A stretch of DNA of 64,000 bases from Natronoglycomyces albus (lineage in GTDB: Bacteria > Actinomycetota > Actinomycetes > Mycobacteriales > Micromonosporaceae). The position numbers were made by a program, and so were the translations under genes. The DNA is taken from contig NZ_CP070496.1 of assembly GCF_016925535.1 (NCBI RefSeq), positions 2,914,001 to 2,978,000 on the forward strand, written 5' to 3'. Positions 1 to 64,000 of the stretch are shown here, one piece after another (positions within the stretch are counted from its first letter, which is position 1; each line of letters opens with the position of its first letter). Below the pieces are notes generated by a model. It had not been told where the DNA came from. It made no database searches and saw only the letters and a list, made by a program, of their open reading frames with translations.

Positions 1-70
1 ATCGACCAAAAATCCGACCCTCATCGGGGCGTGGCAACAGAATAGTCTCCGCAAGTGTCACGATGGACCG

Positions 71-682
71 ATGAGTGAACTCGCAAACATCTTGTGCACC
101 TTGGCCAGGGACGCGATCGAGACAACGTTGCACGGTGGGAACACTGCCGATTTGGTGGCATCGTCCAAGGACGCCGTCGACGAGAGCGACCGAGACTTCA
201 TGGGAGATCCAGGAGCGACGTTTGTCACCTTGATTCGTGATGGAAAGCTAAGGGGATGTATCGGCTCACTGCGAGCGGTGCGGTCGCTGGCGGCGGACGT
301 GGCGCGCAATGCTTCCTTGGCAGCGGCTGACCCCCGCATGGAGCCGGTGACGCTCGAGGAATTGCCCGACATACACATCTCCATTTCAGTGTTGTCGAAA
401 CCGACTCCATGGCACGTGGACAACTTTCGCCAACTGTGCGCGGGGTTGCAGCCCGGCATCGACGGAGTGACACTGCGCGATGGATCTCGACACGCCACCT
501 ATCTGCCAGCGGTATGGGAACACTTGCCCGACCCCGAGCGATTCGTGGCATCACTGTTGAAGAAGGGCGGTTGGCCCGAAGAGTTCTGGGAGAACATGCG
601 CGTGGTGGGTCGGCCGTGGCCACCGGCAATGGCGGTGGAACGATACAAAACCACCACCTACGAGGAGCCGCGCACCCAATAG
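71..682 (+). CDS. AMMECR1-family protein (AmmeMemoRadiSam system protein A)
   Basis: This 203-residue protein belongs to the AMMECR1 family, a conserved fold of unknown biochemical role that often occurs beside a MEMO1-family dioxygenase and a radical SAM enzyme. The family signature LRGCIGSLRAV is visible near residues 59-69, and the preceding block around FVTLIRDGKLRGC and the PDIHISISVLSKP stretch also fit. The length matches the family. The window begins only 70 bases upstream, so any MEMO or radical SAM partner would lie outside it. Downstream there is a 170-base gap before mrp on the same strand. Family assignment is firm; the function is unknown. Confidence 0.9.
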   Translation: MSELANILCTLARDAIETTLHGGNTADLVASSKDAVDESDRDFMGDPGATFVTLIRDGKLRGCIGSLRAVRSLAADVARNASLAAADPRMEPVTLEELPDIHISISVLSKPTPWHVDNFRQLCAGLQPGIDGVTLRDGSRHATYLPAVWEHLPDPERFVASLLKKGGWPEEFWENMRVVGRPWPPAMAVERYKTTTYEEPRTQ

Positions 683-812
683 CAGCCCAGACACTTTTAC
701 CCCAAAACGTAGCTATACCGTCATATAGCCCACATCGATCTAAAGGCACCATAAGTTGCGATTCGGGCGGGCGCACACGCCGCGTGTATGTAAGGGTTCA
801 CCCTTCGGCTCC

Positions 813-835
813 TTGCGTTAGCAGCTCGAACGCAA
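813..835 (+). promoter_or_regulatory. Inverted repeat in the mrp promoter region
   Basis: TTGCGTT (813-819) and AACGCAA (829-835) form a perfect 7-bp inverted repeat with a 9-base spacer, 20 bases upstream of the mrp ATG. A TACGAT hexamer at 843-848 lies six bases before the ATG, which would suit a -10 element of a leaderless transcript. No matching -35 was found. It could be an operator or chance. Confidence 0.3.
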
Positions 836-854
836 CGGAAGTTACGATTAGGTC

Positions 855-2000
855 ATGTCAGATGCTTCCGTGATCACCGAGGCCGTCCGAGAGGCCCTCG
901 GGAAGGTCAACGATCCTGAAATTCGCCGTCCCATCACAGAGCTGGGAATGGTCGACACCATTGATGTCGACGGGTCCACAGTCAATGTCCGCATCCTGCT
1001 GACCATCGCCGCGTGCCCGCTGAAAGACCAACTCCTGCGTGACGTGACCCTCGCCGCGCAGACGGTCGAAGGCGTTGTCGACGTCAATGTCGAGTTCGGC
1101 ACCATGACCGATGAACAGCGCAAAGACCTGCAAACAAAGCTGCGCGGCAGCAGCGGCGCGGGCAGTGAGCCAGTCATCCCGTTCAACCAGCCCGGCTGCC
1201 GGACCCGCGTCTACGCGGTCGCCTCGGGCAAGGGCGGCGTCGGTAAGTCGTCAATGACGGTGAACTTGGCGGCGGCCCTGGCCAAGCGCGGCCTGAGCGT
1301 CGGAGTGGCAGACGCCGACATCTACGGCCACTCCGTCCCGCGCATGTTGGGGTCCGAAGAGGTCCCCACGCAGGTAGAAGACATGATCATGCCGCCGCAG
1401 GCTCACGGCGTCAAGGTCATCTCAATCGGCATGTTCACCCGTGGCAACGCCGCTGTGGTGTGGCGGGGCCCCATGCTGCACCGCGCTTTGCAACAGTTCC
1501 TGGCAGATGTTTACTGGGGCGAGTTGGATGTTTTGCTGCTCGACTTGCCGCCCGGCACTGGTGACATCGCGATTTCGGTGGCGCAGTTGCTTCCGGGCGC
1601 GGAGCTGCTAGTCGTGACTACTCCACAGCAAGCCGCCGCTGAGGTGGCCGAGCGGGCGGGCGCGATCGCAACCCAAACTCACCAGCGCCTCGCAGGCGTG
1701 GTGGAGAACATGTCCTGGATGACGATGCCCGATGGCACCCGAACCGAACCCTTCGGCGCCGGCGGAGGCCAGCAGGTCTCCGACGCGCTGACGAGGGATT
1801 TGGGTGCCAATGTGCCGCTGCTAGGACAAGTGCCGCTGGACCCGACCTTGCGCGAGGCTTCCGACAACGGCGAGCCGATCGTGCTATCGAACCCGGAAAG
1901 CGAAGTGGCCAAGGCCATTGACGCGGTGGCCGAAAAACTAGCTGTGCGCCGCGAGAGCCTCGCGGGCAAGCCGCTGGGCCTCTCCCCTGCCGGACGCTAG
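855..2000 (+). CDS. mrp: Mrp/NBP35-family iron-sulfur cluster carrier ATPase
   Basis: This 381-residue protein is a Mrp/ApbC-type P-loop ATPase, a scaffold or carrier for Fe-S cluster delivery in the cytosol. An N-terminal MIP18/DUF59 domain covers about residues 5-85 (NDPEIRRPITELGMV is typical). The deviant Walker A motif GKGGVGKS is at 125-132, followed by the DADIYGHSVPRML block and a DLPPGTGD motif. The CxxC pair found near the C-terminus of many homologues is absent: the segment after ENMSW reads MTMPDGTRTEPFGAGGG. From memory, actinobacterial homologues commonly lack that pair. The gene faces dapD and is separated from it by a strong bidirectional hairpin. Confidence 0.93.
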   Translation: MSDASVITEAVREALGKVNDPEIRRPITELGMVDTIDVDGSTVNVRILLTIAACPLKDQLLRDVTLAAQTVEGVVDVNVEFGTMTDEQRKDLQTKLRGSSGAGSEPVIPFNQPGCRTRVYAVASGKGGVGKSSMTVNLAAALAKRGLSVGVADADIYGHSVPRMLGSEEVPTQVEDMIMPPQAHGVKVISIGMFTRGNAAVVWRGPMLHRALQQFLADVYWGELDVLLLDLPPGTGDIAISVAQLLPGAELLVVTTPQQAAAEVAERAGAIATQTHQRLAGVVENMSWMTMPDGTRTEPFGAGGGQQVSDALTRDLGANVPLLGQVPLDPTLREASDNGEPIVLSNPESEVAKAIDAVAEKLAVRRESLAGKPLGLSPAGR

Positions 2001-2020
2001 GGGAGCATAAGTCTGTGTGC

Positions 2021-2060
2021 CAGTGGGGGGCCGAACCCGTTCGGGTTCGGCCCCCCACTG
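2021..2060. terminator. Bidirectional hairpin terminator between mrp and dapD
   Basis: A perfect 19-bp inverted repeat (2021-2039 and 2042-2060) with two intervening bases lies between the convergent stop codons of mrp and dapD. It lacks a clear T-tract on either side, as is common for actinobacterial terminators. Confidence 0.85.
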
Positions 2061-2082
2061 TGTCTGTGTCTAGACAGTAGTT

Positions 2083-3012
2083 CTAGTTGTGCGCGTGGAG
2101 CTGGTCGTTGAGCTCGCCCCATGTGCCCTTGCGCGGGCGGGCCTCAATGGCTCCGGTTTGGGAGTTCGTCCACAGCATCAGGTTGTTCTTGCCCGATAGC
2201 GCGGCCGCTTTGACCACACCGCCGTCGGGCAGGGACACTTTGGCCCCAGCCGTGACATAGCAGCCCGCGGCGACAACACAGTCGTCGCCCAACGAGATAC
2301 CCAGTCCGGAGTTAGCCCCCAGTAGACACCGCTCGCCGATCGCGATGACTTCCTTGCCTCCGCCGGAAAGCGTGCCCATGATCGACGCGCCACCACCGAT
2401 ATCGGAGCCGTCACCGACGACAACCCCGGCCGAAATGCGTCCCTCGACCATGGAGGTGCCAAGCGTTCCAGCATTGAAGTTGACGAATCCCTCGTGCATG
2501 ACCGTGGTGCCCTCGGCCAAATGCGCGCCCAAACGCACTCGGGAAGCATCACCGATCCGGACCCCGCTAGGCGTCACATAGTCGGTCATCTGCGGAAATT
2601 TATCCACTGACTTCACGTGCAGCTGCTGGCCTTGTGCCCGCAGGTTCAACCGCACTTCAGGCACGAGCGTCGGCGGGATTGGCCCCAGGTTGGTCCAGGC
2701 GTTATTGGGAAGCAGCCCAAAGATGCCTTCCAGGTTGATCGAGTGCGGCACCACCAGGCGGTGTGACAGCAGTTGCAGCCGCAGGTAAACATCGGCCGTG
2801 TCGACCGGTGGCTCTGCCAGCGAGGTTATGGCCACGGCCGCACCTCGGGTGAACGTGCCACTGGGGTTGGCCGCGTCAACTTCGGGCTTCTCGCGATCGG
2901 GCGGGAAATCTCCTAGGCCCAGCTCGCTAAACCACACGTCAAGTACTGTGCCGTCGCTGGTCACGGTGGCTACACCGGTGCCCCACGCGGCGTCTTTCAC
3001 AAAATCACTCAC
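2083..3012 (-). CDS. dapD: 2,3,4,5-tetrahydropyridine-2,6-dicarboxylate N-succinyltransferase
   Basis: This 309-residue protein is the actinobacterial form of DapD, which succinylates tetrahydrodipicolinate in the succinylase route to meso-diaminopimelate and lysine. The central part is a left-handed beta-helix of hexapeptide repeats, visible as [37 protein letters not shown] and [15 protein letters not shown] (about residues 160-245). An N-terminal domain of about 110 residues precedes it. The start is GTG at 3012-3010, with GAAGGGG just upstream. dapE lies divergently 39 bases away, and dapC is at 15.3-16.4 kb, so three succinylase-branch genes are present in the window. Confidence 0.93.
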
Positions 3013-3051
3013 CCCTTCAGGCTATCGGCCCGAAGAGTACAGTTCTTAAGC
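3013..3051. promoter_or_regulatory. Shared dapD/dapE divergent promoter interval
   Basis: Only 39 bases separate the two divergent starts. TACAGT at 3038-3043 sits eight bases before the dapE GTG and fits a -10 for a leaderless or near-leaderless dapE transcript. The two promoters must overlap, which suggests joint control. No operator is obvious. Confidence 0.4.
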
Positions 3052-4152
3052 GTGACGCAATTGAGTGAGGAAGTACTCCGCGACCCGGTGGCATGCACGC
3101 GCGCGCTGTGCGACATTCCGTCGGTATCAGGAGACGAAGAAGCCATTACCGCCGCGATCGTGAGCGCTTTGGGTGACCGGTCGTACCTGAGTTTGCAGCG
3201 GCTGGGCAACACGCTGATTTATCGCACCGACTTGGGCCGTGACAAGCGGATCATGCTGGCCGGGCACACCGACACCGTCCCGGTTAACGACAACTTCCCG
3301 ACCCGACTCGAGGGCGATACCTTGTGGGGCCTAGGGACGTCGGACATGAAGTCGGGTACGGCTTTGGCACTGTGGATTGCGGCTAATCTGGACTCCGACC
3401 AGTTCGGCGGGTTGGACAACCTGCCCTATGACCTGTCGTTCGCCTTCTACGACTGCGAAGAGGTTGAGGCGGACCGCAACGGGTTGAACAAAGTGGCCAA
3501 GGCTCACCCCGCCTGGCTCGACGCTGACTTCGCGATCTTGTTGGAACCGACGTACGGCCTGGTCGAGGCTGGCTGTCAGGGAACATTGCGCGCCCGGGTT
3601 CACACCTCGGGCAAGCGTTCACACTCGGCGCGCTCATGGTTGGGTGACAACGCCATCCACCACGCGGGTGAAGTGTTGAACAGGTTGAAGGCCTATCCGG
3701 CCGCAGAGGTCGACATTGACGGTTGCCTGTATCGGGAGGGTCTCAACGCGGTGTTCGTCAACGGTGGCATAGCCGGAAACGTCATCCCCGACTCGTGTTG
3801 GGTCGAGGTGAACTACCGCTTCGCCCCAAATAAGAGCGTCGAGCAGGCTTTTGCGCACGTGAACGAGATTTTCGAGGGGTTCGAGGTGGAACTCACCGAC
3901 TCTTCTCCAGCGGCTCAGCCTGGCCTGGACCGCTCGGCGGCGCAGCAATTCGTACAGGCGGCGGGGGGCGAGGTCAACGCCAAGTTGGGATGGACCGACG
4001 TGGCACGTTTCTCGCAACTGGGAGTTCCCGCCATGAACTTCGGTCCCGGTGACCCGAACCTCGCGCACACGCACGAGGAACACGTCGAACAGGACAAGAT
4101 CCGCCATTGCGCACAGGTGCTACGGCGATACTTGAGCCAGAACAATCACTAA
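3052..4152 (+). CDS. dapE: Succinyl-diaminopimelate desuccinylase (M20 family)
   Basis: This 366-residue M20 metallopeptidase-fold enzyme removes succinate from N-succinyl-LL-diaminopimelate. Zinc-site motifs are visible: MLAGHTDTVPVNDN (about residues 68-81), GLGTSDMKSG with the bridging Asp (about 92-101), DCEEVEADRNGL with the catalytic Glu pair, and EPTYGLVEAGCQG. The C-terminal MNFGPGDPNLAHTHEEHV block carries the last metal-ligand His. The start is GTG at 3052, chosen from the family N-terminus and the divergent layout. Length and motif spacing match actinobacterial DapE. Confidence 0.93.
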   Translation: MTQLSEEVLRDPVACTRALCDIPSVSGDEEAITAAIVSALGDRSYLSLQRLGNTLIYRTDLGRDKRIMLAGHTDTVPVNDNFPTRLEGDTLWGLGTSDMKSGTALALWIAANLDSDQFGGLDNLPYDLSFAFYDCEEVEADRNGLNKVAKAHPAWLDADFAILLEPTYGLVEAGCQGTLRARVHTSGKRSHSARSWLGDNAIHHAGEVLNRLKAYPAAEVDIDGCLYREGLNAVFVNGGIAGNVIPDSCWVEVNYRFAPNKSVEQAFAHVNEIFEGFEVELTDSSPAAQPGLDRSAAQQFVQAAGGEVNAKLGWTDVARFSQLGVPAMNFGPGDPNLAHTHEEHVEQDKIRHCAQVLRRYLSQNNH

Positions 4153-4170
4153 GACACGCTCTCTTGGTAG

Positions 4171-4227
4171 TCCACTGGGTGCCTTTCGCACGCGGCGAAA
4201 ATCGATGTGCGAAAGGCACCCAGTGGA
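4171..4227. terminator. Long perfect hairpin between dapE and the LOG-family gene
   Basis: TCCACTGGGTGCC... at 4171-4191 and its exact reverse complement at 4207-4227 form a 21-bp stem with a 15-base loop. It begins 18 bases after the dapE stop and ends 33 bases before the next ATG, so a dapE terminator is the simplest reading. An in-frame GTG of the next gene lies at the first base of the right arm, so an attenuator-like role is also possible. Confidence 0.7.
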
Positions 4228-4260
4228 CAGCTAAGGACGACGAAGAGAATTGAGGCTGAC

Positions 4261-4950
4261 ATGGTAGGTCGCCGCAAAGTAACAGCTGACGAGCACTTGT
4301 TGGACTCACAACGATCCGAAGAGTGGAAACAGCGAGCCGCATGGAGGTCGTTGCGTATTCTCTCGGAGTTTGTGGACGGCTTCGAGACCCTCTCAGAATT
4401 GGACCAGACGCAAGCGGTCGGAGTTTTCGGTTCGGCGCGTTCGGGCGAAGGAACCCCGGAGTACACGTTGGGCCGCGAGCTGGGACGCAAGCTCGCGGAG
4501 GCCGGATGCACCGTCATCACCGGCGGCGGTCCAGGCGCGATGGAGGCCGCGAATCGGGGGGCGCAGGACCGAGACGGAATGTCGGTCGGGTTGGGCATCG
4601 AGTTGCCCTTTGAACAGGGCATCAATGCCTACACGGATTTGGAGGTCGACTTTCGTTACTTCTTCGTCCGTAAGGTGATGTTCCTGAAATACAGTCAGGG
4701 ATTCTGTGTGCTTCCCGGCGGCTACGGGACGATGGATGAGCTGTTCGAAGCTTTGACGTTGGTGCAGACGAATAAGGTAGGCAAGTTCCCCATCGCCCTC
4801 ATCGGCACCGAATTCTGGGGTGGTTTGGTCGACTGGCTGCGCGACACGATGGCCAAGGCGGGCAATATCAGCTACGCGGATCTCGATCTCATGATCGTCA
4901 CAGACGACCTAGACGAGGCAGTCGATCATATGGTCTCCAACTGCAAGTGA
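4261..4950 (+). CDS. LOG-family (TIGR00730) Rossmann-fold nucleotide hydrolase
   Basis: This protein of about 229 residues belongs to the LOG family. Characterised members release a free base from nucleoside 5'-monophosphates (cytokinin-activating phosphoribohydrolases), and relatives act on other nucleotides. The signature GGGPGAMEAANRGA and the PGGYGTMDELFEALTLVQT motif (PGGxGTxxE) are both complete. The ATG at 4261 is preferred over an in-frame GTG at 4207, because the GTG falls in a hairpin arm and adds residues with no family match. The gene converges with the folP-like gene. A LOG gene close to folP2 is also seen in mycobacteria (Rv1205/Rv1207). The substrate is unknown. Confidence 0.88.
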   Translation: MVGRRKVTADEHLLDSQRSEEWKQRAAWRSLRILSEFVDGFETLSELDQTQAVGVFGSARSGEGTPEYTLGRELGRKLAEAGCTVITGGGPGAMEAANRGAQDRDGMSVGLGIELPFEQGINAYTDLEVDFRYFFVRKVMFLKYSQGFCVLPGGYGTMDELFEALTLVQTNKVGKFPIALIGTEFWGGLVDWLRDTMAKAGNISYADLDLMIVTDDLDEAVDHMVSNCK

Positions 4951-5057
4951 CGTCAGTCGAGACCGAACCGAGCCCCGCAGTCGCGGATCCAGCTTTGGTT
5001 ATGTGGAACTCGCGGCTGCGGGTCGGTCGTCGCCGGTCACATGGCCGAGAATCACCC

Positions 5058-5933
5058 TTAGAGGCTTCGCATGGGGGCTTTCGGCTCGCGGCTGCCTTGA
5101 ATAGTCGCCACCATGTCCAACAACTCCCGCGTGGCACGGACATCGTGCGCGCGGAACATGCGCGCCCCGTTGAGCGCCGAAACCGCCGTCGCGCCCAAGG
5201 TCCCGAATAGCCGTTCCTTCGGAGGCAGGTCGAGAGTCTCGCCGATGAAGTCCTTACGCGACAGCGCCACCAGCACTGGCCAGCCAGTTGCGGCCAACTC
5301 GCCCAAACGCCGCGTCAGTTCCAGCGAGTGATAGGTGTGTTTGCCGAAGTCGTGGGTCGGGTCGATGAGTATGCCGTCGGGTCGCACCCCCCGCTGGACC
5401 GCGTATTCGGCCGATGTGACCAGGTCGCGACGCACCTGGTCAACCACGTCGTCATATACCGCCTTTTTCACGATCGTGCGCGGAGCCAGCCCCCCGGTGT
5501 GAGAACAGACCAACCCGGCCCCGGTGTCGGCCGCGGCCGCATAGATTCCCTTGTCCCAGCCAGCCCAGGTGTCGTTGATGAGGTCGGCTCCGGCCGCCAC
5601 CGCCGCCCGAGCCACCGCCTCGTGAAAGGTGTCGATCGAAATCAGCACTCGTGGGTGCATCGTGCGCAGCGCGGCGATGAACGGGACGGTCCGTTCGATC
5701 TCCTCCTCCACTGGAAGCGGTTCCCCCTCACCTGCTTTGACGCCACCGACATCGATGATGTCGGCCCCTTGCGTCACCGCTTGGTCGGCTGCCTCTATCG
5801 CTTTGTCGAATGCGAACGTCGCTCCTTGGTCAAAGAATGAATCAGGGGTGCGGTTGACGATCGCCATCACGGCGAATTCCCCCTCCGCGAACTCCCGGTA
5901 TCGCTCTTCAACGCCCAGTCGCAGTGTTGTCAT
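5058..5933 (-). CDS. Dihydropteroate synthase homologue, FolP2 type
   Basis: This protein of about 291 residues has the pterin-binding TIM-barrel motifs of dihydropteroate synthase: MAIVNRTPDSFFDQG, DIIDVGG, a LINDTWAGWD block, IDPTHDFGKH and ALSRKDFIGE. The IDPTHDFGK version, in place of DPGxGFGK, and the LOG-gene neighbourhood match the actinobacterial FolP2 group. In M. tuberculosis that group is reported not to have DHPS activity, so real dihydropteroate synthesis should not be assumed. The ATG at 5933 is preferred: the upstream in-frame extension to 6080 has no family similarity, and GGAAAG precedes this ATG. No other folate gene is in the window. Confidence 0.85.
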   Translation of the reverse strand: MTTLRLGVEERYREFAEGEFAVMAIVNRTPDSFFDQGATFAFDKAIEAADQAVTQGADIIDVGGVKAGEGEPLPVEEEIERTVPFIAALRTMHPRVLISIDTFHEAVARAAVAAGADLINDTWAGWDKGIYAAAADTGAGLVCSHTGGLAPRTIVKKAVYDDVVDQVRRDLVTSAEYAVQRGVRPDGILIDPTHDFGKHTYHSLELTRRLGELAATGWPVLVALSRKDFIGETLDLPPKERLFGTLGATAVSALNGARMFRAHDVRATRELLDMVATIQGSREPKAPMRSL

Positions 5934-6401
5934 GTCGGCTATCTTTCCACCACAGTCGCCTCTCCGTCGACCTGGCGCGGATTCAACGCCAGTGAATGCC
6001 CTAGCTGAGCCAATGATTCGCACAGTGAACAAATAGCCTGGCCGGACCCATTTTGGACACCATCGAGTCCGGTATCTCACCGGGTTGAAGTCACGGCGGC
6101 CCCTCAGCGGTGGGCAGATAGTCTGGTGTTGCCTGTCACGGGGGTCAATTCGTCGTCCACAGTGCTACCGCGCTCGCGGTCGGACCTGTACATCGGGTGC
6201 TCTCACTCCCGGGCATCATCGCCAGCGGGCAGGCTCGGTAAGTTTCCCCACGTCCATCTACATAAGCCACCACGACGACCACAGCGACTGGTTGTCGGCC
6301 CGCCACTGACCATGGCGCGGTCTCGAGGCAGCGATGATTATGCTCATGGTCGCCGCCCGCAGCGCCGAATCGCACACTGTCAGCAGATCAAGGAGTCACC
6401 G
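5934..6401. other. Gene-free interval between folP-like gene and M18 aminopeptidase gene
   Basis: These 468 bases separate divergent genes. Open frames crossing the interval are in-frame upstream extensions of the two flanking genes and lack family similarity. I see no RNA gene or strong palindrome. The promoters of both flanking genes should lie here. Confidence 0.5.
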
Positions 6402-7688
6402 ATGCCCCGTTTTGACCGCTCTCTGGCCGAGGACTTGGCGGCGTATATCCACGCCAGCCCGACTCCGTCTCACGCCTGCGAGCAGGCCGCCGTTCGTTTG
6501 CGTGCCGCAGGTTTTCAACAGCTTGCCGAGACGCAACAGTGGCCGACCGAGCCCGGCGGCTATTTTCTGATCCGGGGCGGTTCGCTGGTCGGCTGGTATG
6601 TGCGCGAATCCGGCCAGTTCCAGCACGGTTTCCGAGTGTTCGGAGGGCACACCGACTCGCCCACATTGCGAGTCAAGCCGCTGCCTGACGTGGGCAAGGC
6701 CGGTTGGCAGCAAATCGGCGTAGAGATTTACGGCGGGGTACCGCATGACACGTGGCTAGATCGGGACTTGGGAGTGGCGGGGCGTTTGGCGCTGCGCAGC
6801 GGCGAGACTGTCCTAGTCCATGTGGATCGGCCACTATTGCGGGTTCCGCGGCTGGCGATCCACTTGGATCGAAGGGTGAACGTCGACGGCAATAAGCTCA
6901 ACGCGCAGACGCAGATGACGCCGATTTGGGGCCTGGGCGAGCCAACGCAGGGTGAGTTTGTTGCCTTCCTAGCCGATGAGGCCGGGGTCGACGCGGCCGA
7001 CGTGCTTGGTTTCGATGTGGTCACGTGTGGCACCGAACGCCCAGCTTTCTTGGGCCGTGACAGCGAATTCTTGGCCGCACCCCGGCTGGACAACCTTATG
7101 AGCACTCACGCGGGGGTCGCGGCTTTGATCGCGGCCGCGCAAGAGGAGTCGGATGTCGTCCCGGTCCTGATCGCCAACGATCATGAAGAGATTGGCTCCG
7201 TATCGTATTCGGGCGCGCAGTCTCCGCTGTTGGATACGGTGTTGCGTCGCTTGATCGGCACCGATGGGGCATGCGACCCGGCCACGGCCGCCCAGGTGCT
7301 CGCCCGCTCGGCGATGATGTCTTCGGACACCGGCCACGCGGTTCACCCCAACTACGCGGAACGTCATGAGCCGGACACACATCCGTTGCCCAACGGCGGC
7401 CCCATGTTGAAGATCAATGGGGAACAAAACTATGCCACCAGCGCCGAGGGCCAGGCGTTGTTCACCCGTGCGTGTGAGGCGGCCGAGGTGCCTTCGCAGT
7501 TTTATGTGCAGCGCAATGACTTGCCGTGTGGTTCGACCATTGGGGCAATCACCTCGGCACGGCTGGGAGTGCAAACGGTTGATGTCGGACCGGCGATCCT
7601 GTCGATGCATTCGGCCCGGGAAATGTGTGGAACGGACGATACGCATTACTTGGCACAGATGGCGTTGGCCTTTATGACCGGGGCGTAG
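6402..7688 (+). CDS. apeB: M18-family aspartyl aminopeptidase
   Basis: This 428-residue protein is a member of the M18 zinc aminopeptidases, cytosolic enzymes that prefer N-terminal acidic residues. Diagnostic blocks are FRVFGGHTDSPTLRVKP (first metal His and Asp), the RLDNLMSTHAG block, VPVLIANDHEEIGS with the catalytic Glu pair, and the C-terminal GSTIGAITSARLGVQTVDVG and SMHSAREMCG motifs. The ATG at 6402 is preceded by AAGGAG, while the open frame upstream to 6126 has no similarity. Length matches the family. A dispersed repeat starts at the stop codon of this gene. Confidence 0.92.
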   Translation: MPRFDRSLAEDLAAYIHASPTPSHACEQAAVRLRAAGFQQLAETQQWPTEPGGYFLIRGGSLVGWYVRESGQFQHGFRVFGGHTDSPTLRVKPLPDVGKAGWQQIGVEIYGGVPHDTWLDRDLGVAGRLALRSGETVLVHVDRPLLRVPRLAIHLDRRVNVDGNKLNAQTQMTPIWGLGEPTQGEFVAFLADEAGVDAADVLGFDVVTCGTERPAFLGRDSEFLAAPRLDNLMSTHAGVAALIAAAQEESDVVPVLIANDHEEIGSVSYSGAQSPLLDTVLRRLIGTDGACDPATAAQVLARSAMMSSDTGHAVHPNYAERHEPDTHPLPNGGPMLKINGEQNYATSAEGQALFTRACEAAEVPSQFYVQRNDLPCGSTIGAITSARLGVQTVDVGPAILSMHSAREMCGTDDTHYLAQMALAFMTGA

Positions 7689-7765
7689 AGGCTGGCGCAA
7701 GCGGCGCTTTCGGCGTTCTCGTCGGCTCGTTTGTCTGCGCAAACTTTGCCTTCTGTGGCCTTGGA
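7688..7765 (+). repeat. Dispersed approximately 78-nt repeat, copy 1
   Basis: This block aligns without gaps to the reverse complement of 38052-38129 at roughly 80 percent identity, with most differences being transitions. The best conserved core is CTTTCGGCGTTCTCGTCG (7707-7724). A 6-bp hairpin spans 7729-7744 (GTTTGT-CTGC-GCAAAC). The other copy keeps the stem through paired changes. The block begins on the last base of the aminopeptidase stop codon, so it would be the 3' UTR of that mRNA. It may be a structured RNA element or a mobile intergenic repeat. Confidence 0.75.
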
Positions 7766-8001
7766 CGTGGCTTTTTCATAAGTCTCATTGAGTGCCGCTT
7801 GCGGTTCAAGCGAGGCGGTTGTCGTGCTTGGGCCGGTTGTTCGGTGCGTGTGTGCCGCCGATGGCCCGATGGTGGTCTTTCCATACGAGGTTTAGTCACT
7901 GGCCGGGTTTGTCGCGAGCCCGGTCAGGGCCCCTTTGAGGGTCACGTTCCTCCTCGATCGACCGGTAGAGTTTCCCTTAACCGGCAATGGGGAGGAACCT
8001 G
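7766..8001. other. Leader region of the FtsK-like operon
   Basis: Together with the repeat, this makes a 313-base gap without a gene. TAGAGT at 7966-7971 could be a -10 element for the downstream operon, with no convincing -35. Open frames here are low-complexity shadows. Nothing else is evident. Confidence 0.35.
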
Positions 8002-10530
8002 ATGGGTTGGCGCGCAAAACTGGAGCACACTGCGGCCGCGATCCGCGCCGCGACGTGGCTTGCCGATGAGGCCGGTCGTCGGCTTGAGGACAAGGTCGCT
8101 CATTCTTCGATGGCCTCCACTATGGCCAAACAACGCGAGATTGTCACCCTGTTGCACGAAAGCGCGATTGCCGCTACTCCCGGCTGGCTGGGGCTCGATA
8201 TTTCGTCGGTAAGCGAGGATGAGCCGCTGGCCGCCGATCCGCCTGGGTCATCGGCGATTCGGCTGGGACGGGTGGAGCTGGATGAGCGCCATTCTTTTCC
8301 CGCGTTGGTGCGCCTGGTCGGATCGGGTCATCTGGTCGTCGATGGTGACGCGGCCGACGCGCGGGTCTCTTCGTTGTTGCAAACGTTGATGGTGCGGCTG
8401 GTGGCCGCCTATCCCAAGATCGAGTTCTCCTTGGTCGATGGGGTGACGCTGGGCCAGGTCTTCGCTCCGTGTGCTCCGTTGGTGGACGCTGGTATCGCCG
8501 AACCGGTCGCGACGGATCATCTTTCGCTGGGCAAGGTCTTGACTGAGGCGGAGAAGCGCATTCAGGAGGTCCGAGACGCGGCCGCACGGTCTGAGTCAAT
8601 TGCTGACCAGCCTTATCATGTGATCGTTGTCGCGGGGCTGCCTCCACAAATTGGCAAGACGCTACGGGAGCGCATCGCCGCGATCGCTCATGCTGGGCCT
8701 CGCGCCCATACCCATGTGATCTTGTGTGGTTGGCGGTCGGCACTGCGCCATGAGCCGCCACCTGCGATCGAGGGTGGCACGTATCTGTCGATTGGGGACG
8801 ATGTGACGCTGTCGGACGTCCCGCTGCCGGTGGAGTTGGATGAGGCTCCCTCTCCTGGCCTCATGCGCTCGGTGTTTGGTGGACGTGCCCGCCAGACTCA
8901 GCGGGCGGCGACCTTGGGTGTGGAGGATTTGATTCCCGAGCATTTCTGGGCGGAGTCCTCGGCGGCGGCTTTGACGACGGTTATTGGTCGGGATGCCCGG
9001 GGCGATGTGCCGGTGTCGTTCGACGATGCCACGCCGCATTGGCTCATTGGCGGGCGTACTGGGGCGGGGAAGACTGTTTTCTTGCTCGATGTGCTCTACA
9101 GTCTTTCGGCCCGCTACGGTCCCGATGAGTTGGCGCTGTATTTGTTGGACTTCAAGGAGGGTGTTTCCTTTTCGGAGTTCACCCCGTCGATGGGCGATGA
9201 GTCTTGGATTCCGCAGGTGAAGGCGGTCGGGGTTGAGTCGGACCGGGAGTATGGTGTGGCGGTGTTGGAGGCGCTGCGGCGAGAGTTGTCGCGGCGGGCC
9301 TCGATCATGAAGCGAGCGGGGGCCACTCGATTGGCCAAGTTGCGCCAGCTGATGCCCGATGAGCACCTGCCGCGCATTGTGGCCGTCATTGACGAATTCC
9401 ATGTGCTGTTCAACGGCAATGATCGCCTGGCTCGCACCGCCGTGGCACATTTGGAGGAGTTGGCGCGTAAGGGCCGATCCTATGGGGTGCATTTGGTGCT
9501 GGCCAGTCAGACAATTTCGGGTATCGAGGCGTTGTACGCGAAGAAGGATTCGATCTTCGGGCAGTTTCCGTTGCGGGTGGCGCTGCCGGGTGCCAGTCAC
9601 TTGTTGGACGAGCGCAACGAGTCGGCGGAGGGCCTTACTGTGGGCCAGGCTGTGATCAATACGGCCGGGGGCGCTCCCGGGTGGGATCGCACGTGTCAGT
9701 TCCCCGATGCTTCGGCGTCCGAGGATGCTTTGGCTCAGTTGCGGCACAAGTTGTGGTCGGCGCGGGATGTCAATGCGGCCCGGCCGGTGGTGTTCCAGGG
9801 CTTCGATGAGCAGCATCTGGTAGCTGATCCGACCTATCGAACATTGTCGGCGCAGGGGCTGCCGCGGGCTTTGATCGGCCGCGCCGTGGACGTCGATGTG
9901 TCCACAGTGTCTTACACATTCGACGCGAGTCCTGGACGTCACTTGGCGGTGTTGGGCACTTCCACTGTGGGAGTCGATGTCGTCTCGGCTGCGGCGCTGT
10001 CGGTGTCACGGCAGCACGAGCCGGGGTCGGTGAACTTCGTTCTCGCCCCGTTGGTGGCCGCTGCCGATGAGGCGTGCGCCGAGTTGGAATCGGCGTTCCA
10101 GGACGCTGGCCACAGCTTCACTAAGATCACTGCCGCCGAGCTTCGTGACTCGGTGATGTCCTTGAACAACAATCCCACCCCGACCTACTTGGTTCTCTTT
10201 GGTGCTGACGCGGCCGCGACCACGGTGGCGCCCAAACTTTTGCACCTGATGCAGCACGGCCCTTCCGGTGGCGTTCACGTTCTTGGCTGGTGGCGCGGTG
10301 CTCGGCGTTTCGCCACTGATATGGGTGGGCCTTCCGGGCGCGAGGCCTGCGCCGGGATTGTCGCTCTCAATGTGTCAGCCCAAGAGTTGGGCAATGTGTT
10401 GGGCGACCCGACCTGTGATTGGACGGCCCGAACCAACCGGGCCTTGTTCATTGACCGCCATGCCAACACCACAACGCTGACCGTGCCTTTCGTCAAGCCC
10501 GGCCGTCTGGAGGAGGACGTATCCCTATGA
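8002..10530 (+). CDS. Soluble FtsK/SpoIIIE-type ATPase with one intact and two degenerate ATPase-like domains
   Basis: This 842-residue protein has a canonical FtsK/SpoIIIE motor domain in the middle. Walker A is GGRTGAGKT at 350-358, Walker B is IVAVIDEF at 459-466, and the family block EELARKGRSYGVHLVLASQ is at about 485-503. On either side (about 85-290 and 640-830) lie segments that look like ATPase folds without a Walker A motif. Residues 1-60 are helical and charged. I see no transmembrane helix, unlike cell-division FtsK, and no gamma domain. The start at 8002 follows GGGGAGGA; an ATG at 7987 overlaps that ribosome site. The next gene overlaps by four bases and encodes a membrane protein, so the two probably form a membrane-tethered motor. 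DNA or protein could be the substrate; the layout recalls type VII secretion EccC, but no other T7SS gene is present. Confidence 0.85.
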   Translation: MGWRAKLEHTAAAIRAATWLADEAGRRLEDKVAHSSMASTMAKQREIVTLLHESAIAATPGWLGLDISSVSEDEPLAADPPGSSAIRLGRVELDERHSFPALVRLVGSGHLVVDGDAADARVSSLLQTLMVRLVAAYPKIEFSLVDGVTLGQVFAPCAPLVDAGIAEPVATDHLSLGKVLTEAEKRIQEVRDAAARSESIADQPYHVIVVAGLPPQIGKTLRERIAAIAHAGPRAHTHVILCGWRSALRHEPPPAIEGGTYLSIGDDVTLSDVPLPVELDEAPSPGLMRSVFGGRARQTQRAATLGVEDLIPEHFWAESSAAALTTVIGRDARGDVPVSFDDATPHWLIGGRTGAGKTVFLLDVLYSLSARYGPDELALYLLDFKEGVSFSEFTPSMGDESWIPQVKAVGVESDREYGVAVLEALRRELSRRASIMKRAGATRLAKLRQLMPDEHLPRIVAVIDEFHVLFNGNDRLARTAVAHLEELARKGRSYGVHLVLASQTISGIEALYAKKDSIFGQFPLRVALPGASHLLDERNESAEGLTVGQAVINTAGGAPGWDRTCQFPDASASEDALAQLRHKLWSARDVNAARPVVFQGFDEQHLVADPTYRTLSAQGLPRALIGRAVDVDVSTVSYTFDASPGRHLAVLGTSTVGVDVVSAAALSVSRQHEPGSVNFVLAPLVAAADEACAELESAFQDAGHSFTKITAAELRDSVMSLNNNPTPTYLVLFGADAAATTVAPKLLHLMQHGPSGGVHVLGWWRGARRFATDMGGPSGREACAGIVALNVSAQELGNVLGDPTCDWTARTNRALFIDRHANTTTLTVPFVKPGRLEEDVSL

Positions 10531-11174
10531 GCCTCAATCGCTATGACGACTTGCTGCATCAGCTTTCCAAGGAACGTCGTGACTCGGCCTCGGCTACGAC
10601 CAAGTCCGGGGCCGAGACGACCCGGCAGCGCACGCAGTTGCAAAGTCTGCGCGCCGCCATCGGCGAGGAGATCGAGGAAGTGGCACAAGGATGTGGTGTC
10701 CTGCGCTGTAGCGCCCCGAACTTCAACCCTTCGGCAGACGACGCGAGGCCTCAGGTCGACTCGATTGACATGGCCTTGAGCGAAGGCCGGGCGGCGCTGC
10801 GAATGGCGGCGGATCATCGCATGGCCACCATGCGCGCCGCCCAGCGTCCAACCTTCTTGCCCAAGGCCCATCACGTGGTGCGGGAAATCCTTGTCTACGG
10901 AACCACGATGGTGGCCTGTTTCGTCTTGCAGGTGATGTGGTGGAATTCTGCCGATGGCGACACTGCGGCATTGTGGTGGCTGATCTTCTTGCCGCCGGTG
11001 TTCGCCGCCGCGGTGGGATATCTGCTGGTCGGTTTCGCCAACAAGCCTCGTACGCCCCTCTTTGACCGGCATGGCAAACCGATCAAGACCGTCGTGCCGC
11101 ACAATCCGCGCCTGGGCGTGGTTTTGGCGTTGGTCACGATGGGGCTGTTCGCGTTTACCGTCTTCGGCGGCTAA
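10527..11174 (+). CDS. Three-helix membrane protein, partner of the FtsK-like ATPase
   Basis: This 215-residue protein begins at an ATG that overlaps the ATPase stop (ATGA), indicating translational coupling. Residues 1-55 are charged and likely coiled coil (QLSKERRD, QRTQLQSLRAAIGEEIEEV). Three hydrophobic segments follow at about 119-139, 148-170 and 196-213, joined by a basic loop (NKPRTPLFDRHGKPIKT). I do not recognise a named family. The coupling and the absence of a membrane domain in the ATPase suggest this protein anchors the motor, which is an inference. Confidence 0.8.
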   Translation: MSLNRYDDLLHQLSKERRDSASATTKSGAETTRQRTQLQSLRAAIGEEIEEVAQGCGVLRCSAPNFNPSADDARPQVDSIDMALSEGRAALRMAADHRMATMRAAQRPTFLPKAHHVVREILVYGTTMVACFVLQVMWWNSADGDTAALWWLIFLPPVFAAAVGYLLVGFANKPRTPLFDRHGKPIKTVVPHNPRLGVVLALVTMGLFAFTVFGG

Positions 11175-11308
11175 GCCACCGGTGGCGCTGGCGCAGTGTG
11201 CTCGGGCGACAGTGAGGCAAGCTTGGGCAAGTGTCGTTGTATCCCGATGTGGCGCCGGGATTCCGATGCTAGAGCATGGGTAGGTATAACGCGGATGGGT
11301 GGGACTCG

Positions 11309-11779
11309 ATGACCTGGTTGTTGCTGTTGACGGTGGTTGTTGTGGCCGGTTTTCTGGCCTACGCGATCGCGGTGTGGGCCGCTGGGAGAGAGTCGTTGGA
11401 ACCGGAGGCCTCGACCTCGGGGTTCGCCGACGGCCGCATTATCGATGAGAGGTCGGTCGCGGCGGTCACTTTCGACACAGGCCCTCGCGGCTATCGCACG
11501 AGCCAAGTCGATGAGGCCTTGCGGAGACTGGCCTGGGAGCTGGGTCGGCGAGATGAGTACATCGCGCAGCTGGAGGAGCGACTGCGTCTGGCCAGGGAGG
11601 CGAAGAAGCCACAACCGGAGGTGGTGATCGCCGAAAACCTGCTGGACGAGGGCGAGAAAGACAACCAGGCCGCAGCGGATGCGTCGGCCTCTTCGGCTGC
11701 CTCGGATGGACCCTCCCAGGCAGCCCAGCGGGACGACAATGGCCCCTTGGGAGACTCCGCCCCTGGTCGTGACAACTAA
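11309..11779 (+). CDS. DivIVA-domain membrane protein
   Basis: This protein of about 156 residues has one N-terminal transmembrane helix (MTWLLLLTVVVVAGFLAYAI), then a DivIVA-type segment (FDTGPRGYRTSQVDEALRRL), a short coiled coil (RRDEYIAQLEERLRLAREAK) and an acidic, Ala/Ser-rich tail. DivIVA-domain proteins mark poles and septa in actinobacteria. A similar small membrane protein (Rv1209) sits in the equivalent mycobacterial neighbourhood. The ATG at 11309 is favoured because GGTGGGA precedes it and the helix starts there; an in-frame ATG at 11276 would add 11 polar residues. Its precise role is unknown. Confidence 0.8.
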   Translation: MTWLLLLTVVVVAGFLAYAIAVWAAGRESLEPEASTSGFADGRIIDERSVAAVTFDTGPRGYRTSQVDEALRRLAWELGRRDEYIAQLEERLRLAREAKKPQPEVVIAENLLDEGEKDNQAAADASASSAASDGPSQAAQRDDNGPLGDSAPGRDN

Positions 11780-11881
11780 AACCGGCGACATGTGCCCAGT
11801 TCACCCTCTGGTTCGTATTTGAGACCACGAAGATAGCCAGGCAACCCTAAGTTGTTGAGTCAACCGTGGTGAAATGTTCCC

Positions 11882-12376
11882 ATGCGTTACTGGTTGCTCG
11901 GACTGCCGAGTGAGGAATTCACCGACCAACAAGCCTATTCCTACGATTCGGTCGCCCTTCCCGGCGGTGCGGCCTCCCCCGTCAACGACGGTGACAGCGT
12001 CGCTGTGGCCGGGCCTGAGGGCGTCTTTGCCGTCGGTGAAGCGCGCGGCGGAGTGGTGCGCTACAGAGCCCGCACCGAGGAGGTGGTACAGGCCGAGGTG
12101 GGCCTGGGACTGTCACTCATCGACCAGGAACGTTTGGCCGCGTGGACCGCGCCGTTTGCCAATTCGGCGGTGAACGGCCAGCGCCGCGATTGGCTGGTGA
12201 CTTTGTCGTTGCCGGTTGAGGCGTCGACGAAGGGCGAGGCGGTGCGACAGTTTTGGTCGTATGTGCGTTCGTTGGGGCCATCCGAGCTACCCACCTTTGT
12301 GGCTCCGTATGGGAATGAACTGGACGGCCAGGCCTATTTGCTCGGAGTTGAGCACGAACAAGACCCAGAAGAGTAA
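11882..12376 (+). CDS. Hypothetical protein, 164 residues
   Basis: I do not recognise this protein. It starts MRYWLLGLPSEEF, lacks a signal peptide or membrane helix, and is acidic. The first eight residues weakly recall EVE/PUA-like proteins, but the rest gives no support. Coding is likely because the frame is long, codon third positions are GC-rich as in neighbours, and the overlapping frames look like shadows. It sits between a DivIVA protein gene and the DUF3117 gene, all on the plus strand but with gaps of about 100-150 bases. Confidence 0.65.
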   Translation: MRYWLLGLPSEEFTDQQAYSYDSVALPGGAASPVNDGDSVAVAGPEGVFAVGEARGGVVRYRARTEEVVQAEVGLGLSLIDQERLAAWTAPFANSAVNGQRRDWLVTLSLPVEASTKGEAVRQFWSYVRSLGPSELPTFVAPYGNELDGQAYLLGVEHEQDPEE

Positions 12377-12477
12377 CATTTAGCCCCACATGGGTGGTTT
12401 TGGCCGGTAACTATCACAGTACCGGTGGGGCGAGTTGTCGTCTGCCCGATCGATCAGGGAAAATTAGCGGTACCAAT

Positions 12478-12507
12478 ATTCAGTCGCACCAGATTGCGAC
12501 ACTGAAT
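12478..12507 (+). promoter_or_regulatory. Imperfect inverted repeat before the DUF3117 gene
   Basis: ATTCAGT-CGCA (12478-12488) and TTGCGACACTGAAT (12494-12507) pair as ATTCAG/CTGAAT plus CGCA/TGCG with a small bulge. It lies 16 bases before the ATG and just ahead of the GAGGGGAG ribosome site. It may be an operator or a leader hairpin. Confidence 0.35.
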
Positions 12508-12523
12508 CGAGGGGAGACTAAGT

Positions 12524-12862
12524 ATGGCGGCCATGAAGCCGCGGACTGGTGATGGTCCGTTGGAAGTAACCAAAGAGGGCCGCGGAGTCATAATGCGGGT
12601 CCCGCTCGAAGGCGGCGGTCGACTGGTAGTCGAGATGACTCCCGAAGAGGCCGAGACCCTCAGCAAAGAGCTTGAGAACCTCGCCAAATTACCCCACGTC
12701 GCTGCGCCATCGCACCTGCTTTCCCTCACTTCGGATCTAGTCTCAGCGTTTGAACTAGCACCTACGGCCAGGTCTCGTGCGATTGGTCGCATTGCTTCGT
12801 CATGCGCAGTCGCCTCTTCGCCGTTCGCCTCGTGGCGAGGGTCGATAGGCATGCTGTTGTAG
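12524..12862 (+). CDS. DUF3117-family small protein with an unusual C-terminal extension
   Basis: The first 55 or so residues (MAAMKPRTGDGPLEVTKEG, then MRVPLEGGGRLVVEMTPEEA) match the highly conserved actinobacterial DUF3117 family, whose members are usually about 55-75 residues. Its role is unknown. The frame continues to 112 residues with a Ser/Ala-rich tail (LPHVAAPSHLLSLTSDLVSAF...) that I cannot match to the family. A lost stop or a frameshift near 12690 would explain the tail. GAGGGGAG precedes the ATG. The equivalent mycobacterial protein is Rv1211, near Rv1209. Confidence 0.88.
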   Translation: MAAMKPRTGDGPLEVTKEGRGVIMRVPLEGGGRLVVEMTPEEAETLSKELENLAKLPHVAAPSHLLSLTSDLVSAFELAPTARSRAIGRIASSCAVASSPFASWRGSIGMLL

Positions 12863-13212
12863 TCCACATGGGCTGGCCGGAATCTTCTAGCCGGTGGTGG
12901 GGACTACGGCGACGATCGCTGTTGTGACGATTGCATCGTGATGACCCCCTTGATGCACCAGTCACGGTTGTACGCATCGGCCAGAGGGGCCTTGGCGTGA
13001 ACGTTCGCCTCGGCTGTTGTGGATACGCCGCGGCCCTGCCTCGCGCACGTTGCACCCCAGAATCAACGTCTCGAGCCGGGGCTGCTGTGTTTTACGCGGT
13101 CGATGGCACGCATATACCCCCTTCCTGCGGGCCTTGTCGTAGGCGGCCCTCTGTGAGGCAGGATTGCAGACGTGAGGCGTTCCCACAACCCCCAGGTTTC
13201 GACTTCTGACGG
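12863..13212. other. Gene-free interval downstream of DUF3117
   Basis: These 350 bases contain only open frames of about 90 residues on both strands with atypical composition (many Arg, Cys and Pro) and no recognisable start context. I do not support a gene here. Confidence 0.45.
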
Positions 13213-13225
13213 GTGGCACGTCAAT

Positions 13226-13345
13226 GCCTGAAAATCAGGCTTGGTTTCACGAGCCAAAAGTGGCACTGTCAGGAACAATGGAACGACACCCCGCGAGGGG
13301 ACAAGCCGCAGGTGCCACAGTGTCACTTGTCAGTGCGGCGGGCCG
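13226..13345 (+). ncRNA. Candidate structured leader RNA upstream of htrA
   Basis: Several hairpins lie next to each other. GCCTGA-AAA-TCAGGC is at 13226-13240. A long-range 11-bp stem pairs AGTGGCACTGT (13259-13269) with ACAGTGTCACT (13317-13327), containing one G-U pair. Inside it sits CCCC-GCGA-GGGG (13289-13300), whose GCGA loop fits the GNRA tetraloop class. The block ends about 95 bases before the htrA ATG. I do not recognise a known riboswitch or sRNA family. Transcription of this block is assumed and not shown. Confidence 0.4.
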
Positions 13346-13440
13346 CCATTTTGTCTACTGGTGGCCTGTGGTCGGCACACACCACCTGCGTTCATTCTCA
13401 GCAGTCCACACCGCGATATGGCGCCGAAAAGGACCACGAC

Positions 13441-14643
13441 ATGACTTATGGCAACACTGAGCCCTCAGCTTGGTGGAACCCCGATGCCGAGCAAGACCCG
13501 TGGCGTAATCCCCATAGCCACGCTGTCGTCGAACACACCGCCGCGCCTGTGGGTCCTCCCACAGAGCCGCTGCCCGAGCCGGAGCCGGTCTCCACGGCGC
13601 GGACGCCGCTTGGCGTGGTGGTGGCCGTGTCGGTAGTGGTAGCACTGGTGGCGGGAACTCTCGGAGCGGCGCTGGGCATTTACGCTTCCCGTGCCGGTGG
13701 TGGTTTCGCGAGCGGCCCGATTTCTGGGGCCGACCCTATTACCGACCGGGAGATGTCCTCGGCCGCCGAGGTGGTTGACAATCTCATGCCGTCGGTGGTC
13801 ACGGTTCTCACTGCGGGGGGCGGGAACGGTTCTGGTTTCTTCATCAGCGAAGACGGCCTAGTGATGACCAACGCCCACGTCGTCGACGGCAGTTCTAGCT
13901 TGCAAGTGCAGCTGTCCAATGGCGAGGTGCACCAAGGCGAGCTGATTGGTTCGGACCCGGAGACGGACGTGGCGGTGTTGAAGGTCGAGGGCGAGGATTT
14001 CCCGCCGGTGGTGTTCGCCGATTCTGATGAGCTCAATGTGGGGGATCCGGCGCTGGCGGTGGGTGCTCCGTTGGGTTTGAGCAGCACGGTGACGCAGGGG
14101 ATGATCTCGGCGTTGGATCGTCCGGTCGTCACTGAGGACAATATGGGGGATACGGCGGCGATTATGGCCGCGGTGCAAACGGATGCGGCGATTAACCCGG
14201 GTAACTCTGGCGGGCCGCTGACGGACGCCGGTGGCCAGGTCATTGGGGTGAACACGGCCATCGCTGGTTTTTCTGATGAGCGGGGCAATGCTGGCAGTAT
14301 CGGGATCGGTTTTGCCATCCCGATCAATCATGCCCGCCGGATTGCCGAGGAGTTGGTGGCGACGGGTTCGGCTTCGCGTACGGTCATGGGCGCTGAGGTG
14401 GGTGCCTCGTCGATCGGTGTTGGCGTGGAGCTGTCGACAATCGTGCCCGGTTCGCCCGCCGAGGAGGCGGGGCTGGAGGATGGCGACATTGTGACCAGTT
14501 TTAACGGCGCGACGGTGACGGACAATCTGGAGCTGGTGGCGCTGGTGCGTAAGTACGCGCCGGGCACGACGGTCGAGGTGGTCTATCAGCGCAATGGGGC
14601 CGAGAACTCCACTGAGGTGACGTTGGCGGCCGACACGGGCTGA
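13441..14643 (+). CDS. htrA: HtrA/DegP-type serine protease, membrane anchored
   Basis: This 400-residue protein has a cytoplasmic Pro-rich N-terminus, one transmembrane helix at about 56-80, a trypsin-like domain and a C-terminal PDZ domain (about 300-395). The catalytic triad is H146 (VMTNAHVVDG), D176 (DPETDVAVL) and S256 (NPGNSGGPL). Such proteases handle misfolded proteins outside the membrane. The ATG at 13441 follows AAAAGGACC; the open frame upstream to 13213 covers the predicted hairpins and has no similarity. tatB follows on the same strand after 210 bases, an arrangement also seen as Rv1223/Rv1224 in mycobacteria. Confidence 0.92.
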   Translation: MTYGNTEPSAWWNPDAEQDPWRNPHSHAVVEHTAAPVGPPTEPLPEPEPVSTARTPLGVVVAVSVVVALVAGTLGAALGIYASRAGGGFASGPISGADPITDREMSSAAEVVDNLMPSVVTVLTAGGGNGSGFFISEDGLVMTNAHVVDGSSSLQVQLSNGEVHQGELIGSDPETDVAVLKVEGEDFPPVVFADSDELNVGDPALAVGAPLGLSSTVTQGMISALDRPVVTEDNMGDTAAIMAAVQTDAAINPGNSGGPLTDAGGQVIGVNTAIAGFSDERGNAGSIGIGFAIPINHARRIAEELVATGSASRTVMGAEVGASSIGVGVELSTIVPGSPAEEAGLEDGDIVTSFNGATVTDNLELVALVRKYAPGTTVEVVYQRNGAENSTEVTLAADTG

Positions 14644-14853
14644 CCCCGGGTGGCCTCTTGGTGGGGTCGTTCCTGAGCTCGACGCGGCTGGCGTGGGGGT
14701 GGGCCTAGGCGGATTTGTGGTTTCTGGGCGGCTTCAGGCGTGGTTGGCCCCCGGGAGGCGTCGGGGGTGTCTTTGCTTTAGCCTCGCGGTTGCACTGTGC
14801 TCTTGGCAGGACTTAAGCTGGTGAGGTCCCCGCTGCTATGAAGGAGAGTCGCG

Positions 14854-15279
14854 TTGAGCAACATTGGTTGGCCCGGTTTCCTGGTCTTGCTCCTGCTCGC
14901 CTTGTTCCTGTGGGGCCCTGACCGGCTGCCGCAGCTGTTGAAGGACATCCGAGGCTTTATCCGTAAGGCTCGTCAGATGGCCTCGAAAGCCGCCGCCGAC
15001 TTGTCCAAGGAGGTCGGCACGGACATTAAGGTCGAGGATCTGCATCCGAAGACGTTCATTCGCAAGCATGTGCTGAGCGAAGAGGACGAGGCGATGCTGA
15101 AGGACCCGCTACAGGGCGTTCTCAAAGACCTCGATCGGGAGACCGACGCGGTGAAGCAGTCGTTTAGTCAAACGGCGTCGAGCCTGGACGCGCCGTTGGA
15201 CGAGTCCTCCTCTGAGTCCTCCTCTGGTGGGCAGTCCGGTGGACGCCGCCGTTCCTCCTCGTATGGGGACGCCACCTAA
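14854..15279 (+). CDS. tatB: Sec-independent protein translocase TatB
   Basis: This 141-residue protein starts at TTG (14854), with AAGGAG at 14841-14846 fixing the start. It has a short N-terminal transmembrane helix (about 6-21), the GPDRLPQLLKDIRGF block of TatB (GP hinge followed by an amphipathic helix), a helical middle and a Ser-rich basic tail. TatB acts with TatC to recognise twin-arginine signal peptides of folded proteins. tatA and tatC are not in the window. Confidence 0.92.
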   Translation: MSNIGWPGFLVLLLLALFLWGPDRLPQLLKDIRGFIRKARQMASKAAADLSKEVGTDIKVEDLHPKTFIRKHVLSEEDEAMLKDPLQGVLKDLDRETDAVKQSFSQTASSLDAPLDESSSESSSGGQSGGRRRSSSYGDAT

Positions 15280-15317
15280 GAGGTGGGCCGTACAGCCTTC
15301 ACCGAGCTGTGCTCTGT

Positions 15318-16436
15318 CTAGGGGCCTGTACGGAGTCGATCCGCCGCCGCGGCTATACGCTCGTCGGTGGCCGTCAAACCAATCCGCACGTGATTGGCCC
15401 CCGCCTGTCCATAAAACTCTCCGGGGCCAGCCAGGATGCCCAGCTGTGCCAGGTACTGCATCGTGTCCCAGCAACTTTCGTCCCTGGTGGCCCACAAGTA
15501 CAGCCCCGCCTTGGAATGTTCGATGCGGAAACCGGCCGCCTGGACGGCCTCGGTGAGCACCTCGCGGCGGCGCCCATAGCGCAGCCGCTGCTCGGTGGCG
15601 TGCTCTTCGTCTCTCAAGCATGCGATCATGGCCTGTTGCACCGGCCAGGGCACGATAAAGCCACCGTGCCGCCGTAGCTGCCACAGCTGATCGATAATGT
15701 GCGGGTCCCCGGCAATGAAACCGGCCCGGTAACCGGCCAGGTTCGAGCGTTTCGACAGTGAATGCGCCGCGATCAGTCCTGTCAGGTCGCCGTCGTTGAC
15801 GCGCGGGTCCAGCACCGATGTCGGCCAGTCGTTGGCATCGAACCACACTTGGTAATAGCATTCGTCGCTGACCAAGATCACATCATTGGCCCGCGCCCAG
15901 GCCACCAAGTCACGCAGGTAATCCACGCTCGCGATCTCACCGGTGGGGTTGGCCGGGTAGTTGATCCACGCCAACGAGACCCCTTCGACGTCGCGCGGAT
16001 CAGACGCGGCGACCACCGTCGCTTTCGCCAAGAGTCCCCCGACCTCATAGGTCGGATAGGCCAGATGGGGAATGGCCACCACGTCCCCGGCTCCCAGGCC
16101 CAACTGCCAAGGCAGATTCGCTACCAGTTCCTTCGAACCGATCGTGGGTAGAACTCCGACATGTTCGGGTACCTGCGTGTGGCGGTCCAGCCAATGCCGC
16201 ATCGCCGCCTGAAGCTCCGGCGAGCCGGCCACATTGGGGTACCCGGGCCGCGCCGAGGCCTGCGACAGTGCCCGCTGTATCGCCTGCGGCACCTCATCGA
16301 CCGGGGTGCCGATGGACAAATCAACGAGGCCCCCCGAATGCTCACCTGCCAGTTTGCGATAGGACGTAATACGATCCCATGGAAACTGCGGCAGGCGGCG
16401 ATTCGGCGAGGCCTCGGTAAAGCGACGTGTTGACAC
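15318..16436 (-). CDS. dapC: Succinyldiaminopimelate transaminase
   Basis: This 372-residue fold-type I PLP aminotransferase is the actinobacterial DapC type, which forms N-succinyl-LL-diaminopimelate from the 2-oxo precursor. The PLP lysine is K229 in AAHSLSKRSNLAGYR. NYPANPTGE and SDECYYQVWF are the usual class I/II motifs. The start is GTG at 16436. It is downstream of a ferredoxin gene on the same strand with a gap of about 130 bases, a pairing I know from other actinobacteria. It complements dapD and dapE at 2-4 kb. Confidence 0.9.
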   Translation of the reverse strand: MSTRRFTEASPNRRLPQFPWDRITSYRKLAGEHSGGLVDLSIGTPVDEVPQAIQRALSQASARPGYPNVAGSPELQAAMRHWLDRHTQVPEHVGVLPTIGSKELVANLPWQLGLGAGDVVAIPHLAYPTYEVGGLLAKATVVAASDPRDVEGVSLAWINYPANPTGEIASVDYLRDLVAWARANDVILVSDECYYQVWFDANDWPTSVLDPRVNDGDLTGLIAAHSLSKRSNLAGYRAGFIAGDPHIIDQLWQLRRHGGFIVPWPVQQAMIACLRDEEHATEQRLRYGRRREVLTEAVQAAGFRIEHSKAGLYLWATRDESCWDTMQYLAQLGILAGPGEFYGQAGANHVRIGLTATDERIAAAADRLRTGP

Positions 16437-16565
16437 ACGGCCAAGTCTAAAGGCCGTTTTGGCGACCTTCCCTCTCGGCTCTCAGCGCCTGAGGTTTCGA
16501 CCGCATGGGCGTTGCGAGCAAGTGGGGTGGCTGATGGTCGGGCTAGGAAAAAGCCAGGTGCGTCG

Positions 16566-16892
16566 TTACTGCTTTGAGGGTTCGGGTGGTTGTCCGGCCA
16601 CGAACGGGTCATCCTTCTCGATCTTGCCGATCTTGGAAGCCCCTCCCGGAGAGCCCAGCTCGTCAAAGAAGTCGTAGTTGGCCTTGGTGTAGCCATCCCA
16701 CTCTTCCGGGACGTCATCTTCGTAGAAGATAGCCTCGACTGGGCACACCGGCTCGCAAGCCCCACAGTCCACGCATTCGTCGGGGTGGATGTAAAGCATG
16801 CGATTGCCTTCATAGATGCAGTCCACGGGGCACTCATCGATGCACGCCTTGTCCAGCACATCCACGCATGGCTCAGCGATGATGTAGGTCAC
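16566..16892 (-). CDS. fdxA: 7Fe-8S type ferredoxin
   Basis: This 108-residue protein has the two cluster motifs of a FdxA/FdxC ferredoxin: an N-terminal CVDVLDKACIDECP region for the [3Fe-4S] cluster, and CVDCGACEPVCP for the [4Fe-4S] cluster. It is followed by the YxDDVPEEW region typical of the family. It is an electron carrier in the cytosol. The start is GTG at 16892, which gives the usual MTYIIAEPC N-terminus. It precedes dapC on the same strand and is divergent from the SH3-like gene. Confidence 0.93.
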   Translation of the reverse strand: MTYIIAEPCVDVLDKACIDECPVDCIYEGNRMLYIHPDECVDCGACEPVCPVEAIFYEDDVPEEWDGYTKANYDFFDELGSPGGASKIGKIEKDDPFVAGQPPEPSKQ

Positions 16893-16989
16893 GCGTCGTC
16901 CTTCCTACGTCGCGCAGCTCGACTAGCTGCGTTGAGATGACGGTAAGAGCCTATTAAACATGTAATTTCAAGGGTAGACGGGTGGTCGA

Positions 16990-17217
16990 ATGTTGGGACC
17001 AGAGCACGTGGGGAAACGAGTCGCAATTCGCATTTCCCTGTCCGATGGAGCCCCAGGCAGGCGCTTTACGGACATACTTGGTCAGCTAGTCGCTTTCGAC
17101 GACACAACATTGACCATTGACCGGGATGGGGAACAGATCATCGTTGAACGCTCCCACATCGTGGCGGGCAAGCCAATCCCCCCGAAGCCGACCCGGCGGC
17201 CGCGCCGCAAAGACTGA
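16990..17217 (+). CDS. Free-standing SH3-like domain related to the N-terminus of Rv0428c-type acetyltransferases
   Basis: This 75-residue protein (LGPEHVGKRVAIRISLSDG, DILGQLVAFDDTTLTIDRDG, VERSHIVAGKPIPPKP) resembles the N-terminal domain that precedes a GNAT domain in actinobacterial proteins such as Rv0428c. In those genomes the full-length gene often sits next to the ferredoxin and dapC genes. Here the frame stops after a basic tail (TRRPRRKD) and no GNAT domain follows on this strand. It may be a truncated or split form. The similarity is from memory and moderately sure. Confidence 0.65.
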   Translation: MLGPEHVGKRVAIRISLSDGAPGRRFTDILGQLVAFDDTTLTIDRDGEQIIVERSHIVAGKPIPPKPTRRPRRKD

Positions 17218-17321
17218 ATGCGGCTCGACGCGCCTGAGTCGGGTTCCTACCCTAGTCGTAGCTCACTTCGGCGACAGATGCCAGCCCGAAGCGACACCAC
17301 TGGGTAGGCCCAGGGAGTGGC

Positions 17322-17822
17322 TTAGACCGAAGCGGCCTGCTTGGGGTTGGCCCGTCGCAGGTGGTATTCCTCAGTCGCCTTCAGGTCCTGTCCCAGCTTG
17401 TCGATGCCCAGCGCGACGCCAAGCAGGTGGCCGATCAGCCAGCCGAGCAACATTTGCGCGAACAACAGCGGAACCTGAGTGAAGAATGTGGTCACGTCGG
17501 GGAAATTCCCGCCCACCAGCATCGGGTTGATCAGAGTCGACACCAACACGACCACCAAGAACGTGGGCAGAAGTTCCCCGGCGATGTCGCGCTGCTCCAG
17601 ACGAATCGACCAGGATAGTCCACCCGCGGCGGCCACGAAAACCAAAAGGCCAGCCGCCACCAGGGTCGTCAGGTCGACCATGGCCAAGCTGAGCGATTCA
17701 TTGTCGACCGCCCGCTGATAAATGAAGCGGCCAACGAGATTGCTCAGCCACAGCGCGAATCCGAACAAGGCGATCGAACGCCAATGCTGCGGGAGTCGAA
17801 TCTTAGCCAAAAACTTAGCCAC
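17322..17822 (-). CDS. Four-helix integral membrane protein, unknown function
   Basis: This 166-residue protein has hydrophobic segments at about 17-35, 47-70, 84-101 and 113-138 and a basic C-terminus (EEYHLRRANPKQ). I do not recognise a family. It starts five bases after the stop of the upstream membrane-protein gene, so the two are very likely co-transcribed and may form one complex. Confidence 0.75.
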   Translation of the reverse strand: MAKFLAKIRLPQHWRSIALFGFALWLSNLVGRFIYQRAVDNESLSLAMVDLTTLVAAGLLVFVAAAGGLSWSIRLEQRDIAGELLPTFLVVVLVSTLINPMLVGGNFPDVTTFFTQVPLLFAQMLLGWLIGHLLGVALGIDKLGQDLKATEEYHLRRANPKQAASV

Positions 17823-17827
17823 GGTTA

Positions 17828-18301
17828 TTACTCCTCGGGGTTACGTGACGGGCGGGGTCGAAGCGTGCCTTGGCGCGGGCCAGCGATGTTCTTATACAGT
17901 GCCACGGCGGCTCCGGCTGCCCCGGCTAGCAACATGGCGTACCCGGGCCAGGTATTGATAATAATCAGTGAGCCTGAGCCGGTGGGCGAACTGGCTACCA
18001 ACACCACGGCGAACCAGGCGCCGATGGGCAGCAACGAAGCCCACCGGTTGGCCACCCACCAGGAGGCCAAACTGGGCAAATAGTAGTTACCCAGGAAGGC
18101 GATGACAGCGGCGATGGGTATCGGTATCGCTGCGATGCGGGTGGGCACCAGGAAGGATTCCAGCAACGCCAGCACGGCCGCGCCCACAGTCACCACAATG
18201 CCGCCACCAATACGGATGGCGTATTCCACAGTGCCGGGCGCGTCGGCATCCTCGGGGGTCCGCGTTGCCTCTTCGAGACGGAGGTCGGGTGGCTGGCTCA
18301 C
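17828..18301 (-). CDS. Four-helix integral membrane protein, unknown function
   Basis: This 157-residue protein starts at GTG (18301) with an acidic cytoplasmic tail of about 28 residues. Hydrophobic segments follow at about 30-50, 55-77, 88-105 and 112-136, and it ends in a basic tail (RQGTLRPRPSRNPEE). It is the first gene of a two-gene operon with the membrane protein downstream. The function is unknown. Confidence 0.72.
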   Translation of the reverse strand: MSQPPDLRLEEATRTPEDADAPGTVEYAIRIGGGIVVTVGAAVLALLESFLVPTRIAAIPIPIAAVIAFLGNYYLPSLASWWVANRWASLLPIGAWFAVVLVASSPTGSGSLIIINTWPGYAMLLAGAAGAAVALYKNIAGPRQGTLRPRPSRNPEE

Positions 18302-18342
18302 GATATCGATAGTAGTGGCGAGCCATCTCTAGACTCATCCCG

Positions 18343-19383
18343 GTGAGGACGATGAGCACCCCGACCATTCCGGCCCCGGCCGAGCCCGCTAGCGGGGCAG
18401 CGCAACCTCGCTGGTTCCAGCGGCGACTCGTGCGGGCGGCCTCGTGGGCGCTGACCGCAGGCGCCGCCGCGTTCACCCTCGTGCGCTTGCTGGGCCTAGA
18501 ACAGGGATGGCTGCTGGTAGTGGCGGTGGCGTTCACCCCCTATGTTGCGCTTCTGGCCCCGTTGGCGCTAGCGGCGTTGGCCTGGGCCCGCAGCTGGTGG
18601 GCCTTGGGAGTCACCCTCGTGTGTGCGCTATCGCTGGCCATCACGGTCCTCCCTCGCGCCATCGGTGACTCAACGCCCGGTGGCCCCGCCGACGGGCCAA
18701 TCTTGCGCATCTTGTCGGTCAATCTCGCCGTGGGACAGGCCGAGGAGGAAGCGGTCATCCACATGGCCCGGGAATGGGACATCGACATCCTCAGCGTGCA
18801 GGAGGTGACTCCACTCAGCGCTGACCGTTTCCAGCAGCTGGGTGTCGAAGAGCTGTTCGCCCACTCGATTGTCGAGACCGGATGGGCGGCCGAAGGTTCG
18901 GCCATCTATTCGGGGTATCCGCTCCAGCGGCTGCCGGAGGTCGAACCGGACGGGATCTTCCATCAACCAGCGGCAAAAGTCGACATTGGAGCGGGAATGA
19001 CGGTGAACCTGATGGCCGTACATGCCGCGGCACCGCGCTCTGCTGAGCGGATAGACAACTGGGAACGCGATTTCGAGCAATACCCCACCGGCGACGAGGA
19101 GGAAATGTGGATTCTCGCTGGCGATTTCAACGCCACACTCGACCATCGCAATATGCGCGATCTGCTCAACGAGGGGTATCTCGACGCGGCCTCAGTCATG
19201 GGCGACGGATGGAAGGCCACGTGGTTTACCGAAGGCCGGTTCATTAAAGGACTATTGCGGCCTCCTCCGGTAACACTGGATCGGATCGTCATCGATGAGC
19301 GCGCAGAGGTACAAGACTTCCGGGTGCTGCCCGATATCGGCTCCGACCATCGCCCCGTCTACGCCCAGATCCGGTTGCCGTAA
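18343..19383 (+). CDS. Membrane-anchored endonuclease/exonuclease/phosphatase-fold protein
   Basis: This protein of about 346 residues has three hydrophobic helices in the first 110 residues, then an EEP (DNase I-like) domain facing outside by prediction. Fold motifs are ILRILSVNLAVG, DILSVQEVT with the metal-binding Glu, ILAGDFNATLDHRNM, and the C-terminal GSDHRPVYAQI with the catalytic His. This layout is common in actinobacteria, with substrates unknown. The start is GTG 18343 or ATG 18352, three codons apart, and neither has a clear ribosome site. Confidence 0.85.
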   Translation: MRTMSTPTIPAPAEPASGAAQPRWFQRRLVRAASWALTAGAAAFTLVRLLGLEQGWLLVVAVAFTPYVALLAPLALAALAWARSWWALGVTLVCALSLAITVLPRAIGDSTPGGPADGPILRILSVNLAVGQAEEEAVIHMAREWDIDILSVQEVTPLSADRFQQLGVEELFAHSIVETGWAAEGSAIYSGYPLQRLPEVEPDGIFHQPAAKVDIGAGMTVNLMAVHAAAPRSAERIDNWERDFEQYPTGDEEEMWILAGDFNATLDHRNMRDLLNEGYLDAASVMGDGWKATWFTEGRFIKGLLRPPPVTLDRIVIDERAEVQDFRVLPDIGSDHRPVYAQIRLP

Positions 19384-19474
19384 AACTGCACAGGCACCTA
19401 GGTCGCAGTGAGGCTTATGAGAAGTGCAGCCTCAAAGTCGCTGGCGGCCTCGGCTGATAGCCGCACTTGTAAAG

Positions 19475-19519
19475 GCCCCTTACCCGCTCCCCCATCGGTG
19501 GGCAGAGGGGATAAGGGGC
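19475..19519. terminator. Bidirectional terminator between the EEP gene and mshB
   Basis: GCCCCTTA (19475-19482) pairs with TAAGGGGC (19512-19519), and CCCC/GGGG runs inside extend the stem. It lies between convergent stop codons at 19383 and 19527. Confidence 0.6.
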
Positions 19520-19526
19520 ACATCGG

Positions 19527-20483
19527 CTAGGCGAACAGGTCAGTTTCCCAATTGTGCGGACCCTTGCCGGGCCCTCGTTCGCCTTTGACCAAGATGTAGT
19601 GCTCGGCGAGGATGGACTCGATGCCTAGCTTGGCCGCCATCGTGTACAGCCAATCTTCGGGCGCGATTTGCGTGGCATGGGCCGACATCGCCGCCAGTTT
19701 CTTGGGCCCAGCGGCCTCTTCGGCGACAATTTCGGTGGTCACAACGTCGTCGTCCACCCCAAAGGGCAGGTCATCGACCGAGGTGATGTCGCCAAAGGGG
19801 TTATCCTCAGAGCCCGCGAACTCCTCGAAGCTCTTGGCCAAATCGCTCTTGGGCACAGTCGTCCAGTAAATCTTGCGGATGGCGTGGGCTTGGCCCAGGT
19901 CGGGCCGGTAATCGGTGTCCTCGGCCAGCTCGGCGGCCCGCATCGCGACCCGGTGGGCCTGAATGTGGTCCGGGTGCCCATAGAAACCGAAGTCGTCGTA
20001 CGTCACCAACACTTCGGGCCGGATCTGGCGCACGATCGCCACTAGGTCGGCGGCGGCCTCGTCCACGTCCGCGCCCCAGAAGGCGCGTGGATGGTCGTTG
20101 GCGGGTGTGCCCATCATTCCCGAGTCCCGCCAGCGCCCGGCACCGCCCAGGAAGCGCCAGTCTTCCAGCCCGAGGGCGTCGGCCGCTGCGGCCATTTCGG
20201 CGTAGCGGTAGCCTCCGAGTTGGTCGGCTTGGGCGGCTTCGAGTCGGGCTAGGTGGGGGGTCTTGATTTCGCCTTCTTCGCCGAGGGTGCAGGTGACGAG
20301 GGTGACGTCGACATCGTCACGGGCGACGTAGTGGGCGATGGTGGCGCCGGTGCCGACGGTTTCGTCATCGGGGTGGGCGTGCACGAAGAGAAGGGAGCGT
20401 CGGTCGGTTGCGGTTTGCGGGTTTGTCCCGCTGGTGGTGTCTGGTTTCGACATAGGCGCAACGGTAGCGCGTGGGACCGACAT
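19527..20483 (-). CDS. mshB: N-acetyl-1-D-myo-inositol-2-amino-2-deoxy-alpha-D-glucopyranoside deacetylase
   Basis: This 318-residue zinc deacetylase belongs to the LmbE/PIG-L family and fits MshB, which deacetylates GlcNAc-inositol in mycothiol synthesis. Motifs are [15 protein letters not shown] (zinc His and Asp), [29 protein letters not shown] and [12 protein letters not shown] (second zinc His). The [11 protein letters not shown] block separates it from the conjugate amidase Mca. The start could be ATG 20483, with AGGTG nearby, or the in-frame ATG at 20453. Together with egtD at 54 kb this points to a host using both mycothiol and ergothioneine. Confidence 0.9.
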
Positions 20484-20921
20484 TGGTCACCTGTTGCGCC
20501 TCGGAGGTCACACTGACCCCTAAGGACACAAGAAAAACCTTCAACTTTTACCGACGAAATCCATCATTGCCATTGATTGTGACGAACCCCATCTGTGATG
20601 TGCGCCCGTTACGCGGTAATGTGCGAAGGTCAAGCGGCCGCTCGGGAGGTAGCCGGTCGCGGGCGCATATATACGACACGCTGTGTGGACATCATCGGCT
20701 CGCCGACACTGTTCGGAATCCTCACCAGCGCCATCAGCCAGGCGCTGCGCGGACATGCGCATAAGCACGGGTTCGACGCGGTCACCACATCGCGGCCCAC
20801 CCCTGGCCATCGGACAGCCCGGCTCGCCGGGCGCACCGCGATCTCGGACAGAACGCGGACCGGTTGTGAGGGTCGGTGAACTCCGCGCAGCGCTTTCGGC
20901 ACAAAGGAGCTATGAGGCCGG
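20484..20921. other. Gene-free interval upstream of the sdh operon
   Basis: These 438 bases lie between divergent mshB and sdhC. Short open frames look like shadows. CATATATACG near 20668 is a local AT-rich spot that could be a -10 region. No clear operator was seen. AAGGAG precedes the sdhC start. Confidence 0.4.
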
Positions 20922-21716
20922 ATGACCATCACCGAAGACAGCGGTGCCAGAGCCGCCATCAATAAGAAGCATCTACGCACCGATCGCTGGTGGCTGGGGC
21001 CCGCGATCACCGTCATCGGACTGTTCGCCTGGGTCGCCTACGCTACGTTCCGTGTCTTCTACCAGGGAAACTACTGGGTGGGCGACTACCATTACCTGAC
21101 CCCGTTCTACTCCCCCTGCGTCTCCCAGGGCTGCCTGCCCGAGGCATCACTGTTCGGACGGATTCTGCCCGACCATCCGCTACTGCCCTATGCGGCCCTG
21201 AGCCTGCCCCTGTTGCTGATGTTCCGTATGACTTGCTACTACTACCGCAAGGCCTACTACCGGTCAGTGTGGATGGCACCGGCCGCGTGCGGGGTTCCCG
21301 ACGGGCACGCGAGCTACACCGGCGAGACCCGGTTCCCGCTGATTTGGCAAAACAGCCACCGCTACTTCTTCTACGCGGCCCTGGCCATCACCCTCATCAA
21401 CACCTGGGACGCGATCATCGCCTTCCAAAGCCCCGCCGGGTTCGGCTTCGGGCTGGGCAACATCATCCTGGTGGGCAACGTCATCTTGCTGTGGTGCTAC
21501 ACGTTCGGCTGCCACTCCTGTCGGCACGTCATGGGCGGCCGTATTCGCCACTTCTCCCAAAACCCGATCCGCTACAAGCTGTGGACCATATCGAGCTACC
21601 TCAACGTTCGACACATGCAGTTCGCTTGGATCACGCTCGGATCGCTGGCGTTGACCGACTTCTACATCATGTCCGTCTCCGCTGGTTGGATCACCGACCT
21701 CCGCTTCATCAACTAA
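20922..21716 (+). CDS. sdhC: Succinate dehydrogenase membrane anchor subunit (Sdh1 type)
   Basis: This 264-residue protein has five predicted transmembrane helices (about 25-45, 80-97, 150-168, 175-195 and 235-255) and several candidate heme or quinone-site histidines. It is the large single-subunit anchor of the actinobacterial Sdh1 complex (Rv0249c-like), distinct from the short SdhC/SdhD pair. The motif FRMTCYYYRKAYYRS is characteristic to my memory. It is followed by sdhA after 54 bases and by sdhB, so this is a three-gene operon linking succinate oxidation to the menaquinone pool. Confidence 0.87.
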   Translation: MTITEDSGARAAINKKHLRTDRWWLGPAITVIGLFAWVAYATFRVFYQGNYWVGDYHYLTPFYSPCVSQGCLPEASLFGRILPDHPLLPYAALSLPLLLMFRMTCYYYRKAYYRSVWMAPAACGVPDGHASYTGETRFPLIWQNSHRYFFYAALAITLINTWDAIIAFQSPAGFGFGLGNIILVGNVILLWCYTFGCHSCRHVMGGRIRHFSQNPIRYKLWTISSYLNVRHMQFAWITLGSLALTDFYIMSVSAGWITDLRFIN

Positions 21717-21770
21717 GACTTCCGCGACGTCTGCTGCGTTAGCGAACTTGCGACACAAGGTGAGAAACAC

Positions 21771-23723
21771 ATGACCGATCAACCACACACCGAAGAGATC
21801 ACCCGCCTATCGTGCGACGTCCTCGTCATCGGCGCGGGTGGAGCTGGCCTGCGGGCCGCCATCGAAGCCCGGCTGGCGGGCAAGAAGACCATCGTCATCT
21901 CCAAATCCCTCTTCGGCAAAGCCCACACCGTCATGGCCGAAGGCGGCGCGGCCGCCGCCCTGGGCAATGTCAACAGCCGCGACTCCTGGAAGGTCCATTT
22001 CCGGGACACCATGCGCGGTGGCAAATTCATGAACAACTACCGCATGGCACAGCTACACGCCCAAGAAGCCGCCCAACGGGTGTGGGAGCTGGAGACCTAT
22101 GGGGCACTGTTCGACCGCACCGCCGACGGCAAAATCAGCCAACGCAACTTTGGCGGACACGAATACCCCCGCCTAGCCCACGTCGGCGACCGCACTGGCC
22201 TAGAGATGATCCGCACCCTGCAACAGAAGATCGTCTCGCTGCAACAGGAGGACCAGCGCGAGCACGGCGACTACGACGCGCGCTTGCGAATCCTGGACGA
22301 AACAACGATCACCCGCCTGCTGAAGGACGGCAACCGCGTCAGCGGTGCCTTCGGCTATAAGCGTTCCAACGGGGAACTGCTGGCCATCGAGGCGCCCGCG
22401 GTCGTGCTCGCCACCGGCGGTATCGGCAAATCCTTTAAAGTCACCTCGAACTCCTGGGAATACACCGGCGATGGCCACGCGCTGGCGCTACGAGCCGGGG
22501 CGACGCTGCTGAACATGGAGTTCATCCAGTTCCACCCAACCGGCATGGTGTGGCCGCCGTCGGTGCGCGGCATCCTGGTCACCGAATCGGTACGCGGAGA
22601 CGGCGGCGTACTGCGCAACTCCGAGGGCGACCGGTTCATGTTCAACTACATCCCCGACGTCTTCCGCGCCCAGTACGCCGAGACCGAGGACGAAGGCGAC
22701 CGCTGGTACACCGACCCGGACAATAACCGGCGACCGCCCGAACTGCTGCCGCGCGACGAGGTGGCTCGTGCGATCAACGCCGAGGTGAAAGCCGGGCGCG
22801 GCACCGAACACGGCGGGGTTTTCCTCGACATCGCCTCCCGCCGCGACGCGGACTACATCACCAAGCAGCTGCCTTCGATGTACCACCAGTTCAAAGAGCT
22901 TGCCGACGTCGACATCACGGCCGAGGCCATGGAAGTGGGACCGACCTGCCACTACATCATGGGTGGCATCGAAGTGGCGGCCGAAGACGCGCAGACGAAG
23001 GTCACCGGGCTCTACGCGGCCGGTGAGGTCGCCGGTGGCATGCACGGCTCCAACCGGCTGGGCGGCAACTCCCTGTCGGACCTGCTGGTCTTCGGAAAAC
23101 GCGCCGGGGAACACGCCGCCGCCTACGTCGACGGCCTCGAAGAGCGGCCGAAACTGGCCGAGTCGCAGATCGAGGTAGCCACCTCCGAGGCCCTGCGACC
23201 CCTACAACCGACGAGTGGCAAAGCCGAGAACCCATTCGGGCTGCAATCGGAAATGCAAGACATCAACCATTCGCTAGTCGGCATCATCCGCCGCGCAGAG
23301 GAGCTGGAAGAGGCCATCGACAAGCTGCGTGGCCTGGCCGACCGCATCAACAACGTGCGGGTACCTGGGGGCCGGGCCTATAACCCCGGCTGGCACCTAG
23401 CCCTGGACTTGTACAACATGCTGCTGGTGTCCAACTGCACCGCTTTGGCCGCGCTTGAGCGCTCCGAATCGCGCGGTGGGCACACCCGCGAGGACGCGCC
23501 GAAGATGGACGCGAAGTGGCGCAAGATCAACCTCGTGTGCGCCACGGCCGACAAAGACACGCCGATCACGGACAGTCGGGTGTCGTTGAAACGCCAACCG
23601 GTGCCGACGATCCCCGCCGAGCTGCTGGAGCTATTCGAGCCCGACGAGCTAGCGAAGTACCTGACCGAAGAAGAACTCCATCTCGGCCTAGCGGCCGCGA
23701 CTGACGCAGAGGACGGTGAATAG
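21771..23723 (+). CDS. sdhA: Succinate dehydrogenase flavoprotein subunit
   Basis: This 650-residue protein has the FAD-binding GAGGAGLRAAIEA motif at about 21-33 and the covalent flavin site H52 within LFGKAHTVMAEGG. The FIQFHPTGM and VRGDGG segments and the GGIEVAAE and MHGSNRLGGNSL motifs of the substrate and FAD domains follow. Length and sequence fit the Sdh1/fumarate-reductase-like group. A GAG-rich ribosome site lies upstream of the ATG (AAGGTGAGAAACAC). The complex sits on the cytoplasmic membrane face. Confidence 0.95.
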   Translation: MTDQPHTEEITRLSCDVLVIGAGGAGLRAAIEARLAGKKTIVISKSLFGKAHTVMAEGGAAAALGNVNSRDSWKVHFRDTMRGGKFMNNYRMAQLHAQEAAQRVWELETYGALFDRTADGKISQRNFGGHEYPRLAHVGDRTGLEMIRTLQQKIVSLQQEDQREHGDYDARLRILDETTITRLLKDGNRVSGAFGYKRSNGELLAIEAPAVVLATGGIGKSFKVTSNSWEYTGDGHALALRAGATLLNMEFIQFHPTGMVWPPSVRGILVTESVRGDGGVLRNSEGDRFMFNYIPDVFRAQYAETEDEGDRWYTDPDNNRRPPELLPRDEVARAINAEVKAGRGTEHGGVFLDIASRRDADYITKQLPSMYHQFKELADVDITAEAMEVGPTCHYIMGGIEVAAEDAQTKVTGLYAAGEVAGGMHGSNRLGGNSLSDLLVFGKRAGEHAAAYVDGLEERPKLAESQIEVATSEALRPLQPTSGKAENPFGLQSEMQDINHSLVGIIRRAEELEEAIDKLRGLADRINNVRVPGGRAYNPGWHLALDLYNMLLVSNCTALAALERSESRGGHTREDAPKMDAKWRKINLVCATADKDTPITDSRVSLKRQPVPTIPAELLELFEPDELAKYLTEEELHLGLAAATDAEDGE

Positions 23724-23725
23724 CC

Positions 23726-24490
23726 ATGAGCAATACCCGAGTATTCCGCGTCTGGCGGGGAGACGCCGAGGGCGGCGACTTCAGCGAATACAAGGTCGAG
23801 GTCAACGAGGGCGAGGTCGTCCTCGATATCGTGCACCGTATTCAGGCCACCGAGGCTCCTGATTTGGCCGTCCGGTGGAACTGTAAGGCTGGTAAGTGCG
23901 GCTCGTGCTCGGCCGAGATCAACGGCATGCCCAAATTGATGTGCATGACGCGCATGAGCACCTTCGAGGAGGATCAGGAAATCACCTTGACTCCCCTGCG
24001 CACGTTCCCGGTGGAACGTGACTTGGTGTGCGACGTGTCGTTCAACTACGAAAAGGCGCGCCAGATGCCCGCGTTCGCTCCCCCGGAGGGCCTGGAGCCC
24101 GGCGAATATCGCATGCAACAGGTCGATGTGGAACGCAGCCAAGAGTTCCGCAAATGCATCGAATGTTTCCTGTGCCAAACAACGTGTCACGTCATTCGCG
24201 ACCACGAGGAGAATAAAGAGGCCTTTTCGGGGCCCCGGTTGTTCATCCGCGCCGCAGAGCTGGACATGCACCCGTTGGACGCCGAGGACAATCGCGGCTC
24301 ACACGCCCAGGACGAACAGGGCTTGGGCTATTGCAACATCACCAAGTGCTGCACCGACGTGTGCCCGGAAGGCATCAAGATTACCGACAACGCGATCATC
24401 CCCATGAAGGAGCGCGTCGCCGGAGACCGGTACGACCCGCTGGTGTGGCTGGGCCGCAAGATCTTCCGCCGTGACGCCAAGGACGCCTGA
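23726..24490 (+). CDS. sdhB: Succinate dehydrogenase iron-sulfur subunit
   Basis: This 254-residue protein starts two bases after the sdhA stop. It carries the [2Fe-2S] motif CKAGKCGSCSAEINGMPKLMC split over about residues 54-74, then CIECFLCQTTCH for [4Fe-4S] and CNITKCCTDVCPEG for the [3Fe-4S]/[4Fe-4S] half. It passes electrons from FAD to quinone. A strong T-tailed terminator follows 14 bases after the stop. Confidence 0.95.
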   Translation: MSNTRVFRVWRGDAEGGDFSEYKVEVNEGEVVLDIVHRIQATEAPDLAVRWNCKAGKCGSCSAEINGMPKLMCMTRMSTFEEDQEITLTPLRTFPVERDLVCDVSFNYEKARQMPAFAPPEGLEPGEYRMQQVDVERSQEFRKCIECFLCQTTCHVIRDHEENKEAFSGPRLFIRAAELDMHPLDAEDNRGSHAQDEQGLGYCNITKCCTDVCPEGIKITDNAIIPMKERVAGDRYDPLVWLGRKIFRRDAKDA

Positions 24491-24503
24491 GGACAGCTAC
24501 AGG

Positions 24504-24535
24504 GTGGCGCTGGCTCCGAGTGGAGTCGGCGCCAC
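24504..24535 (+). terminator. Rho-independent terminator of the sdh operon
   Basis: A 14-bp stem (24504-24517 with 24522-24535, two G-U pairs, loop GAGT) is followed by TTTCTCGTCTTT. It is the clearest intrinsic terminator in the window. Confidence 0.88.
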
Positions 24536-24545
24536 TTTCTCGTCT

Positions 24546-25438
24546 TTATGTGCGTGGTCGGGCACTGAAGCGGCAAGGGGCACCGGCGGGATCTGCCACC
24601 GGACCTAGCCGCGTCTGAACGCCGGTCCAGGGAGTATCAGCGGGGCTTTCCATCTCCATGCGGGTCAGCCAATCGTCGATGAGTTGGCCAACCATCGCTG
24701 GCTGGTCCAGGTGCGCGTTGTGCCCGGCCGCGTCGATGACCGCAAAAGCGGATAGTGCCGCAACAACTGTGCTTGGTCGGCGAAACCGACCACCTGGTCT
24801 TGTCGCCCGGTGATGATGAGGGTCGGGCCATCGAAGCCCCCGCGCCGTTCCTCGGGCTCCATGTCGAGCGAATAGTTCGCGCTGATGCGGGCCACGGCCT
24901 CTGCGTCGTGGTTGCGCAACCCTGGCAGAGCCGCTGAGCGAAATCGCTCCCAGTTCTGCGGCGACTGCGTCACGGCCATGTTCTCGTACTCGCTACGGTC
25001 CTCATCTGCCAGCGAAGCGAGTAGGTCCGGGTCTTTCACCAGCACGGTTCGGGGTGGCAACTGACGGCGGGCATGGTCGGCGACCGCCACCGGACACAGC
25101 AACCCCAAACCGATCACGTGCTCGGGCATGACGGCAGCAACATGGCGGGCAAGCATTCCGCCGAAGGAATTCCCCAACAGCGCGAACCGCGTAGTACCGA
25201 ACATCGACCTCAGTTCATCCACCAGATGGTCGGCCAGCGCCTGGGCGGAGTCGATACTTGGCACTGGCTCCGAAGCGCCGTATCCGGGTAGGTCGAGGTA
25301 GATCCGTTCCCACCGGTCGTGGCGGGCGATGCCCTCGTCCAAAGGCATGAGGAGGTGGTGGTCAACTGGGTGACCGTGGATGAGGACCAACGGCGTCCCG
25401 GTGCCCCTGCGGACTGTGCGCATGCTGACGTTTCCCAT
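24546..25438 (-). pseudogene. Alpha/beta-hydrolase gene with a frameshift that removes the catalytic histidine
   Basis: The frame from 25438 encodes an alpha/beta hydrolase with LVLIHGHPVDH (oxyanion region), the nucleophile elbow LLGNSFGGML and the acid loop ITGRQDQVVGF. After HYPL it changes to RSSTRPGTTRTWTS and stops at 24665. In the neighbouring frame the expected end appears directly: AVIDAAGHNAHLDQP, with the GH catalytic His, then QLIDDWLTRME, ending at TAA 24546-24548. A run of four T's (minus strand) near 24745 is the break point; a fifth T would restore PLFAVIDAAGHN. The defect may be real or a sequencing error. The start is ATG at 25438 or 25423. Confidence 0.85.
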
Positions 25439-25610
25439 TCTGATGTGCGGTGCGGGGCTCTAGGTATGCCCGACAAACCACTTAAGGTCAGCATATGGCC
25501 GGGGTACGACAATTCCGGCTGTGCGTCCGTTTGGCGCTGGGGAGTGAACTGGGCCTAGCCGGGCACCCCCACCTGTTCGACGCCCTCATGGCAGCGGCCA
25601 TAATGACCTG

Positions 25611-26684
25611 GTGAAACTCTCTATCGGCATCGTCGGCCTCCCTAACGTCGGCAAAAGCACCATGTTCAACGCTCTGACCCGCTCGGACATCCTGGCGGCG
25701 AATTATCCGTTCGCCACGATCGAGCCCAACGTTGGAGTGGTGGCCGTGCCCGACGACCGGCTGCCCAAGCTGGCCAAGATCTACGATTCGCAGAAGATCA
25801 TGCCCGCCACGGTCACGTTCGTCGACATCGCGGGCCTGGTGCGTGGGGCGTCCGAGGGGCAGGGCAAGGGCAACCAGTTCCTGTCCAATATCCGAGAGTC
25901 GAACGCGATCTGCCAGGTGGTGCGCGTTTTCGAGGACGGCAATGTCACTCACGTGGACGGCAAGATCTCGCCGTCGGACGACATCGAGACGATCAATACC
26001 GAGCTGATTCTGGCCGACATGCAGACGGTGGAGAAGGCGCTGGTGCGCTTGGAGAAGGAGTCGCGGGTCAAGAAGGACGTGCTGCCGAAGCTCAAGGCGG
26101 TCCAGCAGGCGCGCGACATCCTCGATAGTGGTCAGACGATCTTCGAATCCGGTATCGACACCGAGGAGATCTACGACCTGCACTTGTTGACGGCTAAGCC
26201 GTTCATCTACGTGTTCAACGTTGATGAGGGCCAGGTGGCCGATGCCGAGTTGAAGGCCAAACTGGAAGCCTTGGTCGCTCCGGCGCAGGCGGTGTTGTTG
26301 GACGCTAAGTTCGAATCGGAGCTTATCGACCTGGACGAGGACGAGGCCGCGGAGATGTTGGAGTCCACCGGCCAGTCTGAGCCGGGCCTGGACCGACTGG
26401 CCGAGGTGGGATTCTCCACCTTGGGCTTGCAGACGTATTTGACGGCCGGGCCGAAGGAAACGCGCGCCTGGACCATCCGGCAGGGGGCGACTGCTCCCGA
26501 GGCCGCTGGCGAGATTCACACCGACTTCCAACGTGGTTTCATTAAGGCCGAAGTGGTTTCCTTTGACGACCTCATGGACGCCGGAACCATGCAGGCGGCT
26601 AAGGCCGCTGGCCGGGTCCGCATGGAGGGCAAGGAATACGTGATGCAAGACGGCGACGTGGTGGAGTTTAGGTTTAACGTGTGA
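25611..26684 (+). CDS. ychF: Redox-responsive ATPase/GTPase YchF (OLA1 family)
   Basis: This 357-residue protein is the universally conserved TRAFAC-class NTPase YchF. Motifs are GLPNVGKST at 9-17 (P-loop), [16 protein letters not shown] (switch II region), a coiled-coil insert, and the C-terminal TGS domain with [19 protein letters not shown] and the terminal VEFRFNV. YchF binds ribosomes and prefers ATP in studied cases. The start is GTG at 25611. Degenerate copies of its last 20 or so bases recur downstream at 28052 and 29271. Confidence 0.95.
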
Positions 26685-26686
26685 CG
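26660..26686 (+). repeat. ychF 3'-end repeat, copy A (within ychF)
   Basis: GGTGGAGTTTAGGTTTAACG begins this 27-base segment, which encodes the last residues and stop of YchF. Two degenerate direct copies are at 28052-28078 and 29271-29297. Copy A matches copy B at about 22 of 27 positions. It may be the chromosomal target of repeated insertions. Confidence 0.7.
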
Positions 26687-26702
26687 ACTACGGGCCGTGT
26701 GG

Positions 26703-27275
26703 TCAGGGCAGGTCGAGCCGCATGAGAACACGCGGGAATCCGTTCAGAACGGATCTGGTCTCCGAGACCTGGGCGAACCCGGCGCGCTCGAACAGCGCCT
26801 TGGTGCCGACGTACGCCATGGTCTGATCGACACGCTCGCCGCGGTTGTCGACGGGGTATCCCTCGATCGCCGGTGCGCCTCGTTCCCGCGCGTATGCGAC
26901 CGCTCCGTTGATGAGCGCGTGCATCACACCCTGCTTCCGGTGGCCGGGGCGCACCCGGAAGCACCATAGCGACCAGACGTCGAGATCGTCGATGTGTGGG
27001 ATGAGCCGGTTGCGGGTGAAGCTCGTCTCGCGCCTGGGGTGCAGAGCTGCCCATCCCACCGGCTCCGCGTCGCGATAGGCGATGACGCCGGGCGGTGGAT
27101 CCTGCGCGCACAGCTCGCGCACCTTCTCGGCGCGTGCGGTTCCGCGCAGCGCGTTGTTCTGCTTGCTGCCGACCCGATAGCTCAAGCAAAAGCACACGTT
27201 CGACGTCGGCTTCTTCGGCCCCACGAGCGCGGCGACGTCGTCGAAGTCCACCGCGGGAAGTACTTCAAACCTCAT
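26703..27275 (-). CDS. GNAT-family N-acetyltransferase
   Basis: This protein of about 190 residues (start ATG 27275) has the GNAT acetyl-CoA site VWSLWCFRVRPGHRKQGVMHALI (split around residues 93-115, with RPGHRKQG as the Q/RxxGxG-like loop) and a late ALFERAGFAQV block. An N-terminal segment, SNVCFCLSYRVGS, is a Cys-containing feature seen in a GNAT subgroup. The substrate is unknown. Its stop lies 18 bases after the ychF stop in the opposite orientation, between repeat copies A and B. Confidence 0.8.
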   Translation of the reverse strand: MRFEVLPAVDFDDVAALVGPKKPTSNVCFCLSYRVGSKQNNALRGTARAEKVRELCAQDPPPGVIAYRDAEPVGWAALHPRRETSFTRNRLIPHIDDLDVWSLWCFRVRPGHRKQGVMHALINGAVAYARERGAPAIEGYPVDNRGERVDQTMAYVGTKALFERAGFAQVSETRSVLNGFPRVLMRLDLP

Positions 27276-27284
27276 TCCTGAAGT

Positions 27285-28030
27285 ATGCCCGCTACCACTG
27301 ACGCTCGCGGCCGGTCGGCGGACCACCTTTCGGCAGCGGCAACGACCTTGCCCAGCGCCATGGGTGGGTTCACACGTGGGCACCTGGCTCCTACGGACGT
27401 TGGGCGTGGGCTGGACGTGCCGGTACCGATGGGGCGAGACTCTCAAGGGCGGATTGTCACGGAGTTCGTTGACGGGGTTGTCGCGAGTGACGGTCGGCCC
27501 CTGACTCATGCCCAGCTGCGACAGGTCGAAGGGACGGTCAGGGCCATCCACGACGCGAATGAGGAGCTCGACGCCGCAGGCCTAGGGCTCGATCCTGCGC
27601 TCATACCGGTGTCCGCGCCCGACCTGGTATGCCTTGGGGACCTCACACCATGGAATCTCGTATTGAGGGAGCGATCGGTGTCTATCGATTGGAGTGGTGC
27701 TGCCGCGAGTACCCGGCTGTGGGACCTTGCGTACTCCGCGCAGGCGTACACGCTCAACGATGCGTCCCTCGATCCGGATGCGTCCGCACAGGCACTCCGC
27801 GCGTTCGTCGACGGATATCGTGCGGACGCCGAAGCGCGCAGCGCTCTTCCAGAGACGCTCGCGCAACGATCCTGGGCGATGGTCGAGTTGCTTCGAGATG
27901 ATGATCGCGACGGCGTGGAACCTTGGGGACCATGTTCCTAGAGGGCCACGGCGAGCATTGGCCAGTGGCCGCTGAGTATGTGGAGCGTGGCAAGGATCTG
28001 TGGCACAACGCGATCCGGGTTCACGTGTGA
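27285..28030 (+). pseudogene. Decayed aminoglycoside-phosphotransferase-like gene
   Basis: The open frame 27285-27941 contains an APH-type core: VCLGDLTPWNLVL (catalytic loop with Asp and Asn) and SIDWSGAAASTRLWDLAY (metal Asp region). It ends EPWGPCS, where a one-base shift near 27928 (in a G run) opens the expected family end MFLEGHGEHWPVAAEYVERG, which continues to TGA 28030. Upstream, residues resembling the family (APWVGSHVGTWLLRTL) lie in another frame around 27350-27405, so a second shift and loss of the true start are likely. It probably makes no functional kinase. It lies between repeat copies A and B. Confidence 0.75.
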
Positions 28031-28051
28031 TGGCCTTCCCTGCCCGAACGC

Positions 28052-28078
28052 GGTGGAGTTTAGATTCAACGTCTAGCG
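28052..28078 (+). repeat. ychF 3'-end repeat, copy B
   Basis: The segment begins GGTGGAGTTTAGATTCAACG and would still encode VEFRFNV followed by TAG in the matching frame, exactly like the end of ychF. It is intergenic, 21 bases after the restored stop of the decayed kinase gene. Similarity does not extend upstream of the GGTGGAG start. Confidence 0.7.
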
Positions 28079-28432
28079 TTATTGGCAAGCTTCGTAATTC
28101 GCTGGTCATGTGAGCAGATTGTTCGACTTCCCAAGCACCGAACGGATCTGGCGCAAGCGGCGAGGCAAGGACGTCAACCGAGTTTTGCAGCGGACAACCT
28201 TGCGAAAGTTGGAGTTGGTCCACGCTTCCACTGGCGTGGGGGACTTCGGATCCTTCCGGTGAATCGACCGTAGTGGTAGCCGGGCGATCGACATAGGCAG
28301 CACAGTATTCGCGTGAACGCTCAGTGTCCCATGTACTTCGTCGGGAATGAAGGAAGCGCAGTAGCTGCCTAACTCATCGATTACCTCTGACCTGGTCGAA
28401 GTGACCACGCTGGCGCGGGCGACAATACGCGT
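28079..28432. other. Gene-free interval before the carbamoyltransferase homologue
   Basis: No gene is supported in these 354 bases; the long minus-strand frame here is a shadow that continues into the next gene. GACAAT at 28421-28426 lies six bases ahead of the next ATG and could be a -10 of a leaderless transcript, although no -35 is evident. Confidence 0.4.
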
Positions 28433-29251
28433 ATGAGGCATATGTTGTCGCTGCGCGACTGGACGCGAGAGGACCTCTACGAGCTGTTCGAGCGCACGAG
28501 TGGCTATGTGGCGGAGGTTGGGAAGCAGTTCGACGGCGCCGTGGCGATGTTCTTCCCCGCGTCGAGTTTGCGTACCCGGTTCGCCTTCGAACGAGGTGCG
28601 GCGCAAATGGGACTCCAGCCGATCCTCTTCCCACCAGAGTGCCTCGACAAGCCGGAAGACCTGATCGATGTCGTCGGTTACCTCGCCCAATGGGCCAGTC
28701 TTGCCGTCGTGCGCCATCCGGACATCGCCGTGCTGGAACGCATGGCGGTCGCGAACGCGCTGCCGGTGGTAAACGCGATGACGGAGGTGAACCATCCGTG
28801 CGAGGTGCTTTCGGACTTGTACGCCTTGTCACGGGAGGTCAATGCGCTGGAGGTGCGCTACTTGTTCGTGGGCGCGGACGGGAACATCGCGAGGGCATGG
28901 TGGGAGGCCAGCCAAGCATTCGACCTCGACATCCGTCAAAGCTGCCCGGCTGCTCTCCGAGTTTCCGGTATGCCATGGGAGGAAGATCTACGCCAGGCGA
29001 TCACGACAGCTGACGTGGTCATCACAGACGGGCCCGGAATCCATGCGGAGGAACTCACCGCTTACCGGATGACGGCGGCCCTCCTCGAGGGCGGGCCCAG
29101 CGGGATCCGGCTCGCGCCGTGCCCTCCATTCGTGAGAGGGAGGGAAGTTAGCGCGGATGCCATCGACCATCCGGCCTTCGTGGGATACGGCTTTAAGCGA
29201 TACCTCAAGCCAGTGCAACAGGCCGTAATGTCCTTGGCAATTGCGCCGTAG
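28433..29251 (+). CDS. Ornithine/aspartate carbamoyltransferase homologue of unknown substrate
   Basis: This 272-residue protein has the carbamoyl-phosphate loop SSLRTRFAFERGAAQMG at about 44-60 and the HPCEVLSDLYAL motif at 121-132 (HPxQ/ExLxD). The C-terminal substrate motif HCLP of ornithine carbamoyltransferases is replaced by LAPCPPFVRGREVS. At 272 residues it is shorter than the usual 300-330. No arginine or pyrimidine gene is adjacent, so an accessory role is more likely than housekeeping. It lies between repeat copies B and C, between a decayed kinase and a GNAT gene. Confidence 0.8.
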   Translation: MRHMLSLRDWTREDLYELFERTSGYVAEVGKQFDGAVAMFFPASSLRTRFAFERGAAQMGLQPILFPPECLDKPEDLIDVVGYLAQWASLAVVRHPDIAVLERMAVANALPVVNAMTEVNHPCEVLSDLYALSREVNALEVRYLFVGADGNIARAWWEASQAFDLDIRQSCPAALRVSGMPWEEDLRQAITTADVVITDGPGIHAEELTAYRMTAALLEGGPSGIRLAPCPPFVRGREVSADAIDHPAFVGYGFKRYLKPVQQAVMSLAIAP

Positions 29252-29270
29252 GTTGCATCGGCCACAAACC

Positions 29271-29297
29271 GGTGGAGTTTGGACTCAACGTCTTGGG
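29271..29297 (+). repeat. ychF 3'-end repeat, copy C
   Basis: The segment begins GGTGGAGTTTGGACTCAACG, intergenic and 19 bases after the carbamoyltransferase stop. It matches copy B at about 23 of 27 positions, and similarity between B and C continues a little further (GTTA). The ychF stop codon is not preserved here (TTG). Confidence 0.65.
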
Positions 29298-29363
29298 TTA
29301 CTCGATAGACGACGTGACTTTGTCAAGCTCAAATCGCCTTGACTGGGTTGGGACAATGCGTTC

Positions 29364-29912
29364 ATGACCCTCCCAACCCCAACCTTGGACACCGAGCGGT
29401 TGCTATTGCGTCCGTTCACCGACACCGACGCCGACGATCTCTTCGCGTTGCAAAGCGATGCCGACGTCGTGCGCTATTGGGACTCCCCACCATGGACCGA
29501 TAGAGTATCGACCGTGCGGTTTTTGGCCAGTTGCGAAAAGATGGCCGCCGACGGCAGCGGTGCCCGCGTGGTGATCGAACGTAAATCTGACCAAGCTTTT
29601 GTCGGCTGGTGCACCTTCAACAGCTGGAATCCCACCTTTCGAAGCGCCTCTTTGGGCTATTGCCTCGCCCGGACGGCTTGGGGGCACGGCTATGCCACGG
29701 AGGCGGCGCGGGTGCTGCTCCAATGGGCCTTCGACACGCTCGACCTAAACCGGGTTCAGGCTGAAGCAGACACCCGTAACGTGGCCTCGGCCCGGGTGCT
29801 GGAGAAGCTCGGCTTCCTCCATGAGGGGACCTTGCGGGAGGACTGCATAGTCAATGGCGACGTGTCGGACTCTTGGGTGTACGGCCTGCTGCGGCGCGAC
29901 TGGGCAGGCTAA
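29364..29912 (+). CDS. RimJ/RimL-type GNAT acetyltransferase
   Basis: This 182-residue protein shows the RimJ/RimL pattern: LDTERLLLRPFTDTDADDLF at the N-terminus, LGYCLARTAWGHGYATEAAR for acetyl-CoA binding (about 97-116), and VASARVLEKLGFLHEGTLRE near the end. It probably acetylates a protein N-terminus or a small amine; the target is unknown. GACAAT lies six bases before the ATG, similar to the carbamoyltransferase gene. Confidence 0.87.
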   Translation: MTLPTPTLDTERLLLRPFTDTDADDLFALQSDADVVRYWDSPPWTDRVSTVRFLASCEKMAADGSGARVVIERKSDQAFVGWCTFNSWNPTFRSASLGYCLARTAWGHGYATEAARVLLQWAFDTLDLNRVQAEADTRNVASARVLEKLGFLHEGTLREDCIVNGDVSDSWVYGLLRRDWAG

Positions 29913-30025
29913 ACGTACGAGCCAGACTTCGCGATCTATCCGGTGCTAACGGCGATAAGGCGTACGGTCTCTAGGGTCGCCAAGATGATCTGTCGATGCC
30001 CTGAGCAGACGTCTCCCCAATGAGC

Positions 30026-30060
30026 TGTTGCTCGTGTCAGCCGAGCCGACACGAGCAACA
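30026..30060. terminator. Bidirectional terminator between GNAT and ridA-like genes
   Basis: A perfect 13-bp stem (TGTTGCTCGTGTC at 30026-30038 with its complement at 30048-30060) and a 9-base loop lies between convergent genes. Confidence 0.8.
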
Positions 30061-30075
30061 AGAGTGGCCACGTCC

Positions 30076-30471
30076 TTAGGCGACGGCGGTTCCTTCGAGT
30101 TCGATCATTTGGCCGGGGATCGCCAGCCGATTCACCTCGAGCATGGTGGTCGTCGGGGCCACTCCTGCGGCCCCCAACCGCGACGCCAGTACCCCGTAGT
30201 GCGGGAACAGCGCGTCAACGTCAGTGGCGTAGACGTTGAGGCGCACCAGGTTCGCCAACGACATACCGGCCTCGGCGAGCACAGCTTCCAGGTTGTCCAC
30301 TGCCAGCGCTAGCTGGGCGGCGATGTCTCCGTCGTGTTCGGGTTTCCCCTCCTTGCTCATGGCGGTCTGTCCCGAAATGTAGAGGGTCCGGGTCTGTCCG
30401 GTGACGACCTCGCCCTGGTTGAATCCCATCTCCAACGACCACGTCACCGGGTTGACTGCTGTACGTTCCAT
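30076..30471 (-). CDS. RidA/YjgF-family protein
   Basis: This protein of about 131 residues resembles RidA deaminases that clear reactive enamine/imine intermediates, although many relatives have other roles. TRTLYISGQTAM, DIAAQLALAVDNLEAVLAEAGMS (split) and the C-terminal PTTTMLEVNRLAIPGQMIE block follow the family. The catalytic-site Arg normally found in xxNRxRLxVPE-like segments is not obvious, so it may belong to a divergent group. The ATG at 30471 follows AATGGAGTGGC. It is divergent from a WYL regulator gene, with a small palindrome between them. Confidence 0.82.
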   Translation of the reverse strand: MERTAVNPVTWSLEMGFNQGEVVTGQTRTLYISGQTAMSKEGKPEHDGDIAAQLALAVDNLEAVLAEAGMSLANLVRLNVYATDVDALFPHYGVLASRLGAAGVAPTTTMLEVNRLAIPGQMIELEGTAVA

Positions 30472-30555
30472 TGCCACTCCATTCGTTGCCAACGCCCGGC
30501 GGTCTGGTGGCCACCGTCTTCAACGTGAGCAAAAGCCAGTCTTCCAATAAATCAC

Positions 30556-30568
30556 GACACCTTGTGTC
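30556..30568. promoter_or_regulatory. Candidate operator between ridA-like and WYL regulator genes
   Basis: GACAC-CTT-GTGTC is a 5-bp-arm palindrome located 25 bases ahead of the regulator ATG and 85 bases ahead of the ridA-like start. Its position fits autoregulation by the WYL protein. The arms are short, so chance cannot be excluded. Confidence 0.35.
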
Positions 30569-30592
30569 ATGTTTTTTGGTAAGAATGAGGCT

Positions 30593-31561
30593 ATGCGTGC
30601 GGATCGGTTGGTCTCGCTGGTGCTGCTGCTGCGCCAGCGCGGCCGGATGACTGCGGACGAGCTGGCCGGTGAGCTGGAGGTGTCCGCTCGGACCGTACTG
30701 CGCGATATCGATTCTCTGTCGACGGCGGGTGTCCCGGTCTATGCCGATCGCGGGCGACATGGTGGGTTCTCGCTGCTACCTGGCTTTCGCACCGAACTCA
30801 CTGGCTTGAATCATGAGGAGGCTTTGGCGCTTCTGACTGCTGGATCGGGGCGCGGTGAACAGGTCTTCGGCCTCAGCACCGCGCTGGCCTCAGCAATGCG
30901 CAAGGTGGTCGACGCCCTGCCCGAGGGGCATCGATCGAACCTTGACGAGGCCTCTATGCGGTTCCTGGTCGAGCCGGAAACCGATCTGCTGTCGCGACGT
31001 GAGGCTTCGGAGGAAGTGGCGGGTGCGGTGATGGCCCAGGTCCGACGGGCGGTACTCACTGGGCATAAGCTCCGTTTTCTCTACGCCGCGCCGGATAAGG
31101 AACCCCGCTGGCACACCGTTGACCCCATCGGTCTGGTCACTGTTCGCGGCCGGACCTACTTGCTGGCTACCAAATCCGATGCGGATCGCACCTATCGTCT
31201 GTCGCGCGTGTTGGAGGCCGAAGAGCTAAGTGAGCCTGCGGAACGTCGAGGGCAGGTTGACCTGGACCGCATCTGGGCCGAACGTAGCGCACGGTTTCTC
31301 TCTAAGAACCATCTTTCGGTGCTGGTGCGGGTCAACCCCACGCGGCAAGATGAGCTACTGAAAACAGCGCGGGCCGTCCGAGCCCAGGAGCGTGAGGCTG
31401 ACGGCTGGGTTCGGCTGGAGGTAACCTTTGAAGATCTGCGGCACGCGGTTTGGGCGTTGTGGCAGCTTGACACCGATGCCGAGGTTCTCGCCCCCGATTC
31501 GTTGCGCTCCGCCTTGCGGGACCGGGCTGCCGCCCTTGTCTTCCGCTATGAGGGCTCCTGA
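30593..31561 (+). CDS. WYL-domain transcriptional regulator
   Basis: This protein of about 322 residues has an N-terminal HTH_11-type helix-turn-helix (RMTADELAGELEVSARTVLRDI, split over about 18-39), a middle region and a WYL domain at about 135-215 (TGHKLRFLYAA, WHTVDPIGLVTVRGRTYLLA, YRLSRV), then a WCX-like C-terminus. Such regulators sense small ligands or nucleic acid. The ATG at 30593 follows AATGAGG; an ATG at 30569 would add eight residues. It is divergent from the ridA-like gene and could control it. Confidence 0.88.
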   Translation: MRADRLVSLVLLLRQRGRMTADELAGELEVSARTVLRDIDSLSTAGVPVYADRGRHGGFSLLPGFRTELTGLNHEEALALLTAGSGRGEQVFGLSTALASAMRKVVDALPEGHRSNLDEASMRFLVEPETDLLSRREASEEVAGAVMAQVRRAVLTGHKLRFLYAAPDKEPRWHTVDPIGLVTVRGRTYLLATKSDADRTYRLSRVLEAEELSEPAERRGQVDLDRIWAERSARFLSKNHLSVLVRVNPTRQDELLKTARAVRAQEREADGWVRLEVTFEDLRHAVWALWQLDTDAEVLAPDSLRSALRDRAAALVFRYEGS

Positions 31562-31784
31562 CTTTGGCTATGGCCGCGGGCTCTCTCGATGGGAAATGCG
31601 GCCGCCACTTCTAGGGGCAGCGCGGTCAGATGGTTTTTAGACTCGGTGGTTCGGGTGTTCCACGCACAGGACAGTCGTGAGTCGCCGCGACCGGGCACCT
31701 CAATGGAGAGCCTGCCGGGAGTGTCACCTTTTCAAGCTAGTCTCTTGATGTAACCAGCTCTAACTGACCCAAGAGGAGTCCATA

Positions 31785-32366
31785 ATGGGCAAGCTTGTGG
31801 TGTGGAATGTCATTTCGGTCGATGGGTATTTCGAAGGAGACCAGCGGTGGGATCTGCGGCTCCATGAACATATCTGGGGTGAGGACTTGCGCCAGTTGAG
31901 TCTGCGAATCGGGCAAGAGGCGGGGCTACTCGTTTTCGGGCGGACCACCTATGAGGGGATGGCCTCTCATTGGTCGACCGACACGACCGAGTCGGAGATC
32001 GCCCAGTACATGAACGCCATTCCCAAGCTCGTGGCCTCCCGTACTCTGACCGATCCGCAGTGGAACAACACCGAGGCCACCTCAGACCCCATCGGAGATT
32101 TGCAGCGCCGCAAGCGACTGGACGACCGCCCCATTTACGTCTTCGGCAGCGCGAATCTGGTGGACTCTTTGCTTGCGGCCGATCTGGTCGACGAACTATT
32201 GCTCGGCGTCGCACCGGTGGTGCTTGGTTCCGGAACACCACATTTCAAACACGGTGCCGCTAAACGTCCGCTCAGTCTCATCGAGTCCCGCCCCCTTGAT
32301 ACTGGCGGCGTCCTGCTTCGCTATCGGGTCTCCCATGTGCCAGCCGCGTCAGCGTCCGACCAGTGA
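31785..32366 (+). CDS. Dihydrofolate-reductase-fold (RibD C-terminal-like) protein
   Basis: This 193-residue protein has the DHFR/RibD_C pattern: LVVWNVISVDGYFEG at the N-terminus, GLLVFGRTTYEGMASHW, PKLVASRTL, a nucleotide-binding IYVFGSANLVDSLLAADLVDEL region, and LGVAPVVLGSGTPHF. Family members are NAD(P)H-dependent reductases with mostly unknown substrates. AAGAGGAG precedes the ATG. No riboflavin or folate gene is adjacent. Confidence 0.86.
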   Translation: MGKLVVWNVISVDGYFEGDQRWDLRLHEHIWGEDLRQLSLRIGQEAGLLVFGRTTYEGMASHWSTDTTESEIAQYMNAIPKLVASRTLTDPQWNNTEATSDPIGDLQRRKRLDDRPIYVFGSANLVDSLLAADLVDELLLGVAPVVLGSGTPHFKHGAAKRPLSLIESRPLDTGGVLLRYRVSHVPAASASDQ

Positions 32367-32494
32367 CCATTACGGCCCTGGATGTAGCCGCATTGTGCGC
32401 ATGTCGATGATCGGGCTGGAACGTTTGCCCTCAGGCGGCTGTTCCCCGGTCACCCGCTCCACACCGTTGGTTTCGGCGTTTGCGGGGCGCGAGG

Positions 32495-32842
32495 TTAGGC
32501 GTCTGCCGAGCCCTCTCGGTAGATCTTGGCGCGAGCAATCTTGCCGTCTACCACGTCAAAGACAGCGATGAGGGCGGCTGTGCGTTCGTTGCCCTCGTGC
32601 GTCCAAGTCTCGGTCATTTCAGCTGCGACCGTGTCGCCTCCGTCAATGATGCGGTGGAGGCGCAAGTGCGGGGTGAGGCCTTCCATCGCGGTGGTGAAGA
32701 ACTCGCGCAGCTGCCCTTCGGGGACGGTGTATTGCCCGGTCACCCAGGTGGCGTCCGGGGTGAAGTCGACCAGTAGCGCCTCGGGATCTGCGGCGTTGAA
32801 CGATGCGACGTGGCGGTGGATAAGTTCCTCGGATGTGCTCAT
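32495..32842 (-). CDS. SnoaL/NTF2-like protein
   Basis: This 115-residue protein has the small cone-shaped SnoaL/NTF2 fold pattern: HRHVASFNAADPEALLVDFT, then the W-containing FTPDATWVTGQYTVPEG, and a C-terminal FDVVDGKIARAKIYRE. Members are isomerases, hydratases or binding proteins; the substrate is not predictable. It faces the DHFR-like gene. Confidence 0.83.
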   Translation of the reverse strand: MSTSEELIHRHVASFNAADPEALLVDFTPDATWVTGQYTVPEGQLREFFTTAMEGLTPHLRLHRIIDGGDTVAAEMTETWTHEGNERTAALIAVFDVVDGKIARAKIYREGSADA

Positions 32843-32959
32843 GCGCCCATTATGTCAACGAATGCTCAGTCCGTCATATGGTTATTTTCCAGTGAGCACC
32901 GGCAACCCTCGTTCCATAGCCGATGGCCCGGCCGGGTTTGTTGCACAGCGTGCCGGCCG

Positions 32960-33778
32960 TCATTCCCAGGTCGCGCTGTCCGGATCTACTCCGTTAGCCT
33001 GCGCGTTTGCACGGATCACGTCATGAAACCACAGAGTGAGGCCCGGCCCCAACGCGTCGTAGTACTCCGTGTAGCCGGGCTCCTCGGCGAACATGTGCCC
33101 CAGGCACACCTGCATCGCGTGGGTGCAGTCGAAGTGGCGCGACATCATGGCCCGGTGTCGTTCGGCCAGCGCGTTCGCTTCCGCCGAACCGGGCGAGACA
33201 TTGGCGCGCTTCGCCTCAACCAGATCGGCGTTGAACGCGTGGGACTCGGTGGCGATGATCTTCCAGTCCTCACGTGTCCGGTTGGCGGCGCGCTCGGCAT
33301 ACTGTTTCCACTGGGCGTTGCCGCCCCAGCGTTCCTCGGCCTGGTCCGCCCAGGCCGGGTCCCAGTCGTTGCCGAAGATCTCGACCTGTTCCTCGGGGCT
33401 CAGGCGGATGCCGGTGGCGGAAGCTTCCATCATGCGGTCGACCGCGCCGACCATGTCTTGCAAACGGGAGATGCGCTCGACCAGCTGCGAACGTTGTTTC
33501 CGCAGCTGGTCTTGCACGTCCGCGTTCGGGTCGTCTAGGACGTGTTTGATGTCGGCGAGGATGAAGCCCAGCTCGCGGTAGACCAGCACCCGGTGGATTC
33601 GGGCGACGTCCTCATCGGAGTACACGCGATACCCCGCCCACGTGCGGTTACTCGGACGCACCAACCCGATGTCGTCCCAGTGGTGCAAGGTTCGGACGCT
33701 GACGCCGACGAGCGCCGCCAACCGGCCAACCGTGAGCCGCTCAGTATCGGTCTCTGGCTGAAAGGGTTCCCGCCTCAT
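32960..33778 (-). CDS. MerR-family regulator with TipAS drug-sensor domain
   Basis: This protein of about 272 residues has an N-terminal MerR winged helix (LTVGRLAALVGVSVRTLHHW at about 15-34, GYRVYSDEDVARI), a coiled-coil dimer helix (about 80-120) and a TipAS domain of about 130 residues (EQVEIFGNDWDPAW..., AERHRAMMSRHFDCTHAMQV). TipA-type proteins bind peptide antibiotics and activate promoters with an over-long spacer. Just such a promoter lies upstream of the VOC gene at 34.3 kb. The VOC stop and this ATG are 55 bases apart in the same direction, so the pair probably forms an autoregulated operon. Confidence 0.9.
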   Translation of the reverse strand: MRREPFQPETDTERLTVGRLAALVGVSVRTLHHWDDIGLVRPSNRTWAGYRVYSDEDVARIHRVLVYRELGFILADIKHVLDDPNADVQDQLRKQRSQLVERISRLQDMVGAVDRMMEASATGIRLSPEEQVEIFGNDWDPAWADQAEERWGGNAQWKQYAERAANRTREDWKIIATESHAFNADLVEAKRANVSPGSAEANALAERHRAMMSRHFDCTHAMQVCLGHMFAEEPGYTEYYDALGPGLTLWFHDVIRANAQANGVDPDSATWE

Positions 33779-33833
33779 CACCCGAATGTATCGCACCGGC
33801 GGGAAAACGACACGGTTCACAGCAGCTCGGCAC

Positions 33834-34322
33834 TCACGTTCCAGGCAGGTCGATTCCCAGGTCGAGCAGGTTCTCCGCTTGCGGGCCTGCGGTGGGAAGC
33901 GGCAGCGCGGCCGTCATCACGACGCGCGCGCCTTCGGGTGTGGTGACGGTCAGCTCGACGGCGTTCCATGGCTTCTCGTCGGGGCCACTAGTGCATCCGG
34001 GTACGAGTTCTTCGCAGCGGGTGGCTATCTGGTCCAACTGGTTGTGGACGCAGGCAAAGCTCACGGTGGACGACGGCGTCTCTTCGACCTGGTCGGCGGG
34101 CACCAGCAGGACGTCCTGGAACGCCCAGCGGCGCAGATGGGTCAGCTGGGGGGCCGAGAACAGGTCGCCGAAGCCCAGCCCGCGGCACCAGAAGTCCTTC
34201 GACTGCTCGATATCGACGCTGGGGATGATCACGAACATCGGCATCAGGTAGAGCTCCCGGTAGATGTCGGGAGCGACCGCATTAGGGCCCGGGTCGGGGA
34301 CCGGAGATGGGTAATGTTTCAT
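33834..34322 (-). CDS. VOC/glyoxalase-bleomycin-resistance-fold protein, candidate TipAS target
   Basis: The frame encodes 162 residues; the VOC domain begins at an internal MPMFVIIPSVDIEQSKDFW (about residue 27) and continues through FQDVLLVPADQVEE to VTTPEGARVVMTA. VOC proteins include antibiotic-binding and dioxygenase types. An ATG at 34322 lies six bases from a -10 element, so a leaderless transcript could start there. The internal ATG near 34244, preceded by GGGAG, is the alternative and gives a family-typical N-terminus. The TipAS-MerR gene lies downstream. Confidence 0.82.
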   Translation of the reverse strand: MKHYPSPVPDPGPNAVAPDIYRELYLMPMFVIIPSVDIEQSKDFWCRGLGFGDLFSAPQLTHLRRWAFQDVLLVPADQVEETPSSTVSFACVHNQLDQIATRCEELVPGCTSGPDEKPWNAVELTVTTPEGARVVMTAALPLPTAGPQAENLLDLGIDLPGT

Positions 34323-34328
34323 GCTGAC

Positions 34329-34359
34329 AGTCTTGGGCCTCCCGTTACGTGAGGGTCAA
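34329..34359 (-). promoter_or_regulatory. MerR-type promoter with 19-bp spacer and palindromic operator
   Basis: On the minus strand TTGACC (34359-34354) and AAGACT (34334-34329) are separated by exactly 19 bases. The spacer region carries the near-perfect palindrome CCTCACGTAACGGGAGG (34354-34338, one mismatch). Over-long spacers with a central palindrome are the hallmark of MerR-family activation. The TipAS-MerR gene is the second gene downstream. Confidence 0.75.
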
Positions 34360-34439
34360 GACTGAATCGACCACATGAGACATAGCCCTCACCCGCACGG
34401 AGGCCGGGGCACTGAGGGCTCGAATAGCGGCGGGCGAGC

Positions 34440-34916
34440 TCAGTCGAGAGCGAGCTTCATGCCCACGTGGGAGGCGACAAAGCCCAGGCTTTCGTAAAAA
34501 CGTCGCGCGTCTGGGCGCTGTGCGTCGGTGGTGAGCTGGACCAGCTTCGCACCCCTCTCCCGGCCATATTCGATGGCCCAGTGAAAAATGGCGGTGCCCA
34601 GGCCAGTGCCTCGCTCCGAACGAGCCACCCGCACCGCCTCGATCTGGAGGCGCAGCGCCGCCGCACGCGAGAGTCCGGGGATCAGGGTCAGCTGCATCGT
34701 GGCGACGACCTCTCCGTCTTCGTTTCGCACGGTCGCGAGGAACTGGGCCGCGTCGGCGTCGATGGCGGCAAAGGCTGCACGGTACGGGCTCAGGTCGTCA
34801 GACTCGCGCCCCGCGCCGAGCACATCGTCGCGCAGTAGGGCCACGATCGTCGGCACGTCATCTTCGCGTGCCCGCGTGACGGAAAAGGTGCGGTCTGCCA
34901 GCTTCAGTTCGTTCAC
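34440..34916 (-). CDS. GNAT-family N-acetyltransferase
   Basis: This 158-residue protein has the GNAT core: GEVVATMQLTLIPGLSR, IEAVRVARSERGTGLGTAIF (V-box and RGxGxG acetyl-CoA loop, about 92-111), AIEYGRERGAKLVQLTTD and DARRFYESLGFVAS. It starts at GTG (34916). The substrate is unknown. Confidence 0.87.
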   Translation of the reverse strand: MNELKLADRTFSVTRAREDDVPTIVALLRDDVLGAGRESDDLSPYRAAFAAIDADAAQFLATVRNEDGEVVATMQLTLIPGLSRAAALRLQIEAVRVARSERGTGLGTAIFHWAIEYGRERGAKLVQLTTDAQRPDARRFYESLGFVASHVGMKLALD

Positions 34917-34954
34917 ATCGGCGATTCTGCCAGCGTCTCTTGGCCCCAGTTAAT

Positions 34955-35791
34955 CTAGATCGCTCGAAGGAGACGTGCCGACCATGCATTAAGGCGCTGG
35001 CGTAGCAGTCGGGCCGTGATCTGGGGTCGTCCGATGCCAACATAGTTGGCCGCCCACGCCTCGACTGCGGGGTCGGCCTGCGCGGCCGCCTGCCGGTCCC
35101 ACAGTTCAAGGTCCTTGACCGGCCCGCAGATGCGCTCGTACTCGGCTCGAAAGGACTCGGCCGCCGCGACGGAGCCAAGCAACACGAGGTCTTGCCGAAA
35201 CCAAGCGAGGTCAACGGCTCGCGGCGCGTGGCGCGCGCCCGACCAGTCGACAACGCCCGTCAGCTTCCTCGCCTGCCAGAGTGTGTTTCCAATCCAGAGA
35301 TCGTAGTGCGTCAGGACGCGTTCACTTGTGTCGAGGCGATCCCACTCGGCCTGGGCTGCCTGAGCGATCGGGCTGTCTCCGGGCGGGACTCGGGCGGGGG
35401 CTAGTCGAAGCCCAGATCCATCGAGTGCGTGTATGCGGGCGAGCATACGGGCCAGTGGAGCAGCCATGGCTTCTGGCGGAAGCTGGGGGTGCGGTGTTGA
35501 TCCGGGGACACGCGTGGTGAGGACGACCGGCGAGGCCGCGCCAGCGACCGCGACGAGATGTGGAACGGCATCGCCCAAGGGTTCCAGGCGTTCTAGGATG
35601 CCGACCTCGTGCGTTGCTGCTGTGTCCTCTGGGGGAAAGACGCGGGCCACGTACTCGTCGACTCCATCGGAGACCAGGAACGTCCGAGCATGCTGTCCGC
35701 CCGCGAGCGAGTGGACCACCCGCAAGGGACGCCCTATCTGCGCCGATAGTTCGGCGAGGGACTCTTCAATATGTTCGCTGTTCAGAGCCAT
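34955..35791 (-). CDS. Aminoglycoside-phosphotransferase-family kinase
   Basis: This protein of about 278 residues has an APH-like fold: GGQHARTFLVSDGVDEYVAR (N-lobe), LARMLARIHALDG, the catalytic loop VLTHYDLWIGNTLW with the HxDxxxxN pattern (about 165-178) and GVVDWSGARHAPRAVDLAW with the metal Asp. It resembles the group that includes antibiotic, choline and fructosamine kinases; the substrate is unknown. The start is ATG 35791, with an alternative at 35803. It is intact, unlike the related gene at 27.3 kb. Confidence 0.84.
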   Translation of the reverse strand: MALNSEHIEESLAELSAQIGRPLRVVHSLAGGQHARTFLVSDGVDEYVARVFPPEDTAATHEVGILERLEPLGDAVPHLVAVAGAASPVVLTTRVPGSTPHPQLPPEAMAAPLARMLARIHALDGSGLRLAPARVPPGDSPIAQAAQAEWDRLDTSERVLTHYDLWIGNTLWQARKLTGVVDWSGARHAPRAVDLAWFRQDLVLLGSVAAAESFRAEYERICGPVKDLELWDRQAAAQADPAVEAWAANYVGIGRPQITARLLRQRLNAWSARLLRAI

Positions 35792-35810
35792 ATCACTCAG
35801 CAAGGCCAGG

Positions 35811-36350
35811 TCAGGCCGTAGCTATCCAGTAGCGGAGCCTGCCATGGCGTTCGTCTTCGAGCGCTCCTCCGTTGGCCTCGATAGTGCGGCGCGACGCGAT
35901 GTTGTCGTCCGAGCACGTCACCAGGACTTCTTCGATACCTAGGCCGGCGGCGTAGGCCAGGGAGGCGGCGAGGATCGCGGTGGCATGGCCCTTGCCGCGC
36001 TCACCGGGGCGCACCGAGTAGCCGATGTGGCCGCCCATCTCCAGCAGGAAGCCGTTGAGTTCGTGACGAATCGATGTGCGGCCAATCCAGCGGTCACCTT
36101 CGACCCACCACAGGGCCGAATGCGGAACCATGCTGGAGGACTCCGGTATCTCGGAGCGGTCGGAAAGCAGGTCGGCCACCAGCATCGTGAAACCGTCCTC
36201 AGTGGCCAGCAGGTCGCGAGTGTAGTCGATATTGCGAGAACTCCACGCCCCCATCAACTGGTCAGCCTCTTCCCCAGCAGCGGCAAAGTCGTCCCAGGAC
36301 GAAAGGAAGGCAGCTTGATATGTCACGTCGGGGTCGGTCAGTGTTGGCAT
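35811..36350 (-). CDS. GNAT-family N-acetyltransferase
   Basis: This 179-residue protein has the GNAT pattern ALWWVEGDRWIGRTSIRHEL, GGHIGYSVRPGERGKGHATA (acetyl-CoA loop RxxGxA-like, about 106-125) and VLVTCSDDNIASRRTIEANG. It resembles uncharacterised acetyltransferases of actinobacteria and firmicutes. It lies directly upstream of the kinase gene (19-base gap, same strand), so the two are probably co-transcribed. Confidence 0.85.
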   Translation of the reverse strand: MPTLTDPDVTYQAAFLSSWDDFAAAGEEADQLMGAWSSRNIDYTRDLLATEDGFTMLVADLLSDRSEIPESSSMVPHSALWWVEGDRWIGRTSIRHELNGFLLEMGGHIGYSVRPGERGKGHATAILAASLAYAAGLGIEEVLVTCSDDNIASRRTIEANGGALEDERHGRLRYWIATA

Positions 36351-36394
36351 AGCTCAATTGTGTACGCCCCGCAGCGGGACACCAAACGGTTTTC

Positions 36395-37711
36395 TCACCC
36401 GGCGTCGGTGAGGCATTCGGCCGTAATGTTCTCCACATCCGAAACCCCGGCTAGGCCCATCGTGATGTCCAGCTCCGCGTTGAATCCGTCTAGAACCGCC
36501 GTAGCTCCCTCGGCTCCGCCCACCGCTAGACCGTAGGTATAGGAACGACCCAGGCCGACAATGTCGGCCCCCAGCGCCAGCGACCGAAACACGTCGGCTC
36601 CGCTACGGACTCCGCTGTCGAAGATGACCGGCACGGCGGAGTCGACCACCTTGGCGACGCCAGGCAGTGCGTCAATGGAGGCGATCGCACCATCGAGTTG
36701 CCGTCCACCGTGATTGGACACCCAGATCGCGTCCACGCCGCTGTCGAGGGCCTGCCGCGCGTCGTCTGGATGTTGGATTCCCTTGAGGATGATGGGCAAC
36801 CGCGTGTGCTCCCGCAGGAAGCTCAAGTCGCTCCACGTGAGGTCGGGTCGCGAGAACTCCTCCTGAAAGGTCTCCACGGCCGCCCTGGGGTAGGGCGAAC
36901 GCAGGTTCTCCCGGAAGTTCCCCGGGTAGCGCTTGGCCATGGTCATTAGCGCCCGCATCGCCTGCGGGGTCGGTCGCGGCGTCTCCTGCGGCTTAACCTC
37001 GGCAACACGGCGATCCACTAGGTCCTGAAAGACCGGGTCGGAGGTGTATTGGGCGATTCCCATGCCATGAGCAAATGGCAGGAAACCATGGTCGAGATCG
37101 CGGGTGCGCCAGCCGAGCATGTGCGTGTCGACGGTGACGGCGATGGCGGAGGCTCCCGCCTTCTCAGCTCGCCGCACGAAGCTCAACGCGAGGTCATCGT
37201 TGCGACTCCAGTACAACTGGAATATCCAGGGAGTGTCGCCCAGCTCCTCGGCGATGGCCTCCATGGGCACCGACGCTTGCGAGGAAACCGTCATAGGGGT
37301 ACCGGTGGCGCGGGCGGCTCGCGCGGCGGCTAGGTCGGCATCGGGGTGTGCGACTTCCAGCACCCCGATCGGGCTCAACAGCAGTGGCGTGGGGAAGTCG
37401 ATTCCGATGGCGGTGCTGCGCAGGTTCCGGTCCGAGACGTCGCGCAACATACGAGGGATGATGCGTCGCTTGCTAAACGAGGCGACATTGGCCGAGGCGG
37501 TACGTTCGGCCCCGGCCGCGCCCTGAATGTACCCCCAGCTGCGAGCGTCTACCGCTTTTTTCGCCGCGTTTTGCAACGCGACGGGGTTGGTGGGGGCGGC
37601 TTGGCGACGGCCGGACAGGCCCTCACGGTAGATCCGGCTCTGTACTGCTCGCCCCAGCGGCACCGCGGAGGTGGGTCGGGCTTGTTCGGGGGCTTGCGTT
37701 TCGTCTGCCAC
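36395..37711 (-). CDS. FMN-dependent alpha-hydroxy-acid oxidizing protein
   Basis: This protein of about 438 residues belongs to the lactate oxidase/glycolate oxidase family. Visible blocks are SWGYIQGAAGAERT, LLSPIGVLEVAHPDADL, SSQASVPMEAIAEELGD, WIFQLYWSRNDDL, LPIILKGIQHPDDA with the FMN-contacting Lys, IWVSNHGGRQLDG with catalytic His and Arg, and DSGVRSGADVFRSLALGAD. The GTG at 37711, preceded by AGGAAGG, is chosen because the 32 residues upstream show no similarity. The substrate (L-lactate or another 2-hydroxy acid) is not fixed by sequence. Confidence 0.88.
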   Translation of the reverse strand: MADETQAPEQARPTSAVPLGRAVQSRIYREGLSGRRQAAPTNPVALQNAAKKAVDARSWGYIQGAAGAERTASANVASFSKRRIIPRMLRDVSDRNLRSTAIGIDFPTPLLLSPIGVLEVAHPDADLAAARAARATGTPMTVSSQASVPMEAIAEELGDTPWIFQLYWSRNDDLALSFVRRAEKAGASAIAVTVDTHMLGWRTRDLDHGFLPFAHGMGIAQYTSDPVFQDLVDRRVAEVKPQETPRPTPQAMRALMTMAKRYPGNFRENLRSPYPRAAVETFQEEFSRPDLTWSDLSFLREHTRLPIILKGIQHPDDARQALDSGVDAIWVSNHGGRQLDGAIASIDALPGVAKVVDSAVPVIFDSGVRSGADVFRSLALGADIVGLGRSYTYGLAVGGAEGATAVLDGFNAELDITMGLAGVSDVENITAECLTDAG

Positions 37712-38150
37712 GTCGATGCCTACCTTCCTGGTCTGATTACCAGTGACGCTACCGCTTTTGGCTTTGCGGCGACAATTACTCCTAGGGGAGGCTAAGGGCG
37801 GGGCCATTGGGAGCGACGGCTACGGAGAAGCCCTCGAAGTCTGATATGCACCTTTAGAGTGATATATGCCTATTTTTTTGGCCTCTGGCATGGACCACCC
37901 CGTCAACGAAGATGGAAGTTCGACCAGAAAAGCGCGACGCGAATGCGTACGCGGACAGCGAATGTCGCAGCTTGTCGATACGGTGACAAGTACCGCTGAA
38001 GGCTGCGAGAATAATGAACAAGCTACGGAGAGGCTGGTGCGAAAGCGCGAATTCAAGGCCGCAGGAGGCGAAGTTTACACAGGTAAACGAGTCGACGAGA
38101 ACGCCGAAAGTGTCTTTTGCACAAGCCTCGGAATAGGCGAGGAGAACACC
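37712..38150. other. Intergenic region holding dispersed-repeat copy 2
   Basis: This 439-base gap separates the divergent oxidase and GyrI-like genes. The plus-strand open frame that crosses it is an upstream extension of the GyrI-like gene; most of it has no protein similarity. The repeat occupies 38052-38129. The part near 37840-37900 is relatively AT-rich and may hold promoters. Confidence 0.45.
38052..38129 (-). repeat. Dispersed approximately 78-nt repeat, copy 2
   Basis: This is the reverse-strand counterpart of 7688-7765 at about 80 percent identity without gaps. The hairpin at 38073-38088 (plus strand GTTTAC-ACAG-GTAAAC) keeps six pairs, although the fifth pair changed from G-C to A-T and the sixth from G-U to C-G relative to copy 1. 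It ends 21 bases before the GTG of the GyrI-like gene on the opposite strand. Confidence 0.75.
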
Positions 38151-38666
38151 GTGAGCGAACACCACTTTTTCAATGACGCTCCACATATAAAACCGCGCAT
38201 TATCGAAACCGACGACTTTCCCACCGTCGTGGTGGCCAACTCACAGCTCGCCATGGCCGAAATGCCGCTATTTATGGACGAATCGTTCAACGCCATCATC
38301 CGCATTCTCGAAGAGAACGACATCAACCCCATCGGTCCCGCTTTCGCCTTGCACCGTCGCATCCCCGACCAGACCGCAGACTTCGAGGTGGGCTTCCCTG
38401 TCGACAAGGAACTCATCGACGAGGTCCTCATCTCCGATCAGCTCAGTGTCAGCCCCTCCACGCTGCCAGGCAACCGAATCGCCACTGTCTCCTATATCGG
38501 GGCCTACGACGGGCTGCCAGACGCCTGGGGTTCCTTCATGGACTGGGTCACCGGAAACGGCCACTCCCCCGACTTGCCCTTTTGGGAGTTCTACGTGACC
38601 GAGCCGACGCCCGATGTCGAACCGTCGGCCCTCCGAACCGATCTGTACGTTCCCTTGGCCGACTGA
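38151..38666 (+). CDS. GyrI-like/AraC effector-binding-domain protein
   Basis: This 171-residue protein (start GTG 38151, preceded by GGCGAGGAG) is a single GyrI-like small-molecule-binding domain. KPRIIETDDFPTVVVANSQL, NPIGPAFALHRRIP, FEVGFPVDKEL and AYDGLPDAWGSFMDWV follow the family pattern. Such domains bind hydrophobic cations or DNA gyrase. No DNA-binding domain is attached. The in-frame upstream extension runs through the repeat and is rejected. Confidence 0.83.
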   Translation: MSEHHFFNDAPHIKPRIIETDDFPTVVVANSQLAMAEMPLFMDESFNAIIRILEENDINPIGPAFALHRRIPDQTADFEVGFPVDKELIDEVLISDQLSVSPSTLPGNRIATVSYIGAYDGLPDAWGSFMDWVTGNGHSPDLPFWEFYVTEPTPDVEPSALRTDLYVPLAD

Positions 38667-38763
38667 AAGGCCCAGCGTCCTCAGTCGACTTTTGTCCACT
38701 ATCAACTTGGCTACAATCGGCGAAGCCCGAAAGAACCTGGCACGATCAGCTGAGGAAACCACG

Positions 38764-39446
38764 ATGACAGAACTGACACACACCCACATCAGCCAACAAG
38801 CACCCTCGTAGCGCTACCTGTTGGGCGGTATCGAGATTCAGGGGCGCGCCAAGAGCTACGCAGACGCGGTGAACTTTGCCGCCTCTGTTGGGAAGCTGGC
38901 CGATAAGCACGACCTCGAAGCGGAGATTTGCCTGCGCACACCGACCGTTCACCTGCGACTAGCCGCGTCCATGCGCGCCGGGGTCCATCCCGAACACATC
39001 GAGCTGGCCAAAGCCATTGAGGACCTAGAGGCAGCGGCAGACGTGCCCCTAGAGGCAGCTTCTGTCAGCACAATGGAAATCGCCATCGACGCGGTTGACA
39101 TTCCCAAGGTGAAAGCGTTCTGGATGGCACTCATGGGCTATGAATCCATCGGCCCCTTCAGCCTGATCGACCCCAATCGGGGCCTACCATCGGTGTGGTT
39201 CCAGCAAGCCGACCAAGCCCGAAGCCAACGCAACAACATTCACTTCGATATCCACCTCAGCCCCGAACAGCTCCAGCCCCGCATTGAGGCTGCCCTCAAT
39301 GCGGGTGGCACCCTGCTGAGCGATCTCAAGGGAACCGATGGTGGGGAAGTTCGTTCCGCCGCCCCGCTGGCATCGGCTACTGCGTACTAGCCGACCCCGA
39401 AGGCAATGAAGTCTGCCTGTGCCTAAATCAGCGCGGTGCCACGTAA
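38764..39446 (+). pseudogene. VOC protein with pterin-dehydratase-like N-terminus, broken by a stop and a frameshift
   Basis: An ATG at 38764 opens MTELTHTHISQQAPS, and then TAG occurs at 38809-38811. The same frame continues RYLLGGIEIQGRAKSYADAV, where homologues usually read WRYLLG, so TGG changed to TAG is likely. The following part is dehydratase-like to about 39060 and then VOC-like (MEIAIDAVDIPKVKAFWMAL, NNIHFDIHLSPEQ). The frame ends at 39390, but one base off the expected end appears (GYCVLADPEGNEVCLCLNQ), running to TAA 39446. Two independent lesions argue for real decay. Residual translation could start at TTG 38821. Confidence 0.78.
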
Positions 39447-39565
39447 GGAAGACATCCGCCTCCGCCGTCGGGCCACTGTGGTACCCAAACCTGAAAACGG
39501 GTTGCCGGTCCACTGTGAACGGCATAGGTGCCACCAAGTTCTCTCTACTTGCACACGAGGTATCC

Positions 39566-40150
39566 ATGAGCCCTAAGACGACGGCACTCAACACCGACAT
39601 TGACCCTTTTCCATACTCCACAGAGCGTCTCATTCTGCGCCGGTTCGGCCCACCAGACGCAGACGATGTGTTCTCCTACCGACAGCTCCCCGAGGTCGCC
39701 AAATACCTCTACCTGATCCAGCCGTGGACCCGCGAGACGACCGCGCAAGACCTCTCCATTCAAGCAAAGGCAACATTCGCCGCCGACAATGACGACTTGC
39801 AATTGGCCGTAACCCGCCCCGAGGATCCCCGCGTCATCGGGGAAGTGCGGCTGCGCATAGAAAGCATCGCCGCAGGCCAAGTCGAGATCGGCTACATCTT
39901 CCACCCTGAATTCCAAGGGCGAGGGTACGCCACAGAGGCCGCCACAGCGCTGCTAAGGCTGGCATTTGACACCTACGGCTTCCACCGGGCCTATGCCCGC
40001 CTCGACGAAGAAAATCGCGGCTCGGTCGCGCTGTGTCGGCGCTTGGGGATGCGCCAAGAGGCCCGCCTAGTCGAGAACGACATACGGGATGGGGTGCGGG
40101 GCACAGAGCTGATTTTCGGGATGCTCGCCTCCGAGTGGCACAGTCGCTAA
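39566..40150 (+). CDS. RimJ/RimL-type GNAT acetyltransferase
   Basis: This protein of about 194 residues has STERLILRRFGPPDADDVFS, EIGYIFHPEFQGRGYATEAA (acetyl-CoA loop, about 112-131), HRAYARLDEENRGSVALCRR and LGMRQEARLVENDIRDG, all typical of RimJ/RimL-like GNATs. The ATG at 39566 follows ACGAGG and is preferred over an in-frame extension to 39419. The target is unknown. Confidence 0.86.
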   Translation: MSPKTTALNTDIDPFPYSTERLILRRFGPPDADDVFSYRQLPEVAKYLYLIQPWTRETTAQDLSIQAKATFAADNDDLQLAVTRPEDPRVIGEVRLRIESIAAGQVEIGYIFHPEFQGRGYATEAATALLRLAFDTYGFHRAYARLDEENRGSVALCRRLGMRQEARLVENDIRDGVRGTELIFGMLASEWHSR

Positions 40151-40226
40151 ACAGGCAATGACAGCCGGGGCCGTCTCATAGATGGGGTGATGGCACAGCG
40201 CGCGCAGAGGTGGTGGCAGCGGACTC

Positions 40227-40592
40227 CTACACGGCGCGTTTGAACCAACGTCCCAAACGCGAGCCTTGACGAGGTAGCGAAGCCTCATGGTCGCCAAAGG
40301 CGTCCCCGGCAATCACCCGGTAGGCGTCTTCGACCCGCCCCGCGAAAGTCACGTCGTTGGCGTTGACTCCATCTGGGCGGCTCAGCTCGATCAACGTCAC
40401 CCCGGATTGGCGCGTGACGTCGGGCCGAACTCCTAGAGTGTCCGACACAATCTTGATGCGTTCTTTGAGAGCCGCGTGTTGGCTCTCGTCGATGGGTAGC
40501 TCTCGGCACAGCCGGGTGTCGTCATTGACCCAGCCTCGCAGCTGTTGCAGCGCGTCGTCCAGCACCTTGTCACCTTGTTCGTGGTTGGCCAT
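40227..40592 (-). CDS. Divergent pterin-4a-carbinolamine dehydratase-like protein
   Basis: This 121-residue protein (start ATG 40592) has the dehydratase outline: QQLRGWVNDDTRLCREL, ALKERIKIVSDTLGVRPDV, VTLIELSRPDGVNANDVTFA and FAGRVEDAYRVIAG. The usual catalytic His residues (HHPD segment) are replaced by GVRPDV, so the standard activity is doubtful. A related domain forms the N-terminus of the broken VOC gene 0.8 kb upstream. Confidence 0.68.
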   Translation of the reverse strand: MANHEQGDKVLDDALQQLRGWVNDDTRLCRELPIDESQHAALKERIKIVSDTLGVRPDVTRQSGVTLIELSRPDGVNANDVTFAGRVEDAYRVIAGDAFGDHEASLPRQGSRLGRWFKRAV

Positions 40593-41110
40593 CTTTACAA
40601 CATCGGCAGTGGCACATGAATCTGGCGCCCATAACGACCCGACGTAGAGTCGAGGTCGTGACCAGCTCCGCCGGTGGCGGTGAATCCGCGCCGAGGAGCA
40701 AGCCTCCATGGAGGCATTCGGTATCTCACGAAGTAGAATCGATACTGGGTCGATTGTCTATCGCGCTCGCAGATGAGCCCTGTTTGTCATCTGTTCCCGA
40801 ATTGTCGCCAGTTCTTTATCTTCACTTCCCGAGTGTTCCTGCTTCAGAGCCACTTGTCCAGAGTCACAAATCAGACAACTTGGCCTTTAGTACTGCCTTT
40901 GTGACGCCAGTCGACTAATTCAGGGCGCAAACACGACAGAACAATCTGTTCGTCTAAACATCGATCATCCGTTCGGATGATAGCCGCGAAGAACTCGACG
41001 CAAGGGAGTCGCAGAAACACTATTTGCGCACCACTCTTCGTGTTGCGAGACAACTGCACAGGGTTGCCCCGAAAATATCCTGCCCGGATCGATCGCACTA
41101 AACTGAGCCC
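40593..41110. other. AT-richer gene-free interval
   Basis: These 518 bases are visibly less GC-rich than the surroundings (for example around 40790-40910). A 100-codon plus-strand frame across 40616-40918 has no recognisable similarity and no ribosome site. No RNA gene was recognised. The promoters of the dehydratase-like gene and the NUDIX gene should be here. Confidence 0.45.
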
Positions 41111-41542
41111 ATGAACAACAAAAGGACCATCGTCGGGGCAGCAATCATCTCCGACGACGGACGGGTCCTGGCCGCTTCCCGCGCCGAGCCCGCCCCCATG
41201 CGAGGCCAATGGGAGTTTCCCGGAGGTAAGGTCGAACCCGGCGAGACCGAAGTGGACGCCCTACGCCGAGAATGCATCGAAGAAGTCGGCGTCGACATCT
41301 ACGTAGGCCCCCGCCTAGGCGTCGATATTCCCATCAAGGACGACTACATTCTCAAGGTCTACCTAGCCCGTCTGCGCCACAGTGACGACACTCCACAAGC
41401 CCTTGAACACCTCGAAGTGCGGTGGCTTAGCGCCGAGACCCTCTACGACGTCCCCTGGCTCCGCGCTGACCTGCCACTAGTGCGGGAACTGGAAAAGCTG
41501 CTGCCGAACCGAATCCAAGACGCCCTGACCGCCGCCGATTAG
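41111..41542 (+). CDS. NUDIX hydrolase (MutT/CTP-pyrophosphatase-like)
   Basis: This 143-residue protein has the complete Nudix box GKVEPGETEVDALRRE-CIEEVGV (about residues 38-60, pattern Gx5Ex7REUxEExGU) and the preceding MRGQWEFPGGK typical of MutT-like enzymes. VRWLSAETLYDVPWLRADLP near the end matches the group that cleans oxidised or methylated nucleotides. A strong terminator follows. Confidence 0.9.
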   Translation: MNNKRTIVGAAIISDDGRVLAASRAEPAPMRGQWEFPGGKVEPGETEVDALRRECIEEVGVDIYVGPRLGVDIPIKDDYILKVYLARLRHSDDTPQALEHLEVRWLSAETLYDVPWLRADLPLVRELEKLLPNRIQDALTAAD

Positions 41543-41591
41543 TCCGGACCCGCGCAATGCCAACCAACGGCGCTGCGCCTCGATCGAGGAC

Positions 41592-41627
41592 AGCTGGGGT
41601 CGCGACGTAGACGTCGCGACCCCAGCT
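41592..41627. terminator. Bidirectional terminator between the NUDIX and subtilase genes
   Basis: A perfect 17-bp stem (41592-41608 with 41611-41627), two bases between the arms, is followed by TTTATG on the plus strand. It lies between convergent genes. Confidence 0.87.
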
Positions 41628-41711
41628 TTATGCAGTTGTGCTTCCTATTCGGTCACTCCTGGCGGCGCCACACTCCTGAAGCCCCGCAAAGAAATGCCGA
41701 AACCTCTCGAA

Positions 41712-44700
41712 TTAGCAGCCCAACTCGTTCAACGTGAAGTTCTGCATATTGGTCGTACCCGCACTGACGCTCACCTGGGCGAACTCGGCCGAGTAGCCGT
41801 CCTTCGAGATGATCACGACGAACGAACCGCTGGTCACCCAGTACTCGTAGAACCCGTCAGCGTCGGCGATGAGGTCAAACCTCTGCCCAGTCGACGAGTT
41901 GAACTGCACCTGAGCGCCAGCCAGCTCGACCACGTCACCACTACAGGTGGAGGCCAGAACCGTACCGACGACCTTGCCCTGGTCAGGCTGCGGCACGACG
42001 CGCATGGACACGTCAACCACCGGCAGGTCGTTCGGCGACGCGCCACCAGTAACCAAAGTGGTCGTGTACAGACCCGGTGTAGCCGAACCGTAGTCAGCGC
42101 TGGCGGTCGTGGTCACAGAAACCGTGACCGTCTCGCCCGCGTCGATGAAGACGGTGTCGTGATCGACCGAGACCCAGCCGGTTCCGGCCTGATCGGACAC
42201 GCCCTGCATCTCGAAGTCACCCTCACCCAGCGAGAGGGTGATTTCTCCACCGGCGTCGCCGATGTTGGTGATGTCAAGCTGATGGGTCCAGAAACCGCCC
42301 TGCTGCACAAAGGAGTTCAACGAGGACTTGTCGGTGACGAACTCAGTGGTTCCCAGTGCGAAGTCGGCACCCACCACAGAGCTGTTGTCGATGTCGAGCG
42401 TCTGGGAGTACTGGCTGAAGTCCGGGTGCGAAGCGGTGACATCCACGTCGCCGGTCGCTCCCGTGAACAACCAGTAGCTGCCGTCGCTGTCAGTCGTGAC
42501 CGAGAAGTCGCCAGCCGAGACGGTGGCGCCTTCGATGGCGTTGCCATTGGCGGAGTCAGTCACTTCGCCACGGACGATGCCACCCTCTTGCGCCTCACAG
42601 GTGTCGGGTCCAACGGCGACGTTGTCGACCATCCACCACCAGGCCCAGGTGCCGTTGTTCTCGTAGTGGAACTTGACCTGCGCCTCGGTGGCGTCGGCCC
42701 ATTCACTCAAGTCGACCTCTTCAGAGGTGCCTCGCAGCGCGGAGTCCTTGAACCACACTTCCTCCCAGGTCTCGCCAGCATCGGGGCTGAAGAGCACCGT
42801 CGCCGTCGAGTTGCCAAGGTGGCGGTAGTCGTTGTCGAACGTGAGCACCGGAGTGTCAGCCTGAGCCAGGTTGAACACCGGGCTGATCAGCTCAGTGTTG
42901 ACCTGGGTACCGGAGCCGGCACGGTCGGAGTCCGCGATGGCGAACCCACCCTCACCGGGAGTCTGGTTGGAGCGGCTGGATTCGAACGCCCACGGGGCAT
43001 CCTCGTGATCCACTACCGTCCAACCGGCCGGGGTCGAACCGCCCTCAAATCCCTCACCGAGGATCGCGGCACCATAGCCGGGGGCCAGACAGCCCGCGGT
43101 GTGCGGCACTTCGATCACGTCGGAGGCGGCGCTGATGACGCTGACCTCAACCTGTTCGTAGCCCGGGTAGTTCACGTCGACCACGAGGTCGTGTTCGCCC
43201 TCTGGCAGGGTGACGGTGAAGTCACCGGTCAACGGGTCGGTCGTGGTCGAAACGCCCGCTCCGACCACGGTAACCGTCGCGTCCAGCGGCCAACCGTGTT
43301 CACCGGCGTCCACCACGGTTGAGGAGAACTCGCTACCGGGCAACGTGTCCAGTTGAACGTCAAAGACAGCGTTCTCGTCTTCGACGATCTCCACGGTGCC
43401 GGTGGCGGTCTCGTAGCCAAACAGCGAGACGCTGATGTCGTACTCGCCGACCATCAGGACCGGAACCGAGTACTCACCGTCGGCGTTAGTGGACGTGGAG
43501 GTCGACATCGGGCCAGTGACCTCGACGGTGGCGCCCGCGAGGGCCTCACCGTCGGCATCGGTCACGACGCCGCCGAGCGAACCGGTGTCGCCCATCGGAG
43601 AGGCCATAACGGCCGCGAGGGCGTCCAGCTTTCCGTGGCCGTAGACGTTGTTGTAGAACTCGTCTCCACCACAGCTGGTGTCGTTGGTGTGGTCGTCGTG
43701 GAAGGTCGTCTCGTTCAGAATCTCCCAGATGGCGTCGACGTCGCCCGACAGTGCCGGGGCGGCCGAAATCATCAAAGCGACCGTGCCAGCCACGTGCGGG
43801 GCGGCCATCGAGGTTCCGGAAATGGTGTGGTAACCATCGCCGGGCCATGCCGAGTACACGCTTTGGCCGGGAGCCGACAGCTCCGGCTTGATGTCCGCCT
43901 CAGCGTCCTGGCTGGCGCCACGGCTGGAGAAGGACGAGATCGGTCCGGACTCGGAGTGCGAACCAACCGCGAAGGCGTTGAGGTAGCCACCGGGCGAACC
44001 AGTGGTGTTACAGCTAGGTCCGCTGTTACCGGCGGAGAAGACCGGGAAGATTCCCATTTCCCACCAGGCGTCGACCATGCCCTTGAAGATCGGGTCATTG
44101 GCCGGGGTTCCCCACGAGTTGTTCACCACGTGTGGGGCCTTGGTCGGGTCCGGGTTCTCACCATTTTGGTCCGTCGGAGCCGCGATCCACTGTCCGGCTT
44201 CCAGCAGCGGCGGAGCTTGCCCACCGGGGCAGCAGCCGTTGACGGCGATCCAGTCAGATCCCGGGGCAACACCGAAGGCTACGCCGTTGGGGTCGGTTCC
44301 ACCGGTCATCGTTCCGTGAACGTGGGTTCCGTGACCGTTGGTGTCACAGGTGTCCGCACTTCCACACTGGTTGTCGACGTCGAAGAAGTTGTAATCGTGG
44401 TCGAAGTTTCCGCTACCGTCGTTGCCGCGGTAGGAGTCCACTAGGGCCGGGTGGTCAAATTGGGCACCGGTGTCGATCGACGCGACTGTGACGCCTTCGC
44501 CGGTGACGCCCAGTTCGCTCCACACCGCAGGTGCGTTGATCTCGTCGACGCCCCAGGTGAAGTCGTTCAACGGTTCATAGTCGTCGCCCAGATCCACCGG
44601 TTCGATGAACTCGGGTTCGGTGTAGGGAATGATTTCGTTAACCTCGGCGCGCTGGGCGACTTCGCCCAAAACGTCGATGTCTCCGTTTACACGGATGGTG

Positions 44701-45104
44701 TTGACAATCCAGTATTCCTGGTGGTCGATTCCGCTCTCAGAGAGATACTCAAGGAGGTCGCCCTGAGTAGCGGCGGCCTGGGCTTGGAGGGCCTCGACCG
44801 CTGCGACGCCTTTGGCTTCCTTTGTGGAAGCCGCGGTGGAGGCGGTGAAGTCCGCCTCGTTGTCGAGCATGAGCCAGAATTCGGATTCGCCCGAGGCCTT
44901 GACCTCATCGAGGACGTCCACGTGCACTTTGGCCTCGATCGCGGCCTCAGCGCTAGCGAATTCATCAGATTCGGAAGGGGAGCCAAGAGCATCCTCTGCG
45001 AAGCTGGGACTGGCGGCCATAGCCGATACCAGTACTCCAGCTCCTGCAACGGCTACTGCTCGGCGCCATCGTCGTTGGTTTCTCGCCACGACGGCTCCAA
45101 TCAT
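41712..45104 (-). CDS. Large secreted S8 subtilisin-family protease with carboxypeptidase-regulatory-like repeats
   Basis: This protein of about 1130 residues has a Sec signal peptide ([20 protein letters not shown], cleavage likely after PSFA at 36) and an I9-like propeptide at about 55-165. The S8 catalytic domain covers about 185-570, with D211 ([12 protein letters not shown]), H258 (GHGTH), oxyanion N360 (SAGNSG) and S432 ([11 protein letters not shown]). C-terminal modules follow: CarboxypepD_reg-like domains beginning [20 protein letters not shown] and [15 protein letters not shown], a jelly-roll-like adhesion module ([20 protein letters not shown]), another regulatory-like domain ([20 protein letters not shown]), an immunoglobulin-like part and a final one. 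The ATG at 45104 follows GGAAGAAC. The protease is exported and probably degrades external protein. Confidence 0.92.
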
Positions 45105-45755
45105 GTAGTTCTTCCGGGGTCCCGCCGGGGTGACGGGATCAGCCGCATCGCCCATTTGGGGATGGGAGGAACGAACTCTCGGACATTCCGCAAAGGGTTG
45201 TGCTCTGTGGGCACGTGGGGGATTGAGGTTGTCTGAGAGGCTCGTTCTGGCAATGCGCTGCACCACATATTGACGTTTATTCAGAGTCAAGGCAAGGGCG
45301 GTATTACCGTTTGCGCCGGATGTGGGCGCAGATTTCGAGCCTCAGAGCACAGTGGACCACCCTGCCAAGAATGGACACAATGGACTGACAAGTTTGCCAA
45401 TCCAGATACGCGACACATCAACGTACAGGAGTAACGAATTCGGAGCTAGTTTGACTAGTCGTCACAACGAATACCAATTGCGACATAGCTCGCGCGGCCA
45501 TATGTGACGTTCGCGGCTCCATCACCGGCTCCCCCTCGTCCCTCATAGTGAGAAATGTCACTGAATATTGCTCATGTCATCGCGCAGAGCGATGACATGA
45601 GTCCAGAGCGAAATGACAGCGTTTGCATAGGTGCTTATCAATGTGACACACGGAGATTGAGTGATGGCACAGCAGTGCCGTGCCCTATGGAAACAGAGAG
45701 AAGGGACAGCCTATAGACACACCTGACATGGGTGGAAAGTCGAAGCAGGCATGGA
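45105..45755. other. Long upstream region of the subtilase gene
   Basis: This 651-base gap has no supported gene. An open minus-strand frame continues upstream of the protease signal peptide to 45290 but lacks similarity. The stretch from about 45320 to 45700 is AT-richer than its flanks. It contains one strong inverted repeat (listed separately). Confidence 0.45.
45571..45601. terminator. Inverted repeat downstream of the 45.7-46.5 kb gene
   Basis: CTCATGTCATCGC (45571-45583) and GCGATGACATGAG (45589-45601) form a perfect 13-bp stem with a GCAGA loop. On the minus strand it lies 155 bases after the stop of the upstream gene and is followed by CAATATT. It could be a terminator or an operator for the subtilase gene. 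Confidence 0.5.
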
Positions 45756-46502
45756 TTAAAAGTCGAAACCACCGAAGTCCATATCGCCCCCGGCGTCGCC
45801 GCCAAAGTCGCCCCCGGCGAAGTCATCGCCTCCGGCGTCCATGTCCTCCCCCATCCCATCGTCGCCGGCGTCCCCTGCCCCACCGTCAACAGCGCCAGTG
45901 GCAAAGGCGGGCGCCAATAGCGCCGAAAAGATCATCATCGCGCCAACACCAGCCAGGGCTCCGGTCGCGGCGGGACGCCACCACGGAGTGGAGTACCAGC
46001 CCGCCGGGACGGGCTTGCCTTCGACATGACCGCCTGGGTAATAGTGCTTGTTGTCGGCATTGGGCCGCGGCGAAGCGGTAATGGTCTGGCCCTGCACTTC
46101 GGTCGACAGATCTTCCTTCAGCGTTCCGGCCCGGGCCTGGCCCGGCAGCAGTTCCACGGCAGGCCCTGGGTCCATGTCCATGGCCTCACGGGCCGCACGC
46201 ACGTAGTGCAGACCTTCGACGGCAGTCTCCTTGGCCAGCGCGTACTGCCGCACGGTGGTGGAACGTTCAAGCTGCGACCCGGCCGCCGTATAGCGCTCGC
46301 CCGCGTCGGCCAACGCCTGACCGGCCGCGACGTTGTCGGCTGGTGGCACGAGGTTCATGGTTTGTCCGCCGAGGCGTTCGTACAAGCGCTGCGCCTCTTC
46401 GCGGGCGTCTGCCAGTTGGGCTTCGGCTCGCTTCTTGTTTTGGGACATGAGGTAGAAGCCCACCCCGACAGCGATGATCAGCAGTACAACCCAAAGTTCC
46501 AT
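45756..46502 (-). CDS. Membrane-anchored actinobacterial conserved protein (DUF1542-like)
   Basis: This 248-residue protein has an N-terminal transmembrane helix (ELWVVLLIIAVGVGFYLM) and a helical region (ADAREEAQRLYERLGGQ, GQALADAGERYTAAGSQLER, LAKETAVEGLHYVRAAREAM). A linker (HYYPGGHVEGKPVPAGWYST) precedes a second hydrophobic helix (about 180-205) and a Gly/Asp-rich, strongly acidic tail ending GGDMDFGGFDF. I recall the same architecture in many actinobacteria, annotated DUF1542 or uncharacterised. Its function is unknown. It is divergent from rmuC. Confidence 0.72.
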   Translation of the reverse strand: MELWVVLLIIAVGVGFYLMSQNKKRAEAQLADAREEAQRLYERLGGQTMNLVPPADNVAAGQALADAGERYTAAGSQLERSTTVRQYALAKETAVEGLHYVRAAREAMDMDPGPAVELLPGQARAGTLKEDLSTEVQGQTITASPRPNADNKHYYPGGHVEGKPVPAGWYSTPWWRPAATGALAGVGAMMIFSALLAPAFATGAVDGGAGDAGDDGMGEDMDAGGDDFAGGDFGGDAGGDMDFGGFDF

Positions 46503-46625
46503 GCGGCCAATGCTACCTGGGGTCTGGCTGTTGGCGCATCGTCGGTTTTTTGCATGTAGTCGCTGTGGCCAACGCCCACGGCTCGGCCTCCAGTCGAAGT
46601 CGGGGACGCCCTCTACGATGTGAGG

Positions 46626-47762
46626 ATGGAATGGGTGCTATTGGCAATTGTGTGCGTTTTGGCCGGTGCGGTTGCGGGTTGGTTCGCGGGTCGGGCCAAG
46701 CAGACTGCTCAGTTGGCGGCTCTGTCGGCCCGCTTGGAGGCCGCCGGCGAGAACGAGACCCGCTTGGAGCAGTCGTTGCGGGCGGTGTCGATGGAGGCGG
46801 CGGCGCATTCACGGCAGGCCGTCGGCGATGTGCTAGCGCCGCTCCATGATTCGTTGCATCGCTATGAGCAGCATTTGGGTGATGTCGAGCGGGCGCGGCG
46901 GGATGCGTATGCCCAGTTGCGGGTGCAGTTGGGGAACGTGGCGGATGTCAACGAGTCGCTGCGCAATTCCACATCGCAGTTGTTGCAGGCGTTGCGTACT
47001 CCGCAGGTGCGTGGGCGCTGGGGCGAGGTGCAGCTGCGTCGCATTGTGGAGATCGCGGGCATGGTTGATCACTGTGATTTTTCCGAGCAGGTCTCGGCCG
47101 ATGTCGACGGTTCAGTGGTGCGTCCGGATTTGGTGGTGCGTCTGTCGGGAGACCGGCAGCTGGTGGTGGACGCCAAGGTTCCGCTGAATGCCTATCTGGG
47201 GGCGATGGAGGCCGACGATGAGGCTGATCGAGAAGCGCATCTGGTGTTGCACGCCAAACATGTGCGTTCTCATGTGGAGGCTTTGAGTAAGAAGAACTAC
47301 TGGCGGGCGATGGCGGATTCGCCGGAGTTCACGGTGTTGTTTGTTCCGGCGGATACGTTTTTGGACGCGGCGTTGAAGCACGATGCGTCGCTGTTGGAGG
47401 ACGCTTTCGGCAAGGGCATCATCTTGGCGTCTCCGGCTACGTTGATGGCGCTTTTGCGTACGGTGGCGCACACGTGGCAGCAACAGGCGTTGACGGAGAA
47501 CGCACGTTTGGTCCATCAGTTGGGCCGGGAACTGCATGCGCGCCTACAGACGGTCGCGGGCCATTTCGTGAAGCTGGGTTCGTCGTTGGAGGCGGCGACG
47601 GGGGCGTATAACGCGGCGGTGGCTTCGGTGGAGTCGCGGTTGTTGGTGACGGCGCGACGGTTCCATGATTTGGGGGTGGCCACTGAGGTGCCGCAGCAGG
47701 TCTCCCAGGTGTTGACCACGACGCGTAAGCCGTCCTGGGGAGGTGAATCCGACGAGTCCTAA
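46626..47762 (+). CDS. rmuC: DNA recombination protein RmuC
   Basis: This protein of about 378 residues has an N-terminal membrane helix (about 3-22), a coiled-coil region (about 30-110) and the RmuC nuclease-like domain: RGRWGEVQLRRIVEIAGM, RPDLVVRLSGDRQLVVDAK and VPLNAYLGAMEADD, then LFVPADTFLDAALKHD and GIILASPATLMALLRTVAHT. The RPDLVV and VVDAKVPL blocks correspond to the PD-(D/E)XK-like core. RmuC limits DNA inversion between repeats in E. coli. The start is ATG 46626 or GTG 46620. Confidence 0.92.
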   Translation: MEWVLLAIVCVLAGAVAGWFAGRAKQTAQLAALSARLEAAGENETRLEQSLRAVSMEAAAHSRQAVGDVLAPLHDSLHRYEQHLGDVERARRDAYAQLRVQLGNVADVNESLRNSTSQLLQALRTPQVRGRWGEVQLRRIVEIAGMVDHCDFSEQVSADVDGSVVRPDLVVRLSGDRQLVVDAKVPLNAYLGAMEADDEADREAHLVLHAKHVRSHVEALSKKNYWRAMADSPEFTVLFVPADTFLDAALKHDASLLEDAFGKGIILASPATLMALLRTVAHTWQQQALTENARLVHQLGRELHARLQTVAGHFVKLGSSLEAATGAYNAAVASVESRLLVTARRFHDLGVATEVPQQVSQVLTTTRKPSWGGESDES

Positions 47763-47804
47763 GGCTCGCCGCGTGTGCGCCCAGGACGGCTGCGCGGCTT
47801 GGGG

Positions 47805-49004
47805 TCAGTTCGTGGGCTTGGCTTGCTTGGCGGGTCGGTAGACAAGGGTGCGCAGTAGTTTGTCCGCGGGCCCGGGTTTTCCGGCGGAGTCTTGGGCTCG
47901 CATGAGGACGATGCCGCTGACCCAGATGAGGAAGGCGATGGTGACGGCTCCGGCTCGGTGGGTGTGGTCGCCGATTCCAATGAGGTCGGGGTGCATCACC
48001 ACGGCGATCATGACTGAGCAGTAGAGGTAGAGCGTCAGCGATCGTTGTCCACCTGCGGCTAGCGCGCGGGTGATGGGGCCTCGGCTGCGTTCCAGCCGGA
48101 TGCCCAGCAACGCGAACGCGGCTACGTAGCCGATGCCGCCGATGATTCCGGTCAGGATTTGCAATCCTGAGGTCAACCCGTAGGCAGCGTCGCTGAGGTC
48201 GAGGGCACCGGCTCCGGCCAGAGCCATCGGTAGCGCGCCGAGTACTGAGATGGTGATGCCGCCGATGGCGAGTTTACGCAACGTGTGGCGGTGGCGTTCC
48301 GGGTCGTCCAGGTATCCCTTGCGCCCCATGATGATGCCGATGATGACCAGGATCAGCGTCGGGAAGAAGAACACGTTGAAAAGTGGCGCGATGGGCCCAC
48401 TGACCATGCGCTCGACCCAGTCGGTTGCGGTGAGGTAGCCCGGAATGGCAAAGTCGCCTTCGTCCATCTCCTGGGCGTAGGCGCCCATGGCCAGGGAGCC
48501 CAGCATGATGACCACGACGTAGTAGACCGAGACTATGGCTGCCGCGCGGGCGAGAACTGTGCTGGGGCGGAACAGCAGCCAGGCGAGGATCAGTGTCGCT
48601 AGGCCGTAGGCGGCCAGGATCTCGCCGGGGAACACGAGGATGGCGTGTGCGATGCCGAAGACCAGCAGCCAGAGTGCACGACGTTTCAAGAGTCGGCGGG
48701 AGTCTGCCTCGGAGGTGCCTTTCTGGCTTTGCCGGGTCACGAGCATGACCATGCCGATACCGAACATGATGCCAAAGAGCGGGAAGGCGCGGTTTTCCAG
48801 CAGGAGGGTGGCGGTGAAGCTGACGGTTTGATCCAACCCGCTGCCGCCTGGCATGGAGCCGTAGCCACCCACGTCGGATGCGGTGAGGTAGATGCCCGAA
48901 TAGGCCATGGCGATGAGCAGCAGCATAAAGCCCCGAGCCAGGTCGGGAGTTAGTTTGCGTTGGGGGATGGAGGTGGGTGTGGTGTGGGTGTCGGTGGTGG
49001 GCAT
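47805..49004 (-). CDS. DUF418-family multi-pass membrane protein
   Basis: This 399-residue protein has about nine to ten transmembrane segments. It shows the DUF418 hallmarks: an N-terminal DLARGFMLLLIAMAYSGIY, ENRAFPLFGIMFGIGMVML, and a C-terminal AAGGQRSLTLYLYCSVMIAV block. Family members are uncharacterised; some relate to acyltransferase-like membrane proteins. An upstream T-rich tract separates it from ispH, and it may be monocistronic. Confidence 0.86.
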   Translation of the reverse strand: MPTTDTHTTPTSIPQRKLTPDLARGFMLLLIAMAYSGIYLTASDVGGYGSMPGGSGLDQTVSFTATLLLENRAFPLFGIMFGIGMVMLVTRQSQKGTSEADSRRLLKRRALWLLVFGIAHAILVFPGEILAAYGLATLILAWLLFRPSTVLARAAAIVSVYYVVVIMLGSLAMGAYAQEMDEGDFAIPGYLTATDWVERMVSGPIAPLFNVFFFPTLILVIIGIIMGRKGYLDDPERHRHTLRKLAIGGITISVLGALPMALAGAGALDLSDAAYGLTSGLQILTGIIGGIGYVAAFALLGIRLERSRGPITRALAAGGQRSLTLYLYCSVMIAVVMHPDLIGIGDHTHRAGAVTIAFLIWVSGIVLMRAQDSAGKPGPADKLLRTLVYRPAKQAKPTN

Positions 49005-49177
49005 GGCGGCCTCTCGATTGATGGGGCTCTAAGACGACGTGGTCGATGGGTGGGCGACAACAGTCAGCCCACCCATAATCGCGTCCTCTGTACCCAATTA
49101 CATCAGGTGGTTCGTCCCACAGCAAGCCAATTACACCGAATGCGCACCTCATTAACCGATTTTTCCCACCCAACACG

Positions 49178-49207
49178 AAAGCCGACCCCCCACAGGGAGT
49201 CGGCTTT
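49178..49207 (-). terminator. Terminator downstream of ispH
   Basis: AAAGCCGAC (49178-49186) and GTCGGCTTT (49199-49207) form a 9-bp stem with a 12-base loop, 20 bases after the ispH stop on the minus strand. Confidence 0.65.
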
Positions 49208-49226
49208 CACCTCCAGCGGCGCCGCA

Positions 49227-50189
49227 CTACTGTGCAGATGCGGCGGCTTTCATGTCTTTAACCAGCTCACGAGGCAAAGCAAAGGTGAGTTTCTCCGTCA
49301 CCGGCTCATACTCCTTGACGTCGCCAAACCCACGCTCAGACAAAAACGCGAGCACATCGTCAACAAGATTGTCCGGGACCGAGGCCCCCGAGGACAGGCC
49401 GACAGTCTCAACCCCATCGAGCCACCCCTCCTCAATCTCGTGCGCGAAGTCGATCAGATGCCCATCCTTGGCCCCAGCCTGCACGGCGACTTCCACCAGG
49501 CGCACCGAGTTCGAGGAATTCTTAGAGCCGACCACTAGCACCAAATCACATTCGGGAGCGATCTCCTTGACCACCTGCTGTCGATTCTGCGTCGCATAAC
49601 AAATGTCATCCGAAGGTGGCGACTGCAGCAACGGCAGCTTCTTTTGCAACCGATCAACCGTCTCCATCGTCTCGTCCACCGACAAAGTCGTCTGCGACAA
49701 CCACACAACCTTCGAGGGGTCACGCACCGTCACGTTTTCCACATCATCCGGGCCATCAACCAGCTGGATGTTCTCCGGTGCTTCCCCAGTGGTGCCAATG
49801 ACCTCCTCATGGCCCTCGTGACCAATCAGAAGAATGTCAAAGTCATCGCGGGCGAAACGGCGAGCCTCCTGATGCACCTTGGTCACCAACGGACACGTCG
49901 CGTCAATCGCCTTAAGGTTGCGCTCCTCAGCCTGGTCATGCACCTCTGGCGCGACACCATGGGCGGAAAACACCACAATAGAACCCGGGGGCACTTCCTC
50001 ATTCTCTTCGACAAAGATCGCGCCCTTGTCGCGCAGCGTGTCGACCACATGGCGGTTGTGGACGATCTCCTTGCGCACATAGACGGGGGCCCCATACAAC
50101 TCCAGGGCCTTCTCCACCGTCTCGACAGCTCGGTCCACCCCGGCGCAGTATCCACGGGGCTTTGCTAGAAGTACTCGTTTCGCAGCCAC
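49227..50189 (-). CDS. ispH: 4-hydroxy-3-methylbut-2-enyl diphosphate reductase
   Basis: This 320-residue [4Fe-4S] enzyme performs the last step of the MEP isoprenoid pathway, producing IPP and DMAPP. The three cluster cysteines are C15 ([12 protein letters not shown]), C99 ([12 protein letters not shown]) and C197 ([11 protein letters not shown]). Active-site blocks IVHNRHVV and SAHGV and the SKNSSNS phosphate-binding motif are present. The start is GTG at 50189. It is divergent from xseA by 43 bases, as in mycobacteria (LytB2 beside xseA). Confidence 0.95.
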
Positions 50190-50232
50190 GTCATCGATGG
50201 TAGCTGTCTGGTCCGGGGGTTACAGTAGGCCC

Positions 50233-51558
50233 GTGCCTCACAACTCAGCTGAGACAAGCGACACAACCGCACCAGTCACGCCCGGTGGCCACAACCCTGC
50301 GGACCGTTCCACAGCGGAACCAGGCAAAAGCCCCGAGGCGGCATTTCCGGTCCGGGAACTCTCCGCGCGCATCAAAGGCTGGATCGAACGGCTCGGCCAT
50401 GTATGGACCGAGGGCCAGGTCACCCAGATCAACGTGCGCGGCGGCTTCGCCTACATCAACCTGCGCGACCCCTCCGCGGAAGCCACACTCAACGTGCTCG
50501 CGCCCCGCGCCATCGCCCAAGCCGTCGAGCCTCCACTCCAAGCCGGATCCCAAGTCGTCATCGGTGGAAAAATAGACTGGTATACCCCGCGCGGCACCCT
50601 GTCATTGCGCGCAACCGAAATCCGACCAGTGGGCCTGGGGGAACTACTGGCCCGCCTCGAAAGACTCAAGAAACAACTTGACCAAGAGGGGCTCTTCTCC
50701 CCCGCGCGCAAAAAACCGCTTCCGTTCCTGCCTCGCGGAATCGGCCTCATCACCGGACGCAACTCCGACGCTCAACGAGACGTGCTCAAGAACGCCCAGG
50801 CCCGCCTCCCCGCCGCCCACTTCATCGTGCGTGAGGTCGCCGTAGGGGGAACGCAAGCGGTCCCGCAGGTAACCTCGGCGCTGGCCGAACTGGACACAAA
50901 TCCGCAGGTCGATGTCATCATCATCGCTCGCGGCGGTGGCGCGATGGAAGACTTGTTGCCGTTTTCGGACGAGACTCTCTGCCGCGCGGTCGCAGCCGCA
51001 CAAACACCAGTGGTGAGCGCGATCGGCCACGAGCCGGACACACCGTTGCTGGACTTCGTCGCCGACGTGCGTTGTTCAACCCCCACCGCCGCCGGCAAGA
51101 CAGTAGTCCCCGACCTCAACGAGGAAACACAGCGCCTGAATGATGCCCGGCTACGCTCCGCTCTAGCGCTCAAAGGGTTGCTTGACCGCGAGCAACAGCG
51201 CCTCGAGTCAGTGCGGGCCCGCCCCTGTTTGGCCGATCCACACTCGATGTTGACCGAGCGAACCGAAGCGATCGCCACCTTGCGGCTGCGAGCCCGAACG
51301 CGGTTCGCCAGCCGCCTCGAACAGGCCGAAGAGTCGCTGGTACACATACGGGCACGCGTGCGCTCACTGTCGCCGCAATCGACACTTGACCGGGGCTTTG
51401 CCATCGCGCTCACCGACGACGGGCAGATCGTGCGAGACGCCGAGCATGTCCAGACGGGGCAAGGCCTGCGGCTCAAGCTCGCACGCGGGAGGCTGCGAGC
51501 CGACATCACCGAGACCACACCACATCGTGACAGCCACACCGAAGAGGACACAACATGA
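50233..51558 (+). CDS. xseA: Exodeoxyribonuclease VII large subunit
   Basis: This protein of about 441 residues has an N-terminal OB fold ([30 protein letters not shown]), the catalytic core ([54 protein letters not shown]) and a coiled-coil C-terminal region. It degrades single-stranded DNA with XseB. GTG 50233 is chosen, as the upstream in-frame extension has no similarity. Its stop overlaps the xseB start by four bases. Confidence 0.95.
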
Positions 51559-51764
51559 CTACCGAGCAGCTCAGCTACGAGGAGGCCCGTGCCGAACTCG
51601 TCGAGGTCGTGCAGAAACTGGAAGCCGGGGCCGCCACACTCGAAGAGTCCCTCCAGCTGTGGGAACGCGGCGAGGAACTGGCCGACCTATGCCAGTCACA
51701 TCTGGAAGGCGCGCGCGAACGCCTCGACGCCCGCATGGCTTCCCGAGCCGAAACCACCGAGTGA
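51555..51764 (+). CDS. xseB: Exodeoxyribonuclease VII small subunit
   Basis: This 69-residue helical protein has the family pattern [20 protein letters not shown] and [19 protein letters not shown]. The ATG overlaps the xseA stop (ATGA), indicating coupled translation. Confidence 0.95.
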
Positions 51765-51786
51765 CTCACGCTTGAGTTGAGCGCGC

Positions 51787-51834
51787 GGCACAAGTTGCGT
51801 CTCGTGACGAATAATCACCCGCTCGCAACGTGCC
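51787..51834. terminator. Imperfect hairpin after xseB
   Basis: GGCACAAGTTGCG (51787-51799) pairs with CGCAACGTGCC (51824-51834) apart from a small internal bulge. It lies 23 bases after the xseB stop, ahead of the convergent DUF4245 gene. Confidence 0.5.
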
Positions 51835-51951
51835 GACTAGTTCCTGCCCACCGGCAGCGAGTCCCCGCAGGCCCAACCGGGAAAGGCACCACACAGCCCG
51901 CTCAGGAGTGACGAGCCTTGGGCAGCGACAACAGCGACGGTGTTGCCTCAG

Positions 51952-52683
51952 TCACTCCGTGCGTTGGAACTGTTGCTCAGTCCATGTCGCGACGTCAATG
52001 CCCTCGGCCAAGCCCGCAGCCAACTGCTCGATGTCGTTGGTCTCCCCCTGCTGAGCCAACATGGCGACCGTCACGCCGTCCAGCTCGCTCACCCAGGCCA
52101 GCACACTGCCCGCGCCCAGATACACCGTCCATCGTTCCCCGGCCACATCGGTGGTCTCCCGCAATGTCGCCCCACCGGGGAATTCGATGCTGACATACTC
52201 TTCAATGCTCGCCGTGGTCTGTACTACTTGGTAGCCCTCGCCTTCTGGCGAATACCAGCCCACCCGAGCCACCACCGCGTCCTCGTTTTCGCCCTGCCGG
52301 GACGAGAACGCCTGCGAAATGGGCTTCCAGTCATCTGACAGCTGCGGCACCCGCACATCCAAGCCCGCGCCCTGCGCCGACACATATGTCCCGCTGGGGT
52401 CAATCATGCTGACCGAACGGTCTTGCGCCAGCCAGTTCCACGCCACGAACACCAACGCCAAGGGCACCAACAGCACCGCCAAAGACATCGACATGTCCCG
52501 GAAACGGCGCTGCTTGGGCCGCATATGGGACGGGGCGATGACGCGCGGGTGGCCCTCGGAATTCTCAGGCACACTGGAAGCGGCGGCGTCGCCGTCGCGA
52601 CCGCTCGATTCGAAGTCGCGCCCCTGGTCAGCGTCCTGTACGTCGTTCTCAGCGGCATCGGGCTCGCGTTGGGAGGAAGACAT
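51952..52683 (-). CDS. DUF4245-family membrane protein
   Basis: This protein of about 243 residues has a long acidic cytoplasmic N-terminus, one transmembrane helix (SMSLAVLLVPLALVFVAWNW, about 64-83) and an extracytoplasmic DUF4245 domain (VRVPQLSDDWKPISQAFS, GWYSPEGEGYQVVQTT, WTVYLGAGSVLAWVSEL, ATWTEQQFQ). The family is actinobacterial and of unknown function. ATG 52683 is chosen over upstream in-frame codons. It is divergent from the PfkB gene. Confidence 0.85.
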   Translation of the reverse strand: MSSSQREPDAAENDVQDADQGRDFESSGRDGDAAASSVPENSEGHPRVIAPSHMRPKQRRFRDMSMSLAVLLVPLALVFVAWNWLAQDRSVSMIDPSGTYVSAQGAGLDVRVPQLSDDWKPISQAFSSRQGENEDAVVARVGWYSPEGEGYQVVQTTASIEEYVSIEFPGGATLRETTDVAGERWTVYLGAGSVLAWVSELDGVTVAMLAQQGETNDIEQLAAGLAEGIDVATWTEQQFQRTE

Positions 52684-52785
52684 GGCCCCATTTTCTCGCA
52701 CCCGTAAGAGAACTCCCCGCCGACCCCACTGGAAGTTGAGCACCCCACCTGGTAAAACAGTGACACCGGCGGAAGGAGCCCCTCG

Positions 52786-53682
52786 TTGATTCTCGTGGCA
52801 GGCGAAAATCTCATTGACCTCGTACCCGAAAGCGGTGGCCTCTTGCGGCCCACCTGCGGAGGAGGTCCAGCCAATACGGCAGTGGCCTGCGCCAGACGGG
52901 GCATCCCCATCGGGCTCATCGGGCCCGTCGGCGGCGACGTCTTTGGGCAAAAGACGTGGGAACGCTTTGTGCGTACCGGCGTCAAACGCACCTATCTCCA
53001 GCGCACCGACCTACCCACCTCGATGGCCCTGGCCATGGTCGATGACAAGGGCCAGGCCATCTACGACTTTTGGACCACCGGCACCGCCGCCTTCGCGTGG
53101 GAGGGCACCGAGCCGCCCCGGGCGGATCAAGACGATATCGACTCAATCCACTTTGGCTCACTGGCGGCCTACTTGGAGCCCTCGGCATCCATAATCGAGA
53201 ACTGGATCAACCGTTCCCGCCAGCACGTGCCCATCTCGTTTGACCCGAACATCCGGCTTGCCGCGATGGGTGAAATCGAAAAGGTGCGGGAACGAACCGA
53301 GCGGCTCGTTGGCCTATCGCACATCGTGCGTGCCAGTGAAGACGATCTCGTCACGCTCTATCCGACCGAGACGATCAAGTCGATCGCGCAGCGTTGGCTA
53401 GAGGCCGGACCCCACCTAGTCGTGGTCTCACTGGGCTCTTCCGGAGCAGTGGCGTTCCACCGCAAGTTCACGCTGACCGAAGCCGCACCGCAGGTACGGG
53501 TTGCCGACACCATCGGAGCCGGAGACGCCTTCACCTCCGGGCTACTGGGGTGGCTGACCTCGGCGGGCTGGATGAGCCTGGATCGGACCGGCGCCTGGGG
53601 TAACCCCACAGTCGTGCAAGCCGCGCTCAAGTATGCCTGTCATGTGGCCGCCGAAGCATGTCTAGTCCCCGGAGCCCCATAG
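52786..53682 (+). CDS. PfkB-family sugar kinase (fructokinase-like)
   Basis: This 298-residue protein starts at TTG (52786), with GGAAGGAG upstream. It has an N-terminal ILVAGENLIDLVPES, the sugar-binding GGGPANTAVACARRG, a conserved DPNIRLAAMG segment, and the PfkB signature ADTIGAGDAFTSGLLGWL with the catalytic Asp. The group most resembles fructokinases. No sugar transporter is adjacent, so the substrate is uncertain. Confidence 0.86.
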   Translation: MILVAGENLIDLVPESGGLLRPTCGGGPANTAVACARRGIPIGLIGPVGGDVFGQKTWERFVRTGVKRTYLQRTDLPTSMALAMVDDKGQAIYDFWTTGTAAFAWEGTEPPRADQDDIDSIHFGSLAAYLEPSASIIENWINRSRQHVPISFDPNIRLAAMGEIEKVRERTERLVGLSHIVRASEDDLVTLYPTETIKSIAQRWLEAGPHLVVVSLGSSGAVAFHRKFTLTEAAPQVRVADTIGAGDAFTSGLLGWLTSAGWMSLDRTGAWGNPTVVQAALKYACHVAAEACLVPGAP

Positions 53683-53728
53683 AGACCCCCTCCCGCGCGT
53701 AGAGAATTCATAGGAAAAATTGACACCC

Positions 53729-53761
53729 GAGTGCGGGCAAGACCATCTGCCACCCGCACTC
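53729..53761. terminator. Inverted repeat after the PfkB gene
   Basis: GAGTGCGGG (53729-53737) and CCCGCACTC (53753-53761) form a perfect 9-bp stem with a 15-base loop, 46 bases after the stop. It is flanked by two TAGA(GA)ATTCAT-like direct repeats near 53700 and 53761. The 312-base gap 53683-53994 otherwise holds the egtD operator. Confidence 0.55.
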
Positions 53762-53945
53762 TAGAATTCATCACCTGGCACATCCTCCAGCCGTGCCTGT
53801 GTCACCCCGCAGCCGCTCCGAATGCGACGACTCGGAGTTGCGGCGAACTGCGCATTTCGGCATTCCCGCTGCTTGTGCCCCATAACATGCCTTTATCGCC
53901 CGAGTCCCAGAATAAGAATTCCCCGTCGGTAGATCCCGCTGGGAC

Positions 53946-53967
53946 TTATTCTCGGATGTGAGAATAA
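53946..53967 (+). promoter_or_regulatory. Palindromic candidate operator ahead of egtD
   Basis: TTATTCTC (53946-53953) and GAGAATAA (53960-53967) form a perfect 8-bp inverted repeat with a six-base spacer, 27 bases ahead of the egtD ATG. A related GAATAAG lies at 53910-53916. GGAGGGAGGG immediately precedes the ATG. The palindrome contrasts with the GC-rich surroundings and looks like a repressor site. Confidence 0.5.
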
Positions 53968-53994
53968 CTTCCCATTGCTGGGAGGGAGGGAACT

Positions 53995-54969
53995 ATGACC
54001 ACGAACCCGCAGATCACCGTCCTCATCGACGATAGTGACCTCCATAATGAGCTGCGTGCCGACGTACGCGGCGGAATGGCCTCGCACCCCAAATGGATGC
54101 CCCCCAAATGGTTCTACGACAAACGCGGATCGGCCCTGTTCGAACAAATCACTCAGCTGCCCGACTACTACCCCACCCGCTGCGAGACCGAGATCTTGCT
54201 CGAGCATTCCAAGGACATCGTCACCGCCGCCAAGGCGCACACGATTGTCGAGCTGGGCTCGGGGATGTCGGAAAAGACCCGGATTCTGCTCGACGCTTTC
54301 CACAACCACGGCGACTTGCGGGCCTACTACCCATTCGACGTCTCAGACGTGACCGTTGAAGACTCTCTAGAGATCCTCACTCAGACCTATCCGCATCTGA
54401 AACTCGGCGGAGTCGTCGGGGATTTCACCCGGCACCTGCACCATCTGCCCACCGGCGAAGGCCGCCTCGTCGTCCTTCTTGGCAGCACCATCGGCAACAT
54501 GCTCCCCACCGAGCGAGCCGAACTACTGACGAATCTGCGGCAAGAACTCAAACCCGGTGAACAGTTCTTGCTCGGCGCCGACCTGGTCAAAGACACCCAA
54601 ACCCTGATCGCCGCCTACGACGACCCCCAAGGCGTCACCGCGAAGTTCAACAAGAACCTTCTTCACGTGCTTAACCGCCATTTCGACGGTGACTTCCAAC
54701 CAGAGAACTTCTCCCACGTCGTGATCTGGGACGACAAGGCCGCAGTCATCGAGATGCGCCTCCGCGCCCAGAAAGGCATGCGCGTGGACCTGTCGGCTCT
54801 GGACATGGAGCTCACATTCCAAGCCGGTGAAGACCTGCACACGTCGGTGTCAACGAAGTTCCGGCCCGACGCCCTGCGCGCGGAACTGGACGCGGCGGGC
54901 TTCGGCGTCACTCACCACTGGGACGATGAACGCAACTATTACACTCTGCTGCTGGCCGAAGCCATCTAA
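53995..54969 (+). CDS. egtD: L-histidine N-alpha-methyltransferase (ergothioneine biosynthesis)
   Basis: This 324-residue SAM-dependent enzyme trimethylates histidine to hercynine. Family blocks are PPKWFYDKRGSALFEQIT, PDYYPTRCETEIL, the SAM loop IVELGSGMSEKT (about 83-94), YPFDVSDVT, VVLLGSTIGNM and FLLGADLVKD. The conserved end DERNYYTLLLAEA is present. The other ergothioneine genes (egtA, egtB, egtC, egtE) are not in the window, so this copy is separated from them or acts alone. Confidence 0.92.
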   Translation: MTTNPQITVLIDDSDLHNELRADVRGGMASHPKWMPPKWFYDKRGSALFEQITQLPDYYPTRCETEILLEHSKDIVTAAKAHTIVELGSGMSEKTRILLDAFHNHGDLRAYYPFDVSDVTVEDSLEILTQTYPHLKLGGVVGDFTRHLHHLPTGEGRLVVLLGSTIGNMLPTERAELLTNLRQELKPGEQFLLGADLVKDTQTLIAAYDDPQGVTAKFNKNLLHVLNRHFDGDFQPENFSHVVIWDDKAAVIEMRLRAQKGMRVDLSALDMELTFQAGEDLHTSVSTKFRPDALRAELDAAGFGVTHHWDDERNYYTLLLAEAI

Positions 54970-55155
54970 GGCACTGAGGGCAGCGGCGTCAACCGCGTCT
55001 GGCCCTCTGGTTAACCTGCGAGAACTTCTCCTGCGGCGCTGGTGGAGTCGTATTTTGCATAAGAGGCCAAAGGCACCTTCAACCTGCGGAAACTAGCCGG
55101 TTCGCCTGCACTTTCTCACCTTGTCGGTTATGAATGGGGGAAAGGAGTGCGATTC

Positions 55156-55521
55156 ATGGCGATACACATTGAACGAGTCTATGGCTACTCACCTAGCTCG
55201 CAACCGGCGTTCCTCGTCGACCGACTATGGCCGCGCGGAATTAGCAAAACAGACCTCGATGGCGTCGAATGGGCCAAGGACGTAGCACCTTCACCACCGC
55301 TACGAATCTGGTTCGGGCATCGCGCCGAGCGTTTCGACGACTTCGCGCGGCGTTACCGCCGGGAATTGGAGGGTAGAGAAGGCCCCCTGAAGGCACTGCT
55401 CAAGGCAGCGAGCAAGGGAGACATCACACTTCTGTATGCCGCGAAGGACCCCGAGTGCAATCACGCCCTCGTGCTCCGTGACTTCCTCAACGAACGTGTT
55501 TCGGCCCAGTCCGATCGTTAG
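55156..55521 (+). CDS. DUF488-family protein
   Basis: This 121-residue protein matches DUF488: FLVDRLWPRGISKTDLDGVEW, WAKDVAPSPPLRIWFGH, FARRYRRELEG and ITLLYAAKDPECNHALVLRD. The family is widespread and uncharacterised. The ATG at 55156 follows AAAGGAG; a GTG at 55147 overlaps that site. Confidence 0.88.
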   Translation: MAIHIERVYGYSPSSQPAFLVDRLWPRGISKTDLDGVEWAKDVAPSPPLRIWFGHRAERFDDFARRYRRELEGREGPLKALLKAASKGDITLLYAAKDPECNHALVLRDFLNERVSAQSDR

Positions 55522-55544
55522 CCCAAACACATCCAGCGACGGTT

Positions 55545-56270
55545 CTACCCCGCGCATAATGAAATCTCTGAGAGCTGGCCCAGCGACAAAACCGCTGGGC
55601 CAGCTAAATTCTGCTGCGGAGCAACCAGACCCGCGTTGTAGGCAAAGATCACCGCGTGAACGCGATCGCGCACCTGAATCTTGTTAAATATCCGCCCCAC
55701 GTGCGTCTTGACCGTCGACTCTGACACATGGAGGCGTTGGGCGATTTCAGTGTTGCTCCAGCCCTGCCCGATGACCGTCAAGATCTGGCGTTCCCGGTCG
55801 GTCAGTCGCGCCAATGGCTCGGTAATGGCCCGGCTGGGCGCTACCGGCTCCGCGTTGATAAACCGGTCGAGCAGCCGTCGCGTCAGCCGAGGTGCGACGA
55901 CGGCGTCTCCGCTGGCCACAGCCCGGATGCCGGAAAGAAGGTCCTCGGGCTGAGCGTCCTTGATCAGAAAGCCCGAAGCTCCGGCCCGCAGGCCCGCCAT
56001 AGCGTATTCATCCAGGTCGAATGTGGTCAGCAACAGCACCCTAGTGGGCCCGTTGTCGGCCACAATGGCACCAGTGGCGGCGATGCCGTCCATCTTGGGC
56101 ATGCGAATGTCCATCAGCACCACGTCCGGGCGTAGGCTTCGCACCTGTTGGACCGCCTGAGTACCGTTCTCGGCCTCCCCGACCACCTCTAGGTCCTCTT
56201 GGGTCTCCAGCAGCATGCGAAACCCCATACGCTGCAAGGCATGGTCGTCCACGATCAATACGGTCGTCAC
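55545..56270 (-). CDS. NarL/FixJ-family response regulator with an extended tail
   Basis: This 241-residue protein has a receiver domain (D8, D9, phospho-acceptor D54 in VVLMDIRMPKMDG, LLLTTFD, K in FLIKDA) and a LuxR-type helix-turn-helix (LTDRERQILTVIGQGWSNTE, VSESTVKTHVGRIFNKI). The normal family end is near FAYNAGLV; here about 25 further residues (APQQNLAGPAVLSLGQ...) are read through a strong hairpin. The start is GTG 56270. It is the last gene of a four-gene operon with the kinase and an ABC transporter. Confidence 0.9.
   Translation of the reverse strand: MTTVLIVDDHALQRMGFRMLLETQEDLEVVGEAENGTQAVQQVRSLRPDVVLMDIRMPKMDGIAATGAIVADNGPTRVLLLTTFDLDEYAMAGLRAGASGFLIKDAQPEDLLSGIRAVASGDAVVAPRLTRRLLDRFINAEPVAPSRAITEPLARLTDRERQILTVIGQGWSNTEIAQRLHVSESTVKTHVGRIFNKIQVRDRVHAVIFAYNAGLVAPQQNLAGPAVLSLGQLSEISLCAG
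55573..55605 (-). terminator. Hairpin terminator lying inside the response-regulator reading frame
   Basis: AGCTGGCCCAGCG (55573-55585) and its complement (55593-55605) form a perfect 13-bp stem with a 7-base loop. It lies within the last 60 bases of the response-regulator frame and is likely the end of the ABC/two-component operon. Confidence 0.75.
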
Positions 56271-56292
56271 AGCAGCCCATTCCTCTTTTGTG

Positions 56293-57498
56293 TCAGGTCG
56301 GCAATGTCAGGGTGACGTGCCAACCTCCGGTCGCCTTCGGCCCGGCCTCCAACGTGCCCCCGTACGCCTCGGCCCGGCGACGCATTCCGAAGATGCCTTG
56401 GCCGGATTCATTCTCCTTGCTAAGTGAGACCGAAGGTTGCTGCCTAGCTGAGGAATCCGCGGGCACAGGGCCTGTGTTGGTAATCGTAACGGCCAACCGC
56501 TCAGCATTGGCGCTGATAGTGACCTCAGCGCTACGGGCGGGGCTACCGTGGCGCAAGACGTTCGTCAGCGATTCCTGTACCACCCGATAGACGACAAGCC
56601 CCATTCCCGGACTCATCTGCGGCAGCTCACCCTCATACCGCAGGCCTACCGCTAGGCCGGTTGCGCGGACTCGCTCGACCAGCGACTCCACGTCAGGCAG
56701 ACCCGGTTGCGGGCTCAGTTCAGCGGGCTCTTTGTCATCTTGCAATACATATAGGACTCGGCGCAGTTCCGAGAGCGCTTCTCGACTGGCTGAACCGATA
56801 GCGTGCATGGCCTCTTCGGTCCGTTCGGGTGAGGAGCGCGCGGCATAGGCACCCCCATCTGCCAGCGCGGTGATGACGGCGAGATTGTGCCCGATGATGT
56901 CGTGCATTTCTTGGGCGATGCGGGAACGTTCGGCGGCGACGGCCTGATCGGCGGCCGTTTCGCGCTGGGCGAGCTGGTATGCCCTCCGGCTGCGAATCAA
57001 CCATCCGAACAACAGCACGAACAGCCACGGCATGACCATGTTTTCTATCAAGGTATTGGCGTGTGGTTCGGGCCAAGGCCCAACGGTGAGGAAGATATTG
57101 GCCGCGATGAGGACGCCGAAGCTCAGTAGTGCCTTTATTGGGCTGCGCAAGGCCACGTTGAATAGTGCGATCACCACCGCCAGTTCGGCGCTGATGGCCT
57201 GGCCGGTTATGACGGCCAGCGTGACCGGCACGGCTTGCGCCGCCAGCACTGCGACGGGGTAGCGGCGTCGCCATATCAGCGGTATCACATGCAAGAGCCA
57301 CATGGCCAGCGGCAAGGCGAACGTGGGGCCGAAGTCTTCGTGCCAGTGGCCCCACTGGCCGAAGACGTAGCTCAATACCGCGACTAGCAGTAGTGCGGCG
57401 GGCAGCGCGATATCCCACTTCAGTGGGCTCCGGGAGTCGAAGTCCCGGGCCCACTGAGTGAGGCTACGTCGCTTGGTACGAGGCTGTGAGGGCGTCAC
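56293..57498 (-). CDS. NarL-type sensor histidine kinase
   Basis: This 401-residue protein has five to six transmembrane helices in the first 170 residues, no obvious extracellular sensor, then HisKA_3 with phospho-acceptor H199 (RIAQEMHDIIGHNLAV) and an HATPase domain (GLVVYRVVQESLTNVLRHG, GQGIFGMRRRAEAYGG). Kinases of this form often sense membrane or cell-wall stress. The start is GTG 57498, ten bases after the permease stop; the regulator gene follows after 22 bases. Confidence 0.9.
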   Translation of the reverse strand: MTPSQPRTKRRSLTQWARDFDSRSPLKWDIALPAALLLVAVLSYVFGQWGHWHEDFGPTFALPLAMWLLHVIPLIWRRRYPVAVLAAQAVPVTLAVITGQAISAELAVVIALFNVALRSPIKALLSFGVLIAANIFLTVGPWPEPHANTLIENMVMPWLFVLLFGWLIRSRRAYQLAQRETAADQAVAAERSRIAQEMHDIIGHNLAVITALADGGAYAARSSPERTEEAMHAIGSASREALSELRRVLYVLQDDKEPAELSPQPGLPDVESLVERVRATGLAVGLRYEGELPQMSPGMGLVVYRVVQESLTNVLRHGSPARSAEVTISANAERLAVTITNTGPVPADSSARQQPSVSLSKENESGQGIFGMRRRAEAYGGTLEAGPKATGGWHVTLTLPT

Positions 57499-57508
57499 TG
57501 GCTTATCT

Positions 57509-58339
57509 TCACACGTCGCGGTGTTTCAATGTGGCAGCTCCGGCCGCGAGGAACACGACGAGCCAAGCTAGGCACATTAGCGTGGCCACTCCCGGCGACG
57601 GCCCGGAGGCGACAGGGTTGAGTTCGGTCAGCGGCAGCACCGTCTGGGCCGGTAGGTAGGGAATGAGGTCGGTGGCGCGTTCGCCAGGCAACAAGTGCAG
57701 CAGATTGGGCAGTAGCAGGAATATCCCCACGAACGTGGTGATGCCACCGGCGGTGTTGCGCAGCAATGTGCCTAGCGCTAGCCCCAATAGTCCATAATAG
57801 ACTACGCTGAAGGTTATGCCTGCCAAGGTGCGGATGACGCCGTCGTCTGTCAGACCCACTGCCAGCGGGTGATCGCCTAGTTGCGCTTGGGCGACGAAGT
57901 ACGCCGCAAGGGTGACTGCCCCGAAAATGACGGCGGTGATCGCGGTGAACACGATGGCCTTGTTACGAAGCAATCCGGTGCGGCCGGGGGTGGCGGTGAG
58001 AGTGGAACGGACGCTTCCGGTGGCGAATTCGCTGGTCATCAAGAGCACGCCAAGGATGCCCATCAGGATTGAGCCGAAGCTGATTCCAAACAGGGTGGAG
58101 CCAATTGGATCGATCCCGGCGACCTGTTCGAAATCGCTAAAGCTGCGGGCGGCGGGGATGGTGACCGCTATGGGAATGACCGCGGCGAGGATCACCATCA
58201 TCCAGGTGGAGCGCAGGGACCAGAACTTGGTCCACTCGCTGAGTAGTTGCCCTCGAAAAGACAGGCGGTACGGTCTGGCGTTGCGCGCGGGGGTGGGTGC
58301 CTGGGCGACGTCGATGGGGCTGGCCTGGGTAGTGGTCAT
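57509..58339 (-). CDS. ABC transporter permease (ABC-2 type)
   Basis: This 276-residue protein has six hydrophobic helices with the pattern of ABC-2 permeases (SEWTKFWSLRSTWMMVILAA at the start, MTSEFATGSVRSTLTATPGR in the coupling region). AAAGGAG lies before its ATG. It pairs with the ATPase gene directly upstream. The substrate may be a drug, peptide or lipid and is not determined by sequence. Confidence 0.88.
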   Translation of the reverse strand: MTTTQASPIDVAQAPTPARNARPYRLSFRGQLLSEWTKFWSLRSTWMMVILAAVIPIAVTIPAARSFSDFEQVAGIDPIGSTLFGISFGSILMGILGVLLMTSEFATGSVRSTLTATPGRTGLLRNKAIVFTAITAVIFGAVTLAAYFVAQAQLGDHPLAVGLTDDGVIRTLAGITFSVVYYGLLGLALGTLLRNTAGGITTFVGIFLLLPNLLHLLPGERATDLIPYLPAQTVLPLTELNPVASGPSPGVATLMCLAWLVVFLAAGAATLKHRDV

Positions 58340-58366
58340 GGAGTTCTCCTTTGGCTGTGGGCGCTG

Positions 58367-59269
58367 CTATTTGCTGCGGTACTCGAACGCGTCGCGAGTG
58401 AGGTCCATGAAGGCCTCTTCGAGTGAGGTCTGGTGGGTGGTCAGTTCGTAGAGGGTGATGCCGTGTTGAGCGGCGACCGCCCCGATGCTGCGGGCTTCGA
58501 GGCCACTGATGGTGACGGTGCCTGGTTTGACTGGCTTGACGCTCACCTGTGGGCCACGTAGATGGTCGAGCAGTTCCTCAATGGTGGGGCTGGAGACTTG
58601 GACAGTGCCAACTCCGGCGCCCTGAAGGAAATCGTCCATGCTTTCGTCGGCCATGAGCTTGCCTTTGCCGATGACCACAAGGTGGTCGGCGGTTTGCGAT
58701 AGCTCGCTCATCAAGTGTGAGGACAGAAAGACAGTGCGGCCTTCGGCGGCAAGACTGCGCAAGAGTTCCCTAATCCAGCGCACTCCTTCGGGGTCGAGGC
58801 CATTGACGGGCTCGTCGAGGATAATGATTTTGGGGTCTCCCAGCAGCGCCACTGCAATGCCGAGCCGCTGCCCCATGCCTAGGGAAAAGCCGCCGGGGCG
58901 TTTCTTCGCCACCTCCGATAGGCCGACGAGGTTAAGCACTTCATTGACCCGGCTGCGTGGGATGCGGTGGGTGTGAGCCAAGGCCATGAGGTTGTTGAAG
59001 GCGCTGCGTCCGGGGTGGAGCGACTTCGCGTCCAGAAGGGCTCCGACTTCGGTCATGGGCGCGCTCAGGTCGGCATAGCGCTTACCGTTGACGGTCACGG
59101 TGCCAAGGGTGGGTGTGTCGAGGCCGACGATGGCGCGCATGGTGGTCGATTTGCCAGAACCATTGGGGCCAAGGAAACCAGTGACTTTGCCCGGTTTGAT
59201 GGTGGTGGTGACATCATCGACGGCGACTTTCTTGCCATAACGTTTGGTGAAGTTCTGAATTTCGATCAT
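58367..59269 (-). CDS. ABC transporter ATP-binding protein
   Basis: This protein of about 300 residues has Walker A (GFLGPNGSGKSTTMRAI), Q-loop region (LLDAKSLHPGRSAFNNL), signature FSLGMGQRLGIAVALLGDP, Walker B (KIIILDEPVNGLDPEG) and the switch His (SSHLMSEL). The group is the DrrA/BcrA/YhcH-like family of export systems. ATG 59269 gives the usual MIEIQNFTKRYG start; upstream in-frame ATG 59305 is less likely. It is the first gene of the operon. Confidence 0.92.
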   Translation of the reverse strand: MIEIQNFTKRYGKKVAVDDVTTTIKPGKVTGFLGPNGSGKSTTMRAIVGLDTPTLGTVTVNGKRYADLSAPMTEVGALLDAKSLHPGRSAFNNLMALAHTHRIPRSRVNEVLNLVGLSEVAKKRPGGFSLGMGQRLGIAVALLGDPKIIILDEPVNGLDPEGVRWIRELLRSLAAEGRTVFLSSHLMSELSQTADHLVVIGKGKLMADESMDDFLQGAGVGTVQVSSPTIEELLDHLRGPQVSVKPVKPGTVTISGLEARSIGAVAAQHGITLYELTTHQTSLEEAFMDLTRDAFEYRSK

Positions 59270-59588
59270 GATTGCAACGCTATGGGCCGACCAGGTGGGG
59301 AACATCGATCCGTGGCCGGATCTTCGGGCCGGGTTGTCGTACCTGGGGCCTATACCCACAGACCTAAGCCCCGGGCTTCCGGAGCGCCCCGGCCTCCTAT
59401 CACGGCACCAACCTGGGGCTTCTCATATTTTGGTACCCGTGTTCGCGTGGGGGGCGAATTGTGTCGGTTCGCAGAGGTTTACTAGGTGGGGGTGGGCGTT
59501 CCTCCCGGTGGAATCTCTCCCACCAGCGCCTCACCTCGACTCGTCGCCTCGATTGCGTTCTGAGTCGTTCTCTTTCTTAGGAGTGGGT
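59270..59588. other. Divergent promoter region between the ABC operon and doxX
   Basis: These 319 bases carry no supported gene. An open plus-strand frame is an N-terminal extension of the DoxX gene. The promoters for both directions should be here, but I cannot place them. Confidence 0.4.
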
Positions 59589-60104
59589 ATGGGTTTGAAG
59601 TATCCGTTGCGGCCGTCGGGCTCCGGTTTGGCGCTGCATCTGCGAGCGTTCACGATTGTGATTGCCCGCCTAGCGGTTGGTCTGGTGTTTGTGGCGCACG
59701 GGTGGCAAAAATTTGTGGACGCCGGTATCGATCAGACTGCTGCGGGGTTTGACTCCATGGGAGTTCCGGCCCCACAGTTCTCCGCCTATGCGGTAGCGAG
59801 TATCGAGATGGTGGCGGGGGCTGCGCTCATTTTGGGAGTCTTGCTGCCTTTGGCGGGGATTCTGCTGGCTGGCGTCATGATTGGCGCTTTGGTGATGGTG
59901 CATTGGCCGACGTTCTATGTGGGCAACGGCGGCTATGAGTTCGTGTTGGTGTTGGCCGCGGCGAGTTTGATGATCGGATTCTCCGGCGGAGGTACCTGGT
60001 CAATTGACGGTGCCATCGCCTCATCGCGGGCGAAGCGGGAGGCTGCCGAAGCTTCTGATTCCGTAGTGGAGCCGTCGGCGGAGACGTCGGCCAGCCAGAA
60101 CTAG
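59589..60104 (+). CDS. DoxX-family membrane protein
   Basis: This protein of about 171 residues has four transmembrane helices with the DoxX pattern: RLAVGLVFVAHGWQKFVDAG, FSAYAVASIEMVAGAALILG, LAGVMIGALVMVHWP and YEFVLVLAAASLMIGFSG. The tail is charged and Ser/Ala-rich. In mycobacteria a DoxX protein forms a membrane oxidoreductase complex for thiol stress. ATG 59589 follows TTAGGAG. Confidence 0.87.
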   Translation: MGLKYPLRPSGSGLALHLRAFTIVIARLAVGLVFVAHGWQKFVDAGIDQTAAGFDSMGVPAPQFSAYAVASIEMVAGAALILGVLLPLAGILLAGVMIGALVMVHWPTFYVGNGGYEFVLVLAAASLMIGFSGGGTWSIDGAIASSRAKREAAEASDSVVEPSAETSASQN

Positions 60105-60223
60105 GGTGATGCCGGTGGCCCTGGACGGTGTCACCGGCTACCTGGGTTCTGCCGTTGAGGCATGGGCTGAGGCCAAGGCGATACGCGATTATTCTTCAAT
60201 GGGGTGCTTGATAGCGTGCGCAG

Positions 60224-60763
60224 GTGACTCGACGTATGCGCATTTTCATCGTCCCGCTGCTTGCCGTGGCCGCCTTGGTGGCCGGTTGCACCACTGAAGT
60301 GCGCGACAAGCACGATACGGCCGATGAGCTGGCGTTGAAGAGCCGCGATTTGTTGGAGGACTTCAACGCCAATGGCGTAGGGCAGCTAGAATTTTCCGCT
60401 TTTGTGGACAATCCTTGTCACGACGAGGAGCTGGAGCTGTATCAGCTCATCATGCAGTATTCCTTGGAGGTTGAGCCCGACGAGGCTCGCGCGGTGTTGC
60501 GGCGCATGCATCGGGTGTGGGTCGAGATTCTGGGCTACTCCGAGCTGGAGTCAGCAGGTGTGGTCCGTGGCACCTCTGGTCTTATGTTCACTCATGTGGC
60601 CCACGACGGGTTTCGCTATCGGGCCACGATGCAACCGGATCGCAGGTCGATCACGGTCAGCGTGGCCTCGGGTTGTTTTGAGAATCGGGACGACAACCCG
60701 TGGGTAGACCCGGTCGAGGTCGTTCCGACGACGCCTCCAGCCGCGCCGGATGCGGAAGGTTAA
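60224..60763 (+). CDS. Putative lipoprotein, 179 residues
   Basis: The N-terminus (MRIFIVPLLAVAALVAGC) is a lipoprotein signal with lipobox VAGC; the lipid-bearing Cys is at about residue 22. The mature part (about 157 residues) has no recognised domain; a C...C pair (NPCHDEE and ASGCFEN) could form a disulfide. It starts at GTG 60224 or ATG 60236 and is 119 bases downstream of doxX on the same strand. The function is unknown. Confidence 0.75.
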   Translation: MTRRMRIFIVPLLAVAALVAGCTTEVRDKHDTADELALKSRDLLEDFNANGVGQLEFSAFVDNPCHDEELELYQLIMQYSLEVEPDEARAVLRRMHRVWVEILGYSELESAGVVRGTSGLMFTHVAHDGFRYRATMQPDRRSITVSVASGCFENRDDNPWVDPVEVVPTTPPAAPDAEG

Positions 60764-61254
60764 GGGCACCGGAGCGCATTCCTCTTGGCCGCATGTGGCC
60801 GCTCGGTGCCACACACCGCGCGGTCTGGCCGGGTTGGATGCGCGATGGGCCTGGAGTTGTTTCTTAGCCGATGGGCTGCGAGATGAATCGACCGACATTG
60901 CGGCGGCCTGGGTGAGGTCGAGGTGAGGCTTGAATCCGCGTTCAAAGAGTGAAAAATCTTCACCTAGGGACCCCTGATTTCATTTTCCCAAACTTCACAA
61001 TTCGCCGTCAAGGTCAAGTCCTATGCCTGTGGATAACTATGGGACCTGGGCTGATGCCAACGCCATGGTGCTTGAGAACCACCCGCCTGCCGTTCCGCCA
61101 ACGGAGGCCACGGCCCCAACACCGCCTTGCACTACGCCGACGGCACAGCTTTCACCATCGGCCACGACCGCAAACACCGAAACGATCGCGGCAACTGCGT
61201 GGACCAACACCACCAGTGCGCCTAGGCTGGCCGGTAAACCTGCGAGGGGATGCC
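60764..61254. other. Gene-free interval upstream of the second EEP gene
   Basis: A long plus-strand frame crosses these 491 bases, but its composition is poor and GAGGGG just before ATG 61255 marks the true start. A single perfect DnaA-box-like TGTGGATAA lies at 61028-61036. No other feature was found. Confidence 0.45.
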
Positions 61255-62115
61255 ATGTCGCGCCTGCGGATCATGACCTACAACATCCATCACGGAGCCG
61301 ACCCGGCCAACCGCCTACACCTGGCCGCAGTCGGGTTCGCTATCCAACAGTGCCAACCAGACATCATCTGCCTCCAAGAAGTCGACCGCTTCTGGGGCCC
61401 ACGATCGGACTATGCCGACCAAGCCACAGAACTGGCCACCCAGCTTGGCATGCACGTGCGCTACGGCCCCTCCCTTGACCACGATGGCCGTCAGTACGGC
61501 AACGCCATCCTCTCCCCCTTCGACATCAACAAAGCACACGTCGACCGCTTGCCGACCGAAGACAACCAAGAGCCCCGTACGGTTCTCTGGGCCCAAGTCC
61601 ACACTCACTGCGGGCCCGTCACCGTCGCCACCACCCACTTCAGCGCTGGCCGCCGCTGGCGACAGATTCGCGCTCGGCAAGCGGCCGCTCTAGCTGACCT
61701 AGCCCAGAGGTGGCCAGAACCCATTGTCGTGGCTGGGGACTTCAACAGCGCATACCCGTCCGAGGAGTTGGAGGCTCTCACCGCGAAGCTGCGTTGGGCC
61801 CGACACCCGAGGCGCACCTGGCGCTCCCTGGGAAGCATCATTAAGCGCCCCTTTGGCGCCACCTACCCCAGCGCTTGGCCCTTCCTGCATCTGGATCGAG
61901 TGCTCACAAGCCCGCAGTTCGGCGTCCGGCGACTATCGGTGCCGTCCTTGCTGGCATCGGACCATCGACCTCTGGTCGTGGATCTGGCGACCACCTTAGG
62001 TTCTGCCCAAGGGCGGCAAACCAAGGCAGACGGCGGATCGTTGTCTCCGATCGCATCATCGTCACTGGCCAAACAATGCGGTGCCTCTGGGCCGGTGGGC
62101 TCCAAAACGCGCTGA
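61255..62115 (+). CDS. Endonuclease/exonuclease/phosphatase-family protein
   Basis: This protein of about 286 residues is a soluble EEP-fold enzyme: RLRIMTYNIHHGADP, PDIICLQEVDRFWG (metal Glu), PVTVATTHFSAGRRWR, IVVAGDFNSAYPSEEL and the end motif LLASDHRPLVVDL with the catalytic His. Such short proteins include sphingomyelinase-like and phosphodiesterase-like types; the substrate is unknown. There is no signal peptide. It is unrelated in layout to the membrane-anchored EEP protein at 18.3 kb. Confidence 0.87.
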   Translation: MSRLRIMTYNIHHGADPANRLHLAAVGFAIQQCQPDIICLQEVDRFWGPRSDYADQATELATQLGMHVRYGPSLDHDGRQYGNAILSPFDINKAHVDRLPTEDNQEPRTVLWAQVHTHCGPVTVATTHFSAGRRWRQIRARQAAALADLAQRWPEPIVVAGDFNSAYPSEELEALTAKLRWARHPRRTWRSLGSIIKRPFGATYPSAWPFLHLDRVLTSPQFGVRRLSVPSLLASDHRPLVVDLATTLGSAQGRQTKADGGSLSPIASSSLAKQCGASGPVGSKTR

Positions 62116-62423
62116 GTCATTCTCCTGACAACCACCTAGACCCCGACAAAGGCGACAGATAGCGTTCACATCGAAAGACTGTTCTGACAGCAGAAAGCAC
62201 AGGAGGTGATCGCGGGCCGCGAACCTGACGAGCCCACCAGCCTCATAGACGCCACACGTGCAGCCAAGAGCTGGAGACGTTGGCCCTAGCCCGCACAACT
62301 GATAGGGGTTAGGCGCGTCAACGACACACAGTGCTGACACGTCGCGCCATGAAACAGAACGTTCAATGCAAGAGACCCAGTCACTCCGCTGGGATTCCGC
62401 ACGACCTATTAAGGGGGAGCCGG
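62116..62423. other. Gene-free interval
   Basis: These 308 bases contain short inverted segments near 62277-62322 but no supported gene or strong hairpin. Confidence 0.4.
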
Positions 62424-62696
62424 ATGGAACAGACTGATTACGTGGCCCAGGTGGAGCACCTTGTGCACACGATTCAACCGCGCATCGGAGAGAACTTCAC
62501 CGAGCTGTTCGCAGAGATGCTCTACAACGGTGAGCACCCCGTCGCCCTCCAAGCGCTAGCAGACTTGGCCATACAGCGACGCTTCCCCTTGTCTGGCCAA
62601 CAAATTCAAGCCTTCGCCACGCTGGCCCATCATCCCCCACGCGACGAGTATCTCCTCTCCAAGATCGACGAATTCACCACCGCTGCGACTCCCTGA
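62424..62696 (+). CDS. Small protein with weak similarity to MafI-type immunity proteins
   Basis: This 90-residue protein (start ATG 62424, preceded by AAGGGGGAG) is predicted to be all-helical. The segment FAEMLYNGEHPVALQALADL followed by RRFPLSGQQIQAF follows the pattern I recall for MafI-like immunity proteins (GExxxALExLxDxL...xPI). No toxin gene is visible next to it. The assignment is tentative. Confidence 0.5.
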   Translation: MEQTDYVAQVEHLVHTIQPRIGENFTELFAEMLYNGEHPVALQALADLAIQRRFPLSGQQIQAFATLAHHPPRDEYLLSKIDEFTTAATP

Positions 62697-62854
62697 GCCG
62701 GGCCCAACCAGGCAGGGCGCCAGCACCCTTTCGCTCATGACATATGTCATCGACGCCGGTGCACTTCCCATCGCCAACGGTGACATTTGCCCCTGCTCGG
62801 CTTCGGTTGCCTCCCATAGGTTTGGGCGTCATACCCAACCATGGAGGAGAGCAT

Positions 62855-64000
62855 ATGAGAAGGGCAATAGCGGCGGTGGCGCTTTCAGCGGTCGCCGCCA
62901 CGGCCACCGGATGCGCCGTGGACTCCACATCGGAGCCCGCGCCACCGGAGTCCTTGGAATGGCACGAATGCGCTGCGGAGCTGGGAGAAGCCGGGCTGTT
63001 GTGCGCATCGGTCACCGTCCCGCTCGACTGGAACGTGGCCGAAACGGGCACGCCGTGGAATGAACACCACGGGGAAACCATTGATCTAGCCCTTTCCAAA
63101 CGCCCCGCCGACTCCGGTGACTCCGAGCGCTATGCGTTGCTCAACCCAGGTGGGCCCGGTGCGTCGGGGCTGAGCGTGCCAGCCAACGCCGAGGCCCTCT
63201 TGGGCACACAGGTGACCGAGCATTTCAACCTCGTGGGCTTCGACCCACGCGGGATCGGCTCCAGCGCGGGAATTTCGTGTCAGGTTTCCCTGGCCACCGT
63301 CATTCCAGGTGAGGCCAGCGAATTCGAAGAACTGATGTCTACCAAGCGCAGTGAAGCACAACAGTGCGAGGCCGACAACCCACAGTTGGGCTATGTGGAC
63401 ACCGCGAGCGCGGCCCGCGATATCGACGTCATCCGCCAGGCGCTTGGCACCGAAAAGATCAGTTGGTACGGATGGTCCTATGGCACCCAGTTGGGCGCGA
63501 CCTTTGCCGAGCTCTTTCCCGACGCGGTGGAGTCGATGGTGCTAGACGCGATGTACGACCACTCACGACCGATGCCCGATCTCATCGACGAGCAGACCGC
63601 TGCCCGAGAAGCCGGTTTCGACAGTTTCGCTCAGTGGTGCGATGGTAGCCACGACTGTGCGGTGGCGGGCGATACTGCCGCGACTTGGGATGATGTGGTG
63701 GCCGCGGCGGATTCACGGCCATTGCCAGCCGAGGATGCTCAGCCAGGGTCACCTCACCATGTGAATTCGGCGGCGATAGCCGACGCCACGGCCGCGCTCC
63801 TGGCCAGCCCCACCGTCACCTGGCCCATGTTGGGCGAGGCCATCGCTTCGGCGTCCGAGGGCGACGGGTCGTTGTTCGCAAACATGTTGGCCGCCGACGA
63901 TGCCGTCGCTTCGATGGTGGCGGTGCGGTGCCTGGATTGGCCCGTGGACGACCAGTTGAGCGACTTCGCCTCGATTGCCCAGCGTGCCGAGGCCGCCTCG
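62855..64000 (+). CDS. Exported alpha/beta-hydrolase, tripeptidyl-aminopeptidase type (partial)
   Basis: The open frame runs off the window; 382 codons are seen. The N-terminus (RRAIAAVALSAVAATATGCA) is a signal with a possible lipobox, so it is probably a lipoprotein. The mature part shows the TAP-family pattern: LEWHECAAELGEAGLLCASV, LLNPGGPGASG, VGFDPRGIGSS, and the nucleophile elbow SWYGWSYGTQLGA. A Cys-containing cap segment (FAQWCDGSHDCAVAGD) follows. The acid and His residues of the triad would be beyond the window. GGAGGAG precedes ATG 62855. It probably clips peptides outside the membrane. Confidence 0.88.
   Translation, partial: MRRAIAAVALSAVAATATGCAVDSTSEPAPPESLEWHECAAELGEAGLLCASVTVPLDWNVAETGTPWNEHHGETIDLALSKRPADSGDSERYALLNPGGPGASGLSVPANAEALLGTQVTEHFNLVGFDPRGIGSSAGISCQVSLATVIPGEASEFEELMSTKRSEAQQCEADNPQLGYVDTASAARDIDVIRQALGTEKISWYGWSYGTQLGATFAELFPDAVESMVLDAMYDHSRPMPDLIDEQTAAREAGFDSFAQWCDGSHDCAVAGDTAATWDDVVAAADSRPLPAEDAQPGSPHHVNSAAIADATAALLASPTVTWPMLGEAIASASEGDGSLFANMLAADDAVASMVAVRCLDWPVDDQLSDFASIAQRAEAAS

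Follow-up and report, generated by a model that had tools for sequence, protein, structure and literature searches.

A conserved VOC-TipAS operon with a MerR-type promoter and a predicted leaderless start in Natronoglycomyces albus

Promoters served by MerR-type regulators have spacers of 19-20 bp, which are distorted by the action of the regulator, as outlined in a review (PMC9909328). For the TipA class, a structural study describes that drug binding frees an autoinhibited DNA-binding domain, that a cysteine makes the covalent link to thiopeptides and that the regulators are subject to autoregulation (PMC7762955). We were interested in how an operon of Natronoglycomyces albus, consisting of a gene for a VOC-fold protein and a gene for a MerR regulator with a TipAS domain, compares with these systems. 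It lies in a window of 64,000 nucleotides, by which the whole stretch of DNA analysed is meant. No paper on a leaderless VOC-TipAS arrangement was found in the open-access literature searched, which did yield the TipA-class structure paper (PMC7762955).

Promoter and operator in the window

The -35 and -10 elements of the original prediction, TTGACC and AAGACT exactly 19 bases apart around a near-perfect palindrome, can be read directly from the minus strand (34359-34329), as can the six bases separating the -10 element from an ATG (Table 1). This is the layout of a MerR-type promoter, with a palindrome in a 19-20 bp spacer between -35 and -10; the -10 element is without its usual first T. In the palindrome, CCTCACGTAACGGGAGG, seven of eight positions pair around the centre. 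Within the 64 kb, the sole further match to CCTCACGTAACGGGAGG at up to three mismatches was its own reverse complement, and the search of the whole 4.01 Mb genome that had been suggested with the prediction left it as a single copy, neither the palindrome pattern (up to one mismatch) nor the -35 element plus palindrome (up to three mismatches) being found a second time. The general pattern of TTGAC, 19-bp spacer, NANNNT, 6 or 7 bases and ATG occurs ten times genome-wide and four times in a reversed control, so that spacing alone is weak evidence. Judged by eye, the palindrome is present at this site only among the ten, and it is what sets the promoter at 34322-34359 apart from the other matches.

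Table 1. Positions of the features of the operon and its control region within the window
Feature	Position	Strand	Basis or remark
VOC-fold protein, 162 aa, first gene	33834..34322	minus	ORF; predicted structure; profile match
MerR regulator with TipAS domain, second gene	32960..33778	minus	ATG start assumed
Cys225 codon (ATG numbering)	33104..33106	minus	aligns to TipA-S chain position 105
-35 element TTGACC	34359-34354	minus	read directly from sequence
Spacer, 19 bp	34353-34335	minus	holds near-palindrome
Predicted MerR operator CCTCACGTAACGGGAGG	34338-34354	minus	nearly all inside 19-bp spacer
-10 element AAGACT (NANNNT)	34334-34329	minus	read directly from sequence
GTCAGC, six bases from -10 to ATG	34328-34323	minus	
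VOC start codon ATG, probable transcription start (leaderless)	34322-34320	minus	predicted from sequence
37-bp inverted repeat enclosing operator	34328-34364		15/18 pairs

The enclosing 37-bp inverted repeat ties for best among all 37-mers of the window, and because the operator is embedded in it, the plus strand of 34328-34364 reads TTGGGC-19-AAGACT too, with no obvious gene on that side. Its outer arms were rejected as part of the operator, as they are not visible in the sequences of relatives. An equally strong 37-bp repeat at 30025-30061 (15 of 18 pairs), containing TTGCTCGTGT...ACACGAGCAA, is probably a transcription terminator. Upstream of the operon, genes for a GNAT protein, an APH-like kinase and another GNAT protein stand in a row (34440-36350, minus strand). 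A SnoaL-like gene (32495-32842, minus strand) has a promoter-like ATGACG-17-CATAAT at 32842-32877 that ends six bases before its ATG, and it may therefore be leaderless too; as a third member of the operon the gene was dropped, since in a set of 39 other VOC loci it was not seen within reach at any.

The two proteins

Pfam and NCBIfam gave no family hit for the 162-aa ORF at 0.001, and Pfam Glyoxalase stayed below its threshold (16.8 bits against a cut-off of 20.6), so that the family libraries alone failed to place the protein in the VOC superfamily; its predicted structure settled this in favour of the original assignment. An AlphaFold2 model built from 31 sequences (pLDDT 88.0, pTM 0.83) found 274 Foldseek matches at E of at most 0.001; binding proteins for zorbamycin and bleomycin ranked high among them. 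VIA-align gave Z scores of 13.7 for the Tn5 bleomycin resistance protein, 13.3 for E. coli glyoxalase I (GloA), 12.7 for TioX and 11.8 for TnmS3, and 301 of 996 aligned chains reached a Z of at least 8. By this model the first gene product is a true VOC fold of paired beta-alpha-beta-beta-beta modules. At the level of sequence profiles, TnmS3-type chains were among the top matches (E 1.1e-4 to 1.9e-4), the best solved chain being that of an integron cassette protein (2e-5). Across the 31 aligned proteins H62, R64, R65, Q69, D70 and W119 are invariant and C91 and C103 nearly so. H5 and E122, which we take to be the first and last metal ligands of GloA, fall on F30 and V135 according to the aligned end ranges to 1f9z, which places two of the four ligand positions; by eye, neither holds His or Glu in the VOC alignment.

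For the second gene product, Pfam matched TipAS (109.4 bits, 1.9e-31) and MerR_1 (57.8 bits, 1.2e-15), both above cut-off, which bears out its earlier reading as a MerR protein with a TipAS domain; with a MerR HTH and a C-terminal TipAS domain it has the architecture of the TipA class. An in-frame GTG at 33820 lies ahead of the assumed ATG. The closest solved proteins are SkgA (E 1.5e-30) and TipA. At the thiopeptide-attachment position, chain position 105 in TipA-S (2mbz) and presumably C214 of TipAL, the regulator keeps a cysteine: query Cys239, or Cys225 when counted from the ATG, is aligned there. The same holds for 37 of the 38 VOC-linked TipAS proteins with coverage, the exception (L100) having Ala; 45 loci had been given, and the seven without coverage include L032 and L107, in which the TipAS reading frame is shortened. 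Among loci without VOC linkage, 53 were given and 47 had coverage, and the cysteine was present in six (L050, L051, L055, L076, L077 and L097). VOC linkage and attachment cysteine go together, though this may in part reflect the history of the clade.

The original prediction had seen in the two genes a drug-sensing and drug-binding unit, to which the retained cysteine and the closeness of the VOC protein to drug-binding VOC proteins lend support. As the fold also serves metalloenzymes, drug binding by the VOC protein is something we infer: most likely it binds and sequesters the same compound as the regulator or a related one.

Conservation of the promoter and its distance to the start codon

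VOC relatives were sought by protein and not by promoter, in overlapping sets that include the genome itself: named genome contigs (1 locus), 296 phylum genomes (matches at 1e-5 in 7), 61 relatives (6) and 354 family genomes (matches at 1e-20 in 43), with locus L100 added from the TipAS gene sample. The resulting 52 rows represent 51 distinct places (L115 is the place of L017); the loci are related and not independent, are spread over several families of the phylum, and in one case (L005 and L023) encode identical VOC proteins. The promoter test required a -35 element with at least five of six matches to TTGACC, a spacer of exactly 19, a -10 element NANNNT and an in-frame start 5-9 bases on. 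It was passed by 46 of the 51 loci, all with TTGACC or TTGACT as -35 element and with gaps of only 6, 7 or 8 bases between -10 and start, and 37 distinct 19-mer spacers were seen across these loci; in a shuffled control (100 upstream bases) 15 of 23,500 trials passed. All 40 VOC loci with an adjacent TipAS gene on the same strand passed, as did six of the eleven without one (L011, L017, L034, L106, L109 and L114); those that failed were L012, L110, L111, L112 and L113, the last two being partial matches.

A few of these loci deserve separate mention. In another genus, at L115:5055-8561, the 19-bp spacer of a VOC relative holds a palindrome different from this one, CTCCAGTTACTGGAG; no TipAS match was detected in that genome, and about 3 kb away, on the other strand, is a MerR-like gene in which two HTH-like parts can be made out by eye. 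Actinocatenispora comari (Micromonosporaceae) and genome G355, from the same family as the genome analysed, encode the same VOC protein. A fusion of VOC and TipAS genes, suspected from long open frames in L097 and L100, was discarded upon finding no VOC match or different frames.

In the 31 VOC proteins a conserved segment, M..Y..SPVP.PGPDAVAPE..RGIYGMP, opens at the promoter-proximal ATG and precedes the VOC domain. Its M1 and Y25 are invariant, and P7, A15 and P18 almost are; in L017 and L011 this part is shorter or diverges. With the register between promoter and ATG kept and the N-terminus conserved from that ATG onwards, the layout is most naturally read as giving a leaderless mRNA. For S. 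lividans, one study gives a mean distance of 6.3 nt from -10 to transcription start and a share of 17% leaderless transcripts (PMC8079986), by which the +1 position would be expected on the ATG or within a base or two. The VOC-operon transcript thus appears to begin at its first codon, and the earlier suggestion to this effect gains comparative support from the gap of 6-8 bases in 46 of 51 loci.

A gene-blind search of 396 phylum genomes with the operator pattern TTGACCCTSACGNNNCGTNAGG gave 41 sites in 39 genomes; 30 of these loci were examined, four of them VOC loci. Near the operator of the 26 non-VOC loci, a relative of the window's regulator was found in 25, a few of which (L045, L057, L058 and L069) are related by the HTH part only. 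Together with the 40 TipAS-adjacent VOC loci, this result argues from comparative sequence for the MerR promoter originally predicted. An ORF of at least 150 aa started 5-9 bases after the -10 element in 17 of the 26, and in 16 of them at 6-7. In L057 and L058 the same operator stands, leaderless with a GTG, before a MerR protein fused to a methyltransferase-like domain (by eye).

A TipAS sample taken independently of the operator comprised 44 matches listed in 33 of 60 genomes, of which 32 loci were examined (including L001, L002 and L075) and 27 tested, five having no HTH ORF. The leaderless test was passed by 13 of the 27, two of the 27 (L001 and L100) being the second genes of VOC operons; L081 and L095 have the promoter with a leader, and 12 show no such promoter, counting L103, where the apparent leader site lies inside the gene. 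The shuffled control passed in 6 of 13,500 trials. The other TipAS gene of the genome itself (L002) showed no such promoter under the same criteria. From these predicted starts, seen in 13 of 27 operator-independent and 17 of 26 operator loci, the leaderless layout is common in TipA-class regulators and not peculiar to the VOC operon.

Proposed mechanism, alternatives and known systems

Starting from the observed layout, conservation, fold and cysteine, we consider it likely that this is a self-regulated, ligand-switched and leaderless two-gene operon of the TipA class, with the VOC protein as drug-binding partner; binding, activation, 5' end, ligand and VOC role are given as we infer them. 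The TipAS-MerR protein would bind the palindrome between -35 and -10, and the promoter, its 19-bp spacer being over-long for RNA polymerase, would be nearly silent without ligand. Cys225 would catch the ligand, probably an electrophilic antibiotic (a thiopeptide, for instance), and the ligand-bound regulator would take a form that distorts the spacer. The first transcribed base would then be the A of the VOC ATG, so that both proteins would be made from a leaderless mRNA, and the VOC protein would sequester the same or a related compound.

The main rival concerns the VOC protein, which might instead be an enzyme of the glyoxalase, thiol transferase or dioxygenase type that detoxifies the compound. 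We hold this to be possible, at clearly lower probability, given that the structural matches include GloA (Z 13.3) and FosA/FosX alongside bleomycin-binding proteins and that H62, R64, R65, Q69, D70 and W119 are invariant, with C91 and C103 nearly so; against it, two of the four positions that we take as metal ligands of GloA fall on F30 and V135 instead of His or Glu. That an upstream promoter mainly reads the operon, with translation from an internal Met (VOC residue 27 or 29) and the MerR site merely modulating, is unlikely. The GNAT, APH and GNAT genes on the operon's strand and, by eye, an SD-like GGGAG a few bases before the internal ATGs would suit such an arrangement, but VOC residues 1-26 align across relatives with M1, P7, A15, P18 and Y25 invariant or nearly so and are for this reason coding. 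A hairpin does lie between the upstream genes and the operon but is no stronger than shuffles (z -1.13); no terminator was found there, and one before the operon had no support beyond chance.

Least probable, and in our view very unlikely, is that the operator answers to another MerR regulator of the cell and that the adjacent TipAS protein has its site of action elsewhere. The promoter is kept in six of the 11 VOC loci that have no TipAS gene alongside, and in some genomes (L057, L058) the same operator is adjoined by MerR proteins with other effector domains, but all 40 TipAS-adjacent VOC loci carry it, the genome's sole operator copy sits at the VOC-TipAS operon, and its other TipAS gene (L002) is without such a promoter.

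The self-regulated TipA-class operon proposed above would thus be a conserved and clearly bounded drug-sensor operon, combining a cysteine-bearing TipAS regulator with a candidate drug-binding VOC partner, and predicted leaderless starts recur in its regulator class. A more speculative extension, to which we give a small chance only, is that selection has made the leaderless start a design rule in TipA-class drug-sensor operons of Actinomycetota, and that VOC protein and TipAS work as a pair on one class of drugs, the VOC protein as a non-covalent sink and TipAS as a covalent sensor. If true, the operator pinned to the start codon would have sensor and VOC protein translated by 70S ribosomes, and such translation would continue while a ribosome-targeting antibiotic impairs normal initiation.

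Among known systems, the VOC-TipAS operon belongs with the TipA class, as a conserved variant and no new kind. It resembles TipA (TipAL/TipAS) of Streptomyces lividans in the MerR HTH plus TipAS domain, the proposed self-regulation and the cysteine at the attachment position, but has the VOC gene first and a start codon six bases after the -10 element; at the tipA-like loci L076 and L077 the leaderless arrangement was not seen under the criteria of the TipAS sample. SkgA and other cysteine-free TipA-class regulators are similar to the window's regulator over the whole length, yet SkgA and the MerR-like regulator 3qao have no cysteine at the aligned position. A MerR-type regulator gene read from a leaderless mRNA, as predicted here, is described for CvkR (PMC9938897), which according to that account is a cyanobacterial CRISPR-transposon repressor with another operator. 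With the tiancimycin-binding TnmS3 and with Ble, ZbmA and TioX the VOC protein has its fold in common (Z 11.8-13.7), at an identity of at most 21%, and differs from them by its conserved N-terminal segment of about 25 residues and by its coupling to a TipAS regulator.
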